A DNA stretch of 64,000 nucleotides from Agaricus subrufescens (Eukaryota > Basidiomycota > Agaricomycetes > Agaricales > Agaricaceae). Below are positions 1 through 64,000 of this stretch, in pieces. Position numbers and translations under genes: made by a program. Position 1 is the first letter of the stretch; each line of letters opens with the position of its first letter. Under the pieces are notes generated by a model that saw only the letters and a program-made list of their open reading frames with translations, was not told the DNA's origin and did not search any database. The stretch lies in contig CM057060.1 in the NCBI GenBank assembly GCA_029945375.1, positions 868,001 to 932,000 on the forward strand, in the 5' to 3' direction.

Positions 1-62
1 CATGCACCGCTCTTCTTCCCATCATCGGCATGGAGTTTGAGAGAGCTTACCATCCGCAGCCC

Positions 63-1384
63 TCACAACTTTGTACCAACTTTACTCCCTGCCCCCATAA
101 AACTCTCAACAACATCTACCCATACCTGGGCATCAAAGTATTCAAACCATTGATGCCCGAACTTTAAATTCGGTACTTGACCTCTATTAGGTCCTACAGA
201 AACGAATTGAGCGTGTGGGATGAGGGAAAGAATCTCTTTGCTAGAAGAAAATCGGACTATCTGATCGTTTTCGCCGTGAATTACAAGGATTGGGATTTCG
301 GGGGATATATGGGAATGAGGTGCTTTGAAGTCGAGCGAGCCACACTGTAATAATTTTTTTACATTAGGAAGAGGTTATTATTATAGGATGAACTGAAGCT
401 TACGGCTCGGCCTTGTTGTACTATGATTGAGTGGTTGATATTTAGCTTTCTTTTGTGATTTCATCGTGAAATGAAGGGACTTACGAATCGCTTTGGCTGG
501 CCTGCAAATTGCAATTAAAAAACGATACAAAAAATATAATGAACTGCGACGTGTACTCACCTCCCTTCGATGCTCTTCTCAAGAAACGCATCGAACCTCT
601 CGTGGTTCTTCCAGTCAGCCAACCAAGCTTTATCAAAACACAACTCCATGCCCGGTCTCGCAATCTCTTTCCTTTCTTCTTTAGTCTTTTGCGTAGGCGG
701 AGGTACGGATATATATAATTTGAAGACATCTTTCTGAATTACGGGAGTTGCGAAAGTATTGGCGAGGAACACGTGAGTTATGGTAAATGGATAGGGAGGT
801 GTCGGATTGGTCGTGTGGTAGGGAAGTAGGAGAATCTGTTGTACTATAGCTCCTGTGAAAAAAAATAAACCCTTTTTCTTGGATATCGCAAGTTGTACAC
901 AGTGATGACGTACCTCCCATCGAAGATCCGCACAGTGCAATTTTTTTCCATCGAAGGTGTAACAAGAGATCCAAGATGTCCCTGGTATAGGACTCCATAG
1001 TGGGCGTTTCATCCCCTCGGCGCGAGTAAGTCGAATCACCCAATCCTCTTTGAGGACAACCAGAATGTCCGGAATTTAAACACTTCCAAAATGATCGAAA
1101 GAAGAGTTTGCTTACCTGTGATCTAGGAGAAGCACTAGTCAATAGGTAATCAGTAATTGATTTAGTCTTTCTAATGATAGTAGAGCCGGAAACTCACCGG
1201 GTCGAATTTTACATAGTTCGTTGGCTAGACGTTCCCAGTCAAGCTTGCGGGATACCATACCTCCAATGAGGACGATAGGAATCTGGTTGGTGGCGAGATG
1301 CTGTGTACCGAGTATATCATATGCCATGACTGCACCGTCTGCGTGAGTAATGGTTGCTGTTACTTGATTTTCGGTGGTCAACAT
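63..1384 (-). CDS. alpha/beta-hydrolase fold protein, tandem copy A
   Basis: Predicted alpha/beta-hydrolase of 315 aa; substrate unknown. Spliced from seven exons: 1198-1384, 1116-1134, 914-1047, 561-852, 485-501, 404-420 and 63-344. Three are micro-exons of 19, 17 and 17 nt, and every junction keeps frame. The triad is visible: Ser in the elbow GSSMG, Asp in the HGEND loop, His in LKFGHQW near the C-terminus. A DHRG oxyanion-side motif is formed across the 19-nt exon. No signal peptide is seen. It is the leftmost of four paralogues in the same orientation. Copy B begins about 1.58 kb away and also shares the 3' flank, so this is a recent tandem duplication. The fold call is firm; esterase, epoxide hydrolase or lactonase activity cannot be told apart. 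Confidence 0.82.
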
Positions 1385-1639
1385 GATTGTGTGTCCAAGA
1401 AAAAGTGTGGGTACTGGTTTTTAACAAACAAACGTGGGCACCGAGTAGAGAGGTTCTTTCTGTTCTATATCATGCACTGTGCGATTAGGCCCTGGGGCCT
1501 GAGATCAGAATGAAGCAAAATCCTGTTCGGATCACCTTTGATGACAGATGTTCTGACCGTAGAGGTAAAATAAAACCCATGCACCGCTCTTCTTCCCATC
1601 ATCAGTGTGGAGTTTGAGAGAGTTTACCATCCGCAGCCC

Positions 1640-2965
1640 TCACAGCTTTGTACCAACTTTACTTCCTGCCTCCATGAAACTCTCAACAACATCCACCCAT
1701 ACCTGGGCATCAAAGTGTTCAAACCATTGATGCCCGAATTTTAAATTCGGTACTTGACCTCTATTAGGTCCTACAGAAACGAATTGAGCATGTGGGATGA
1801 GGGAAAGAATCTCTTTGCTAGAAGAGAATCGGACTATCTGATCGTTTTCGCCGTGAATTACAAGGATTGGGATTTCGGGGGATATATGGGAATGAGGTGC
1901 TTTGAAGTCGAGCAAGCCACACTGTAGTAATTTTTTACATTAGGAAAAAGTTATTATAGGATAAACTGAAGCTTACGGCTCGGCCTTGTTGTACTATGAT
2001 TGAGTGGTTGATTTTAAGTTTTCTTTTGTGAGTTCATCGTGAAATGAAGGGACTTACGAATCGCTTTGGCTGGCCTGCAAATCGCAATTAAAAAACGATT
2101 TGAAAAATACAATTAAATGCGACGTATACTCACCTCCCTTCAATGAACCTCTCAAGCAAGACATCGAACCTCTCGTGGTTCTTCCAGTCAGCCAACCATG
2201 CTTTATCAAAACACAACTCCAAGCCCAGTCTCGCAATTTCTTTCCTTTCTTCTTTAGTCCCTTGCGTGGGCGGAGGTGCGGATATATATAATTTGATGAC
2301 ATCTTTCTGAATTATGGGAGATGCGAAAGTACTGGCGAGGAACACATGAGTTATGGTAAATGGGTAGGGAGGTGTCGGATTGGTCGCGTGGTGTGGAAGC
2401 AGGAGAATCTGTTGTACTATAGCTCCTATAAGAAATAATAATGATAATGAACCCTTTTTCTTTGGTGTTGCCAGTTGTATATCGTGACGTACCTCCCATC
2501 GAGTATCCGCACAATGCAAATTTTTTCCATCGAAGGTGCAACAAGAGATTCACGATGTCTCTTGCATAGGACTCCATAGTGAGCGTTTCATCACCTCGAC
2601 GCGAATACGTCGAATCACCCATCCCTCTTTTGACGACAACCAGAATGTCAAGAAACCCAAACACTTTCAGGATAAACCAAAAGAAGAGTTTGCTTACATG
2701 TGATCTAGGAGGAGCACTGGCTAATAGATAATCAATAATTGATTAAAAATCTTTCTAATGATAGTAGAGCCGGAAACTTACCAGGTCGAATTTTAGATAG
2801 TTCATTAGCTAGGCGATCCCAATCAAGTTTGAGGCATGCCATGCCTCCAACGAGGACGATAGGAATCTGGTTGGTAGCGAGGTGTTGTGTACCAAGTATA
2901 TCGTATGTCATTATTGCACCGCCTGCGTGAGTAATGGCTGATGTCACTTGATTTTTGCTGGCCAT
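1640..2965 (-). CDS. alpha/beta-hydrolase fold protein, tandem copy B
   Basis: A 314-aa paralogue, nearly identical to copy A, with the same seven-exon plan: 2782-2965, 2698-2716, 2493-2626, 2134-2425, 2058-2074, 1977-1993 and 1640-1921. The start is placed at the Met of MASKNQVT, which aligns with copy A; an upstream in-frame Met exists but has no counterpart. The nucleophile elbow is GYSMG, the acid loop HGEND, and the histidine lies in KFGHQW. One oddity: the 19-nt exon ends AT instead of AG, so the codon made across the junction becomes Ile and the DHRG motif reads DHIG. This could lower activity or reflect a shifted splice site. Function is otherwise as for copy A. Confidence 0.8.
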
Positions 2966-3222
2966 CGTAATAATAGTTGGGGAGAAACTGTGTTTTGGGC
3001 GGGTAAGCGAATTCAAACACGGTGCGTGAGTAAAAATGGTTTTTCGGTTCTCATAGTGCGCTTGCGAACAAGGCTCGAATGTGAGATCCAAATGAAGCAA
3101 TGTCTTGGTCTGGACACCGTCGATGACAGACACGTTGAGAAAGTAGAGAAGAAATAATGAAAAAAGTTACACACTACTCTTCTTCGGATTCTCAATATGT
3201 AACTCGAGACAGGTTACAACCC

Positions 3223-4517
3223 TCACAGCTTTGTCCTGAACATACTTTCTGCCTCCATAAAGCCTTCGAACACATCCACCCATACTTGAGCATCAAAATA
3301 TTCATACCATTGATGCCCAAATTTCAGATTCGGTAGTTGTCCCCGATTCGGCCCCACCGACACGAATTTAGCGTGTGGGATGAGGGAGAGAACCTCTCTG
3401 CTCGACGAAAAGGAAACTATGCGGTCGTTTTCGCCATGAATCACAAGAATCGGAATGTTGGGAGATATGAGAGACCGGGGAGCGTGGAAGTTGAGGTTGC
3501 GGACCTTGTACATTGTTTAGAAAAGGGTTGAAGGATCAAGGTTTCAAACTTACAGCGAGCCCTTGTTAAACTATAAGTGGATTACTATGTATCTCTTGCT
3601 GAAAAATGCTTAATTAACTCACGGATGGTCTTCATTGGTCTACATGGTAGTGTAGTCAAGATTTGCACTAGGGGAGATCTACTAAAAGCTCACCTGCCCA
3701 CAATCATTCTCTCGAGCAATAAATCAAACCTCTCTCGATTATCTGGGTCGTTTAACCAAGTATCATCGAAAGTCAACTCCAAGCTCGTCCTTGCAATCTC
3801 TTTCTTTTCTTTCTTGGTCCATCTGTTTCCATTTGCAGGAGGCGGAGGAATCGATTGAAGGTTTTTCCAGAGAGAGCTCTCAGCTGGGGTTGACGTGAAA
3901 GTACCGGTAAGGAAAACATGTGTTATAGTAAATGGGTGAGGGGCCGTCGGATTGCGTGTATGGTGTGGAAGTAAGAGGATTTGTTGAACCACAGCTCCTA
4001 ATGGATGGAATGCTTAAAAATCTCTTGGGCATTGTGAAGATATACTCACCTCCCATCGAAAATCCACATAAAGCGATTCGTTTCCATTGGAGGTGGTTCA
4101 AAAGATCCAATATATCCCTCGCATATAATTCAATAGTAATTTGTTCGCCACCTCGAGGCGAAAACGTCGAACCACCCATACCCCTTTTTGATAGCTTAGT
4201 CTCGAGAATTCAGTTGAACAGAAAAAAAATGACTTACCTATGATCCAAAAGGAGCACTAAAATGTTCGGTCAGTATTCGCGCAATGGCAAGCCTTACGCA
4301 TACTTAAACAAAAAAAAAGAGAATTTTACTTACCGGGTCGAACTTCTGATAAAGCATTAGCTAGGCGCTCCCAATCACCTCTAAGCGAGCTCAAGCCACC
4401 AACGAGAACAATAGGGGTTCGGTCAGTGTCAAGATGCTGGATACCAAGTATATCGTATGCCATTATTGCACCATCCTTGTGAGTCAAGGTCGCCGTTGAT
4501 TGATGTTGGCCAGACAT
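3223..4517 (-). CDS. alpha/beta-hydrolase fold protein, tandem copy C, possibly disrupted
   Basis: Third paralogue, about 60-70 percent like A and B by eye. Exons: 4334-4517, 4238-4256, 4050-4183, 3694-3997, 3623-3639, 3554-3570 and 3223-3504. The 304-nt exon carries a 4-codon insertion. The elbow is GFSMG, with HGEND and KFGHQW conserved. In the 17-nt exon the codon that is CAA in copies A and B is TAA (3566-3568), an in-frame stop. A downstream AG inside the same exon (acceptor ending AACAAG) would shorten it to 3554-3561, remove exactly three codons including the stop, and restore the frame. The gene is therefore either a young pseudogene or uses a shifted acceptor. Confidence 0.65.
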
Positions 4518-5243
4518 CGTGGCAGCGGGTGGAAGAGAGGTGGCACGCCATGGGAACGCTTCGTATGTCAAAAGCGTGAGTAGCCGTCGCAAGGAACCTT
4601 TTGATTTTTCCGTATCAATTCTTGTGATGCACTTTGCGATCAGTGACCTTGAGCGACAACGCCGTGTTCGGTCCCTGAGGGTGGGGGAAAGGAGGGGAAA
4701 GCATGTTGTGGGCAGCGTTGCGCTAAAAAAATGCGCGTGATTCCATAACAGGAAAACGTAAGTTCTGCCAAGGGGTGGCACCTTTGACCGAGGCGAGCCT
4801 TCATCCAGCGGTAGGAATTGGGAAGACAGAAGGGGCACTGGTACACAGGTCGAGACTTATAGGGTTGTGAGGCAAAATAGCGCGGAACAACAGACACAAA
4901 AGGACAATGCGGTGCCAACAAACAGCAGCAATTGTCAGCCATGCAGCGGATGCTGTGCTACCAGCTCTAAGGCATATGAATCAATCCTAACCGCCACTGC
5001 GACCACTTCCTCTCAGACTTGATATCATTATCGGTAATAGAAATTCAAATTCTAGCTCAGTGACATAAACCATCAATCCAACCTCATGTAAGTATCAATT
5101 GAATGATACCAAACGATCATGATCAAAATCCTTCATCAACAATGATCCAGCATTCCAAATATATACCTTTCGGGCGACTATAGTGCGTGCTCTACACGCT
5201 CGACATAGTTCGGCCGATGAACTCCTTCCAACTTCTCTCAAAA
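4518..5243. other. intergenic spacer between hydrolase copies C and D
   Basis: About 0.7 kb without a convincing gene. It holds the 5' region of copy C and the 3' flank of copy D. Short open frames on both strands lack splice-supported continuation or recognisable motifs. Confidence 0.5.
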
Positions 5244-6721
5244 TCAAGAAATTTCTTTACGTTGTACAAACGCATGCACAACATCATGCCAGACCTGCGT
5301 GTCAAAATATTCATACCAGAGGTGGCCAAATTTAAGTGTCGGGACATGTCCAGGTAGGGAGCCCTCCTCTACCAGTTTTGCCCAAGATATTCGCTTTACG
5401 ATATTCTGCACGTCGAGAACCACCGTTAAACATCCTCCACGACTCGAATGATGAGAACTCACGTCTTGGCAACTAGTCGGAGTGACTTGGTCTAGCTGCC
5501 CATGTATTATGAGGACTTGAGTTTCCATTGGTATGCGGTCAAGTTGCTCTTCAAAGTTCAAGTTCCTGGTCTAGATCATATACGGAATATGAGTGACTAG
5601 AAGAGGCGATGAGTTGCAGAAATGCATACCGCTATAGCTTGCTTAGCTATCGGAAGCACCAGCCAGTCTCAGTTACATGATCGCTTTCCAGTCATAACAA
5701 TTCTCACCAATAATATCTGCAGGGCGATTACTGTTCAAAGGCAAATGTCAATAATTTATCAGGCCAATGAAGCACGCGAACCAACCTCAAATTATTGTCC
5801 ACAGCCTTTTGAAGCAGATGGTTGAAACGTTCCGTATTAGCCTTGATCCATTCAGGATCAAGGGTGGCAGCAATAACTCGCTTGGCGCCCTCTTTCCTTT
5901 CCTCCAACGAACGCGGTTTTCCAGGGACAGGTTTGATAGGTAGCCCAGACCCTTCAGCGCCTTTGCAACGCGCGGCAATTAGAAGTAGGTGGGTAGTCTG
6001 GAAAGGTAATTGTGCTGGCGCTGTGGGGTGATAAGGGAGAACTAGTAATTGTTGGGCTATGGCGCCTAATGAAAGTTATAATGCGCGATGTATAGGATAG
6101 TAAATGGAGCTTTTCCTTACCACCCATTGAGTGACCGCACAGTGTAATTTTTGCCCAGCCAAGTTTCGTGAGCAAGAACAGGAGGTCTCTTGCCATTACC
6201 TCGATCGTAATTTCATCATCTCCATTAGGGCTCAGTGATGAGTCTCCCATTCCGCTGCAAGTTTATAAGTCATTATACATCGAGTTTGCATAACGAAAGA
6301 ATTAGCTTACCGGTGATCATATATCAGCACTGTCAAACCAGTTCAGCTAGAGTAAGCTTAGCGGTGTAGTTTAGTCTTTACCAGGATAAGTTTTCGCCAA
6401 TGCCTTGGTCACCCTATCGTTGTCTCTCCGAATAGCGGTCATACCGCAGACCATCACAACCGGTGTCACTTTACCCAGATGTTGAGATCCCAATATTTCA
6501 TACGCCAGTTCCGCACCATCACCGAGTACCACGATGGAATGTGTATCCTGTGCGGCACCAGACACTACAATAGTATCTTCCGAGGCTGCAGGTGTTACTT
6601 CGGAGGACTGTCGTCTCGGAGATCCTGAAGAAAAGTATCGCTGCACGGGTTCGTACACCCATTTGCCAACGAACTTAGATAAGCCCCTGTTGGCTCGAGA
6701 ATTTTTGTGATCGGAAGCCAT
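5244..6721 (-). CDS. alpha/beta-hydrolase fold protein, divergent tandem copy D
   Basis: Divergent fourth paralogue, 360 aa from eight exons: 6382-6721, 6311-6329, 6121-6254, 5786-6065, 5708-5730, 5630-5646, 5463-5570 and 5244-5405. It keeps the intron positions of copies A-C, including the 19-nt and 17-nt micro-exons. It has one extra 57-nt in-frame intron in the last domain and a 6-nt longer fifth exon. The elbow is GHSMG; DHRGMGDS, the acid loop HGQLD and KFGHLW are present. The N-terminus is about 50 residues longer than in the other copies, serine-rich, and starts MASDHKN; an upstream in-frame ATG at 6757 is an alternative. One donor (GTTGGT) is weak. Shared intron positions show descent from one ancestor, with D the oldest split. 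Confidence 0.78.
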
Positions 6722-7405
6722 GTTCAGTGAACCGTCAGTTGCTAGACCAGAGGACAAGATAGATAGAGCTAGAGTGTCAGCGAGTAGACGTAGGACAGAC
6801 AGGGGTCGGGGAAAAACACGGAAGGCAGCTCCCCTCTTAGACGTATATATGATCCCTTCATCAATTCAATTGATATTTTCTGCGTCTGCTCCCGAGATAG
6901 CAACGGCAGGACAGAGCCGCGTCGATAAAAGGGTTTCAGAGGAGTAAGAGAAGTCTTGAGGGTGTCACGGTGGCGAGACAAAAGCACCCGAGACCGTACA
7001 ACAGCCGTGCAACAGCACCCGTGTAAACGCAAAATGATGTTGACTTGGCTAAGCCGTGATGGTGAGCGCCCTGAGGATACGCCTGGGACAAAATTGTAAT
7101 CATGTCTCCATGCGGCAGAATTTATGAATATTCTCAGACGGGCAGCGCGTGAGGCTACATGAGAACCAAGCAAGAGCCTCAGAGCATTTGAGATGTGAAG
7201 ATTATTCAGTTGTGAACCATTAAACATGCTCTATTCCAAACTCGCATTTACGACAACGAAGAATACGGTTGAATAGTAGCAGGGTCACTCACAGATGTAC
7301 AGTGACAGTAGCAATAATATCGCAAGATAAGCATTGGAAAATACCGCAGTCAACGGGTACCTCATCTCCGCCACTGTACTATTTTAATTTGTGGGTACAG
7401 GTTGA
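6722..7405. other. intergenic region upstream of hydrolase copy D
   Basis: About 0.7 kb. A minus-strand open frame (6769-7227) has no motif and an Arg/Ser/Leu-rich composition typical of chance reading frames. It is taken to be promoter DNA for copy D and the 3' flank of SRP40. Confidence 0.5.
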
Positions 7406-9071
7406 CTAGTCCTCGAATTTGAAGCTATGACTTTGCATCTGAGGGAAGGGAAAAAGTGGTACGGTCAATAAGTTTCAATGAGGAGGACGAATATGCTCAC
7501 AGTGATTTCACCGCCTTTGTAACTTCCCTTCTTTTTCTTGTTCTTCTCCTTGCGGAAACCAGCCCCACGAGTGACGATGAGATCTGCATGAGCGCGCTGA
7601 CCGTAATCATTGGCAGGCCCAGCCTGTCATATGTATACATATGATCAGAAGCACGGTCTGTCAGTAGAAGAAACTTACCTTGGCCTCATAGCGACTGTCT
7701 ATAATTGAATCAGCTGTCACTGTGTCGGTTTTTATGCGTTGGAATCGAACGCCTTGTTGCGAAGCTTTTTTTCTGCCATTATTATTGGAATTATTTGAAT
7801 GTGCGCTTTCGTCGTGTGTCTTTTGGTTTGAACTCGTTTGTTTCGGTAAGGCACTCGTTGTGGCAGTCGTGACTGCTGTACCATCATTGGATATTCTGCG
7901 CTTCTTAGTCGTTACTTCTACAGATTTTGTGGGCGCTTTCCGCTTAGGATTAGATTGAGGTTCAGAGCCAACGTCAGAATCAGAGTCTGAACTAGAGTCC
8001 GATTCCGAGTCGCTTTCTGAACTGCTGCTACTATTCGAGCTTGGCGGGGCTGTTATATTCTTGACTGGCACGTTTCCCTTCGATTTTTCTTTGATTGATC
8101 CATCCTTGGGCTTTACACCTCTTGATGAAGAGCTGTCGTCGCTTGCTTTCTTGGTTTTCTTGGCAGAAGGCAAGGTAGATTTCTTCGTGGGCAGGACTGT
8201 CGACGTAGAAGACGAACCAGAATCAGAGTCTGAATCTGATGAGGAGCTGGAGTCGGAATCGCTGTCTGATTCCGATGTTGTGCCTTCCCCACTGGTGAGT
8301 GTTTTGCTTGAATCGCTTTCGTTCATGGCGGCTTTTGGTGGAGAGGACGTTTTGGGTTCATTTTTGTCATTAGACTCAGCATCATTAGATTCATCCTCTG
8401 TACAATTTAGTGAGTAAAGGTGGTGAAGATATATTTAGCGTTACATACCAGAATCTGAGGAACTATCGTCGTCACTATCGGATGAGTCTGACGAGGTAAG
8501 CACCACAACTCCGAGAAATACGCAGATATACTTACCATCGGAAGAAGCCTGTGTTTTCTTTCCCTGAGTTTTTGTTTTAACTGGGGCATTCGTTTTGGAT
8601 GGCGTATCATCAGAATTGGAGTCTGAGTCTGAGTCCGAGTCTGAGTCCGAGCTCGAGCCAGAGTCTGAGCTGGAAGAGTCTGATGACTGAGAACCTAGTG
8701 CTGAACGATGCATGATATAGAGATGCCAGATGCAATAAAGACATACGGTCAACCTTGGATGATCTGAGGATGAATGAGCGTGACTGCTAGATGCGGGATG
8801 TGCACGAGAACGCACTTTATTGGCTTGCTTGTCTGTTTCTCCCATTGCTGCAGAATAACGTCGAGAGAGGGACTGTCAGGTCGAAGGCCATCCTTCAGCA
8901 CGACGACATCTCTGACTTCCTTTTTGAGCGCCTGAGCAGTTTTGGTGAGAGACTTGTCCGTCAAGAATGCATATATTAAGGTATAGGTCTCTGTGGGGCT
9001 TGTACGATGAGCTACAGAAGATCAAATCAGAGTGCGTGCGAGGCAGACTGACTGGCGAGATTCCTGTCCAT
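7406..9071 (-). CDS. SRP40: Srp40/Nopp140-like nucleolar phosphoprotein
   Basis: Nucleolar chaperone of the Nopp140/Srp40 family, which works with box H/ACA and C/D snoRNPs in ribosome biogenesis. Model: 432 aa in eight exons (8990-9071 region with first exon 9053-9071, then 8816-8990, 8747-8786, 8536-8686, 8449-8487, 7679-8397, 7501-7623, 7406-7438). The N-terminus has a LisH-like helix ([20 protein letters not shown]). The middle is long runs of Ser with Asp/Glu, CK2-type sites, alternating with Lys/Pro/Ala. The C-terminus is the diagnostic SRP40 domain: [24 protein letters not shown] and GSYKGGEIT, then [10 protein letters not shown] on a separate 10-codon last exon. The first exon uses a GTCAGT donor and is the least certain part. 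Confidence 0.85.
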
Positions 9072-9152
9072 GGGGTATTGGGAAGAGCAGCAACTTTTTT
9101 TGATGGGTTGGAAAGGCAATATTGTCCCACGCTTATCGCTCATTTCCTGACA
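9072..9152. promoter_or_regulatory. compact divergent promoter, SRP40 / lumazine synthase
   Basis: Only 81 bp separate the two predicted start codons, which face away from each other, so control elements must be shared or lie within the 5' exons. No clear TATA box is visible. Confidence 0.45.
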
Positions 9153-9831
<679 letters not shown>

Positions 9832-9972
9832 TTGTGGATAACATAAGTAGAAATGTGTATTGTAACTATTATAACTAAGTGCCGCATGCGCCGGGTTCCC
9901 TGCCGGTCTTCTCTCTCCCAAACCCCCACCACTCCTCTCCGCCCCTCCCCATCCTCCCTCCCTCCGCCAGCC

Positions 9973-11140
9973 ATGAAGAAAAAGGTGAATGCGCCGACCC
10001 CCCAGTTCTGCCAGCGACTGACTCCGGCATAGGTGCTTCTCATGGGTGCCTCCGGTAGTGGCAAGACATCCATGAGATCATTGATCTTGTGAGCACCCAA
10101 CTTCTCGTTTCTCCTCCTCCACTCACCTCGTCTACCAGTTCAAACAACCCGGCGTCCCTCACGTCGCGCCTGGGTGCTACAATTGATGTCGAACAAAACC
10201 ATGTCCGGTTTCTCGGTGACCTCATCCTCAACTTGTGGGACTGCGGCGGCCAAGACTCTTTCATGGACTCATACCTGACAACTCAACGGTCAACTATATT
10301 TCAACAAGTCGGTGTAATGATATACGTTTTCGACATCGAGTCTGCCGAATCCGAAAAGGATATGGAGTACTACCGCGACTGCCTCGACGGCCTGCGCTAC
10401 TACAGCCCCGATGCTGCCATCTTCCTTCTTTTACACAAAATGGACCTCGTTCGCGATCCACAACAAGTACTCGAGAAAAAGCGCCTTGAACTGGAAGAAG
10501 TCAGCGGCGATGTCGCGATATCCGTGTTTGGTACCACCATTTTTGACCAGACCCTCTACAAGGCATGTTCTCGCCCTCCTCTGACCCTTCACATTTCCAA
10601 CCTGACTTCCACCCATCTAGGCTTGGTCAAACATAGTTCACACTCTCATCCCAAATGCCGGCATTCTTTCGAAGCATCTGTCCATTTTCGCACAAGCGTG
10701 TGGTGCGACCGAAGTCATCTTATTTGAACGCACAACCTTCCTCGTCATAGCTACCTCATCATCTGGTTCTGGTGTAGCATCATCTGCCGTGCCGACACTT
10801 GCCAAGGATGGATCGAACCATCAACTCGAACCGATACGGTACGAACGCACCTCCGAACTCGTGAAAGCATTCAAACACACGTGCTCTCGCGTCCGGGAAG
10901 AGTTTCATACCTTCGAAGTTGATCTGCCTGATTTTAGCGCTGTCTTGGATGAATTAACCAGGAACACTTACGTCCTCGTAATTCTCCACGACCCTACAAT
11001 AGGTCAGTGCTTCTCAAAACTATTGTCAGCAACATTGATCAATATCCCGTTGCATAGAAACGGCGGCCGTCAAACTAAACATCCGCTTAGCCCGTAGTAA
11101 ATTCGAAACTCTTCAGGTGGACAGTCTCGGTACACAGTAG
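9973..11140 (+). CDS. GTR1: Rag-family GTPase Gtr1
   Basis: Gtr1/RagA-type GTPase; with Gtr2 it signals amino-acid status to TORC1 at the vacuole. Five exons (9973-9984, 10033-10088, 10139-10562, 10621-11002, 11058-11140) give 318 aa. The first exon is 12 nt (MKKK). The P-loop is MGASGSGKTS, followed by the Gtr1-specific switch stretch SRLGATIDVEQNHVRFLG and LNLWDCGGQD. HKMDLV takes the place of the NKxD base-recognition motif, as expected for Gtr1. The C-terminal roadblock-like domain is present (ATEVILFERTTFLVIA). The third intron starts GC, not GT (10563-10564), and ends AG; only this choice keeps the conserved LYKAWSNIVHTLIPN in frame. Confidence 0.93.
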
Positions 11141-11394
11141 CGCCGGCACTCCTTCCCTCCATCACCGTTCCATCCCTGCTGAGACACTGCTCGATTCTTG
11201 CAATTTTTATTCATAACCTTATTGTTAATGCGTAATTGTGTCCATAGACTTTCTTATCGTTTAGTCTTATAGTCTCGAATTCTTATGTTGTTGCACATTA
11301 GGGACCTTTAAATTATTTGATACTACAATGATATAATCGTATGAGTTCACAAAGCAATCCGCGTTAAAACCAATAGTATTTATATCATTCTATA

Positions 11395-14027
11395 CTAACT
11401 TCGCTGTTTCCGCGAGCGTAGTAGATGCTGACTGGCCATTACAGCAGCTGCCTTGGTCCCGGAAGGGGGCGCATAAGGTGTATCCTTAAGACGCTGCTCC
11501 AGCGTTGCCTTAACAGAACTAGCTTTTGTTCCACTAAGAGGAAATGGAGTTTCCGAATGCACTGATTCCAGAGAACTCCGTCGTGCCTGATGCTGCGATT
11601 TAGATGCAGAAGGCACCTGTGACCGTTTCGAGGATGACAGGAGACGAGCTGAAGAATGCCGAGGGTGTGGGGTGGTAAGTGTGTGGGCAACTTCTGGAAG
11701 TGATCCAATGGATGAGGGAGTTAGTGAAGTAGATTCCGGTCTTGCCAACTGTCGAGCACGCGTCGATTTCGTAATTTTAGCTGGCACCGGAAAGGGTATC
11801 GCTGCACGCCTATTTTGGTCTCGAGTTTGTAAAGGACTGCCACTAGGGGGAGGATTGAGCGATAGGGGGTGTTCGAGTGACGGAGCCATGGGTTCCTTCA
11901 AGGTGTAGGGTGCCCTCCCACGACCATATGAATACATGCGATTTGTTTCGTCGTCGTCGTCATCGTCGTCATCCTCATCATCCTCATCCTCATCGTCTTC
12001 GTGTAATGAAGCTCGGCGCCGCCTTTGGTCGGAGGCGCGCTCCTCCGACCAGACAAGATCCTCTTCATCGCTCTCTTCTTTCACCGGGGCGCGTTCTTTA
12101 CCTTTGCCCTTACCTTCATTTATCAAGGTTTTCCTATCGAAGGGCTGCGACATTACCACCTGATCCATTGCCTCGTCATCACTGTCGAACGCGAACAGAG
12201 GCTGCCCTTGACGTTTTGAACGATTTTCAGACCTAGGAGTCTCTTCGGAATCATCATCATCATCATCCTGTTCCTGAACCATAGCCCCTCTGTTCCACGT
12301 ATCTGATAGTGCCTCGGCGGCTGCATTAGACTGTTTCATCAAAAAGTCCTCAACATCATATTCTTCCCGCATCGTTTCCGTTAATATCGCTGTACGGTCC
12401 CTTTGGGTCCTCTCCCATGGCTCCGCTACTTGTTGAATGGAACCCTGGTCCTCTTCACTTCCTTCATGATGATCATGCTCCATTTCTCCTTCCAATACCG
12501 GTGGTAACGGAACATCATCTTTCTGGACAGGATCTTTCCTTCTTGATTTCTTTCGAGTGCTCTGTAAGGGAACAGGCTCTACGGAGCGTGATCTGGACCT
12601 CGTATTCTTATAAGGAGCCCAGGTGCTCCCATGTCCCACGTCATTAGATGGAGAAGAAGAGGGCGGTTGAATGGGAACTTTAGGTCTACGTGCCGCTTTT
12701 CTTACTGGCGCAGGGATGGGAGAAGATCGCTTGTGCGCACTTTCCCGTACAATAGATGATTCCGCAGGATAATTGGCCGCAGTCGGTGGGGGATGCGGAA
12801 GTCCAGTTGAAACGACCAACGAACGAGATGAAGATTCCGTTCTACTCGTGTTATTACTCCTGCTATCTCCACCCGGTAACCTAGGGTGTAGGTTTGGGCT
12901 AGAATGAACCACATCGCGAAACGAAGTCGATGGACGAGGTGCCATGGAGGAGCGTACGGCCCGATTGGAAGCAGGTTCATCGAATCGTTGTGACCCTCTG
13001 TTTACAAGAGTAGGTGAAGGGGCCGGGGTCTGCGGCTCGAACGCATGAAACGACAACTCGGGTGAGTCCCTTGAATACGACGGGTGGTTGTCGGCCTCAA
13101 CGGATGCCGGTTCCTCTGCGGGAGAGGGACTGCTCGAGTCGATACGTGCCCGTTTCGAGGCTTTCAAAGGGGGTAAATCGTCATCTTCAGAATCATCTGT
13201 TAATTCTATCACTTGGCTTTTAGTTGAGAACTTCCTGTTCTTGTTAGCCCGGCTGAAGTGATAGTATGCGGCACGAGGAGGTGGCTGTTGTTTTACGTAT
13301 TTTTCAATCATGATGTCCAATCGAGCACGGTTTTTCCTATAATGTTCATGCCATGAAGAAGCGGGATGTCGTCTCGCCCACGCATAATCAGGGTCTACCT
13401 TTCCCTATAAATGTTCGTGAAGTAAAAACCCTGGGTTCAGAGAACAGAACATACCAACTCTTCGAGCTCAATGTACGTTCCCCTAGATACTCTTCCACCA
13501 TACTCTGGATATGGTAGTATCCTTGAGAGATGGTAGCACAAGTTGTCTTCATCCTTAGCTGTGTATTCGACACGCTTTCTGTATTTCTGATTTCAACCAT
13601 AGCCCATTCCCCTCGCTGAGAAATAAACACACCTGAAACCTGAGGCTCGACCGCCCGTTTCTACACGTTCCGGTAAATTATGACCGAACATCTCATTGTC
13701 GATGCACCTGCGTATGAAACTCATCGGCTCCACGACAACTGATGAAATACTCTCATCTCTGTTCGCAGAATAGTGTAACTGCTTGAAGTGAAGTGACGGT
13801 ATCTTCGTCTGATCCACAAGGACCGTATCCGCTCCTGAAGGGGTGTCAAGCACTTTTCCCCCTCGCGCCTGAAAGACTAATTTTAACTTGCGGCTGATCA
13901 AAAGGATTCCACTTACAACGATCTTAGCAGTTAAATTCTGTCTTTGGAAGTCATTTTTGATGCTGCTGTCAAGAAAGAAACCAATTGGCTTGTTGGGCTC
14001 ATGTTCAAAAAGCTGGTGTTCCACCAT
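11395..14027 (-). CDS. RAP1: Rap1-like telomere protein, BRCT plus Myb domains
   Basis: Shelterin-type Rap1. Four exons (13917-14027, 13633-13868, 13455-13578, 11395-13404) give 826 aa. Residues about 8-100 form a BRCT domain (GGKVLDTPSGADTVLVDQTK, then an SVVVEPMSFIRRCID helix). Residues about 117-185 form the Rap1 Myb domain (EYTAKDEDNLCYHLS; DYAWARRHPASSWHEHYRKN). The rest is long and disordered: Ser/Pro-rich, with a pure acidic run of Glu/Asp near residue 480 and scattered Lys/Arg clusters. No typical C-terminal RCT helix bundle is recognisable; the protein ends SRKQRS. Family role: telomere length control through other telomere proteins. POT1 lies 22 kb away in the same orientation. Confidence 0.85.
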
Positions 14028-14526
14028 CGTGGAATAAAGAGACGTGACTTGGTGAGGCGCGTCTGAGTTGTTGAATCACGCGCACACGGTCACGATGGGC
14101 TTGGACCAATGATCTCAGGATCTGAGATCTTGATCCACAGAACTGATCATGAGAACACACAAATAGAAAACACGTTGATTACACGGATACTAGCTTTTGG
14201 CAAAAGTGCTTTTTATAGAGAGAATCACGAGTGCCGCCGCGGGGCTGTGGAACAGCCACCTTTGCCTCATGTATATTTTAAAGTTACAAAGACCGGATAG
14301 TTCGAACCGGTTTCTTTGCAGAGCATCCCTATCATTACTATGACCAGCACTAGACTTATTCAAACAAATTCTGAACGACATACATAACTTGCAGATCGCC
14401 TGCAAAAATTTAAGAATGGATCCTGCCACTATTGATGCTACTTAGGAGGTGACAATCAATCAAAAGGATAACCTCGATGGTCACTATCTCACTAACAATC
14501 AAGCAGATACCCGTAGCTCGACCGAC
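14028..14526. other. intergenic region between VCX1 and RAP1
   Basis: About 0.5 kb. It holds the RAP1 5' region and the VCX1 3' flank. Nothing coding or structured is seen. Confidence 0.5.
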
Positions 14527-16699
14527 TTAGGTAACCCAGACTGAGAGAAAATGTTCAGTTGATGCCCCAAGACCATAGATATGACACATACAGGCAAGAG
14601 CGATGACAAGGTACAAAGTGAGTAGCCTGAAAAAGACACTTGATCAACTTGAAACGAAAGAGATTATCGCAAACACCCACATAACACCTTCCATATAGTT
14701 TGATTTGCCATCCCTGAAAATGATCAGAACTCAAGGTAACTATGCGGTCAGATTGTTACTTACTGGATCAAGGTATTTGTGAGAATAACGGACACAAAGA
14801 AAGCCACAGTCTAGACAAGCGTCAGATCTACTGGGAAGTACCTAGAGGGTGAATGTTACCTCGAAGTTTTCAAAATAGAGCGTAAGGGGCTGGCCAATAC
14901 TGCAACAAAGATATTGAGGAACGTTATTACTCGAGTATCCTCGAACTCACCACCAGCCGATAATCACGAGCAATGGAATGACAAAAGCAGCAATTTGCTA
15001 TGCAACTTGAGATGCGGGCAGGACGGATAAAATTAAGAATAGCTCACAATGGAACTTCCAACACAGATACCAATTGTGATCTCCATTTTGTCTTTCATAG
15101 CCATCCAAACCGAAGTTACATGCTCCGCAGCATTGGCCTGCGGGGGCATCAGCAATAGCAATCAGTCTGTGAGAATCCGACCTACTACAATCGGCAGGAG
15201 AATCAAACCAATGAACGTTTTAGGGATGTGGTATCGGTCAGCAGTTTCTTCGATGGATGCCACCACTACGTTGAATTAGAAGAGAAATTTGACGATTTAC
15301 ATAGATGGCTCACAATAATCGGCACAGAAAGATGTTATAACAGTCACGATCAGGAGTCTAGATCCCCGTGAGCATACAGCTTCATGATAAAAAGGAGACT
15401 TACCCCAATGCGGCAGAGATAAGGTTCATCCGCATCGGCTCTTGTTCACGTCGGGTACGTTCAACTTGATTAGCTCGCCTGGCAGCGTCGGCGGGATCTT
15501 CAATGACACCCTCCGGGCGAGGTAGAGAAGGGTCATAGAGGAAAGCGTGTGTCCTCAGCTGAGATATAATACCGTTAATGGTAACAACTGAATTCTGAAG
15601 ACGTCGAAATTACCTGGAAGTAAATGTAGATTATGTAGACACCAAGAAGTAAGATAGATGTGCCACGAGATATGATGCTCAGCTCAGCCTGATCTATAAA
15701 GCTTCTTTCTCAGGGGCAATCTGGAGAGGGGATAAAGGGACCTACCCGAATCACCGGAGGCTAGATGGTAAGCCGCAGGAAGTACGAGAGCTAGGGAGTT
15801 GCTTGAGTCAACATCAAGTCAGAGAAGTGAAAATGTAGACTCACTGATGCAGGCAAGCGTCATGAGCTGGCCGATAAGCAATATAAGTAAAGACCTCTTC
15901 AGGCGGGAATTAGAACCATACCGAACTCGACCTGAAAGTAGGTCAGTAAAAGTAATCCAAAGCACTGTTATACATACGCCTGTGCAGCAGTGATCTGGAA
16001 ATTGCACTCCGGTTTGTAGATGCCACCTTACAAAAGGATGATCAGTTTCGTAACAAGTAGACATCACGGCAACGGCAAACCAGCAACAAAGGAACATCCA
16101 AGAACAAGCAAAATGTTCGACAAGATTGATCCGAGCATCTGTTCGAAAAATGAGTCGAACACGACAATGAACAGAGAAAAAAACGCGTACAGAAGTTTGG
16201 ACGATACGGATTTCGCCTAAGGACTGCTTCAGAAATGAAGGTGGGTAAAGATGGTAGAACGGCCATACCCTGGATCAAAGCGGCGATACCAACGATGATC
16301 TCGACCGCATTACCAAAAGACGCGTTAAGAAGACCAGCAAGAGTTTCGCCGAGGGAGAACGACATTTGCTCAGTGCATTCACCGAGAAGCTAGGGAGATT
16401 TGAGAACGTGGTAACGCAAAATACGCCACGGCTGAAAATCGAACCTTGGCAAGAGGAACAACAGCCAGGAAACTAAAGGTGAATCGAAGAGCCGCATCCC
16501 AGTTGAGGTGGTGCGCGACGATACTCAGAGGAACGAAGACGAGGAGTATGTTAAGATAGGTGCCGAACAAGAAAAACTTGAGGGAATCGGACCAGCTCGG
16601 TTCGTCGTCCTTGCCTTTGACAAATGTCACGAATCGCTGGAAAGGAGAGGAAGGCGCAGGGTGACCATTGAGAAGGGGGGAGGTTTCCGTCGGGGGCAT
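14527..16699 (-). CDS. VCX1: vacuolar Ca2+/H+ exchanger, CAX family
   Basis: Proton-driven Ca2+ transporter of the vacuole membrane. The gene is split into about 18 short exons over 2.2 kb; first exon 16445-16699, last 14527-14540. The model gives 422 aa. The two CAX signature repeats are clear: [20 protein letters not shown] (first alpha repeat, across an intron) and [19 protein letters not shown] (second). Other matches are [22 protein letters not shown], [14 protein letters not shown] (the acidic loop) and [14 protein letters not shown]. The N-terminus [12 protein letters not shown] is cytosolic. One junction is ambiguous: after ITAAQ, either acceptor 15894 (adds ASLLILLIG) or a GC-type donor with acceptor 15866. 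All other exons keep phase. Confidence 0.9.
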
Positions 16700-16830
16700 T
16701 GCACGTTGCTGAGAGCAAAAAGAGAGACGCCAAAGTAAGACTGGAGCTACTATATGTTGTGTAACCAAATGCATGTTAGGGCCGCCAAGGCAGTGCATGT
16801 TACGTCATAAAGAAGTTTACACATTCCACG

Positions 16831-17585
16831 CTAAATCGGGATCACATCAACGTTGTGGTCAAGGCGCCCAGCTGGGGCCAAGTGTCCATCATCCCCGTAT
16901 TGCACAATTGTCCCTTTCTGCCCGTCCCATTCGATCAGCGACACAGACGCGTTGGGCAGCCATCCCAAGCCCACCCCGTCCGCCAACCCCGCCTCTCCGG
17001 TCTCCACCAGGTCCTCCATCAACATGCCGAGAAAGCCTCCGTGAGAAACCGCTAGAATGTTGTACGGTTCCTCCCGGAGAACCAACGAGGCAGTGTATTC
17101 AACGACATTCTTTCTCCACCACGTAAGGGCCCGCCTCGTCAAAGCTGCTCTCGCCTCCATTGAGGGTACTCCTCCCGCCAGTTTGGTTCTATACACTTGC
17201 CCCTGCAGCTCGCCCATGAACTACCCCACGTCAGCATCGATAAGCCAGTCTTGCGCAAAATTAACCTACACGCTCACGCAGCTCCTCTTGTCGCTCCAAT
17301 ACTAGACAGGGTTGTTCTTTTAATATTATTGCCGCCGTCTACGCATCAAATAGTTTAATTGATCTCGGCATCGGTCGGGTCGGTTGCGCTCACCTCTGTA
17401 CACCTGCTCAGATCACTCGATAACGCAACGTCAAACTTGATCGCTCGGAGGACATCCGCCAGACGGGCTGCCTGGTTCGATCCCATCTGATTCAACGGAT
17501 AGTCAAGTTGGCCTTGAATAATTTTCGTTCTGTTAGCGTCGGTCTCCCCATGACGGACCAGGTATACTCTTGCTCGAATGGCCAT
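16831..17585 (-). CDS. histidine phosphatase (phosphoglycerate-mutase-like)
   Basis: Histidine-phosphatase superfamily enzyme, 216 aa from three exons (17394-17585, 17270-17338, 16831-17220). The catalytic RHGE sits at the N-terminus (YLVRHGETDANR), followed by PLNQMGSNQAARLA, SSDLSRCTE, the LRERFMGELQG motif with its acid residue, and the second catalytic His in VSHGGFLGML. The 69-nt middle exon is flanked by GTGAGC and GTAGGT donors and restores the family's TA-x-IL helix. This is a small cytosolic phosphatase of the PhoE/SHB17/fructose-2,6-bisphosphatase-like group; the true substrate cannot be decided. It lies between DOA1 and VCX1 on the same strand. Confidence 0.88.
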
Positions 17586-17826
17586 CTACGTCAGTGCGTA
17601 AATGGCCTGATCCGCGCACTATCACTTTTTCTTACATTCCGTCGACAGCGTTATGACATGTTACGTAAAAATATTCCGGAATTTTTGCGGAGCTACATAA
17701 GGGTCATTTCCATTCTTAACAGGAGCAATGCTGCAGACTGCAAGTCCGTTGTTTACGATCCAAGCATCGCGCATCTAAAAGTAGGATAACTGCGTGTATA
17801 CAAACACATCAACATGCTCAAGCGTC

Positions 17827-20800
17827 TTATAATAAGGCCGCAATAGCGGTACTCAAGGTTTTGATGCGGTCCTCGGCGAACACGGACGGAAGGGTATGAA
17901 GACATTTCCCAGCTTCTGAAACCCGAGATCCTAGTAATTTCGACCCAGACTTTCGGTCAATATATGCCTGCACCATGCAACAGTTAACTTATGGTTCATC
18001 CACTATCCTGAGACCACGTACCACGTTCCCCAATGCAGCAAGTGTACGATACCCCGCCTCAGCGTCCGTTGTCTCCGAGGCCAACAGCTACAGATAGAGA
18101 TTTTGATAAGCGAGCTTAAAGCATGTACTAGGACATACCCCGAGAACTAGTGTTATATAAGTATCCTGAAGTGTGGTATCAATGGACGTGTGAAGCATCG
18201 TGCAAGAAATACTATCGAAAACGATCAGTCTAACATAATTTTGCGGAAACATGTCAACGCACTTGAACAATATTGTTGCAAATGCGACTCGTTGCGTCTT
18301 GTTCAAGAGCGTATAAGGAAGTTGACCAAGGTTTTCAAGAATCTGATGGTCGTTCAATGGTACTGGAATTTCAGTAAATGTTGTATATGTGCATACCTGA
18401 CCAGCCCATGGGACGTCCAAGGTGGAGTTTTCTTGGATAACATTTGCTGCTGTACGCAATACAAGCAGTATGTTAGTTTCGCGGGGCTTAGGTAGCGGTG
18501 ACGACCAGGGTGCAGTCCACTGTGACGCCTTGAATAACGCCTCAAACAGGCGTGCCTTGAGACCTGCTTCGCGGAGGGCATCGGGTGCTAAGATGGCTAG
18601 CAACCTGCTAAGGTCAATCACTATAACAAGTTAATGAGAAACCGCTCTTCTTAAAAAAGAAAAAGGTCGCACCGGGGAACACTTGTGAACTTGGCCAACT
18701 TTGGAGAAGCTGAATCACGGTCTCAACGTGAATGGATGTAAGAACCTTTGGCGGTTGTTGAGGTGGAGTCGCAGTAACTGAAGACATAAACTTGAATATA
18801 TCATCAACGATGGGCGTACGGTCGCTGGAAATTGCCTGTTCATTGGTCATCTCAATGTATATGTTAGACTCGCATTGCAGCCAGAGAACCTGATCAGGAC
18901 TCACGGCGTCATTCTTCAGAGCATCATTGAACTGGGAGAGTTTCTGCTGCATAGCGGCCACGTTAGCCTGCTTGAAAGTAAGGCTGTTTTTCTGCCATTG
19001 TTTATCAGGAGCCGTCGAGTCGTCCAAGCTGTAACAACACACCATTGGTAATAAGTTTCCAACATCGCTGGAGGTCGGAGGCACTGTCCCCGATGGGTTA
19101 TACCGTGATGCACCAGTAAATGGGTCCCCTGAGGGAGCTACGGGTGGGGCATTCGTTGATCCGGTACTACGATAGCGAGAAGCACCTGTAAATGGATCCG
19201 CGTACTCCTGATTTCCGCCAGAGTTGTTTGAGCCAGAGCTGCGATACCTAGATGCACCTAAACGAAAAACCTCAGCTTGTAATTCAGAACGTAGAGTATG
19301 GGTAGTGACCAGTGTATGGGTCCACAAATTCCTCGCCCCCACCCAATTTTACGCCAGAAGTATTCTTCTCAATAAATTGCACAACCTGGTCAATGTATGC
19401 CAAGGAGAGCTCATTGGCTTGAAGGAATCGCTGCGCTGCGGCATAAGGGTTTTCTGATCTATTTCAGTAACTGCCCATGGGGGTAGAGTTAAAAGGGCCA
19501 GCACCTGTGACGTTGAAGGGCAGTTTGAGAGGTGGGACGCCGTCTTGGATGTCGACATCAAATACATAATCATATTCTTTCCCTTGATAAATTTGCTTCC
19601 TGCCTGATCCCACAGCGTCGACCACATCACCTATCTTTCGCCATTGATGACTTGTGCTATCCCACTGTTGCATATGAGAGTCGCGACTTTTTTATAATTG
19701 ATTCAAACATACTTGGTGGGCTTCAACTATGTCCCCTTTTTTAATCATCTTGACCTCTCCTGGCTTCTTACCTGATAGATGATTAGAACGTACTCTGCCT
19801 AGATCGATTCGACGTACCCGGGTTTGACAAGGCCTCTGGTCCAGGTAAGTCGCTCTTCTTCACATCACCAACTTGCTGAGAAGGTAAGGACTGGGAAGCG
19901 ACTTTGGTTTCATATTCTTTGAGATCCTGCTCCGAAGCCCATCGTTCCTCCGAGGCACTAAAGATTCGAACGACGCCATCGCTGCAGCCACTGACGATAT
20001 CACCATTGGGCATGACAGACACAGCCCATACCGAAATAGCGGGATGAACAATGACTTGCGAGCAATCATCACCTGACAGAATCAGACTACGTACACCTGA
20101 GCTCTTCACAAACTCACCTTCCCAAATCCGGACAGAGCGATCTTCGCCAGCAGAGACTATATCACCACCAGGTAATACCGAGAGGCTATACACGAAGGAA
20201 GTGTGCCCAGACATGGAATACACTAGATCTCCTTCTAGCGTCCAAACACGGATCTCACTGCGAGGATTGAGAGACCTTAAGCATTTATTAAATCATGCCT
20301 CATACCTGTCATTGGAACATGACGCAAATCCTATATCAGGAATCAACGCAAGGCCACGCACAACATCCCGATGGCCTTTAAAGGTTTGGACGGCCTTGTG
20401 CATCAGCCATAGTTTGATGGTTTTGTCGGCAGACGCTGAATTAAGTCGTTTCAGTGAAACTGATTCATTCTATGGGGCAAGAAAACTTGCCAGTTAAGAA
20501 ATGCTCCTCATCAACTGCTTTCACAGCCCAAACTGCTTGTTCATGGCCTTTCAAATCATACGTGAGCTGAAAATTGACCCAGACTTTAGCTGTTCTGTTT
20601 GTAGTCAAATAATGATGCGTTATGTATAATTGTCACTCACTTATCCCATGATCCCGAAATGATCGATCCTCCCGGTGTAACATCCAGAGTACAGATATTC
20701 TCCGTATGACCGAGGAGACTATAAACCGGCTCTTCTTTCGGTGAATCTAGAGAAAAGACGTTGATGATAGCCTCCTGGCCGCCGGTCACGACGTAGCCTG

Positions 20801-21129
20801 TCGGAATATGGCGTGTATCAGCGAAATTCGATGTATTGCGCATTGCAGTGCCGGCCGACCTTTCTGTGCATCTGACGTAGGGGGTAGATAGGTTATCGCG
20901 TTGACATAACGCGAGCCAGGTCGAAAGACTGTCGAGGGCGAGAATTGATTGTCCTTAGATTTTGACCAGGCAATCGCAGTCGTGTCACGCGAGGCAGACA
21001 AAACGAGGTCGTTCCGTGGTGTGCTCAAAGCGCGCACCTAGAGAGGAATGAGATGCAAGCGACTGTAATTGAGCTCCAACTGACATCTGAGGAGTGTGCA
21101 GTCAATGTAGCGGATAGCTTGTAAGGCAT
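17827..21129 (-). CDS. DOA1: Doa1/Ufd3 (PLAA) ubiquitin-binding Cdc48 cofactor
   Basis: WD40-PFU-PUL protein that binds ubiquitin and Cdc48/p97 and sustains ubiquitin supply. About 16 exons; the first is 21085-21129 (MPYKLSATLTAHSSD). N-terminal WD repeats are clear (GHTENICTLDVTPGGSIISG; ASADKTIKLW; GHTSFVYSLSVLPGGDIVSA). The PFU domain runs from KMIKKGDIVEAHQWD to the conserved NPYAAAQRFL and VVQFIEKNT. A linker has three DPFTGASRYR repeats, and the C-terminal PUL domain (LTFKQANVAAMQQKLSQ; ENLGQLPYTLLNKTQRVA) follows to the stop at 17827. One intron has a GC donor (20489-20490). Several introns (45, 51, 54 and 69 nt) have no stop in frame and are called from splice signals and family alignment. 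Confidence 0.93.
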
Positions 21130-21618
21130 CAGAGGAAAAACGATGGGTGTGATAAGAAGACTATCGAGGGAATGAAGTCACCATCCAAGATTGGTTATAG
21201 GAGCGTGCGGGATTTGCAAACATTTGCCACTCAAGTAAGGCCATCTCAATCTCAAACTTTTCGAACAATATAGAAAGCAGTTTCGACGTATGATATTTCA
21301 AAATATGTATGCCCCACTAACGAGCCCAACGACTGTGACGCAGCCAATGGGAGATACGGAGGTATAGACTATGCCATGCACCATTAATTCATCTCCTGCG
21401 AGGGCCTCTCCAGTACTGATCACCAGTCATAGCGGTTCCTAGTGACGGTCAAGACAAGTGAGGGGAATTCTTGTTCATTATTCCCTCACGTGGATTTATA
21501 GGCTTCATTCAGGGCCGGCAATTTTTTTTGACCCGTACTTGATACAGCGCTACTATACGACAGAATGCGTACGTATTTAAGAGTATCGTGTTTCCACATT
21601 CAGTGAAGAGCAGCGCAG
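21130..21618. other. intergenic region between HOP1 and DOA1
   Basis: About 0.5 kb between the HOP1 stop and the DOA1 start on the same strand. It is AT-rich near 21500-21560. No gene is seen. Confidence 0.5.
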
Positions 21619-24600
21619 CTACTCCGCGAGATCAACACCCACTGTAACCGATATCTTGGCTTTCTTCTTCGCCGAAGGATCTTCAGGTTGATCATCCGTA
21701 CTTGGACGTTTGTTGGGACGGATGGGCTCGTCAACAACAACAGAAATAACCTCTTCGATCTGGTCTGTCATATTTCGTTGAGGGTGTGCATCGATCTTGT
21801 TGTTCCTCGATTGATATGCCGGAACTGTTTTGTACTTCGCAAGCTAGAGGGCTTTAAGTTAGGTGTTGATCGCTACTCCGGTTGGGCATACCATTTCCCC
21901 AATTCCTAAGAGACGGCTTTCTGTTGAAAAGGAGGGATCAAAGTATTCTTGATATTTATCTCCGCGCGGTGTGGCCATGAAGCGATACTGTGCTTTGAAA
22001 TTCTTGCGGCGTTGTTTTGTTTGTTTATCTTTCTTCGGTCGTGTTGTAACCATTCCTAGTTCGTTGGTTTCTTTCAAGCATTCTTGGATAAAACCTATAA
22101 TGTCATCATACAAGGTCAAAAGAGCACGAGGGCCAATATAGGAGAAGTATCAGTCAAGACCTTCGGCTTCAAGCCTTCTGAGAATCTGCCTGGACGGAAG
22201 ATGATCTATCCCTAGTGAAGGATGAGGCAGAAGTCGAATTTGCTCAGAATACTTGATCGACTCACCAAGCTTCCTCCCAAATTGAGGGGCCGCAATGGTC
22301 TTCATCCCTTCAGCGACTTTTATAGCTCGTCTATAATGTTTGTTAGCACGGCAATTTTCTCTGCCACTACTGATTCAGAATCACCGGAAGACAGCTAAGT
22401 CTCGAAAGTTGTTCATTAGACGAGGGTAGATATTAGTTTTAATGAGTCCCCATGAGGCATCAGAGCGTAGGCGGCAGTCAAAACAAAAGAACTTGTCTGG
22501 GATACGCCTGTCTTCTGTAGAATGATATCTGTGTTTTGTCAGGTTATATCCCTGAAGAGCGAACCGAATCACAGCACCCCATACACCTGGTGCATATCTA
22601 AGTTTATTCGCGAATGAAGCAGAGCTGGGTTTCCTACCAAATGTGAAACCACCTTTTACATCCACCTTCACAGAAACAGCATTCATCTTCAAGCTGAATT
22701 TTGGCTCATGTAATGTTTCATCAAGTAAGACTAAAAGGCCTACCGTAATATTACATTCGCATGAAAGTCCTCGGTCAGATGTTTGCCCTTTCATTTGCCT
22801 GGTAGCTCTTCTCGGACTTATACTATTTGGCCTCCTGCAGGGCGACGAGGAAGGATCGCGTTCCATCACGTCATTTTCTTGGCAGCGACTATCGTAAGTA
22901 GCGGACAAAGTGATATAGATGCTCTTACCAGGTGATGAATTTTCGTGCAAGTTCGTGGTATCGTTCAGTGTCATTTTGGCCAACATTTGGGCCTCATCTT
23001 CGCCAAGTACAGTAACGTCAGAATCGGATTTATGAATCATCTAGTGATTTGTTAGTTGCTGCATGATGAGGACGTTGATGCTGTGCCAACTATTTGTTTT
23101 GGGGTAGAATTTGTACTGGGGAGAATTGGGGAAGAAGGGTTTGGTGCTTCAAAGGTGAAAGACTGCGTTTCGTCACCCATAGTTACTACCGCTGCATCCT
23201 GCTCGTTCTGTGTAAACTAAGTTAGTGTTTCTCTGACGAAATGCACATCAGGCATCACCAGATCATTGAGGTCAGTGGGTACAGACTCCATCATGCCGCC
23301 GAAGACAACTTCAGCGATTCCAGGTAATGCTATCGTTTCGATGATTCCTGTCTCAGTTCTTACACCTAAGGGGGCAATGTCAGTGTTAGCGATCTGAAGA
23401 AATGAGCCGTCGGGTTGTTGTTCGAAGAGAGATTCGTCTTCTCCATCAGCGTCTGCATCCGAGCCAGCAACGTCACATTCCGTGGACCAGACAAGATTTC
23501 TTGTCAAAGCATCCTTCTCTTGTTCCTCGATTTGTTGACCGCGGACCGCGGCTTCTTGCAGGGGAGTAAGAGTTTTGGATGCCAAGTTGGAGCCCGTCAT
23601 GCCACTGAAAGCGCCCTCTTGATGCTCGGAAGAGGGCAAATGGGCAGTGATAGAGGAAACGTTCACGTTGACACTAAAAAGACAGTCAGGGTGCGTGATA
23701 CCGACACGATCGAACACGTACGAATGATATCCGGTTTGAACCTTTCCGATACTCCATTTATCAGGAACTTCGTCCAAACTGTGGGTCATCATATACCAAC
23801 GATCCCTATCTACATCACCCGACTGGAAATAAGGCGGTTCGTAATCAAGAGGAGTAACATCAGTGTAGAAGACCTTGAAAGTCGCGTAGCGACGCTCTAG
23901 TGGCTGTTCAGAATTGTGCACTGCAAGCAGAACAGACATACTTGGTAGGGCCTCCATTTGGGTCATAGCGTGTATCAAGGTTTTGAGTAAAGTCTAGGTA
24001 TGCCAATCAGGATTTTGGTCAGAATATAGAGCTTGCTCGTACTTTGACACTCTTCTTGACGTCACGTAAGGTTGGCACTCGTCCTTTTTTGGCGGCTTCA
24101 GTAACAGGATCTTTGAAATCACCAGCCTTGAGACGTGGCAGGTCTTCGCCGAGAGTCATTATAGGTATAACTGAATCACTTTCGGGAATTTTGTGATACT
24201 GGATTGTGAGTTAGTCACACAATGAATTGATGAATTTTTTTGGAATACCAACTCGGAAGTTAAATGTGTAAGCTTCCACAATGCTACAAGCAAAGACATC
24301 AATAAATTCATCAACGGACGACGCCTGTTGGAATACTTGGTTGGATCTTTACTGTCCTATTGACCTTCGTTAGTAAAATATCGACAGCAGTGTGAGAAAA
24401 TGAAGATACCAGATAAATCGCAAAGATGAAACTACGAAGGTATTGTTTTCCCAGCGCATCAAAGATACCATGTTCCTGTATTGTTGAAATAAAAAGGCCG
24501 CTATTTTATGCGCATATAGGCACTTACCAGGTAATTGAGGAGTCTATCTGCTTCTTCGGAGTAACCGCGTGCCATCGTCTGGAATGATGTGAGCAAAGAG

Positions 24601-24961
24601 TCGTTTTACAAGCTGTGAAATACCATAATCTTAAAACCACTGATACGGTTTCGAGAACTATCAGTACTTCCACTCGTCTGAGAATTGGATGGAGTAGAGT
24701 CTTCGCTCGTCGTGAAGTGACCTTTGTGCATCGTGTCAACATCGGTGTTTACATTTAGGAAATTCCTCAACTTTCCGAGAAGTTGTCATCAGGAAGCAAG
24801 TTTCTGTGCGTATGTGAGGGAATAAAATCAGGCTTTCTTAACACAGCTCTGTACCTTAAGAAGGTTATGCAACCCAGAGCGGCCTGTAAGAGAGTTTGGA
24901 CGACAGCGACACTTTGCCCTTGCGATATGGTTTGCTGCGGGCGGAGTTGTTGAAGTGCCAT
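21619..24961 (-). CDS. HOP1: Hop1-type meiotic HORMA protein with PHD finger and winged-helix region
   Basis: Meiotic chromosome-axis protein that promotes inter-homologue recombination and checkpoint signalling. Start MALQQL at 24961. The HORMA domain is split over many exons: QSVAVVQTLLQAALGCITFLR, LLPDDNF, GFKIMTMARGYSEEADRLLN, EHGIFDALGKQYLRSFIFAI, then DSKDPTNIVEAYTFNF. A Ser/Glu-rich linker follows. A PHD-like zinc finger comes next (CECNITLEDE, CCFCEGG, CKRWFHIW, CMGYH, FFCFDCR), then a helical region compatible with the winged helix known downstream of the PHD in Hop1 proteins. The C-terminus is Lys-rich (SAKKKAKISVTV), ending at 21619. The join between the HORMA part and the PHD part uses an intron with a CTAAC branch site just before 23200, so this is one gene, not two. 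Confidence 0.88.
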
Positions 24962-25149
24962 ATAGAGGTAAGAAGCAGGAGAGAACTTGAAAAGCTGACA
25001 GGCTCGAAAGGAAATTAAAGGCATCTTGGGGTCACCTGATACGAAGAAAGCATCGCACTGTACAGGATCACTGGGGGCCTAGCATGAAGGGATAGTGTGC
25101 ATATATTGCATATATGCAAAATGTTATACAGAGTTTTTCGGAATGATAT

Positions 25150-25703
25150 CTAGCCAGAACCTATGAGTGCAGTAATTTTCGAGTCAAAACCTTCACTGCG
25201 GATTGGCATCTCGGGAGTGTGAAATGGGTTTTTCATAACAGCATCGGCGTAAATTTCGTAGACTTTTTGCAGGATCACCTCTGCCGTTGTTTCAGTCAAT
25301 GAGGTCAGAAGAACAAATTTAGTTCCTGAGAGATATATGCAGCCAAGATGATGTTTAGAGCTGCCAGAAGACCATACCAGTCAATGTCAAATTTATAGTG
25401 AGCTTGAAAGTTTCTCCCTCAATCACTTCGGCACCAGAACTCGAGCCAGTGGGTGATAGCCTACTTGTGATGGCGTGTATACCGTGTAGAGTACCAGCAA
25501 GGACTAGGTATTCGTTTGAAGTCAATTGGGCTAGCCCCTCTGAATGTAGGGTGAGGCAGGTCCGACGGCAGGAGTATTTAGAAAGGGACCTGCGAAGTTG
25601 CGCTGATACACAAGACCACCAGCTTTATTGATTATCTTCAAAGGGGGTGAATATAACAAAGGAGATCAAGCCTGACGCATACCCAGAGTCCATGTATGGC
25701 CAT
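25150..25703 (-). CDS. TRS23: TRAPP complex subunit Trs23 / TRAPPC4
   Basis: Core subunit of the TRAPP complexes, the exchange factors for Ypt1/Rab1 at the Golgi. Four exons (25683-25703, 25590-25635, 25378-25539, 25150-25325) give 134 aa. The N-terminus is MAIHGLW, IINKAGGLVYQRNF. The conserved longin-like stretch is LTSNEYLVLAGTLHGIHAI, followed by KLTINLTLTGTKFVLLTS and the C-terminal helix VILQKVYEIYADAVMKNPF. It ends ITALIGSG. The length matches the short fungal/animal form. Its start lies 89 bp from the start of the divergent glutaminyl-cyclase gene. Confidence 0.92.
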
Positions 25704-25792
25704 TGATGAGCGGCAGAAGATATGTTTTAGCGCGTGCGACGACAGCCAAGTCGATCAATTTCGGGCCGGACGGGATCACCTAAACTTAACAA

Positions 25793-27351
25793 ATGCTGTC
25801 GTGGCTCTTTGGTTGCTGTCGGGTATCCGTATTTTGTGCGTTATGGTGCCTGGCAAGCACACTCCTGTCATTACAAGCCTCTGTGCTCGGCGAACGCGAG
25901 CTACCACAGCTCTCTTCTGATGAGCTTTCTGTACTTGTGACTGGGGTACCGGACCCTATACATAAATTGGACCCAGCCGATCCAAACTCTCATCTCTCCA
26001 AAATTCTTATACCCAGAGTTCGTGAGTCGTTTGAAATGTCTCTTTATGTACTGTAAATTGAACTAGTCACACAGCTGGGACCGAAAATATCACTCTGGTT
26101 AGAAACCACATCGTGTCAACTCTTAAAGATCTTAATTGGGAAGTCGAACTGGATGAATTTACTGACGAGACTCCTATTGGAAAGAAGAGTTTCGTAAACA
26201 TCATCGCAACCAAGGATCCCAATGCGTCCCGTCGACTTGTTCTTTCCGCTCACTACGACAGCAAGTGGTTTCCCGACTATCCTCAGAATCAGGTCCGTGG
26301 CCAACCTTTGAACTTTTAATGCATTGCTCAGATGTATCTTCAGTTTGTCGGTGCAACTGATTCTGCGGCACCATGTGCATTCATGCTGGATATTGCGGAG
26401 ACTCTCAATCCATTCCTAGAAGACCGTATAAAGCGTTATAAGGAAGAATTAATCGATGAAGATGAAGATGATGACATTGCTGATATGACTTTGCAACTCG
26501 TATTCTTCGATGGAGAAGAAGCTTTCCATGACTGGACGGACACTGATTCCATCTACGGTGCGCGGTATGTAATGTTTACCCTCGTCTGGAGTTACGACTC
26601 GTAGTGAATTTTGAAGCCAGACACCTTGCAAAGAAATGGGCTGAAACGTATCAACAACGCCTCACAAAGCGACGACTTTTAAGTGTACAAGAAACTGAAA
26701 TATCTTCCATAGAACACCTCATTCTTCTCGACCTTCTTGGGGCGCCCAATCCACTTATTAAATCTTATTTTGCCGATACTAGGTGGATGTTCACTGCCCT
26801 TGCTCGTATTGAGAAGCGGCTCGGGGATAGCGGCGCTTTCGTGTATGGAGAGGAGAAATCTATGGCTCCAGGCCAGTGGCAAAGCTGGTTTTGGTCGAAC
26901 CAAAACTTCAATTTAGGCTTTGGATATATTGGCGATGATCACGTTCCATTCCAGCGCCAAGGTGTCAGTGTGTTGCATCTCATCGCTGACCCTTTTCCTC
27001 GAGTCTGGCATCGATTGGAGGTAATATGTGGAGTTCACGATATCGAAAACTTCGTGTTAATATCAAGTTACTACAGGATGATGCGACTGCCCTGGACCTC
27101 CCGACTATGCGCCGCTGGTCTCTCCTACTTCGGGTTTTCTTGTCCGAGTATTTACACTTGCGGCCAGAGGCACTCGGTTCGAAAAGGGCTGAGTCTCATT
27201 CTGAAAGCTCAGTAAGCCGTATGTCCACTTACTGACTGATGTTGCGCTGACCAACACTAACGTCTACCCATACCAGGCATCAAAAACCGCGGAATCTCAC
27301 CGATATGACAAGAACGTCTCGGAATTGGTGAGGAACTTTGTACGACTTTGA
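25793..27351 (+). CDS. glutaminyl-peptide cyclotransferase (secreted M28-like)
   Basis: Forms N-terminal pyroglutamate on secreted peptides. Six exons (25793-26021, 26075-26292, 26344-26564, 26621-27020, 27077-27211, 27277-27351) give 425 aa. The N-terminus has a hydrophobic signal sequence (VFCALWCLASTLLSLQA). The zinc-binding layout of animal/fungal QC is visible: SAHYDSKW (His), FVGATDSAAPCA (Asp), LVFFDGEEAF (Glu pair) and GDDHVPF (His), plus the substrate-loop RQGVSVLHLIADPFPRVWH. The last exon is placed beyond the first stop (27233) because a GTAAGC donor, a CTAAC branch site and an in-frame acceptor are present; the shorter end at 27235 is possible. Confidence 0.92.
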
Positions 27352-27447
27352 GTTCTGAACACTGAGCCTATTGTCTTTATCTTTTTCTTAGTAGCACCAC
27401 TTTTCATGTAATTATCAATCGTTTCCCCTAACACCTATACCATCCAA

Positions 27448-28225
27448 TTACCCTCGCTTCCGTTCCTGCCCTTTACTATCATGTGTTCCGATGAGAAGGC
27501 TCTTGTAATGTCTGATCAATGCGGACGCATCCGTCGCCAGCTGCAATATTTGGGCTCAGTTTACCGAATTTAATTAACAGAATACCACTGTCTTACCTTT
27601 TCCTCTTCTCTGCTTTTTTCAACTTGCATCCGAGCTTCTTTTGAGAATTGGCGCAAAGCATTGTTACGTTCAGTGCCGGCCATGTTAACTGCCACATTTC
27701 AGTGGCCGAACCTGTTTCAGCAACAAGTACTTACGAATTTTGCTTGTTTCGTTGATCAGGGAACTGCGTTGTTGGCCTAGTTTTACGACAAATGCGCTAG
27801 AACTTCTATGCCACTCCTTATATGCGTCGTTTTGGTGAGATTCTTGTCGTGTGTATTCTTTGAGGCAACCGCTAGCATCAATTTCTTCCTGTTTCATGTC
27901 AAGAATCTGTGCTCTCGCTTGTTCCCTAGGCACATAGTAAAATGGATTAGCCCGAGTATGAGCCGCTCAATCATAAACCTGCAAAAGTTGGACATGAGTT
28001 GCGACAAAGTCCTTTGTTGAGGCCCTAGCGTCTTCGTATATTTTTCGTCTCCGAGCCTGGAAGGTGGTGCTTGAGAAGACATCGAGGCGAGAAGCGCCGC
28101 TGTAAGCTGGGCATCAGCGATTCCCCCACTTTGAGTCGGACGAGGCAATACGGTGAACCATCCAGCATCAGAACGTCTTCTGATTCCTTTTTCTTCCGCA
28201 ACTTCTGCTGTTTCTTTGGCGGCAT
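27448..28225 (-). CDS. small coiled-coil protein, function unknown
   Basis: A 187-aa model from five exons (28159-28225, 27979-28099, 27735-27925, 27597-27688, 27448-27540). It starts with a basic stretch (MPPKKQQKLRKKK), then a charged helical middle (EQARAQILDMKQEEIDAS; AFVVKLGQQRSSLINETSK) and a predicted coiled-coil tail (LRQFSKEARMQVEKSREEEK; ATDASALIRHYKSLL). The last three exons join in frame with good GTAAG donors. The first intron is chosen only to satisfy phase, and the N-terminal 60 residues could differ. No family is recognised. The start lies 120 bp from the divergent STT4 start. Confidence 0.6.
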
Positions 28226-28345
28226 ATTGCAATTCAGAGAGGGGTAGGGACGCGCTGTTCTAAAGATAGGTAGAGGAGTGACGTGACTGCTACAATTAAG
28301 TTACTTGGTTCTCTGCTCTCTCGCATTCGTGTGCAGACTGCAGTC

Positions 28346-31300
28346 ATGGACTGGTAAGTCGTCCTCCCGCCTGATAAGTCGCTATCCTGAAGGAGTTCTT
28401 GTTGCTAGCCTTGAGCTCAATCTACACCAGCATATCCTCTCTGATCTTGCAGCATGCGACTCCTGCCCATCTGTTGAACCAACAAACCATCCTTTGATTT
28501 CAAGAGTCCACACTCTTAACACACCCAGTGTCAGTGGGCTCGAGGGCAAAATTTCTGATGGAGTGACCCAACAAGTAGAGGAGCGCGTCTATATGGTATG
28601 TTGCTTATCATTTCTTTTGGGATGGTGAACGTACTTTGCAGCCCGCGTCCCGTGTCCAATGCAACATCGCATTTGGTGACATGGTTAGATGTTCACCTCT
28701 ATCCTATGTCAAAGAAAACATAGAGACGCTTTTCCCGACGCTACTCGAAGTTCTGAATGACATTCCTCACGTCGACTTTGACCCATCGCTGTCGTGGAGA
28801 GGTGAATTTCTTGCCATCTGTATTGCGACATCACTCATCTTGTTACTTCAGACTGGGCCTTGCCTGATCAACTCGTCTACTCTGTTGTGTCTGCTCTTCT
28901 CCAAGTTTGCAATGGGCTGCCAGCTTATCGTGAGCGGGCAGTCGACGCTATATGTTCCTACCTTTCTCGAACGGTAGAGGAGATTGCTACCTTCAGTTGT
29001 AGGCACCCCAGTTTCTCGCTGTTTCTTTGCTTGACACATTGGGCGTAGCGTTCCATATTTTGGTACAGGTCATGCCTGCACTACACGGGTTCTATCGTGC
29101 GGTCAGCTCTACTTCATACAAGTGGAGTATTGAACAATGGGGCCGTATCTCCCTTGAATTGAGGAAACTTTCTTCCGGTGGTGTCGTCGAGAAGTTGAAT
29201 CACTTGTTGGTGGATATTCTTCAGAAAGAGGATACAGACGCAAAAACCTTGCACTTTATCCAAGCATTCGTATCGCGCTATGTCTCGGAGGGGCGACCTT
29301 TGAGCGGATATTTTGTCGTTTGCTGTATCCTTGAAACGGAATGGACGATCCTTGCCCAAGCGCTTGCTCCCCCTCTTTCTGTGACAACTACAAACGTGGA
29401 AGCTGCAGCCGCGAACAAAGCATGGCTTGCTCTCACTCGGGATGAACTAATCGATGTCGGCAATTTCAACGACGAAATCAGGGCTTCGTTGAAGTCGGTC
29501 TCTGCGTATGCAATGCAGTGCTTCACAGATCTGTTCCTCCAAATACAAGAGATGGAAACTGAGCCTACAATTGATACCTACGCTTGGGAAACAATGTCGG
29601 AGAGTCTCGTAAATTTCTCTCTATATCTGGCTCTGCCCGCATATTCTCATGATTTTTCCTTAGAAACTAGCTGCTGTCTGTTGTGTGGCACTAGGGGAGC
29701 TGGACGAGAAAATTCTTTCCCGAACAAATCTTTTACTGAGTCCCGAGTCGCCTATTTCGGACAACCTGGTACAAGAGGCGGCGTTAAAGGCGACCGCTAT
29801 CCTCGTCAGGAGGTAAAAACAGTCTATCTAATCTGCCAAGGATAGTTATTGATCTGATATAGCTTTCCCGAGATTGCCGCCACTATGACTTCACATCTGA
29901 GGCGATTTGTAACATCTCCTTTACCTCTCTTCGAATTCGAGTTTTCTTCAGAAGGACGCGCACCTCCGCTAGCCGCTGCAGCGAAATGCTTAGCCCTTTG
30001 TATTCAGGTAAGGCGTGTCATTCTGCAAAATGAAGTTAATAACCTCTATAGCTTGCGCCTGGAGATGATTTCATCATGTCTAACATGTATTCTCTCCTCA
30101 ATTTTATTGCCGCCACTAGTAAAGACACACGCGATCTATCTCTCATGGATGGAGATGCATTTGATCCTAGCACTCTGAACTCACTCGAGACTGGTTTGCG
30201 CGAGCTTTCGGAGGATGAAAAACGCCTGACTGGCATCAGCACTATCTCAGTTGTTACTCGACTAGCATTAGAATTTCAAATCGAGGAGGTGAGTCTGGTA
30301 AGCGAAGTTTCGATGGAATGATTCTCAAGCTCTCCTAGGTCACCAAGCTCACCATTTCGATGCTTCTCCAACGCTTGCGGTCTGCAGAACCTACTGTTGA
30401 AGCGGCCATTGCATATAACTTAGTTGACCTTGCTCTCATTGCCCCGCCTGCTTCTTTCACCGAGATCATTCGCTCATTCTCTGCGATAAACCGTTCAGCT
30501 AATCCTGACGACCCAAGATTCTCTAACAACATGGTGTGTGAAAACTCACTGTTTGATACAAGTCTGTTAATGAGTTCTAGGTACTTGCTGCCCAAACAAA
30601 ACTCGCGCAAGACTTGAATCAGCGTCCCGAACTCTATGAGACCTATCTCATAGAGTTGCTTACCTTGTTTCTTGATAAAGGAGTAGCAATCCAGAATTTG
30701 AGGATTACAAATCCGCGATTGAAGGTGCCTATTCACAAAATACTTTGGTTCCAAAATATTAACTGTGTTGAAAGATAGATGATATGGTTGAACAACTTGC
30801 CTCCCTCTTGCTACCCATAGATGCTCTCGTTGTTCACCAAGACTTCAAACCTTGGGAAAATGCTACGTCACAGGTTGTTTCATTGTTCAGAAACCTATGG
30901 TTTTTATGCGTTTTGTTCAACTTCACTACGATGGAGGACAACGAAGCAACCGCATTAGACTGGTTGAAGCATGCATTGACTCGTATTGCTACAAAAACTC
31001 CTCCAATGGTTGTTGAAGAATTTCATGATGCTTTTGCTAGTGAAATCGAATACAACACGGTGATTCGGCAAGAATATGCGGATTCTGTGAGTCTTGTATG
31101 TTTTCACGGCTAAACCCTAATTAAATAAGTTCAGGTTGTCTTCAAACAACGGGTCCGTCTCACGAAGTATCTTTCGCTGAGATCAAGTGATCTGCGCACA
31201 CTTTCAACTGGCCAAGTCATATTCTTGCTTGCCATGCATGATATCGAAACTATGAGGGCGTTGGAGGGCTTCCCCTCTTCATTAGTCACATACTTTATCA

Positions 31301-34300
31301 ACGACAGCCTCAACAAGAATCACGTCCTGAGTACCTGTATGGAAGGCATAGCTGATCAAGTGAGCTCTAAGCTCTATTTATACCATATTATTACTGACCA
31401 CTTCGCAGGTGATAAGAGGCTGTCAAACAGCCTTGACAGTCAAAGCTTCTCAACAAGCTCTTCCAAAGCGACTCTCACACGAACTCTGCAGGCTAGTAAT
31501 CAGCAGTACTCATAGGATAGCAAACGCTCGAGAAATCGCTTCAAAATACCTGAACCGTCTCTTGATGTCATTCCCGTCCTTGATGTGTGATCCTCAACTG
31601 GTATACGCCATCCTCGAAGTCCTCACCCTCCTCCAGCGTGCCACTGAAAACGAGTACATCGATGAAGTATGTCATACCTTTGGCTTCGCAGTGGAACTCA
31701 TATTCAATCTTATCACCAGCATGAGCCTACTTGGGAGTATTACTCTGAACGAGCCAACATTACTCTACAACTCACTGACAACTATCAAATTCGCAACGAA
31801 ATTCTCACCAACCTATCTCGAAATGCTAAATCTTGGTTTGAACTGGCTTTGGGACGTGCACCATTGGAGTTACAATCTACTTTGCAGGTTAGTACTAGTT
31901 GAGAACCGTTGGACCAGACATCAAACTCCTTTGCTAGAAATACCTCGCTGTTAATCAATCCGTCACGGGTGCTGATTCCGCTGAGCTTGGTGCCTCTATC
32001 GCCGAGCAATTCGGGAAAGATGTTGGACCTGTGCATCGACACTTATGTATGTCTGCGACCTTCTTTTCAAAAACGCTACTAATACGGAGTAGTTTCATTA
32101 AAATCGCTTTCACGGTGGAATATGGACCAAGCAAAAATCTTAACGAGTCAGATCGCTATTAGGAGCTACTTTTCTGGTGAGGCGGCGGGACTCGGATTGG
32201 CAGGGGGAGAATGTAGGCTTCCGTCTTCCGCTATTTTTTCCCCAGCTCTTCTAACTCCCATGCAGATAACAAGCTTGTACAATGCGACCCTACACCAAAC
32301 ACTGATCTATACGCACTACATGACAAGCTAAAGGCAACGCTGGAAGATATTAGGTCCCGGCGTTCAAAGTTGACAGTCCTAGAGTTACGGCGCCTCTTGT
32401 ACCGATGCGCTGCACTCCTAATGTCTTTAGACCGCGTGAGTTTTCTTTGACCCGAATTCGGAAGAGGTCTCACTCGAGAATCCCCGAATTAAGTGCGATT
32501 ACGATCTATTGCATTATTTAGTCGTTTTACCCTTTGCGGTCGCCACTCCATCAGCCCTCATCGTCGCTATTGAGATCTGGAGCTGGTTCATCGCTGAAAA
32601 ATCTGCTCTGGAGGTCGCTCTCATGAGTGAAATAGTATCGGCCTGGGCAGGAACCATCAAGCATAGGAAAGGGATTTTCGGGGACCAACTAAAGTGAGTT
32701 ATTGACCCCGGCTCTTCACCGTAACATCGCAGATACTCAACAAAAGTAGCTACAAGGATCCGTTCATCTCGCCGATTTCGTATGCACCCACAGACAAAGA
32801 CTCAATGGACAAAGACCTCAATGCTGCTCGTCGAGTGCTCAGTCCTCATGTCTTAGTGCTGCACTTCTTATACAGTCGTCTGCAAGCAGCCAGGTATTAT
32901 CAACCTAATGTCATGTTTTTGATTCGACAGCTGGTCGTACGTTCTGCTCGGAACTACAAACGGGTTAGGTATACATACCTACCTTTTCTTCGTGAGGGTT
33001 GCTGATCCATGTTTTAGCACTCATGCTCTTGCTCGGGAGCCACGGTTCTCCTTCCTTTTGTTTGGCTTTGAAGCGCTAAAGAGTTCTCATCTCGATGCCT
33101 ACTGCGAGAACCTCGTCAGAGATTCACTCTATAAGATGGCATTGTCATGGTACAGTGTTAGACCACAGTATGTTCTTCGTTTGTATTGCGCATAGGGTAC
33201 ATCTCACGTTAAAACAGGTGGACGTACGGTGCGGATAGGGCCCAACTAGAAGCTGATATCAAGGTTCTCTCTGAGTTTTTATCTCAGTTGCAGTCGGATG
33301 TTGTTCGTGGAATACAGCCTATATCAACCTTGTCCCCGTTGCAGTCTGCATCACGCTCGACCCGTAAGAGGCACAAACAATGACGAACAGTTCTACATTC
33401 TAACATGATTTCTAGTCTATGACACTCGGTTAGGAAACCTGAACAAATCTTTACGCTTATTGACTGAGTCGGAATTGTTCCGGTTATCGGTTTGGAATAA
33501 TCCAACCAATGATGTCAAACGCCCTGTCGATCTAATTGGGGCGACAGAACGTGGACTAGTTGACACTGCTTGGCAGAACATCATTCGTACAGTGTGGAAT
33601 GTCGATCCGGCTATTGCCATACATCTCACTGAACGTTTCAAATCTCCCTTTGCACGCAACGAGGTCGGGCGGCTTGTGCGTTCAAGTCCGAAAGACGTCC
33701 TCGATGTTCCAGAGGCCGTATTCTTCTTGCTAGGAGATCGTTTTGACACTTCTGTGCGACGAGACCTTAAGGTTAGTTCTTAAAGCGTTCATCTTTGGGA
33801 TACTCATATGGTTGTAGTATCTTGTTCTCTGGACGCCAGTGCCTCCAGTCATTGCCACCACGTTCTTCGAAGATCGATACAATAATCAAGCGCAAACCCT
33901 TCAATATGCCCACCGGGTGCTGGAAGAACATCCAGTAGACTTGACTTTCTTCTTCATCCCCCAGGTGGTGCAAGCTCTTCGATATGACATACTGGGTATG
34001 TACGTCCTCCCCACTAAAGGTGAAGCTTATCGGGCATACAGGTTATGTCTCTCAATTCATTTTCGAGACCGCTAAAATATCCCAATTGTTTTGCCACCAA
34101 ATCATCTGGAACATGAAAGCAAACTGCTATAAGGATGATGTCGCAGAGATAGTGAGGACTTTTATCTATGGTTGTAGATGAAACCTAACACCTTGCGCCA
34201 GGAAGATCCCATGAAATCTACTTTGGATACAGTGACTGACACGGTAGTCAGATCACTCTCAGGAGAAGCTCGTGAATTTTACGATCGGGAGTTCAACTTC

Positions 34301-35799
34301 TTCAATGAGGTCACGTCAATATCTGGCAAATTGAAGCCTTTTATAAAGAAGACAAAACCGGAGAAAAAGGTGCGCCTTCCATGAGAACCAGAACTGTTGC
34401 CATGCTCATGACTCGCAGGCAAAAATCGATGAAGAGATGGCCAAAATACAAGTGGATGTTGGAGTATACTTACCTAGTAATCCAGATGGTGTGGTAGTGG
34501 ATATCGACAAGAAATCAGGAAGGCCACTACAGAGCCACGCGAAAGTAAGCTCGATTGGCAGTTCTGAAATACCACTAATTCTATCCATTGTAGGCACCGT
34601 TCATGGCAACCTTCAAAGTCAGGAAGGAGCGAATTATAATTGAATCAAACCCTGATTCCGTCGTTGACGGTGCTGGGACGGAAAAGCGCATCGAAAGCGA
34701 TGTATGGCAGCAAGCTATATTCAAAGTTGGCGATGATTGTCGTCAAGACGTTCTTGCCTTACAGGTTATCGCGATGTTCAAGAATATCTTCACTAGTCTT
34801 GGCCTCCCTCTTTACCTTTTTCCCTATCGCGTAACTGCCACTGCACCCGGAGTAAGAGAAATCGATTCAGACTCGCAAACTACTCACGATTTTATAGTGC
34901 GGAGTGATAGATGTAGTACCTAATTCAACCTCCCGAGATGAGATGGGTAGAGCAAAGGTTAACGATCTCCTGGACTTCTTCGTCACCAAATACGGAGGTC
35001 AAGACACGATTGCTTTTCAAAAGGCACGGTTGAACTTCATCCAATCAATGGCTGCGTACTCTGTCGCTTGTTACCTCCTACAAATCAAGGATCGCCATAA
35101 CGGAAACATTATGATCGATGGCGAAGGTCACATTGTGCATATCGGTAAGTGGGTAAAAATTGTTACAATTTCATGTACTGACATGAATTTCGGTAGACTT
35201 TGGTTTCTTGTTCGATATAGATAAGTACTACTTCAGAGAATCCATCACTTATTGACAAACCTTTCCTTTGATATATACGTCCAGGAGTAAGTTTTCATAC
35301 AATTTCATATTTATTTGTGCGCGCTCTTACCTATCCCAGGGCGTTAAATTCGAACCCAGCTCATTCAAGTTGAATCATGAAATGGTAGTACTTATGGGTG
35401 GCCGATACTCTCAGGGATACCAGCTTTTCCAAAGTCTAACCGTCAAAGCATTCCTAGCTATTCGTCCTTTCGCTGAACAGATCATCGATACCGTCCATTT
35501 GATGCTTGGAACTGAATTTCCCTCATTCAAGGGCGAGAATACCATCAAGAGGTTCAGAGATCGATTTGCTCAGCAAATGAATGATCGTCAGGCCGCAGAG
35601 TTCATGATGGGCATTATCCGCAATGCTCACGAAAACGTTCGAAGTACAGCATATGACGAATTCCAGCGTGTATGTGGTCTGAACCTCTTTATGCTTCACA
35701 CTGACTAAATTTCTGTCTAATAGTTGCAGAACGGTATGTTTAACTGTCCTCGTCAAGGCCCAAACTGACAATCTTTCAGGTATTCCATATAAATCTTAA
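28346..35799 (+). CDS. STT4: phosphatidylinositol 4-kinase III alpha, Stt4
   Basis: Makes PI4P at the plasma membrane. The gene spans 7.4 kb with many introns; the first exon is 8 nt (start 28346) and the stop is at 35797-35799. The N-terminal two thirds are helical-repeat scaffold ([15 protein letters not shown] onward). The C-terminal kinase domain holds the nucleotide-loop lysine ([14 protein letters not shown]), [12 protein letters not shown], the catalytic loop [11 protein letters not shown] (about 35080-35115), then DFGFLFDI and [13 protein letters not shown]. The C-terminal helix [17 protein letters not shown] leads to LQNGIPYKS. The intron after DFGFLFDI starts AT and appears to end AC (35221-35278), followed by an 8-nt exon; all other introns seen use GT or GC. 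Confidence 0.95.
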
Positions 35800-35961
35800 T
35801 CGAATATATAAGTCGAGTACTTCATTACCACTTGCTTATCTATCTATTTATCTATGATTATTGAGAATCGACCCTGCGATAGCTTGAAATGAGCTGTACA
35901 AAGTCCTATGAATGACCTGGTAGTGTTGAATAATATGCCTATTTTCAGGCTGAAAAGCAGA

Positions 35962-36063
35962 GGCACTATAGCCAAGTGGTTACGGCGACAGATTCGAATG
36001 TGCTGGAAGCACAGTACAATCTGTTCCTCTTTGAGGGCGCAGGTTCAAATCCTGCTGGTGTCG
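35962..36063 (+). tRNA. tRNA-Ser(CGA) with 20-nt intron
   Basis: The cloverleaf folds by hand: 7-bp acceptor stem (35962-35968 with 36056-36062, one G-U near each end), D arm GCC/GGC, and anticodon stem ACAGA/TCTGT. The anticodon CGA is at 35995-35997. A 20-nt intron (35999-36018) follows position 37 in the canonical place. The long variable arm (CCTC/GAGG) and the G discriminator (36063) are typical of serine tRNAs. The T arm is GCAGG/CCTGC with TTCAAAT. Internal A and B boxes are intact. It sits in the 340-bp gap between the convergent STT4 and POT1 genes. Confidence 0.95.
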
Positions 36064-36067
36064 TTTT
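36064..36067 (+). terminator. RNA polymerase III terminator of tRNA-Ser
   Basis: A TTTT run starts directly after the discriminator base. Confidence 0.85.
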
Positions 36068-36136
36068 GAATAGTACTTTTTACCACTCCACCCATCATAC
36101 CAACTACATCAATATTTGGAGCAGGAGTCAATGCGT

Positions 36137-39100
36137 TCAAATCTCAACATCTAACAAAATATACGAAGGTTCTGTTCCAGTGCTTTCGTGACGTCCAATA
36201 ATGAGGCCGACGTAATCGTTATTAAGGTCATTTACCGTATTTTCTCCGTTAAAAGGTTTAACATCACCCAATAGAGGTTCGAGCCGCTTTGTAAAACCTG
36301 AAAGAATGGTTGGATGCTGTGAATCACCTATCTCGAGGCCTTGCAGAAAGTCGCTCTGGACATCACAATATTATATCTGTCAATGGCACAATACGTTGAC
36401 GAACTCACCTGTTCCCCCAAGACGACGTCCATAGCATCTCCGTTTCTGTCTTCAACCCGCAACAATAATCTGAATTTCCAACAGACAAATTCGTGATCTA
36501 AATCTTGACAACCATGACATGCCCTTTTGTCATCGGGAATCCTAAAAACCAGGGTTTAGAATAGTCGGTAATTCATGCGCTTAGTATCTGGGCACCTTTG
36601 TTTGCATTTCGAACACCACGCGCGAATCCATTTGAATGGATTCGGATGGTACGCAATAACACGAGCAATAACTCTGGCTTTGACTATCTTTTTGGGGCAT
36701 GACTCGAGTTCTTTGATGGTGAGATTGGGTTTTTTTGCAAGATCAGACACGTTATCCATTGTCTTCGGTTGTTCTTCTGTATCCTGCAATTTATCCCTAG
36801 CTTTCTTACGCCTAATACAGGTTAAAGCAGGGAAGTCACAATGGGGCTCAAACTACTCACTCTAAAAGCGCCTTGAGATCATCGTTTGGATGATGGAGGT
36901 CGAGGCGATGAATTAAAATATCGTGACCACCCAGATAGCCTTGGAATCGTTTCTGGATATGATTAACTGTCAGCCGAAGGTTCTTGATCTTCAAAAATGC
37001 CCCCGGACGTAGGGTCTCTGCGTGTTGCATCTGTGCTTCACGAAGCTGGATGCTGACAATCAGGCCTTCTAGGCCCCGGGACCATTCCTTTCCGTATCGA
37101 TAGGACGACAACTTTGAGTGTGCCGTATAATCTGTTACCTCAAGGTAGGCTTCATCATAGCTTTTGGAGGTATGTAACAGCTAATAACCTCTTGTTTCAA
37201 GATAGACCTAGGTCTGAACGCGGGCGGCTTACCTCCACAGTGCATTCGACATACTCTCCATCTCGAACGTCTTTGATTAATTTATGTTGAAAGCGGTTTT
37301 GTCTTGATTTAATTTCAGTCTCCCATTCTTTCTTACGTCTGCGTCAAGAGCAATATTAGTCGTTGTAGAAGGGCAATTTGTAATACTTACTGTAATAATT
37401 CTTGTAATGGCGCATACTCAGAGTCAGGTTCAAGCTTTTTAAATTTCTTTTCCACTATCTTCCCCTCCATATATCCATTATGGTCACGCTTGAATCTAGC
37501 GTTTCTAACTGACCAGTAGGTTCCAGAGACCAGTAATTTGGAGCAGCTAGCTGCTGCATCCCAAAGATCAAACTTTACGACATAATCATTGAGCCCAGTC
37601 GGGCACCACTTCGCCTGGCAAGGTTTGACCTGCTTGTTTTTTGTATAATCTGTCACATAGACTGCAGGGACGCTATCCTCGTTCTGATAACAATGGATCA
37701 CCTGTGGATTTTCAGGTCCTTGAGTAGGGGAAACCTAAATCAAATTGACTATCTGACCTCAAACGTGCAGTCGAAATATCCGTATGGTTCCACATCTGGC
37801 CCTGCATCGGAAAGTAGTAGGCGTTGGCGCTCGGTTCGCCTGGGGATAGCTGAGTCACCCAGACTGTAAACTTGGCCAGTCGACTCTGCCAGTGCTTTGC
37901 TTTTTTCTTTCCACCAAGCTGACAATTGCTGACAATATCGGTCCTCCGGCTCACTCGCGTGCAGAAAAGGGCTGAATCTAACACCGCCACCTACTAGCTC
38001 TCGATCTCGTGGAGCTTGGTCTAGTTTTGGTGGAACAAAGCACCCGTCTTTGATGGAATACACGGCCCATTGGGCTCGATCGTGATGTCCTACGCCAGAC
38101 GGGCGCTCATTGAAAACTTGAACCTTTCCTTAACAAGTCAGTGGATAGATTTTCAATGAAGGACGGTGGTCGTACCTTGATCTCGTGCAAAACCAATATA
38201 TCTCCGATGTTCACTTGTGGTAGCCATTCCTTGAAATTTCTTTGGAAGAATGTAACAGTATAGTCCCTTGCAGCATAAGAGCCCTCGTCCGAGAATAGAC
38301 TAGGATCTTGCAAACGAACAGTCGAAGCCCAATCTGCGAAGGCATCAAGAAATGCAGCTGCGAGGAAAGAGAATTACTGACCCTTTGTCGGTGTCGAGTA
38401 AGGGGGCTTAAAGCCCCGAACCACTCCAATCATACTGAAACGTTTCTTTTCTGCAGTCGCGTCTTTGAGCATCGTATAATCACTCTGTAAATCAGGTCAC
38501 TAATGTACATAAGAATAACGGACCCAAGAGACAAACATACCCTGAAACGTCGCAAAGCTGCCATCCAGCCGTTAGGATTATCTTCAACGGGTAGTAGTTC
38601 CTTTCCGGCCATTCAGACAGTCGACATATGCATCAAAGAAAACCGCACTCACACCTAACTTAATAGAGTGAGGATTTGCACTAGAGCGTGTAGGAAGATT
38701 GCTCTGTTGGATTTGAGGTAAAACTGTAGTTGCTGTTGTATCGGCAGCTGCAGATGTTGGAGCCAGTGGGGCCAATGCTTCGCGTCGCGCTTTTGCTCTC
38801 TTCCTCGCCTTCTTCTCCTGTTTGCGAGACAAAGCAGGTAAGGCAGGTTGTGGTTGGTTTTCAATTGTTGCCTGTTGAGTTGTTGCAACGGCATTTGTCT
38901 TCACGATAGGTACGGGTTGAGGAGGGGTCTTCGAGGCTGCCGTACTGACAACCTCCTGTGGTTTTGTTGCAAGTTCATCAACGGACGGTTTCTCCTTCGC
39001 TGATTCAACTCGTTCTTCAGGCGTTTGAATTTCCTCTTGACTAGGAACGGCCTTGATGGCCGCAGTGGAGGCAGTACGAACGAACTCGGATAGAGGTCCA

Positions 39101-39686
39101 GTAAGCGGTAGCATCGGTGTAGCAAACCAATTTAAATCGGTTTGTTTCTCTTGTTCATCTTTCACTGTTTATTTGAGATAGAAGTTGTCACCTTGTGCGT
39201 GGAGTGTTATGAGGACTTACGTTTCCAAGTATTGATAAAACATATCTCCTCTGCTTCCGTTGAGCTTCCCTCTCGAATCCGTCGATACATGACACCGTCA
39301 GTATAGACTAGCTTTGCTGATTGTTTGGATGTCTGTGGGCGCACGGTAGTAACGCCATCAAGCGATAATTGAATGTTCTCCATGATAGACATAACACCCC
39401 ATCGAGCGTGCATAAGTTTGACCCAGTCCCCTTCAAAGGTAACATCAACCTTATGAGTTCGGTTAAGCGTAACGCAGCATTTAGACGCAAATTGGAACAT
39501 GAATTTCTTGTCACTGGGTAACCATCTCATAGGCACTGAACCGGTGAAATATCCTATGGCACTGGTTAACTCTGGAACATTGCAGAAGCAATTGTTGAGG
39601 GAATCATCATCGAAAATGTCACTGGCGAAGTTCTTGCGTCGTTTTTTGTTGACAGTATTGTCGTCATCTTCGCGTTGTCGCTTCAT
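36137..39686 (-). CDS. POT1: Pot1 telomere end-binding protein with a long N-terminal extension
   Basis: Single-strand telomere-binding protein. Classic parts: OB1 (RFSMIGVVRGFKPPYSTP; DYTVTFFQRNF; LPQVNIGDILVLHEIKV), OB2 (VYVTDYTKNKQ; YVVKFDLWDAA; LVSGTYWSVRNARFK), and a C-terminal OB fold with a zinc-type insert (WCSKCKQRCPD and ACHGCQD). It ends at 36137. Upstream, exons 39221-39686 and 38653-39164 encode 326 residues with a basic N-terminus, a beta-rich block, and a Lys/Arg-rich linker. They join through a 52-nt GTGAGT intron in phase 0 to ELLPVEDNPNGW, so one fused protein is the best model. The alternative is two genes, with Pot1 starting at the ATG at 38612. Confidence 0.87.
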
Positions 39687-41215
39687 GTCATCTGGAGACG
39701 AAGGAAAAGGCTAAGGACTTAGGAGGATCGTCGCGTTTATGTATGCGGTCACGTGCGCTTAATGAGGCGACACCGACGCGTCGTCGCGTCGTTTCGTTAT
39801 TCTTAAGCTAACTTCTGGCAGTGCGTCAGCAATTTGATTATTTTATATTCGGGACTGCAAATATCATATGTTCATAATGTTTCAACGACGATTGCAAGCC
39901 TTGACAGCTAAATTTTTTGAACGAAGCACCAGAATTTCTCGGGATCCCAGGTGGCACATCTTTACTACTAGTGTCGGAAAAATTAGAGACAATCGGCGGT
40001 ATGCAGGGAGGACTTTAACACAAAAAATGCATCTGTTGGAAGCAGGCCGCTTACTCATGACCATAAGTTTCACTTTTAAGTTGGTAGTCGGAATGAAATT
40101 ATGGCGTCATGCAGGTGCAAGAATTAGATCTGGCCTAACCTCGTTGGTAATATGACAACCACAAGTAAATGGTGTTGGAAGAGTGCATTTATTGTATTTC
40201 CGCAGTGGTAGAGCCGGAACAGGATCCACGGATTGCTTTCCTTTTCACATTGTCGCTATCATTCTGATTTGAGTATTTGACCTGTTAGTTGAACGATTAG
40301 CGGATTATTGCAGCAGTATCGACACCGCGAGGCCATAATATGGTCTCACCAGTATATTCCTACTGATATATCACAGAGCTAGAGATTATACTAGGTCATC
40401 ATACTATGGGGGGAAGGATCAAGATGTTCAGGATCAAGACTCTCGAGTCGCCGACGCCTTCCTCTGGAGAAGCGATATAAGGAATATCTGTGTTTCTTGC
40501 ATCGTCTAGGACGTCGGCATCAAGGACCAACGGTCGTTTCCGCCCGCGAAAAACACTACCACAGGGTATATATAGGTGAGTTCGGGTAGTACTGGTTTAT
40601 TTCCCGGATGCCATAGCTGCTGCCGTGCCTGCATCAAAACAACCTCCACAAAAGAGCTCATCAGGATTTCCGCGAGATATAACAATGGATGGCGTCTCAA
40701 CAACGATAACATGCGGTCCGCCCAGTATTTTAGGCAAGAAGCTTGAGTCTGCAATCAATCCCCTCTTGAGACCATTTAACCCAACCTTTTCCTACCCAAC
40801 TCGTGACGACCGACCCATCCAATACATAAACGTTACGGTGAAGGCCATGAATATTCGAGCACTATATCACCACTGCCAGAGAAAAGGACTGAATGATTCA
40901 ATCGGTGCGTTCCAATAGTGTAGTTTGTCATTTTCTAACCCCAGATTGGAGGCGGAAGGACTGAAGAAAAGGACGAGAGGGGGATGAACGAAGGGTAACC
41001 TTACGAGACAGGCGACTACAGCCGACAGCGTGCTCTAGGTTCTTTCTCCGTGAGTACCTGACTTTAATTCCCTTTGCCAGATTGTCCACAGGTTGAAAGA
41101 GTCCGAACGCGAATGATGATAACCGCTACAAAGTGTGGAGGCCTGTCCCCTAAAGTCGTTAAATTGACGAATAACATTTGCAGCCATCTAATTTAAGAGG
41201 TGTTAGGTATTTGAA
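39687..41215. other. 1.5-kb gap between POT1 and the BCKDH E1-beta gene
   Basis: AT-rich, with no recognised gene. Two plus-strand open frames stand out weakly. 39868-40155 is Arg-rich without motifs. 40625-40918 (97 codons: Pro/Ser-rich start, then a mixed hydrophobic and basic stretch) runs into a possible GTGCGT donor but has no family match by eye. Either may be a short unknown gene or a gene remnant. Confidence 0.35.
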
Positions 41216-42865
41216 TCAGTATGATAAGGTCTCCATGATAGCATCCAGGATTCGGATAGAGTCCGGTATATGGAATTTTTCGTATTGAAGCGCATTGGGA
41301 AGGCTGCAGAACAAAGTATCAGCCGCTGCAGCAAAGCAGAAAAATGACCTAGAACGTACTCCCAACCGGTTACTCTCTTCACCGGAGCACTGAGTTTAAG
41401 GAAACATCTCTTCTGCACCTCCGCACTGATTTCTGCACCCACGCCCGCGGTCATTCCAGCCTCATGAACAATAACCAGCCGACCAGTCTTTTTCACGCTC
41501 TCTATGACAGTCTCGACGTCCCAAGGCAATATGGATCGCAAGTCGATAAGTTCAATCTTTGCAGACCGTAGTGACGGGGGAACAAGACTCTCGATGGCTT
41601 GCGGTGGATTCTTCAGGAATTGAATGGCGTTGTCAGCATTATAGACAGGGGCGCCCCACGTCAGAACCGTAAGATCCGAGCCTGAGGTGAGAACTTCTGC
41701 TTTGCCAATGGGTAGTTGGAAGTCGTCTTCCGGAACCTGTTCCACTGAGGGCAAGGTCAGCCCGCAGTGATAATAATGTGCTCGGAATTATACCTGCTGA
41801 TCGATAGAGAATCTTTGGTTCCATGAAAATGACCGGGTTTGGATCTCGAATGGAACCCAGCAGAAGGCCCTTTGCTTGTAACGGTGACCGGGGAATCACA
41901 ATCTAATGTGCATCAGAAAATGACCCTGTCAGAACCATATTGATCAAAATACCTTCAAACCTGACGCGCCCATGAAGAAACCTTCGGGAGACTGGGAATG
42001 GTAGAGGCCTCCGTGACCCTATCACAGAGGACTCAGTAAGCCCATCGTGGGCGAGCTAGTTGGCACATACAACAGACATCGTTGGCGTCCGGATAGTCAA
42101 ACCTCCGACATCAAAAGTTCCGCCGGATCTGTACCGAATTTTGGCAGCTTCATTTACAATCTTGAGATGAGCATGTCAGGATGATATTTGAAAACATTTG
42201 GTGATTAGGCGGAATACCTGGTCAAAGGCAGGAAAGATGTAGTCTGCGAATTGAATCTCGGCAACGGCAGTATGCCCCATCATTGCCATACCAATGCCGA
42301 AGCCAGCGATGCCCTGCTCAGTCAGCGGGGTATTGAAAACGCGATCACGACCTGCAGCCAATGAGAACCAAAACAATGTAATGGTCGCTACTGGGTATAC
42401 ATACCAAACTCCTCTGCAAGGCCCTATATTATATATGCACTAGTGAGGAATTTGGAGTGACAATGCTCGGAGAATACGAACCAGCGTGCACCTAAAGACA
42501 CCACCAAAAGCTACATCTTCCCCGAAGACAACAGCATTGTCATCTCGAGCTAGCACGATACTGGGGGAAGGTGAGCAAAGGGAGGCTATGTGGCGTCAAG
42601 CTCACCTCATAGCATCACGGACTGCCTGGTAAGTATTCATCTTGCGGGTTTCGCGACCTCCAAGCATGGCGGAGTCGCCTTCGGTCCAGCTGATGCCGGG
42701 GGTTCTGAGGGCAGCATCCCGTGTTGATTTGAGAAGTTTGGAGTCCGCGATGAGAGTCGAGTGGCCGCCAGCGGGGGGAGGCTCGGCCTTTGACGAGTTG
42801 AGACGAGAACGGATGCGGGGGGCGAGGGCGCGGGCGAGGGGGCGGAGGGAGGTGGTGGTATGCAT
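41216..42865 (-). CDS. BCKDHB: branched-chain 2-oxoacid dehydrogenase E1 beta subunit
   Basis: Mitochondrial E1-beta of the complex that decarboxylates the keto acids of Leu, Ile and Val; the alpha partner is not in the window. Starts [14 protein letters not shown], an Arg-rich presequence. After residue 75: [58 protein letters not shown], the K-site stretch [14 protein letters not shown] and [14 protein letters not shown], then the transketolase C domain ([36 protein letters not shown]). It ends [11 protein letters not shown]. The last intron starts GTACGT inside VTGW-D. It is divergent from creC, with 102 bp between start codons. Confidence 0.95.
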
Positions 42866-42967
42866 GAGAGTTAGATCCGGGGGGAGAGGACCAATTACAT
42901 GAGCGTTTAGATCCGGTGGAGGACAAGGTTAGAAATTGAAATGGTCCGGGGCTGATCTCTTCTCACC

Positions 42968-45104
42968 ATGGAAAACGAGTCCACTTTTGTCGCCCCGGAA
43001 GGCGTCTACTCCCTCACCGAGGAACACAAGCCCACCCTTGCCCAGTCCTCAGTTACTCCTATCCTCTTCCCCACAAAGGTCTCCTCCATCGTCGTCAGGG
43101 CCCCCGCCCCGAAACCCCAGGGCGGAGGCCCTCCTGGCTTGGCCCAGCTTCTCGGAGGCGGCAAGGACGCCAAAAAAGACAAAAAGGAGGATGGCCACAG
43201 TCTCTCGAGCAGCGATACCCCAGACGAGGTCGACCAGCTACCGGCTGTGCAGGAAAACGCCAACACGGCAACCCCGTCCTTACCTGAACAGCAGTCGATA
43301 TTCTCCTCTGGAGCTGGTGGTAGGAAAAAGCAGGGCACTCGGCCAAAGCACAATATGCGGACCACCTCGTCCACCTTCGTCACCCGCATACAAACTGGCG
43401 AAGGCTGGTCAAAAACCTTGCAATCTAAGCAGGGTGATCTCACCATACTCTGTTACAATGTCGCCAAAACGTTCCTCATGGTCGAGGCCGGTTCAAAGGC
43501 AAAGGTAAGTCTCCGCCTCCTCCATCTCGTTGTTATTTTACTCGGCATCCGTGCAGGAACCCCTCACAAGGATTGTCTTCTCCGCCCATCCGACGTGTCA
43601 CGATATCAATCAATCGACTGCATCTACCGAGCGCCTCGACGTCATTATTGGTTTTAACACAGGGGACCTTGTTTGGCTAGGTACGCCTCTCCTTACTTGA
43701 GCCTTCTTGGAGGAAGCTCAGTCTTGCAAGCAAGATCCCATCACTTCGCGATATGGGCGTTTCAACAAACAGGGATCCATATCAAACTCGCCCTGTACGG
43801 CCATACGCTGGGTGCCTGCCTCTACTACACTCTTTCTTGTCTCCCACGCAGATGGCACAATAGTTGTATACGATAAAGAGCGCGAAGATGGGATGTTTTC
43901 CCCTCAAGAACCTACAAGCGGTCCTGCTAGCCTAGATGCCAATGGGACTGAAGACTCCGCGTTACAACGCGACTGGGATCCCACTGACAACATATTCGTG
44001 ACCATGCCTCCTTGGCATCCAGTCACTACTGGCGGTGCCATCAACGTCGCTGGAAAGCCTGACAAAGATGCTAGGGTGGCCAAGAATCCTGTAAGCCACT
44101 GGAGAATAACTCGCAAGGGCGTTGTGGGTCAGTGTTTCCCAAACCTATTAGCCTACTCCCATGTCCCCAACACTAACCCTAGATTTCGTCTTTTCTCCGG
44201 ACGTGAAATATGTCGCCGCAATATCGGAGGACGGCTGTCTACGGGTCATCGATGCGTTAGCAGAAGAGTAAGCCAAATTTGACGCTGCCAAATTCTGATC
44301 GTTTACGGCCCAATTCAGGCTTGTCGACTGTTACGCATCCTACTTTGGTACCCTGACATGCGTGGCATGGTCTCCAGATGGGCGTTTTATCCTCACAGGC
44401 GGTCAGGACGATCTCATCACAATATTTTCACCTTGGGAACAACGTGTTGTGGCAAGGTGTCAAGGCCACTCATCTTTTGTTTCTGGCGTAGCATTCGACG
44501 ATCTTCGGTGCGATGGACGAACCTATCGTTTTGGTAGCGTCGGCGAGGACAACAAATTGATTCTGGTATGTGGCTAATCGTCTACACCTGGCACTGAATC
44601 ATATCTAAATGCCTTCAGTGGGATTTTTCCAGCGGCGCTTTACATCGACCCAAGAATCAAGTAAGTTTACTATCCCTAGAAATAGATCTAATTTCCTACA
44701 TGTTCCCCATCAGGCCACATACCATCACCGTATGTCAATGTCGTCAACGATCTCCCTCGCTCACCGACGAGACAAATCTCAGCCTTATCTTCCGGCACCG
44801 CCGGGCTTTGATGGCACTCATTCCTCCCGATATCACCCCGCGCCCTCCCGAAATGAAACAGCTATTGTCCAGCCTGTCCTTGTTCGTTTCCCGTCACCTA
44901 CTCATGTTGTTCTCCATTTACTGATAAACTATGTAGATAAAGCCCATAGATTGTGACTTGCTCACTGATATGGCTTTCCTTCCGAGGTCACTTTTGACCG
45001 CAACCAAAACTGGACATATCAGACTCTGGGTCCGACCCTTGAACCTACGCAAATCGACCAGGAATAGCGCCTTGTTTCCTGATGTACAAAACCTAATTTC
45101 ATGA
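42968..45104 (+). CDS. creC: WD40 protein creC / WDR20 family
   Basis: Homologue of Aspergillus CreC and animal WDR20, WD40 partners of a Ubp9/12/46-type deubiquitinase that acts in carbon catabolite repression. The N-terminal 170 residues are Pro/Ser/Lys-rich. Then come the family markers [61 protein letters not shown] and [15 protein letters not shown] disordered insert follows, then WD blades ([78 protein letters not shown]). It ends with a final blade ([10 protein letters not shown]). About eight exons; stop at 45102. Confidence 0.92.
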
Positions 45105-45390
45105 TCCTTATGCGATTTATACCCTGTCGTTGTTTATTATATGAGAGGTAAGCCCCACAGGTGGGGAGCCTGTGTGAATGTAGCAAATTATTCGTCATAC
45201 CATGTTGTGTATAGGTATAGTAGGGACTCGGTAGTGATTGGCGTGTAGAATGGACCTGACTCGCCGAGGAAACGCGTAGAACTGTGTAGAACCAGCGATA
45301 ACACAAATAAATTAAAATAATATAAACGGAGTGTGGAAAGCGATCAACCACATCAAATCTTTTCTCTTCCTCCACCCCCCTTTCTTAGTC

Positions 45391-46625
45391 ATGGCCCTTC
45401 CCCCGTCAACTGCAAACTGGCACTGGAAAAACAAGAACATTACAAAATGGGGGGAAGAGTGGATGAGGCGCGAACTCACCACCATCTCCGTATCTGGTGA
45501 CAGAGGTGAAGTTGTCTCCATCTCATCTGTTAATGAGGCCGATGGGGATGTCGAACTTGGCCAAAGGAAGTCAAAGTATGAATGATGTCCTCTTCGCGAC
45601 GCCAATCGTGTTCGATAACTTGTAAACTGATATTCGTTTGCTTCTAGGCTTATCACCATTTTCGATATTCGTTTGAGGTTGTCCTGGGTTGGAACGACCA
45701 GCGATGGAACTGAAGTCAAGGGTTCTTTGACTATACCCGAAGTGTCACACGAAATCATTTGCGACAAGCTTTCTGACTTTGTGGTACGTGTGTCACCCCT
45801 CATCCATCCCCCTCCCCCCTTTGTTTTTTACTACGTATTTTCTGATTACGTGTCTACTAGTTTGAATGGTCACTTGGTACATCGTCGACTGGGGCTGACA
45901 CTGTTCTTGCTTTGGCTAAAAAGAGCCTTTCTACTGCTCTCGAGACGAAACTCGCAACATTCCCTCAAGCCATCATCGACACTCACGGCAAAGATCTCAC
46001 TGTCAGCAATCAACCAAGTCGAACCGGTACACCTACACCATCTGCGCAAGCCGACAAACCCGCAGCATCTGTGGCTCGTTCAGCACTCTCACAACCAATC
46101 CGAAGTGGAACTGGTGAAAAAGTCAACACGACTACCGTGACAGCATCTGCTATATTCCAAGCCTCCGCAGATGACTTGTTCAGTTTGCTTACGGATGAAT
46201 CGAGGATACCGTCTTGGACACGCGCCCCCGCAGTTTCGGCTGCGAAACCTGACACGGAATATTCACTTTTTGGTGGTGGTGTCAAGGGGAAGTATCAATC
46301 CCTAGAACAGGGGAAGAAGATTGTTCAATCTTGGAACCTTAATTCTCCAACATGGCCGGCAGGACATTACGGCACTTTGACGACCTCGTTGGATCAGTCG
46401 ACTGATTCGACCACCGTAACATGGTCTTTGAATGGTGTGCCTTTGGGAATGGAAGATGAGATAGAGAGGAATATCAAGGGTTATTAGTGAGTCGTATCGC
46501 CTGTCCTCTATTGACAGGCAAATACTGAAGTCTGCTTCTAGCATCCATGGTTTCAAGTCAATCGGGTATGTGGAACTCATCCACGCTGATAAACCAACAT
46601 TCCGTACCGGCATAGCTTCGGATGA
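45391..46625 (+). CDS. AHA1: Aha1, activator of Hsp90 ATPase
   Basis: Cytosolic Hsp90 co-chaperone that stimulates its ATPase. Exons 45391-45575, 45648-45783, 45861-46486, 46542-46565 and 46616-46625 give 326 aa. The N-terminal domain begins ANWHWKNKNITKWGEEWM and includes GTEVKGSLTIPEVSHE. A Ser/Thr/Pro linker leads to the C-terminal SRPBCC-type domain (ASADDLFSLLTDESRIPSWT; YSLFGGGVKGKYQSLEQGKK; IVQSWNLNSPTWPAGHYGTL). With the last 50-nt intron removed, the protein ends HGFKSIGFG, the family end. If that intron is kept, the frame runs to 46737 and adds a tail with one strongly hydrophobic segment (see findings). Confidence 0.93.
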
Positions 46626-46737
46626 ACTACCACCTCCCTCGTCACGTTCATCGTACCTACCCGCCGTCATCATCGGTGCACTTGTCCTTGCTGCGGCATT
46701 TTCGATACCATACCTTTCGGGTTCTTCCTCTAGATAA

Positions 46738-47461
46738 ATTCTTTTCCTTTCCTTTTTCTTTCTTTCTATGACTCATTATTTGAATATAATATGCTAAGAT
46801 ATTAATTTTTTTTCTGGCAGGTTGGGATCCGAACTTTAAATCGAGGCGTTACTCGTTCTTTTTAACTTTCGGCGGAAGCGATCAAAAAAAAGGGGGGGGA
46901 GAAAAAACTCAATCATTGGTCTCGAACACCCGTGATCGTGAGCGTGTTGACGTGTAAGGCTTAGGGTGTGGGATATGTCGATGTGTCGATGCCCTGGTGG
47001 GAAGTGGAAGTGTAATATGTTTGTGCTGGTAGTTTTCAGAAGGAAAAAAAAACGTCTTCGAATGTATCAAATAGATATTTTCTCCAAAAATGCGTTTGGA
47101 AGCAAGGATTGTTTTTTGGTGAATTTTTGCCCTCGCAATTTTCATTTCATTTTTTTTGGTCGACCAAGTTGTGATTAATGACCTCCAGGGATAGTTTCCC
47201 CGTTACTCGGACGAGCAAGACCAGCATACATGCAAACTCTACGTATGAAGCTCGTTTACAAAATTCTCCAAGATTGAACTTAGAAAGGCCGGGCTACAGT
47301 TCAGCTAGGGTACCCAGCCGGGCGGCGGGCAGGACCCCAAACACCCAGTGCGGTCTCGTCTCAATTCGGCAACTTGACCCAAAACGCCTATGTTCGACCC
47401 TTTCACATCTGCATCTCTTCAAATGCGTTAAAACCACCCACCACAAAAAAAAAAACAACTA
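46738..47461. other. intergenic region AHA1 - APC15
   Basis: About 0.7 kb. It holds homopolymer runs (A and G near 46885-46905, A near 47045, T near 47150) and the likely 5' UTR of APC15, whose start codon follows an A-rich run at about 47446. A plus-strand open frame at 47178-47462 lacks motifs. Confidence 0.45.
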
Positions 47462-48050
47462 ATGCCAGTCATATCAGCCACACTCCTTCGTCAACCTCTC
47501 CATTTCCCCCGTCTCCTCCCCAAACAAATCCCTCCGCATCCCATCCCAGTCCCAAGAAAACGCGTGTACGCGCATATGAATGCCGTTAGGGATTTGCAAC
47601 GCGAGATGGATGATTTGAGTGATGAGGAGAATGAATTGGAAGATATCGTACGTAGTACACGCGCCTTCTTTTTTCTTTCTTTCTTTCTTAATGTTGATTA
47701 TATTGTTAGACGGCCGCGATACATAATAGAGGATACACTTTTCTCATTCCGATCGGAAAGTCTCTGACCCAACAAGAAGAGAAGAACGATGTCAGTACCT
47801 CCCTTCTAATCTTTCACCACTAATCAGACTACTATCTATACAGGCGGAAGAAGATACGGATGATACGGAAGGCTCAGGAGGTGCACCTTCAATAGCAGAA
47901 GACGATGGAGAGAATGAGTCCGTACAAGACCTCGACGCTAGCATGGAGGATATGGATGATGAAGGTGCTGGTAATCTAGAAGAAGAATCAATGGAGGAAC
48001 AGGTCGAAGGCGATACAGAAGAGTATGAGGAGGAACCTTCCGAAGTGTGA
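47462..48050 (+). CDS. APC15: anaphase-promoting complex subunit 15 (Apc15/Mnd2-like)
   Basis: Small acidic APC/C subunit that helps turn over the mitotic checkpoint complex. Three exons (47462-47647, 47710-47790, 47844-48050) give 157 aa. The N-terminus has Leu/Pro-rich segments (LLRQPLHFPRLLP; QIPPHPIPVPRK). An acidic helix follows (DLQREMDDLSDEENELEDI), then the family hallmark IPIGKSLTQQEEKND across the second junction, then a tail almost wholly Asp/Glu. The length and the order LPxLLP, IPIGK, acidic tail match animal APC15. The second donor is GTCAGT. Confidence 0.8.
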
Positions 48051-48206
48051 CAGGTGTTGTATAACAGTTTATTCATAGACATGGTTATTGGCATGGTGCA
48101 TGCATGGCTATCGCCTATTCAATAAATGATTTGATCCTATCCAAAGTGCCGAAAAAATCGAAATGAAAGAAAGATCTCTAGTGCCTTCTCCGCTACTGAG
48201 ATACAT

Positions 48207-50561
48207 TCACTCGTTAGTCAATATAAAGTCCCACAATGCTCTTGGGTTTTGATAATCATGGTGAATGATGTTTATCAACCACCTGCGGTCGCGAATTTCC
48301 TCGAGAAGTTTACGTTCCTCTGATTGAGGATGATAGTACGCCGCCCAACCTGACCAGATCGAATATGCGTCCTCCTGTGGATAGTGGTTATCGCAAAGAA
48401 CATACCAAGGGCATGATTGACATCTACCTTCCAGGATAAAAATGACTCTTGCTCGATTATAGTGGTTTGGATAATCTCTTGACCTGGAAAAACGCCCCAT
48501 GTTACAGCGTTCCTACCATCTTCTGCAACGTTGGTCTTGAATTCTCCCTGGGAAAAAGAATATCATTATCATTGATTCCGCGCAAGAACAAGTGAGAGGG
48601 AACCCTACCTTGAAGTTTCCCGCAAAGAAGTGAACTAGTCCACGTCCATGGTCTTCAACTTTCTTCTGCAACATAGAAACATCTTGCTCTTCGCAGAAAA
48701 ACTCAACAAATCCCTTCTGGAACACATACCCTGCCTTTGGGCCCCATCCAAAAGTTTTATCTGAAGAATTGACTCCGTCAACCGCAGGTTGCGATCCGAC
48801 TGTCCACCATCCACGTCTCGTCAATTGGCTAAGCTCAGGTAGGATTGCCAATGATTCAGGATACAATGGCGTTGGCGAGAATGGTGTGGTCGAAATTTTG
48901 CCGTCTAGATGATCTAGGAAGAGTTGTGTGAGTTCGGTGAGAGTTTTGGGGTTTCGCCATTCCCGCGACATCTCGTTTGTCTATTTCGAACGGTGAACAC
49001 TTGCAGAGAAAGTGTCAGGAAAATGAACACACAACAGTACCACCGGTGTTACCCCAAAGGTCACTATCACCAAAGGCGGGACTCTTGACATCCCCGAATC
49101 GTCCATTCGGGAAATCATCCCACGTCGCGGCATTCTCTAAACCTATCCGGCCCACCTCGCTATTTGGAGCCGTTATTGATGCAAGCGTTTGTGTCGCATC
49201 CCGCGTGGCAGTCGTTGGTGTTACAACACGGTCGGGTTCAATGTCACTGGATACTGATGGAAGAGATACATTCTTTTACCAATTGTTAAGTTTGACAAAA
49301 ATTTGGCACAGAAGACAAGTCTTACCGAAATGAGTCGGTTGGGAGAGCGAATTGGTATGTGTGTCCATTGGAGGCTGTCTAACACACGTTGCACGCTTTT
49401 TTCGAGGTTGAGGGTGCAAAAGTGGACGCCAGGGACTCCGCTTTCCCTCACGAGTTTCCGGATCATATCGACTGCGAGATTGACGCCGAAATCCTTGACC
49501 AGCTGGTCATCGTGCTGCTCCGGGTTGAGTCAAGCAGAACGCCGACTAGCAATGTGTAGCCTACACTAATGGGATCCAAATCTTCTTGTACGCGCTCGGG
49601 AACTTTTGCCCCGGTCAATTTTGTTAGGCGTTGGAAAGACGCATATGTTTGGATAGGCATTATCCCAGGAATGATGGGTACATTGATGTCTAGACGAGAT
49701 GTTATTGGAGAAAGACATAATATAAATATAGAACGTGACGCACCTCTCTGCCTGACCTTTTTGAGCCAAACCAAGTAACTTTGAACGTCATAGAAGAGTT
49801 GCGTGACGATAAAATCGGCGCCAGCATAGACCTTGGCTCTGAGATAATCGAGTTCGGTATCTTCGTCAATGAGATGGTCAGGATGACCGTCCGGGTAAGC
49901 TGTGTGAGGTTGAGTTGGGCTGGAAGGCGTCTACAATAGATCGACGACACTGCACCTGCAACTCCGATACAGAAGTAGTCACCATAGCTTTCGCGAATAT
50001 GTTTTACAAGGTCGATGGCATGAGTGAAACGAGGGTCAGAAGGGATCCATTCTTCCTGGCCTCGAGGGGGGTCTGTTTTGGGATCAGAACTTTGATTAGG
50101 ATCACTTTATTGGACAGCGTCAGGAAAAGTACCTCCTCGCAGGGCAAGAATATTCTGGATCCCCCGTTCTTTAGCATCCTTGACGAGTGGTCAGTTTGGG
50201 GGGTGGTGCTGATGATGCTGAGCGGCCGACCTTCAACACAGCATCTATAGAGCCAAGCTGCGCATTGGTGCAGGTGAGATGGAGGATGGTGTCAAGGCCA
50301 TAGTCGTTCTGCGCGAGGGTGGCGAGTTCGAGGCTCCTCTCCCTGGTGCTGCCGCCTGCGCCCCAGGTGATGCTGACGGCGAGGGGGTGGAGGGTGGCGA
50401 GGCGGGAGATCCGGGCGGCGAGGTTCTCAAAGCCCTAGGAAGGGATCGGACGGGGACGCGAGGAGGCAAAGAGACAGAGTACATACCTGGTCTGTGCGCG
50501 GGGGAAAGAACTCGAAGGTGAAGAAGGGCGTCTGGCGGGCGACCTTGTCGGTGAACTTCAT
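48207..50561 (-). CDS. MET13: methylenetetrahydrofolate reductase
   Basis: Reduces 5,10-methylene-THF to 5-methyl-THF for methionine synthesis. Starts [22 protein letters not shown], with the catalytic Glu of FEFFPPRT. The TIM barrel follows over several exons: [32 protein letters not shown], the NILALRGG loop, and [20 protein letters not shown]. The eukaryotic C-terminal regulatory domain is present: [39 protein letters not shown], then [18 protein letters not shown] and [19 protein letters not shown]. It ends [10 protein letters not shown]. It could be the Met12 or the Met13 isoform. It is divergent from YPT6, with 78 bp between start codons. Confidence 0.95.
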
Positions 50562-50574
50562 GGCGGGTCGATAA

Positions 50575-51540
<966 letters not shown>

Positions 51541-51770
51541 CGTAGATGTTTACAATCCTCTCTCCCCTGCAATATCTTCACAAACCTCTTGGAGGCAACT
51601 CAACTGCATGCGCCCCTCATTTCCCCCCTTTTTCGTTCACTAATCAGCGCTAGCTAGTGTCTGTATTAATCAATCACCATTAACGGCCCGATGTTGCCGG
51701 GTGAAATATATACAAATGCACTGGTATTCTGTATGATCTTCCCTCCCCCTCACCGACGAATATAACTTTA

Positions 51771-53282
51771 TTATCCTCTATTCATCGTGTTACCCGCACC
51801 TCTGGGATTTGTATCTCTGAACTCAGCCCATTTCTCCTCTTTTTGACGCTTCTCTTCCGCTTTGTCCTCACCCGCGACTGTACCATCCATTTCAGCATCA
51901 ATTTGTAGCTGTTCGGATGACGTGGGCTGTTCGAGGGATGCAGGCCTGAATATCAATGAGTTTTCGTTTATACAAAATGGAGCCGGGGGATGGTGTGCTT
52001 ACCCCCCTCCAGTAATAATATTTCCTCTTTCTTTTTCGATCTGGAGGTACTCGTCTACGGACATGGTTGGGAGGTTGTATCCTGGCCCGAATACTTGGGC
52101 TTGCAATCTTGCCCGTTCTGCTGCGTCGGATGGTAGGATCGTGAATGGCCTTAGTGGCTTTTGATTTAAGAAAACAACTTGAGTGTAATTCATCTTCGGG
52201 AAAGAAAAAACGACTCACTCGACCATGTGGGTCCAATAAAGGACCTTTGGCATTCAACGCGGGTTTTTGAGCATTCGTATCCAACCTCCATGTTTGCTCT
52301 CGTTCTTCCGCTTTATTTTTCGTTCGTGCATCAACGATGGATGATGATGATTGTGCGTTTGAAGGGGGTGGAGCTGGGGGCGCATTTCGCAGGAGTTCGA
52401 GCTCCTGTTCCATAGATTCGAGTTGCGTCTGAGTTTGGGCGTAGAACATGCGAAGGAGGAGAATACTAGACGAACGAAGTATTTCATCTGTATTCGAGTC
52501 GAAGTCTCCTTCCGGTGAAGACGAATTGGTGGTGGAAGCAACAGGAAGGAGAGACGAAACCAAATCGAAGTCGGTTTCTATACTCGGAGTAGTATTTGTA
52601 TTTCGTTGCTTTTGTAGGACCTGGCAGGTGAAGTACAACGAGATATTGAGCAGCCTTAGAAAAAAGAGAAGACTAGCGCGTACTTGTATTCGATCCTTGA
52701 TCTCTCTCATTTTCTTATATTGATTTACTTTCGCCTCTCTTCGCTTTGAAGGATCAACGAGGGCAGATGCCTTCGTTGCATACAACGCCCTTTCATCTTC
52801 CGGGATGATACCGTAGACTTCCAACTGATGCGCGAATGCCTGATAAAAGTTCTATCCCCGTGTAAAAACAAGATATCAGCCTCGCTAAGAACGGGGGAAC
52901 AAGAGAATGAGAAAGGGACATTACGATTACTTGAGTAAGGATATCCATTCTATCACTCCTCTCCGTCGTCCGAACTCGATTCTCGACTTCAGCAAGAACA
53001 TACGGTAACGTCAGATAAACCAGATTCCCCGTCGAAATATCATCCAAAGTTTCGTTTGGACTGAAGAGCGATAGATCGCGTATCCTGCTATGCACCTCGT
53101 TCAAGTCTCGAAGCGCTGACTGTATAAGATCCTTTGTTTGTTCAAAATTGTGTCAGAGAATAACCCAGACTTGACTAGTCTAAGCGCACTTGAGTTTCAT
53201 CGTCGATGGTCGGCAAGTTGACAGACTTGGATGAGGATCGGAGGCAGCGGGAGTACAGTTCGGGTAGGGACACGTCGGACAT
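51771..53282 (-). CDS. TAP42: Tap42 / alpha4 (IGBP1), PP2A regulator
   Basis: Binds PP2A-like catalytic subunits downstream of TOR. Starts MSDVSLPELYSRCL. The helical N-terminal domain is complete: DLIQSALRDLNEVHSRIRDL, NLVYLTLPYVLAEVENRV, NFYQAFAHQLEVYGIIPEDE, then a basic helix (REAKVNQYKKMREIKDRIQ). The middle has an acidic/Ser linker and a coiled segment (LESMEQELELLRNA). The C-terminal family signature is KPLRPFTILPSDAAERARLQ and VFGPGYNLPTMSVDEYLQIE. It ends with a Lys/Glu-rich tail to 51771. About seven exons. Confidence 0.94.
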
Positions 53283-54555
53283 TAGTGCACGAAGAATATT
53301 AATGAGGTTTTGGCGGGCTGTTCAGTTGTCACAGATATGGATCCTCAATGAGTGAGACTTATGTCGGACTGGGGATAGACTAGATAGTGGCTGTGCCTCG
53401 GGAGACACAATTATTCTTCATACAAATCCTAGTGAGTACGTTATTTCACGCCTCTTGTTCTCTTGACCTGCTTAGCCAATGAACTGACCTCTACTTCTGG
53501 CCTCAGCGGAGGTGTTGGCAAGATTGCATCATCCATCAATCGATCCTCTTGCTTTCGTTTTGGAGTTGGCGACTTTTTTTCATGGACTCAAGGGGGGCAT
53601 GGCACTGTGATCCACAAACGATTTGAGGTCCATGGTGAGCATCACCTTCAGCAGACCTAGAACGCACATGAAGAAAAGGCTTGGAAAAAACTTCAAGCAC
53701 CAACCAGTATCAACGCTTCTTTCAGTCTCTTAAATACAATCCTCCGAAAAGAGCACAAAGCCCGAGTGATCTAGCACTCCGATATTCACTCACCCCATCA
53801 TAAGTCAGCATTGCCTCTGGCGACCCCAATATGAACACTTTCCAGATGTTACAGGCTACCGCGAGACCACAAACGGCTGCGACATCGACAATTACATCTC
53901 CCAGTTCGGAACACACAAATACACAGGGAAACGCGCATTCTACTGCAGATTCTCATCCAGTTTCACATATTTCAGCACTTTCTTCTGTACAATGTGTATG
54001 TTGACCCAGTACCACAGAACAAGTTCTTGAATAACTTCGTAGTTGCGATAAGGGTGCTGCTGCTGCTGCCGCCGCCGCTCAGTCTGGTAATCATGGTGGA
54101 GGAATTGTGAGCCCTCGTGTTGATAAGAGCAGAGCTGCTACCTGCAGCATGGAGGTCAGATAGACTCACATTGCTATATATCCTAGACGGTAGGAGGATT
54201 TGCAGTAGTAGAAAGAGCTTGTAGAGCTGAGTGGAGCTGGTAGAGTGAAGTGGAGAAGGAAACTGAACTGAATATTGAGGGTCTACATACTTGGTCTTAT
54301 ATACTGAATAAACACATGTACAGAGACCATAGGTGTAAATAATAGGGTAGAGGGGAATGTAAAACATGTAGTGAAACATAGGAGTCTGCAGAAGGAGTCC
54401 GTAGTAAACATGCATAAAACGATTGAAAAGGTGTGGCATAGTGCATAGTGCACAGTAGTTGCTCATATATGTCATACTGAGTGGTTAACTTGAGGTATTT
54501 CATCAACACCTCAGAACTCATAGATACCTTTTCATCACCAGCCTCAAGATTTACC
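53283..54555. other. gene-poor region right of TAP42
   Basis: No supported gene. A minus-strand frame at 53722-53916 (Val/Ala-rich, one hydrophobic stretch) has possible splice signals on both sides, but no family could be recognised. A CTG/CCG triplet tract lies at about 54056-54082. The AT content rises toward the right, marking the change to accessory DNA. Confidence 0.4.
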
Positions 54556-54861
54556 CTATTCACAGTCTAATGAATCTTTTGTATGTTCTTCCTTTGCTCC
54601 AACAAGATTGAATCCTTGACAGAAGGCCTCAACATACGTGATGTTGGACCCGGGATACTTGTGAGTGATTTCACTGAGTTGATGTTCACATTGTGCTTGC
54701 CCTGACCCTCCTGAAAATTGAGCCATTGGAAAAGGGAGTGGCTTGGAGGTGGAGAGGATGTTAGACAATCCAGTAGTTCCGGAATTGTGAGTCCCTTCAA
54801 TTTGGGTTGCTTTTTCTGGCAACAGTGGAATTCTGAATGTGTTTGTACTGTTTGAAGACAT
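54556..54861 (-). CDS. short open frame, unknown
   Basis: 101 codons starting MSSNSTNTFRIPLLPEKATQ, Ser/Thr/Gly-rich in the middle, with no signal peptide or domain recognised. The start vaguely recalls the N-terminus of copia-type Gag proteins, but none of the later Gag motifs follow. It lies 256 bp downstream of the possible end of the micro-exon gene, on the same strand, so it could be a further exon or a separate small gene. Confidence 0.25.
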   Translation of the reverse strand: MSSNSTNTFRIPLLPEKATQIEGTHNSGTTGLSNILSTSKPLPFPMAQFSGGSGQAQCEHQLSEITHKYPGSNITYVEAFCQGFNLVGAKEEHTKDSLDCE

Positions 54862-55117
54862 AAATTTCTTTTAGAAGGATCTTATAACTTCAATAATACA
54901 GCTTGCATTGGAGTATGACTTGTTGTAGCTTTTTTTAAAGACCATATGGCATAAGTGAGTGAGATTGCTATTAATGTCATACTACATCCACAAAGTGCAT
55001 TGCCCTCTCTGCCCCACCAACCGAGATTGGTTATTTGTAGATTGCTCTTTCATCCCCCCATCATAATAGTATCAAAACCTCTTTGCTTCTACAAATACAT
55101 CTTCCTTGTGTGTCATG

Positions 55118-55413
55118 TCAGGTTCCCTTTTGCTGCTTGATTAAGTCTTTCCATAGACCTTGTTTTTTAGCATTAGTATTAGGGAACAAACTAATGTGTC
55201 TGCTTCCTTACCCTTGAACTTGTCTCTTTTCCTTTCAATGGGGTGGTTCATTCCATCTTGTTTGGTTTGGTGGTAGTAAGGAGCAATACAGTAGCATCTT
55301 TTGTTTTTATTCCCAAGGAAAAAAGCAATTTGACCATTAGGGGCTGCTCCACAAATAAGCACTGGTAACTTTGGTGATGCATTCAAGAACTTCTTTGTTT
55401 TGTCATCAATAAC
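55118..55413 (-). CDS. exon downstream of the 71-bp array (C-terminal part of the micro-exon gene)
   Basis: Open from an acceptor (ACAAG, before 55413) in phase 0: VIDDKTKKFLNASPKLPVLI, CGAAPNGQIAFFLGNKNKR, CYCIAPYYHQTKQDGMNHP, then basic IERKRDKFKG. It either stops at 55141-55143 (90 aa), or a GTAAGG..CAAG intron of about 53 nt leads to GLWKDLIKQQKGT and a stop at 55118-55120. Four Cys and an alternating hydrophobic pattern suggest a folded domain; no family is recognised. It has no start codon of its own in a good place, and the single-codon exons to its right join it in frame, which argues that it belongs to the same transcript as the array. Confidence 0.45.
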
Positions 55414-57393
55414 CTTGTAGAAATAGAGTGAAATGAGCATTTAAAGACCACACTAATTGATATACTTACATCCTGATTGAACACAATGGTGCAGAAAAAA
55501 ACATGGTCAGTCACAACCACAGACTACTAGCTAATAAACTTGCAAGCTAGTGCAAAGGAGTTGTAAAGTGAAAATAATCAATGACATGCCATAGATTATT
55601 CACTGAGAAACTTACTTTCTAATTCAGAACAAGAATTTATAAAAGAAAAAATAATCAGTCACAAACTACAGGTCACCAACTTGTGGACTTACAAACTGAT
55701 GCACACCAATTGTGAAAGAGAAAATGATCAGTCACACACCACAGGTCACCAACTCATGGACTTACAACCTAGTCCAGAAATTGTGAAAGAGAAAATGATT
55801 AGTCACACACCACAGGTCACCAACTCATGGACTTACATCCTAGTCCAGAAATTGTGAAAGAGAAAATGATCAGTCACACACCACAGGTCACCAACTCATG
55901 GACTTACATCCTAGTCCAGTGGAAAGAGAAAATGATCAGTCACACACCACAGGTCACCAACTCATGGACTTACATCCTAGTCCAGAAATTGTGAAAGAGA
56001 AAATGATCAGTCACACACACGTCACCAACTCATGGACATCCTGTCCAGAAATTGGAAAGAGAAAACGATCAGTCACAGTCCAGACTCAACTTGTGAAAAG
56101 AAGAGAAATGATCAGTCACACACCACAGGTCACCAACCATGGACTTACAAGCTAGTCCAGAAATTGTGAAAGAGAAATATCAGGGACTCATCTTACATCC
56201 TAGTCCAGAAATTGTGAAAGAGAAAATGATCAGTCACACACCACAGGTCACCAACTCATGGACTTACAAGCTAGTCCAGAAATTGTGAAAGAGAAAATGA
56301 TCAGTCACACACCACAGGTCACCAACTCATGGACTTACATCCTAGTCCAGAAATTGTGAAAGAGAAAATGATCAGTCACACACCACAGGTCACCAACTCA
56401 TGGACTTACAAGCTAGTCCAGAAATTGCGAAAGAGAAAATGATCAGTCACACACCACAGGTCACCAACTCATGGACTTACAACCTAGTCCCGAAATTGCG
56501 AAAGAGAAAATGATCAGTCACACACCACAGGTCACCAACTCATGGACTTACAACCTAGTCCAGAAATTGTGAAAGAGAAAATGATCAGTCACACACCACA
56601 GGTCACCAACTCATGGACTTACAAGCTAGTCCAGAAATTGTGAAAGAGAAAATGATCAGTCACACACCACAGGTCACCAACCCATAGCTAGTCCAGAAAT
56701 TGTGAAAGAGAAAATGATCAGTCACACACCACAGGTCACCAACTCATGGACTTACAGCTAGTCCAGAAATTGTGAAAGAGAAAATGATCAGTCACACACC
56801 ACAGGTCACCAACTCATGGACTTACATCCTAGTCCAGAAATTGTGAAAGAGAAAATGATCAGTCACACACCACAGGTCACCAACTCATGGACTTACATGC
56901 TAGTCCAGAAATTGTGAAAGAGAAAATGATCAGTCACACACCACAGGTCACCAACTCATGGACTTACATCCTAGTCCAGAAATTGTGAAAGAGAAAATGA
57001 TCAGTCACATACCACAGGTCACCAACTCATGGACTTACAAGCTAGTCCAGAAATTGTGAAAGAGAAAATGATCAGTCACACACCACAGGTCACCAACTCA
57101 TGGACTTACATCCTAGTCCAGAAATTGTGAAAGAGAAAATGATCAGTCACACACCACAGGTCACCAACTCATGGACTTACATCCTAGTCCAGAAATTGTG
57201 AAAGAGAAAATGATCAGTCACACACCACAGGTCACCAACTCATGGACTTACAAGCTAGTCCAGAAATTGCGAAAGAGAAAATGATCAGTCACACACCACA
57301 GGTCACCAACTCATGGACTTACATCCTAGTCCAGAAATTGTGAAAGAGAAAATGATCAGTCACACACCACAAATCACCAACTCATGGACTGAC
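55414..57393 (-). repeat. 71-bp tandem array: 68-nt intron units separated by 3-nt exons
   Basis: About 27 tandem units on the minus strand. A full unit is a 68-nt intron (donor GTAAGTCC, branch GACTGATCA, tract TTTTCTCTTTCAC, acceptor CTGGACTAG) plus 3 nt. The 3-nt pieces lie at 57323, 57252, 57181, 57110, 57039, 56968, 56897, 56826, 56623, 56552, 56481, 56410, 56339, 56268, 56197, 56149, 56038, 55974, 55908, 55837, 55766, 55693, 55616, 55544 and 55470 (left coordinates). They read GAT x12, CTT x7, GTT x3, and CAT, TTT, AAA once each. One piece (56756) is 2 nt, and units near 56680 and 56080 have lost a donor. Unit spacing is 71 bp in the right half and 64-77 bp in the diverged left part. 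Confidence 0.95.
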
Positions 57394-59665
57394 CGATATA
57401 ACCATACGTGTTTCATTATCTTGATAATCAATGTATATATCTTCAAGAAGGGCCTCACTAAACATCCCACTCTTCATAGGCACATGTTGATATTTCTGTA
57501 ATAACAGTGAGACTAGGACGTCTTCGATGTTTTGTATGAGTTACCATCCAAGTTTGAAATGCTAGATGGACAAATCTAAACAGCATCAACGGAGCGTTGC
57601 GTAGAGTCAAGGGACCATCCCCAGATTTGCAAAGACGGATCATGTTGATATTTCGTAAAGAGTTAAAACTCTCAACGTGCTTCTGCTGTGATCCTTCCGA
57701 GAATACCGGGCGAGGTTTGTGCCTCTCAACGATCTGATACAGCAGTGTTTGGCTCATATCCTTGAGCATACCAGTGGTAAATTCCGGAGTTCCCCACATG
57801 TTGTCGTGGAATGATTCGCTAAGAGGGGCTGAAAGCCGGTATGAGCACTCCTCAAATATGATGATGATATATTCAAACATACCTGCATTATCCCCGAAAT
57901 GTCTATACCACATCGCGAGATATCCCAACACCACATCATCGTCCACACCGTCAACATCAATACAAAACTCTCCTGATCTTTTCGCGTCCGTCAAATAGTC
58001 GGGGAAAGAAGCGTGTAAGAACGTCAACGGTTTTTCATGTGCTTCTTCCCAAGGCGGTATCATGAGTATTGATATGCAGTTGATGAGAGCAGAATAGACG
58101 TCGTGAGGCTCTAGCTGGAGAATCATGGACATGCCTTTGAGAGTTCGGGACTTTGAACGAGGACCGAGCCCTAGAAATCTGTTACTGCGGAATGACAATG
58201 CCAGCCCGAGCAAGAGTTTTGTTGTGGTCAACACCGCCGGTGAAACTTGAGAGAGGATCGCCGCATACAAGTTGTCGAGAATTTTGAAGGGCTGCTCCAC
58301 AGGTGCCACTCCATTGGAACGATCAATAACAGCTAGGACGATCTCGAGGCGCGAGACAGGGTTAGAGCGACCAGGATCCTTGACAAATCGAGCTGCGGTT
58401 TCGGCGAAGATGAAGAGGCCAGAAGATGCCGCTGTCAGCTTCGCAAGCCGTGCTTCCCCAGGCCAATCCACTGGGACAGGGCCAAAAGATTCATCTCGTA
58501 TGGTATTGAAGCTGTCAACCAGGAAGTGTCGAACATCCTCGCGAGCATCCTCTGCGTCAATGAAAATAGACTGTGATTCAAACCGGCCTTGTATCGAGCG
58601 CTCTTTGAACGTGCTAGTTATCTGGAACTCCGGACGACTCGCAATAATCCATGCGAGGGGCGTGTCACGATACTCCTGTGTGAACTTGCTGATGATTCGT
58701 ATGATGTCCCGTTGGGGTTCCACACCATCGACCTCGTCAAGCCCATCCAGCAATATAGCCATAGGTCGACCACCCGCTCCAATCTTCCTTACTCCAAACG
58801 GCTCAGTGATGAAGGCTCGGAATTGAGTCTCCATGTTTTTGGTGAGAATGTCGCGGTTTGTAGCAATCAGTTCCACGATATAGTCACGGTAAGGCTTGAT
58901 ACGTTTGGCGAGTTGATATGCGAAACTGATGAAGATACGCTTTGGATCGTTACGGTCGTTCGGTCGCGAAATAAATACAGAGATGACACGATCATCTATA
59001 GATTCCGCAAAAGTTTGCATGATGGCAGATTTACCGACCCCAGCTGGTCCACTAATCAGGAAAAGGGAATTCGAGCGGAGGATGTCGTTGAACCAGGTAC
59101 GGAGTAATTCGAGAATTGCTTCACGTGTACCAGGATGACACCTGGGAGGGTATTGGCGCGAAGAATCATCATGGGCTGCACCAGTAAGGATATACTTCAG
59201 AATCAACTCCATGACTAGGGATAGGTGAATGAGCCTGAATCCTGACAGGACGATAAACTAATTCTTACTCTGGTAGACTGGATCCTCCTTGTGTATTTCT
59301 GTCACGTTCCCGTGTATTTCTGTCACGTTCAGATTGCCAATATTGGTGTGGTCGGCTCCGGATAAGACACTAGTTGAACCAGAACGAGCTGCGAGAATTA
59401 TGAACTCCTGACTGTCATGAAAGCATATAAAGAAACGCACCTTGGATGTCCAAAGAAACCATGGCAGGACCTTCGGAACCAGATGGATAGACCACGCTAG
59501 CAGTAGACGTCGGGTGGGGGGCTTGAACGGGGCCTGAAGCGATGATGAATTATGACCGTAGTTTCTAGCGAAAGTACGCGTCAACATACCAGAGATGGCC
59601 AGTACTGGCCCAGCAGAGCCTGAGCTTCCAGACCCAGAATCAACTACAGGATTGTCGACAGGCAT
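57394..59665 (-). CDS. NACHT-domain NLR-like protein, N-terminal and central part
   Basis: STAND-type NTPase of the fungal NLR class. Exons 59590-59665, 59441-59533, 59269-59388, 57883-59214, 57545-57828 and 57394-57495 (669 codons, open at the 3' end). Ser/Gly/Pro-rich N-terminus; tandem NVTEIH repeat; the entry motif RCHPGTREAILELLRTWF common before basidiomycete NACHT domains; Walker A SGPAGVGKSAIMQ; Walker B MAILLDGLDEVDG; sensor WIIASRPEFQ; then a winged/helical region. No WD40, ankyrin or TPR repeats follow. Unspliced, the frame stops at 57458. With a 49-nt intron (57496-57544, GTAACT..ACAG) it avoids that stop, reads KYQHVPMKSGMFSEALLEDI and more, and reaches a GTCAGT donor at the array in phase 0. 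Confidence 0.8.
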
Positions 59666-60511
59666 CGGTTGAGACGACTTGGAGATGAACACAGTTAAGA
59701 GGAGCGCTATAATGATACCCGAGGGCACACAGATCCAAGATTACGTTCAGATGACAGCGACAAGGATCGTAGAGGTGAAGCGTTCGTGCCACACACCTTT
59801 GAGTAGAGGTTTTGTGAGCGGGAATCTGTACGAGCGGGGTTGGGCTGCAAAGACGGGGCTGTGCCGGCCTCGTGTCTACAACGGGTATGAGGAATCTCAC
59901 GAACTTCGAGAGATCAAACAATCTGTAATTCCTCACAACATAGATCCATTTCAGGTTACAGTCTCTCACTCAAGCCAACACCTGCACCATACTTGCACCT
60001 CAGCATCATGTCCGTTGGCGGGACTGCTAAGATATTTTTTCACTCGTAGTAGCATACCACGCGGCTTGAAAACTTAGAATATATTGGTTAGGCATACCCA
60101 GAATACGGGAACATATTCCCTCTGTAGCTCCATGACGTCCCACTACAACAGAGTACATTTCTTTATCCTTCGAACGACGATATCACACCGCTTTGGTTGA
60201 TATCCTCATTATAATACTCCAAATAATATATATATATATCTACGCAACAACCAATTAGATCAATAAACCAACAGCTACATTTGATTGAAAGAAACTCGCC
60301 ATTGTCCGTATCTGCTCTTTTTCCCCAACGCCAATCACACCTTTCCCACTTCATCATACCTTCCCGCAATCCGTTTCTCGCCAACGATCAACAAAGTGAC
60401 TTTAATCATATTCTCGCATCGATAGCGCCATACCGCCTGATAAAGGACTTCACCTGGGTTGTTACCATGTATGTGACCATTGCGTGATTGCACCTTTCAA
60501 TGCCGAAAGTG
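59666..60511. other. region between the NACHT gene and the LTR element
   Basis: About 0.85 kb with the NACHT promoter and AT-rich stretches (TA repeat at about 60227-60240). Open frames at 59679-60077 (+) and 59640-59969 (-) are mirror shadows of the NACHT 5' region and show no motif. Confidence 0.45.
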
Positions 60512-60836
60512 TGTAGCGACCGGCTATGTCACTATCCGATGTTTGTTATTTGTTTCTTTTTACACGGGCTAGACAAATAGTATGGACGTATATAAACCCC
60601 CTTTGACTATTTGTATTAGCCAGACTTTTCTTAACCCGATAGTTATCCCTGTCGAGTCCTCCGTCTGAAAGGTCTTCACCGTGTAACGTGACAGTTACCT
60701 CTCTCGTTACATATTTTCGACAGCCCCCACTATCAACCTCTAACCAAAAACTCTTACCCTCACTCGACGATTGGAAGACCCCGGTTAGGCCAACCAGGTA
60801 ATTCACTCTGTCAAACAAAAAAGACTAACTTCTACA
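60512..60836 (+). repeat. 5' long terminal repeat
   Basis: 325 bp bounded by a perfect 5-bp inverted pair, TGTAG at the left and CTACA at the right, the TG..CA form of LTR ends. It contains a TATA box and a C/T-rich right half. The 3' copy lies outside the window, so the boundaries rest on the end motif only. Confidence 0.6.
60590..60597 (+). promoter_or_regulatory. TATA box in the LTR
   Basis: TATATAAA about 300 bp upstream of the first open frame, in the position expected for the U3 promoter. Confidence 0.55.
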
Positions 60837-60887
60837 GTCATCGACAAATTTTCAATCAGCAACCTTGAAACCATATCAAAACAGAAA

Positions 60888-61787
60888 ATGTCAAGATACA
60901 ACTTGCGAAGCCGAGCTACTCAAAATCAAACTCAAAAAATACAAAAAAGTGAGTCGATCTCTCAAAAACCCGCTGACAAAAAATTTCCCGCACAGCCTCC
61001 CGGACTCCCAGTCCCCGACCATCTCCTTCCTCCTGAAGAGAAGGAATCCGTATTAAGACCCACCGTATCATGCGAGGAAAATACACCTCAATTGGAAGTC
61101 AAGATTGCCGATCCACTTGAGGATCCGATCTCTTCCACGGATGATGAGGGTTCACTCCCCCATTCATCAACAAGCCCCGACATCTCGGACGCGAGAGTCG
61201 AGTATAAAGATAATAACGTATCTAGCTTGTCTAACGACTTCGTAAAAGTAGTCAACTCTTTAAGTGCCTTATCACTATCCCCTAACGAAAGAAATAGTAT
61301 TAGTAACAATGATAACTACTACACTGCTCTGTACTCAATCAATCCGATCGAAGAAGAAAATTCCATACAACTAGAAGATGACCAATGGACCCGAGATATC
61401 AGTACGGCGGCCGCCAATCTTACTGAAGAACAAAGGGGTATAATATACAACAGACGAGCGAACGTTGAATTCGCTAATACAGCCAAAGCAGGGCCATCAG
61501 TCAGCAAAGGGAAAGGTATAGACCCTCGCAACTGGGGGAATTCCGAAATTCCGGAAGAAGAAATGAATCCGGAGGCCCAACAACGTGTACTTGAAGAAGC
61601 GAAACACATGATGAAAAAAAGAGAAAGAAGGCCTAAGGCCACCTCAACTCCGAGACAGAGCAGCACCATGTCGGACACGATAACCCCGAGTACAACAACT
61701 ACATCTGCACGAGAAAGACTAATGAAGCAAAGCGGTCAAAGCCAAGGTATTGGCAAATTTATAAAAAGTAACTACATAAGGAATTGA
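60888..61787 (+). CDS. retroelement ORF1, unknown
   Basis: 299 aa starting MSRYNLRSRATQNQTQK, 51 bp after the LTR. Polar and disordered: acidic Ser-rich middle, basic C-terminal third (EAKHMMKKRERRPK), then Ser/Thr. No catalytic motif. It stops with TGA at 61785-61787; the next codons in the same frame stay open, so this is either a separate protein or the front of a Gag precursor cut by a stop. Confidence 0.75.
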   Translation: MSRYNLRSRATQNQTQKIQKSESISQKPADKKFPAQPPGLPVPDHLLPPEEKESVLRPTVSCEENTPQLEVKIADPLEDPISSTDDEGSLPHSSTSPDISDARVEYKDNNVSSLSNDFVKVVNSLSALSLSPNERNSISNNDNYYTALYSINPIEEENSIQLEDDQWTRDISTAAANLTEEQRGIIYNRRANVEFANTAKAGPSVSKGKGIDPRNWGNSEIPEEEMNPEAQQRVLEEAKHMMKKRERRPKATSTPRQSSTMSDTITPSTTTTSARERLMKQSGQSQGIGKFIKSNYIRN

Positions 61788-61877
61788 GGACAATCGAACA
61801 TCGAAAATAATAGCCTAAGCAACTCGTCAGGAATAAACAGACCAATAGACTTGGTAAACCCCAAAAGCTACCTGGGT

Positions 61878-64000
61878 ATGGCATTTGATGAACTCCGGCA
61901 ACGATCCTCAGTCCCCGAGAGGGGAAAGAAACAACAAAACCACCGAAGAGAATATAATCGCAAAGAAGACAAACGACATAAATCCAAGATCAAAAAAACA
62001 CACTCAAAGAAAAATCCCTCTCATCAACATCGCGAATCCCCAATTGAGGTACCTGACCCAAATGACTCGGAGCCCGAGGATAGTTCTCCTGAACCATCTG
62101 ATTCTTCACCCAGCTCGTCAGAGGACGAATCTAATAGCTCAGATAACTCCTCAACAAACTACGAATCCGACTATACGAGCTCTAACAGTTCGAGCAATCA
62201 TTACAATAGGACACACCGCAGCTCCAAAAAGAAAAAGAATGGTTACTCACTCTTCAAACCAATTCCCCCCGAAAAGTATGACGGCTCTCCATCAATTCAA
62301 AAGTTCTTCAGATTCATAAAACAGACTGACGAATATCTGAGTGACGGCCGTGCTCCAAAAGAACGCGAAGTTTCCATTGCCTCGAAGTTCCTAATAGAAA
62401 AGGCGTATGACTTTTATTTGCTCAATGTGTCACTACAACCACAACGATGGAAGTGGCACGAATTCGCCGAAGCGCTATTCAACCACTGCTTCCCTGCTGA
62501 TTTCAGAACACGGCAGCACTCAAAACTGAACAACCTAAGACAGCGATCTATGACGGTCAAAGAATATACCAGTCAGCTTTACGAACTTTTCATAGTTGTC
62601 GGATTGGATGTGGAAAACTCAAACGATGAGCGCACCATGGCCGATAAATTTTGGCATGGTCTTCGATCAGAGATCCAGGAACAACTCTGGTTGAGTAACC
62701 TAAACCCTGACCTCAACTCCTTGGAAGAAATCAAGCTAACTGCAGAGCGAGTGGAAATGGCACAATCAGTGGTCCTTACCAGAAATTTCGAACACTCGAA
62801 TCATAACTCCTCCCGAAAGGGCACAGGTGATAGAAAATTCAAACGCTATCACAGAAAGCACTCCTCCCACAAACAATATCCATCCAATGAAAATCAGGAG
62901 AATAAGAGATACGATAGAAGGGAAAGACCTAAATTTGGTCGCAAAACCAACACTACTGCGAATATGAACAATGGTCATCGAAGGAGAAAAAGTAGTTCAT
63001 CTCCTACTTACAGACGCAAAACCTACTACCCCAAGGATGACCGAAAGTCGAACTGGGTACCCAAAGAGGAATGGGAACGGAGACGAAAAGAAGGGAGATG
63101 TCAGAAATGTGGCGACGGAGGCCACATGACTCGACAATGCCCCGACTCTCAATTCGTTTCTTCATCCTCTCAAGGGCCACCTGGAGTCCGATCCAATAAC
63201 GTAGAAGTGACTACAATTGATGAGACTGAAAGATTGCGAACTTTAGCCGAAACTACTGAGTGTTCAAATGAGTTGATACTCGCCTCCTTAGATGTGACCT
63301 CCATGTATGGAGTATCAATCACCGAGTTCCCCACCTGCACCACACATCTGGTATTACCAGACACTGAATCAGAATCGTCATCGGTTGAAAGAAACCACTT
63401 TGACGAAAACTCTGAAGTCCAATCAAGTCACAATATCGGAGAAATTTATGATGACATACCTGAACTCCTGGATATCTCAAATTCCAGCCTCGACAATGAA
63501 AGTGACGATGATATGGAACACGCTAAAGAAAGAAGAAGCCTGTACGAACAAAGAGAAACACATGAGACACCCGAAGATGATGGACACACATGTACTTACA
63601 AGAATGCCCTATTAATCCTACTGGCCCAAATCGAGGCTGGAAATATACACCAACCAAAGCGTCAACAAAGGAACAGAGGTGACGTGAAACGACAAGCTGG
63701 AGAAGAACCCATATTACAAAAAGTTACCGATGGTGACCGAATAGCTGTACCAAATGACTCGTTAATCTATGACTTTATCAAAAATGAAACCGAGGAAGTC
63801 GATCGTTGGGAAAGGGTAAATGAATGGGTAAAGGACCAATTCAGAAACAGCGAACCCAAAGAGGACACAGGTAACGACCTGGGACAACGAATTTTCAAGT
63901 TCTTGGATAATGGATCTCACTACAACGGAATCTATTACATGGGAAAACGCATGAACGAGTTTTTGTGTACTTACAATGGGCTGATTGGCGATGTCATTAG
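61878..64000 (+). CDS. retroelement ORF2: Gag-like with CCHC zinc knuckle (partial)
   Basis: Open in the same frame as ORF1 from 61788; the first ATG is at 61878 (MAFDELRQRSSVPERGKKQQ). A Ser/acidic region precedes a retrotransposon Gag-type capsid helix domain (PPEKYDGSPSIQKFFRFIKQ; WKWHEFAEALFNHCFPADFR; LNNLRQRSMTVKEYTSQLY; FWHGLRSEIQEQLW). Then come a basic stretch and the knuckle CQKCGDGGHMTRQC (C-x2-C-x4-H-x4-C) near 63100, followed by an acidic region. The frame is open to the window edge, where a protease domain would be expected next. Confidence 0.85.
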   Translation, partial: MAFDELRQRSSVPERGKKQQNHRREYNRKEDKRHKSKIKKTHSKKNPSHQHRESPIEVPDPNDSEPEDSSPEPSDSSPSSSEDESNSSDNSSTNYESDYTSSNSSSNHYNRTHRSSKKKKNGYSLFKPIPPEKYDGSPSIQKFFRFIKQTDEYLSDGRAPKEREVSIASKFLIEKAYDFYLLNVSLQPQRWKWHEFAEALFNHCFPADFRTRQHSKLNNLRQRSMTVKEYTSQLYELFIVVGLDVENSNDERTMADKFWHGLRSEIQEQLWLSNLNPDLNSLEEIKLTAERVEMAQSVVLTRNFEHSNHNSSRKGTGDRKFKRYHRKHSSHKQYPSNENQENKRYDRRERPKFGRKTNTTANMNNGHRRRKSSSSPTYRRKTYYPKDDRKSNWVPKEEWERRRKEGRCQKCGDGGHMTRQCPDSQFVSSSSQGPPGVRSNNVEVTTIDETERLRTLAETTECSNELILASLDVTSMYGVSITEFPTCTTHLVLPDTESESSSVERNHFDENSEVQSSHNIGEIYDDIPELLDISNSSLDNESDDDMEHAKERRSLYEQRETHETPEDDGHTCTYKNALLILLAQIEAGNIHQPKRQQRNRGDVKRQAGEEPILQKVTDGDRIAVPNDSLIYDFIKNETEEVDRWERVNEWVKDQFRNSEPKEDTGNDLGQRIFKFLDNGSHYNGIYYMGKRMNEFLCTYNGLIGDVI

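Follow-up and report, generated by a model that had tools for sequence, protein, structure and literature searches.

About two dozen related genes in the genome of Agaricus subrufescens carry, between conserved exons, an array of units that each consist of an in-phase sense codon and an intron. The arrays are located near the 3' end of NLR-type genes, and the one described most fully here lies on the minus strand of the window, the 64,000-nucleotide stretch of DNA that was analyzed. The most probable explanation, to which we give roughly three chances in four, is that the array specifies, with one residue per exon, a hypervariable segment in the C-terminal part of an NLR, the introns serving both splicing and recombination. 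Splicing and translation of the array codons, selection upon them, and a part for them in recognition are all suggested by sequence features. Translation of the codons after stepwise removal of the introns appears to be the best explanation because the donors are fixed, the spacing is fixed, the flanks are in phase, and the codons are hypervariable. The parts of the window gene are as follows, all on the minus strand and in order of reading.

57545 to 59212, minus strand: first coding exon, encoding an NLR-type P-loop NTPase, with its ATG at 59212 (from Pfam and homologues)
57496 to 57544, minus strand: ordinary 49-nt intron with the donor GTAACT (from sequence; position common to 15 members)
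57394 to 57495, minus strand: conserved 102-nt exon before the array, ending in phase 0, KYQHVPMKSGMFSEALLEDIYIDYQDNETRMVIS (from sequence)
55414 to 57393, minus strand: array of 24 single-codon exons between introns, with damaged units in addition (from sequence)
56626 to 56825, minus strand: 2-nt exon (CT) and then a donor-less unit, 200 nt between two triplets (from sequence)
55977 to 56148, minus strand: degenerate array stretch, 172 nt between two triplets (from sequence)
55141 to 55413, minus strand: last exon, VIDDKTKKFLNASPKLPVLICG..., with its start in phase 0 and, if there is no further intron, an open frame as far as a TAA at 55141 (from sequence)

Between 57393 and 55414 of the minus strand, 24 triplets are flanked by YAG on the 5' side and G(T/C)AAG on the 3' side. 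The order of the first half is GAT CTT GAT GAT CTT GAT CAT GAT CTT GTT GTT CTT and that of the second half is GAT CTT GAT CTT GAT GAT GAT GTT TTT AAA CTT GAT (GAT 11, CTT 7, GTT 3, and CAT, TTT, and AAA once each). The first donor, GTCAGT at 57393, and the last acceptor, CTACAAG ending at 55414, are exactly where the original prediction had placed them; one other donor is GCAAGT, and the triplets precede GTAAGT or a close variant of it. Tandem Repeats Finder (TRF) reports a 71-bp array of 24.7 copies with 87% matches. The expectation of about 25 single-codon exons with near-identical 68-nt introns was borne out by the 24 triplets; the spans between coding pieces are 68 nt in 16 of 25 cases and 45, 56, 63, 69, 70, 71, 74, 172, and 200 nt in the other nine, the two longest covering damaged units. 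Similarly, a full set of splice signals with exactly 3 nt per unit had been claimed throughout, and this is true of the 24 triplets but fails at three damaged places: a 2-nt exon, CT, which would break the reading frame if included; a unit without a donor; and the degenerate span of 172 nt. The introns of the last units have diverged (70, 74, 69, 71, and 56 nt), yet the 3-nt exons and splice signals are retained there. Both flanking exons are in phase 0, as predicted, and any subset of the triplets would preserve the frame.

The 584-amino acid open reading frame of the window gene (57458-59212, minus strand) reads through the ordinary intron to 57458. Pfam matches in this gene are NPHP3_N at 62.3 bits (cut-off 24.8) and AAA_16 at 38.8 bits (cut-off 32.6), with NACHT (PF05729) at 23.7 bits falling under its cut-off of 26.7; the gene of another array, C9b, matches NPHP3_N at 48.0 bits, and PF05729 is again under the cut-off. 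The window reading frame has 1,242 homologues at E <= 0.001, and the type is that of NACHT/NPHP3 proteins. The best four of the 1,242 are metagenome proteins with 72-76% identity, while the named homologues used for taxonomic placement, out of 120 listed, belong to Macrolepiota fuliginosa, to Leucoagaricus, and to Agaricus bisporus, the last aligning to parts of the query at 38-53% identity. They place the host in the Agaricomycetes and speak against a truffle, which the truffle precedent had made worth considering. The window gene is thus a predicted fungal NLR with a NACHT/NB-ARC-like P-loop NTPase. C-terminal WD40, ANK, or TPR repeats are common, though not universal, among fungal NLR (STAND NTPase) genes; no Pfam match to any of the three was found at E <= 0.1 in the two-flank joined model of the C9b gene, in which the array was left out. 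Close to the NLR start codon, on its upstream side, window positions 59291-59330 hold a direct repeat of 21 bp, in 1.9 copies with 100% matches.

The same genome contains 37 and 98 DNA matches to two array segments, on contigs C1, C4, C6, C8, C9, C13, C25, and C27. From these loci 24 arrays were parsed, namely 23 and a four-codon member, C9c; a further copy at C6:1843754-1845508 stands outside the 24. When the near-identical C27, C25b, C25c, C25d, and C6d are left out, 19 non-copy arrays remain, with 4-31 codons each. Two unit types, of 71 nt and 72 nt, occur across the 24 arrays. A pattern of three successive donors separated by two 3-nt exons was found 155 + 152 times genome-wide against 0 + 0 for the reversed pattern, and among the matches listed all are inside known array loci. 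The last exon has 25 matches in the genome and the upstream exon 12; the last-exon matches at C13:1365267 and C1:5834884 hold a stop, and further last-exon matches are at C7:2389511 and C25:126998. A P-loop reading frame is present upstream in seven of nine loci with long flanks and absent at C1a and C13b. Read in phase 0, the upstream exon gives family sequence in all 18 of the 24 arrays where it is readable, and the last exon, read from the acceptor in the same phase, does so in all 12. The family pattern, from ten members, is GMFxEVxxKDIxID...YMV, then the array, then VIDDxTKxFLxxSPNLxVLICGxxPGGQVA...YCIVPY.

Individual members differ in condition. The smallest, C9c (C9:1980765-1981357; L082:1066-1658), has four codons, GGT CCT CCT GTG, between both conserved exons and offers a small natural test case; the design is retained even there. 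In C6g (C6:2804500-2806400) the upstream exon has a stop and the signals are weak or lost in several units, and this is probably a dying copy. Some copies of the array may be dead, given the damaged array of the window and the stop in C6g. Contig C27 ends within a copy of the window array (C27:64498-65495 compared with window 55414-57393); the flanks are identical over 1,203 aligned bases, and within the array there are numerous substitutions and small indels. This copy may be the allele of the other nucleus or may reflect assembly or sequencing noise.

To describe spacing, junctions were located by a profile of intron interiors alone, so the units were not chosen by the signals being tested. 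In the 24 arrays, 345 of 372 junctions so located have the strict pattern YAG-3 nt-donor. Inspection of the other 27 by eye found five with another AG upstream, three with AAG, 11 with a weaker GT donor, and eight that are broken, which puts AG-3 nt-GT in some form at 364 of the 372. Where one GTAAGT is followed by another and a YAG precedes the latter by 0-9 nt, the gap is exactly 3 nt in 323 of 325 spans (24 arrays). Among the 19 non-copy arrays the donor is GTAAGT in 295 of 316 cases, while the ordinary upstream intron has this donor in none of 15 readable members. Donor letters differ from the array consensus at 38 of 1,896 positions and interior letters at 640 of 12,384 (Fisher p 4e-11, for units that are not independent). 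Estimates of donor and acceptor diversity from units picked by their signals are biased low, and the interior-profile junctions and the donor tally are fairer measures. Because the units are related by duplication, all such p-values overstate the evidence and the spacings are not independent events. We also estimate that conservation of exon length, taken alone, is indistinguishable from the ordinary indel rate, the exon bases being too few.

The better conservation of donors than of interiors bears on a different reading, in which splicing removes the entire array as a single long intron and its units are a minisatellite with functionless triplets and signals. Tandem arrays can expand by slippage or exchange without any function, and the window array is partly damaged. 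Against this, the diverged last units have kept their splice signals, one design is found in 24 arrays with two unit types, diversity is concentrated at two codon letters, and the ordinary introns adjoining the arrays measure about 50 nt while the window array measures 1,980 nt. We consider a minisatellite of this kind improbable.

Unit length has also to be weighed, as the repeats might encode a repeat protein directly, on either strand and without splicing. The 72-nt unit of some arrays is a multiple of three, and open stretches reach 365 amino acids antisense in C9b and 244 (C6e) and 229 (C8c) amino acids in the sense direction. The window unit, however, is 71 nt, with longest open stretches of 103 amino acids antisense and 36 sense; the strand that is open varies by array, and other unit lengths break the frames, so that direct coding is scarcely credible. 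The antisense stretch of C9b (L070:4598-5695, mostly 72-nt units) is a 24-residue repeat and likely a chance effect of unit length. A further reading takes the introns themselves as the product, releasing small RNA in the style of the SNORD115/116 host gene, which likewise has many tandem near-identical introns and trivial exons, as described in part of PMC11608373. The SNORD115/116 introns yield snoRNAs, whereas no Rfam match was found at E <= 1 in window 55300-57500; an RNA of some undescribed family may be present, but small RNA would explain neither the codon diversity nor the conserved in-phase flanks, and we regard it as very unlikely.

Stepwise splicing of translated codons accords with the way in which the units vary. 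The triplets had been predicted to be the main variable sites, and they are: mean diversity between units is 0.639 at codon position 1, 0.715 at position 2, and 0.185 at position 3, compared with 0.104 in intron interiors (for the 20 of 24 arrays, three of them copies, that have at least six units of modal length). Of 17 non-copy arrays, 13 have their two most diverse columns at codon positions 1 and 2 (C4a by a tie). The 331 codons of the 19 non-copy arrays include all 20 residues and 285 of the form NNT; stops number 0 against 2.4 expected, which is a weak point because an NNT codon cannot be a stop. Between the members of five near-identical pairs of arrays, there are differences at 11 of 132 sites of codon positions 1 and 2 and at 99 of 5,209 intron sites (pooled Fisher p 7e-5, from one genome), but the codon changes are confined to three of the pairs and the other two have none; C13b and C25b show no codon change though their introns differ at 38 of 1,076 sites.

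Blocks of codons have also moved. C1a and C1b, about 28 kb apart, have in common a six-codon block of 358 nt at 98.6% identity, while their introns average 87.6% (304 pairs), and this is one clear case of exchange of repeats between paralogues. Within single arrays, a five-codon block is repeated in C6e at 94-95% identity and a four-codon block in C9b at 98.6%. Such repetition within arrays and sharing between them agree with the suggestion of an expanding intron-plus-codon element. Shared four-codon words number four within arrays, a count as high in 31 of 1,000 shuffles, and three between arrays, as high in 149 of 1,000 and so not above the shuffles. Codons seem to change by block exchange together with substitution. 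Tentatively, and as something a little short of probable, the codons could be shuffled one by one: cassettes for the single residues of an NLR sensor segment, with introns for homology arms, would recombine in frame within and between genes, and splicing would join the result.

The location of the variation also matters for a reading in which diversity arises chiefly by alternative splicing, with codon subsets differing by cell or condition and many peptides coming from each gene. Leaving out any of the 3-nt exons would keep the frame intact, and alternative splicing is reported for truffle NACHT microexons in passages of PMC4986451, PMC3689799, and PMC10197012. The donors, however, are almost uniformly optimal (GTAAGT in the proportion given above), which suggests constant use, and the variation observed lies in the DNA of the units and copies. 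Alternative splicing as the main source is possible, though we think it rather unlikely, and the making of variable peptides through a choice of triplets, which the original prediction had put forward, is a conjecture here. It is the chief rival among readings in which the codons are translated, as the minisatellite is among the others.

The place of the array in the protein can be judged from A. bisporus, where NPHP3_N/NACHT proteins (P0012, P0019, and others) are homologous to the predicted receptors, the C-terminus included. The last exon is homologous to an A. bisporus NLR C-terminus (hhalign probability 95.9, E 5.1e-09, 40 columns). When the joined C-terminus was used to look for homologues in other species, nothing among 37 candidates scored at E <= 0.001. 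An AlphaFold2 model of P0019 (mean pLDDT 83.2, pTM 0.74, 42 sequences) has a small alpha/beta domain at its C-terminal end, and ungapped extension of the hhalign match would put the array near the start of helix 660-676. In the gene models of the A. bisporus paralogues, an ordinary, variable segment replaces the array at this position. The gene model of P0012 (Agabi119p4_10318), which is the closest of the named homologues, contains some 21 unmatched residues there, and these might be derived from microexons. Gene prediction is likely to miss microexon genes of this type; the six metagenome gene models listed all stop at, or read into, an intron that precedes the last conserved exon.

A donor whose entire pairing with U1 falls on intron letters would leave the letters of the exon free for any codon. 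The array donors would match U1 wholly within the intron, making any codon possible in the exon, and intron definition would allow each intron to be removed in its turn. Once joined, the codons would form a variable segment some 4-31 residues long, which may bear on what the receptor recognizes. Near-identical introns would also provide long homology for unequal exchange and conversion, by which codons could be added, dropped, and swapped in frame, with selection for new specificities maintaining codon diversity and exchange keeping the introns alike. Alternative inclusion of codons may contribute extra variants, as reported for the truffle. If splicing is confirmed, the spliceosome handles 3-nt exons in long series, every signal being intronic, and the variable segment of a receptor can be read residue by residue; if codons are also included combinatorially in the RNA, a very large receptor repertoire could come from one genome.

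Schistosoma micro-exon genes (MEGs) resemble the arrays in being strings of small exons with lengths divisible by three, but their exons are longer, their products are secreted, and they belong to a different kingdom. The abstract of Iotti et al. 2012 is said to compare the truffle genes with these MEGs. The original prediction that no tandem array of this type was known does not stand, as PMC3689799, PMC4986451, and PMC10197012 attribute to Iotti et al. 2012 the report of tens of codon-sized (3-bp) microexons, subject to alternative splicing, in NACHT genes of Tuber melanosporum. A passage of PMC11121469 states that functional microexons have not been described in filamentous fungi, which is at odds with the truffle reports. 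As far as those truffle passages go, the likeness is in NACHT-type NLR genes of a fungus, in an expanded family, and in tens of 3-bp exons, of which the window gene has 24 by sequence. The truffle is an ascomycete with NACHT-ANK genes, whereas the host here is an agaricomycete and the joined model has no ankyrin repeats; for this reason the gene was not classed as a nank gene. Alternative splicing is reported for the truffle microexons, whereas the architecture here is known from DNA. The window gene may best be filed as an NLR working like the truffle microexon genes.

The WD/ANK/TPR NLRs of Podospora anserina (HET-D/E/R type), as part of PMC4986451 describes them, also have near-identical C-terminal repeats with few hypervariable sites and exchange between paralogues. 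In the arrays, as in NLRs of the Podospora type, the units stay similar to one another and strong variation falls on a few sites. In Podospora whole domains are repeated as ordinary coding sequence; in the arrays an intron is repeated and a single codon is the variable part. The likeness is one of manner of evolution. No account of arrays like these in basidiomycete NLRs was found in the open-licence literature, outside which most subscription journals lie; in that literature the architecture, present here in about two dozen genes of one agaricomycete genome, was found described only for the truffle. The new evidence is that single-codon exons diversify in DNA far beyond their introns, with in-frame exchange of blocks. 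Codon-sized microexon NLR genes were already known, and the arrays of A. subrufescens are a second case, from another phylum, with diversification at the level of DNA added.
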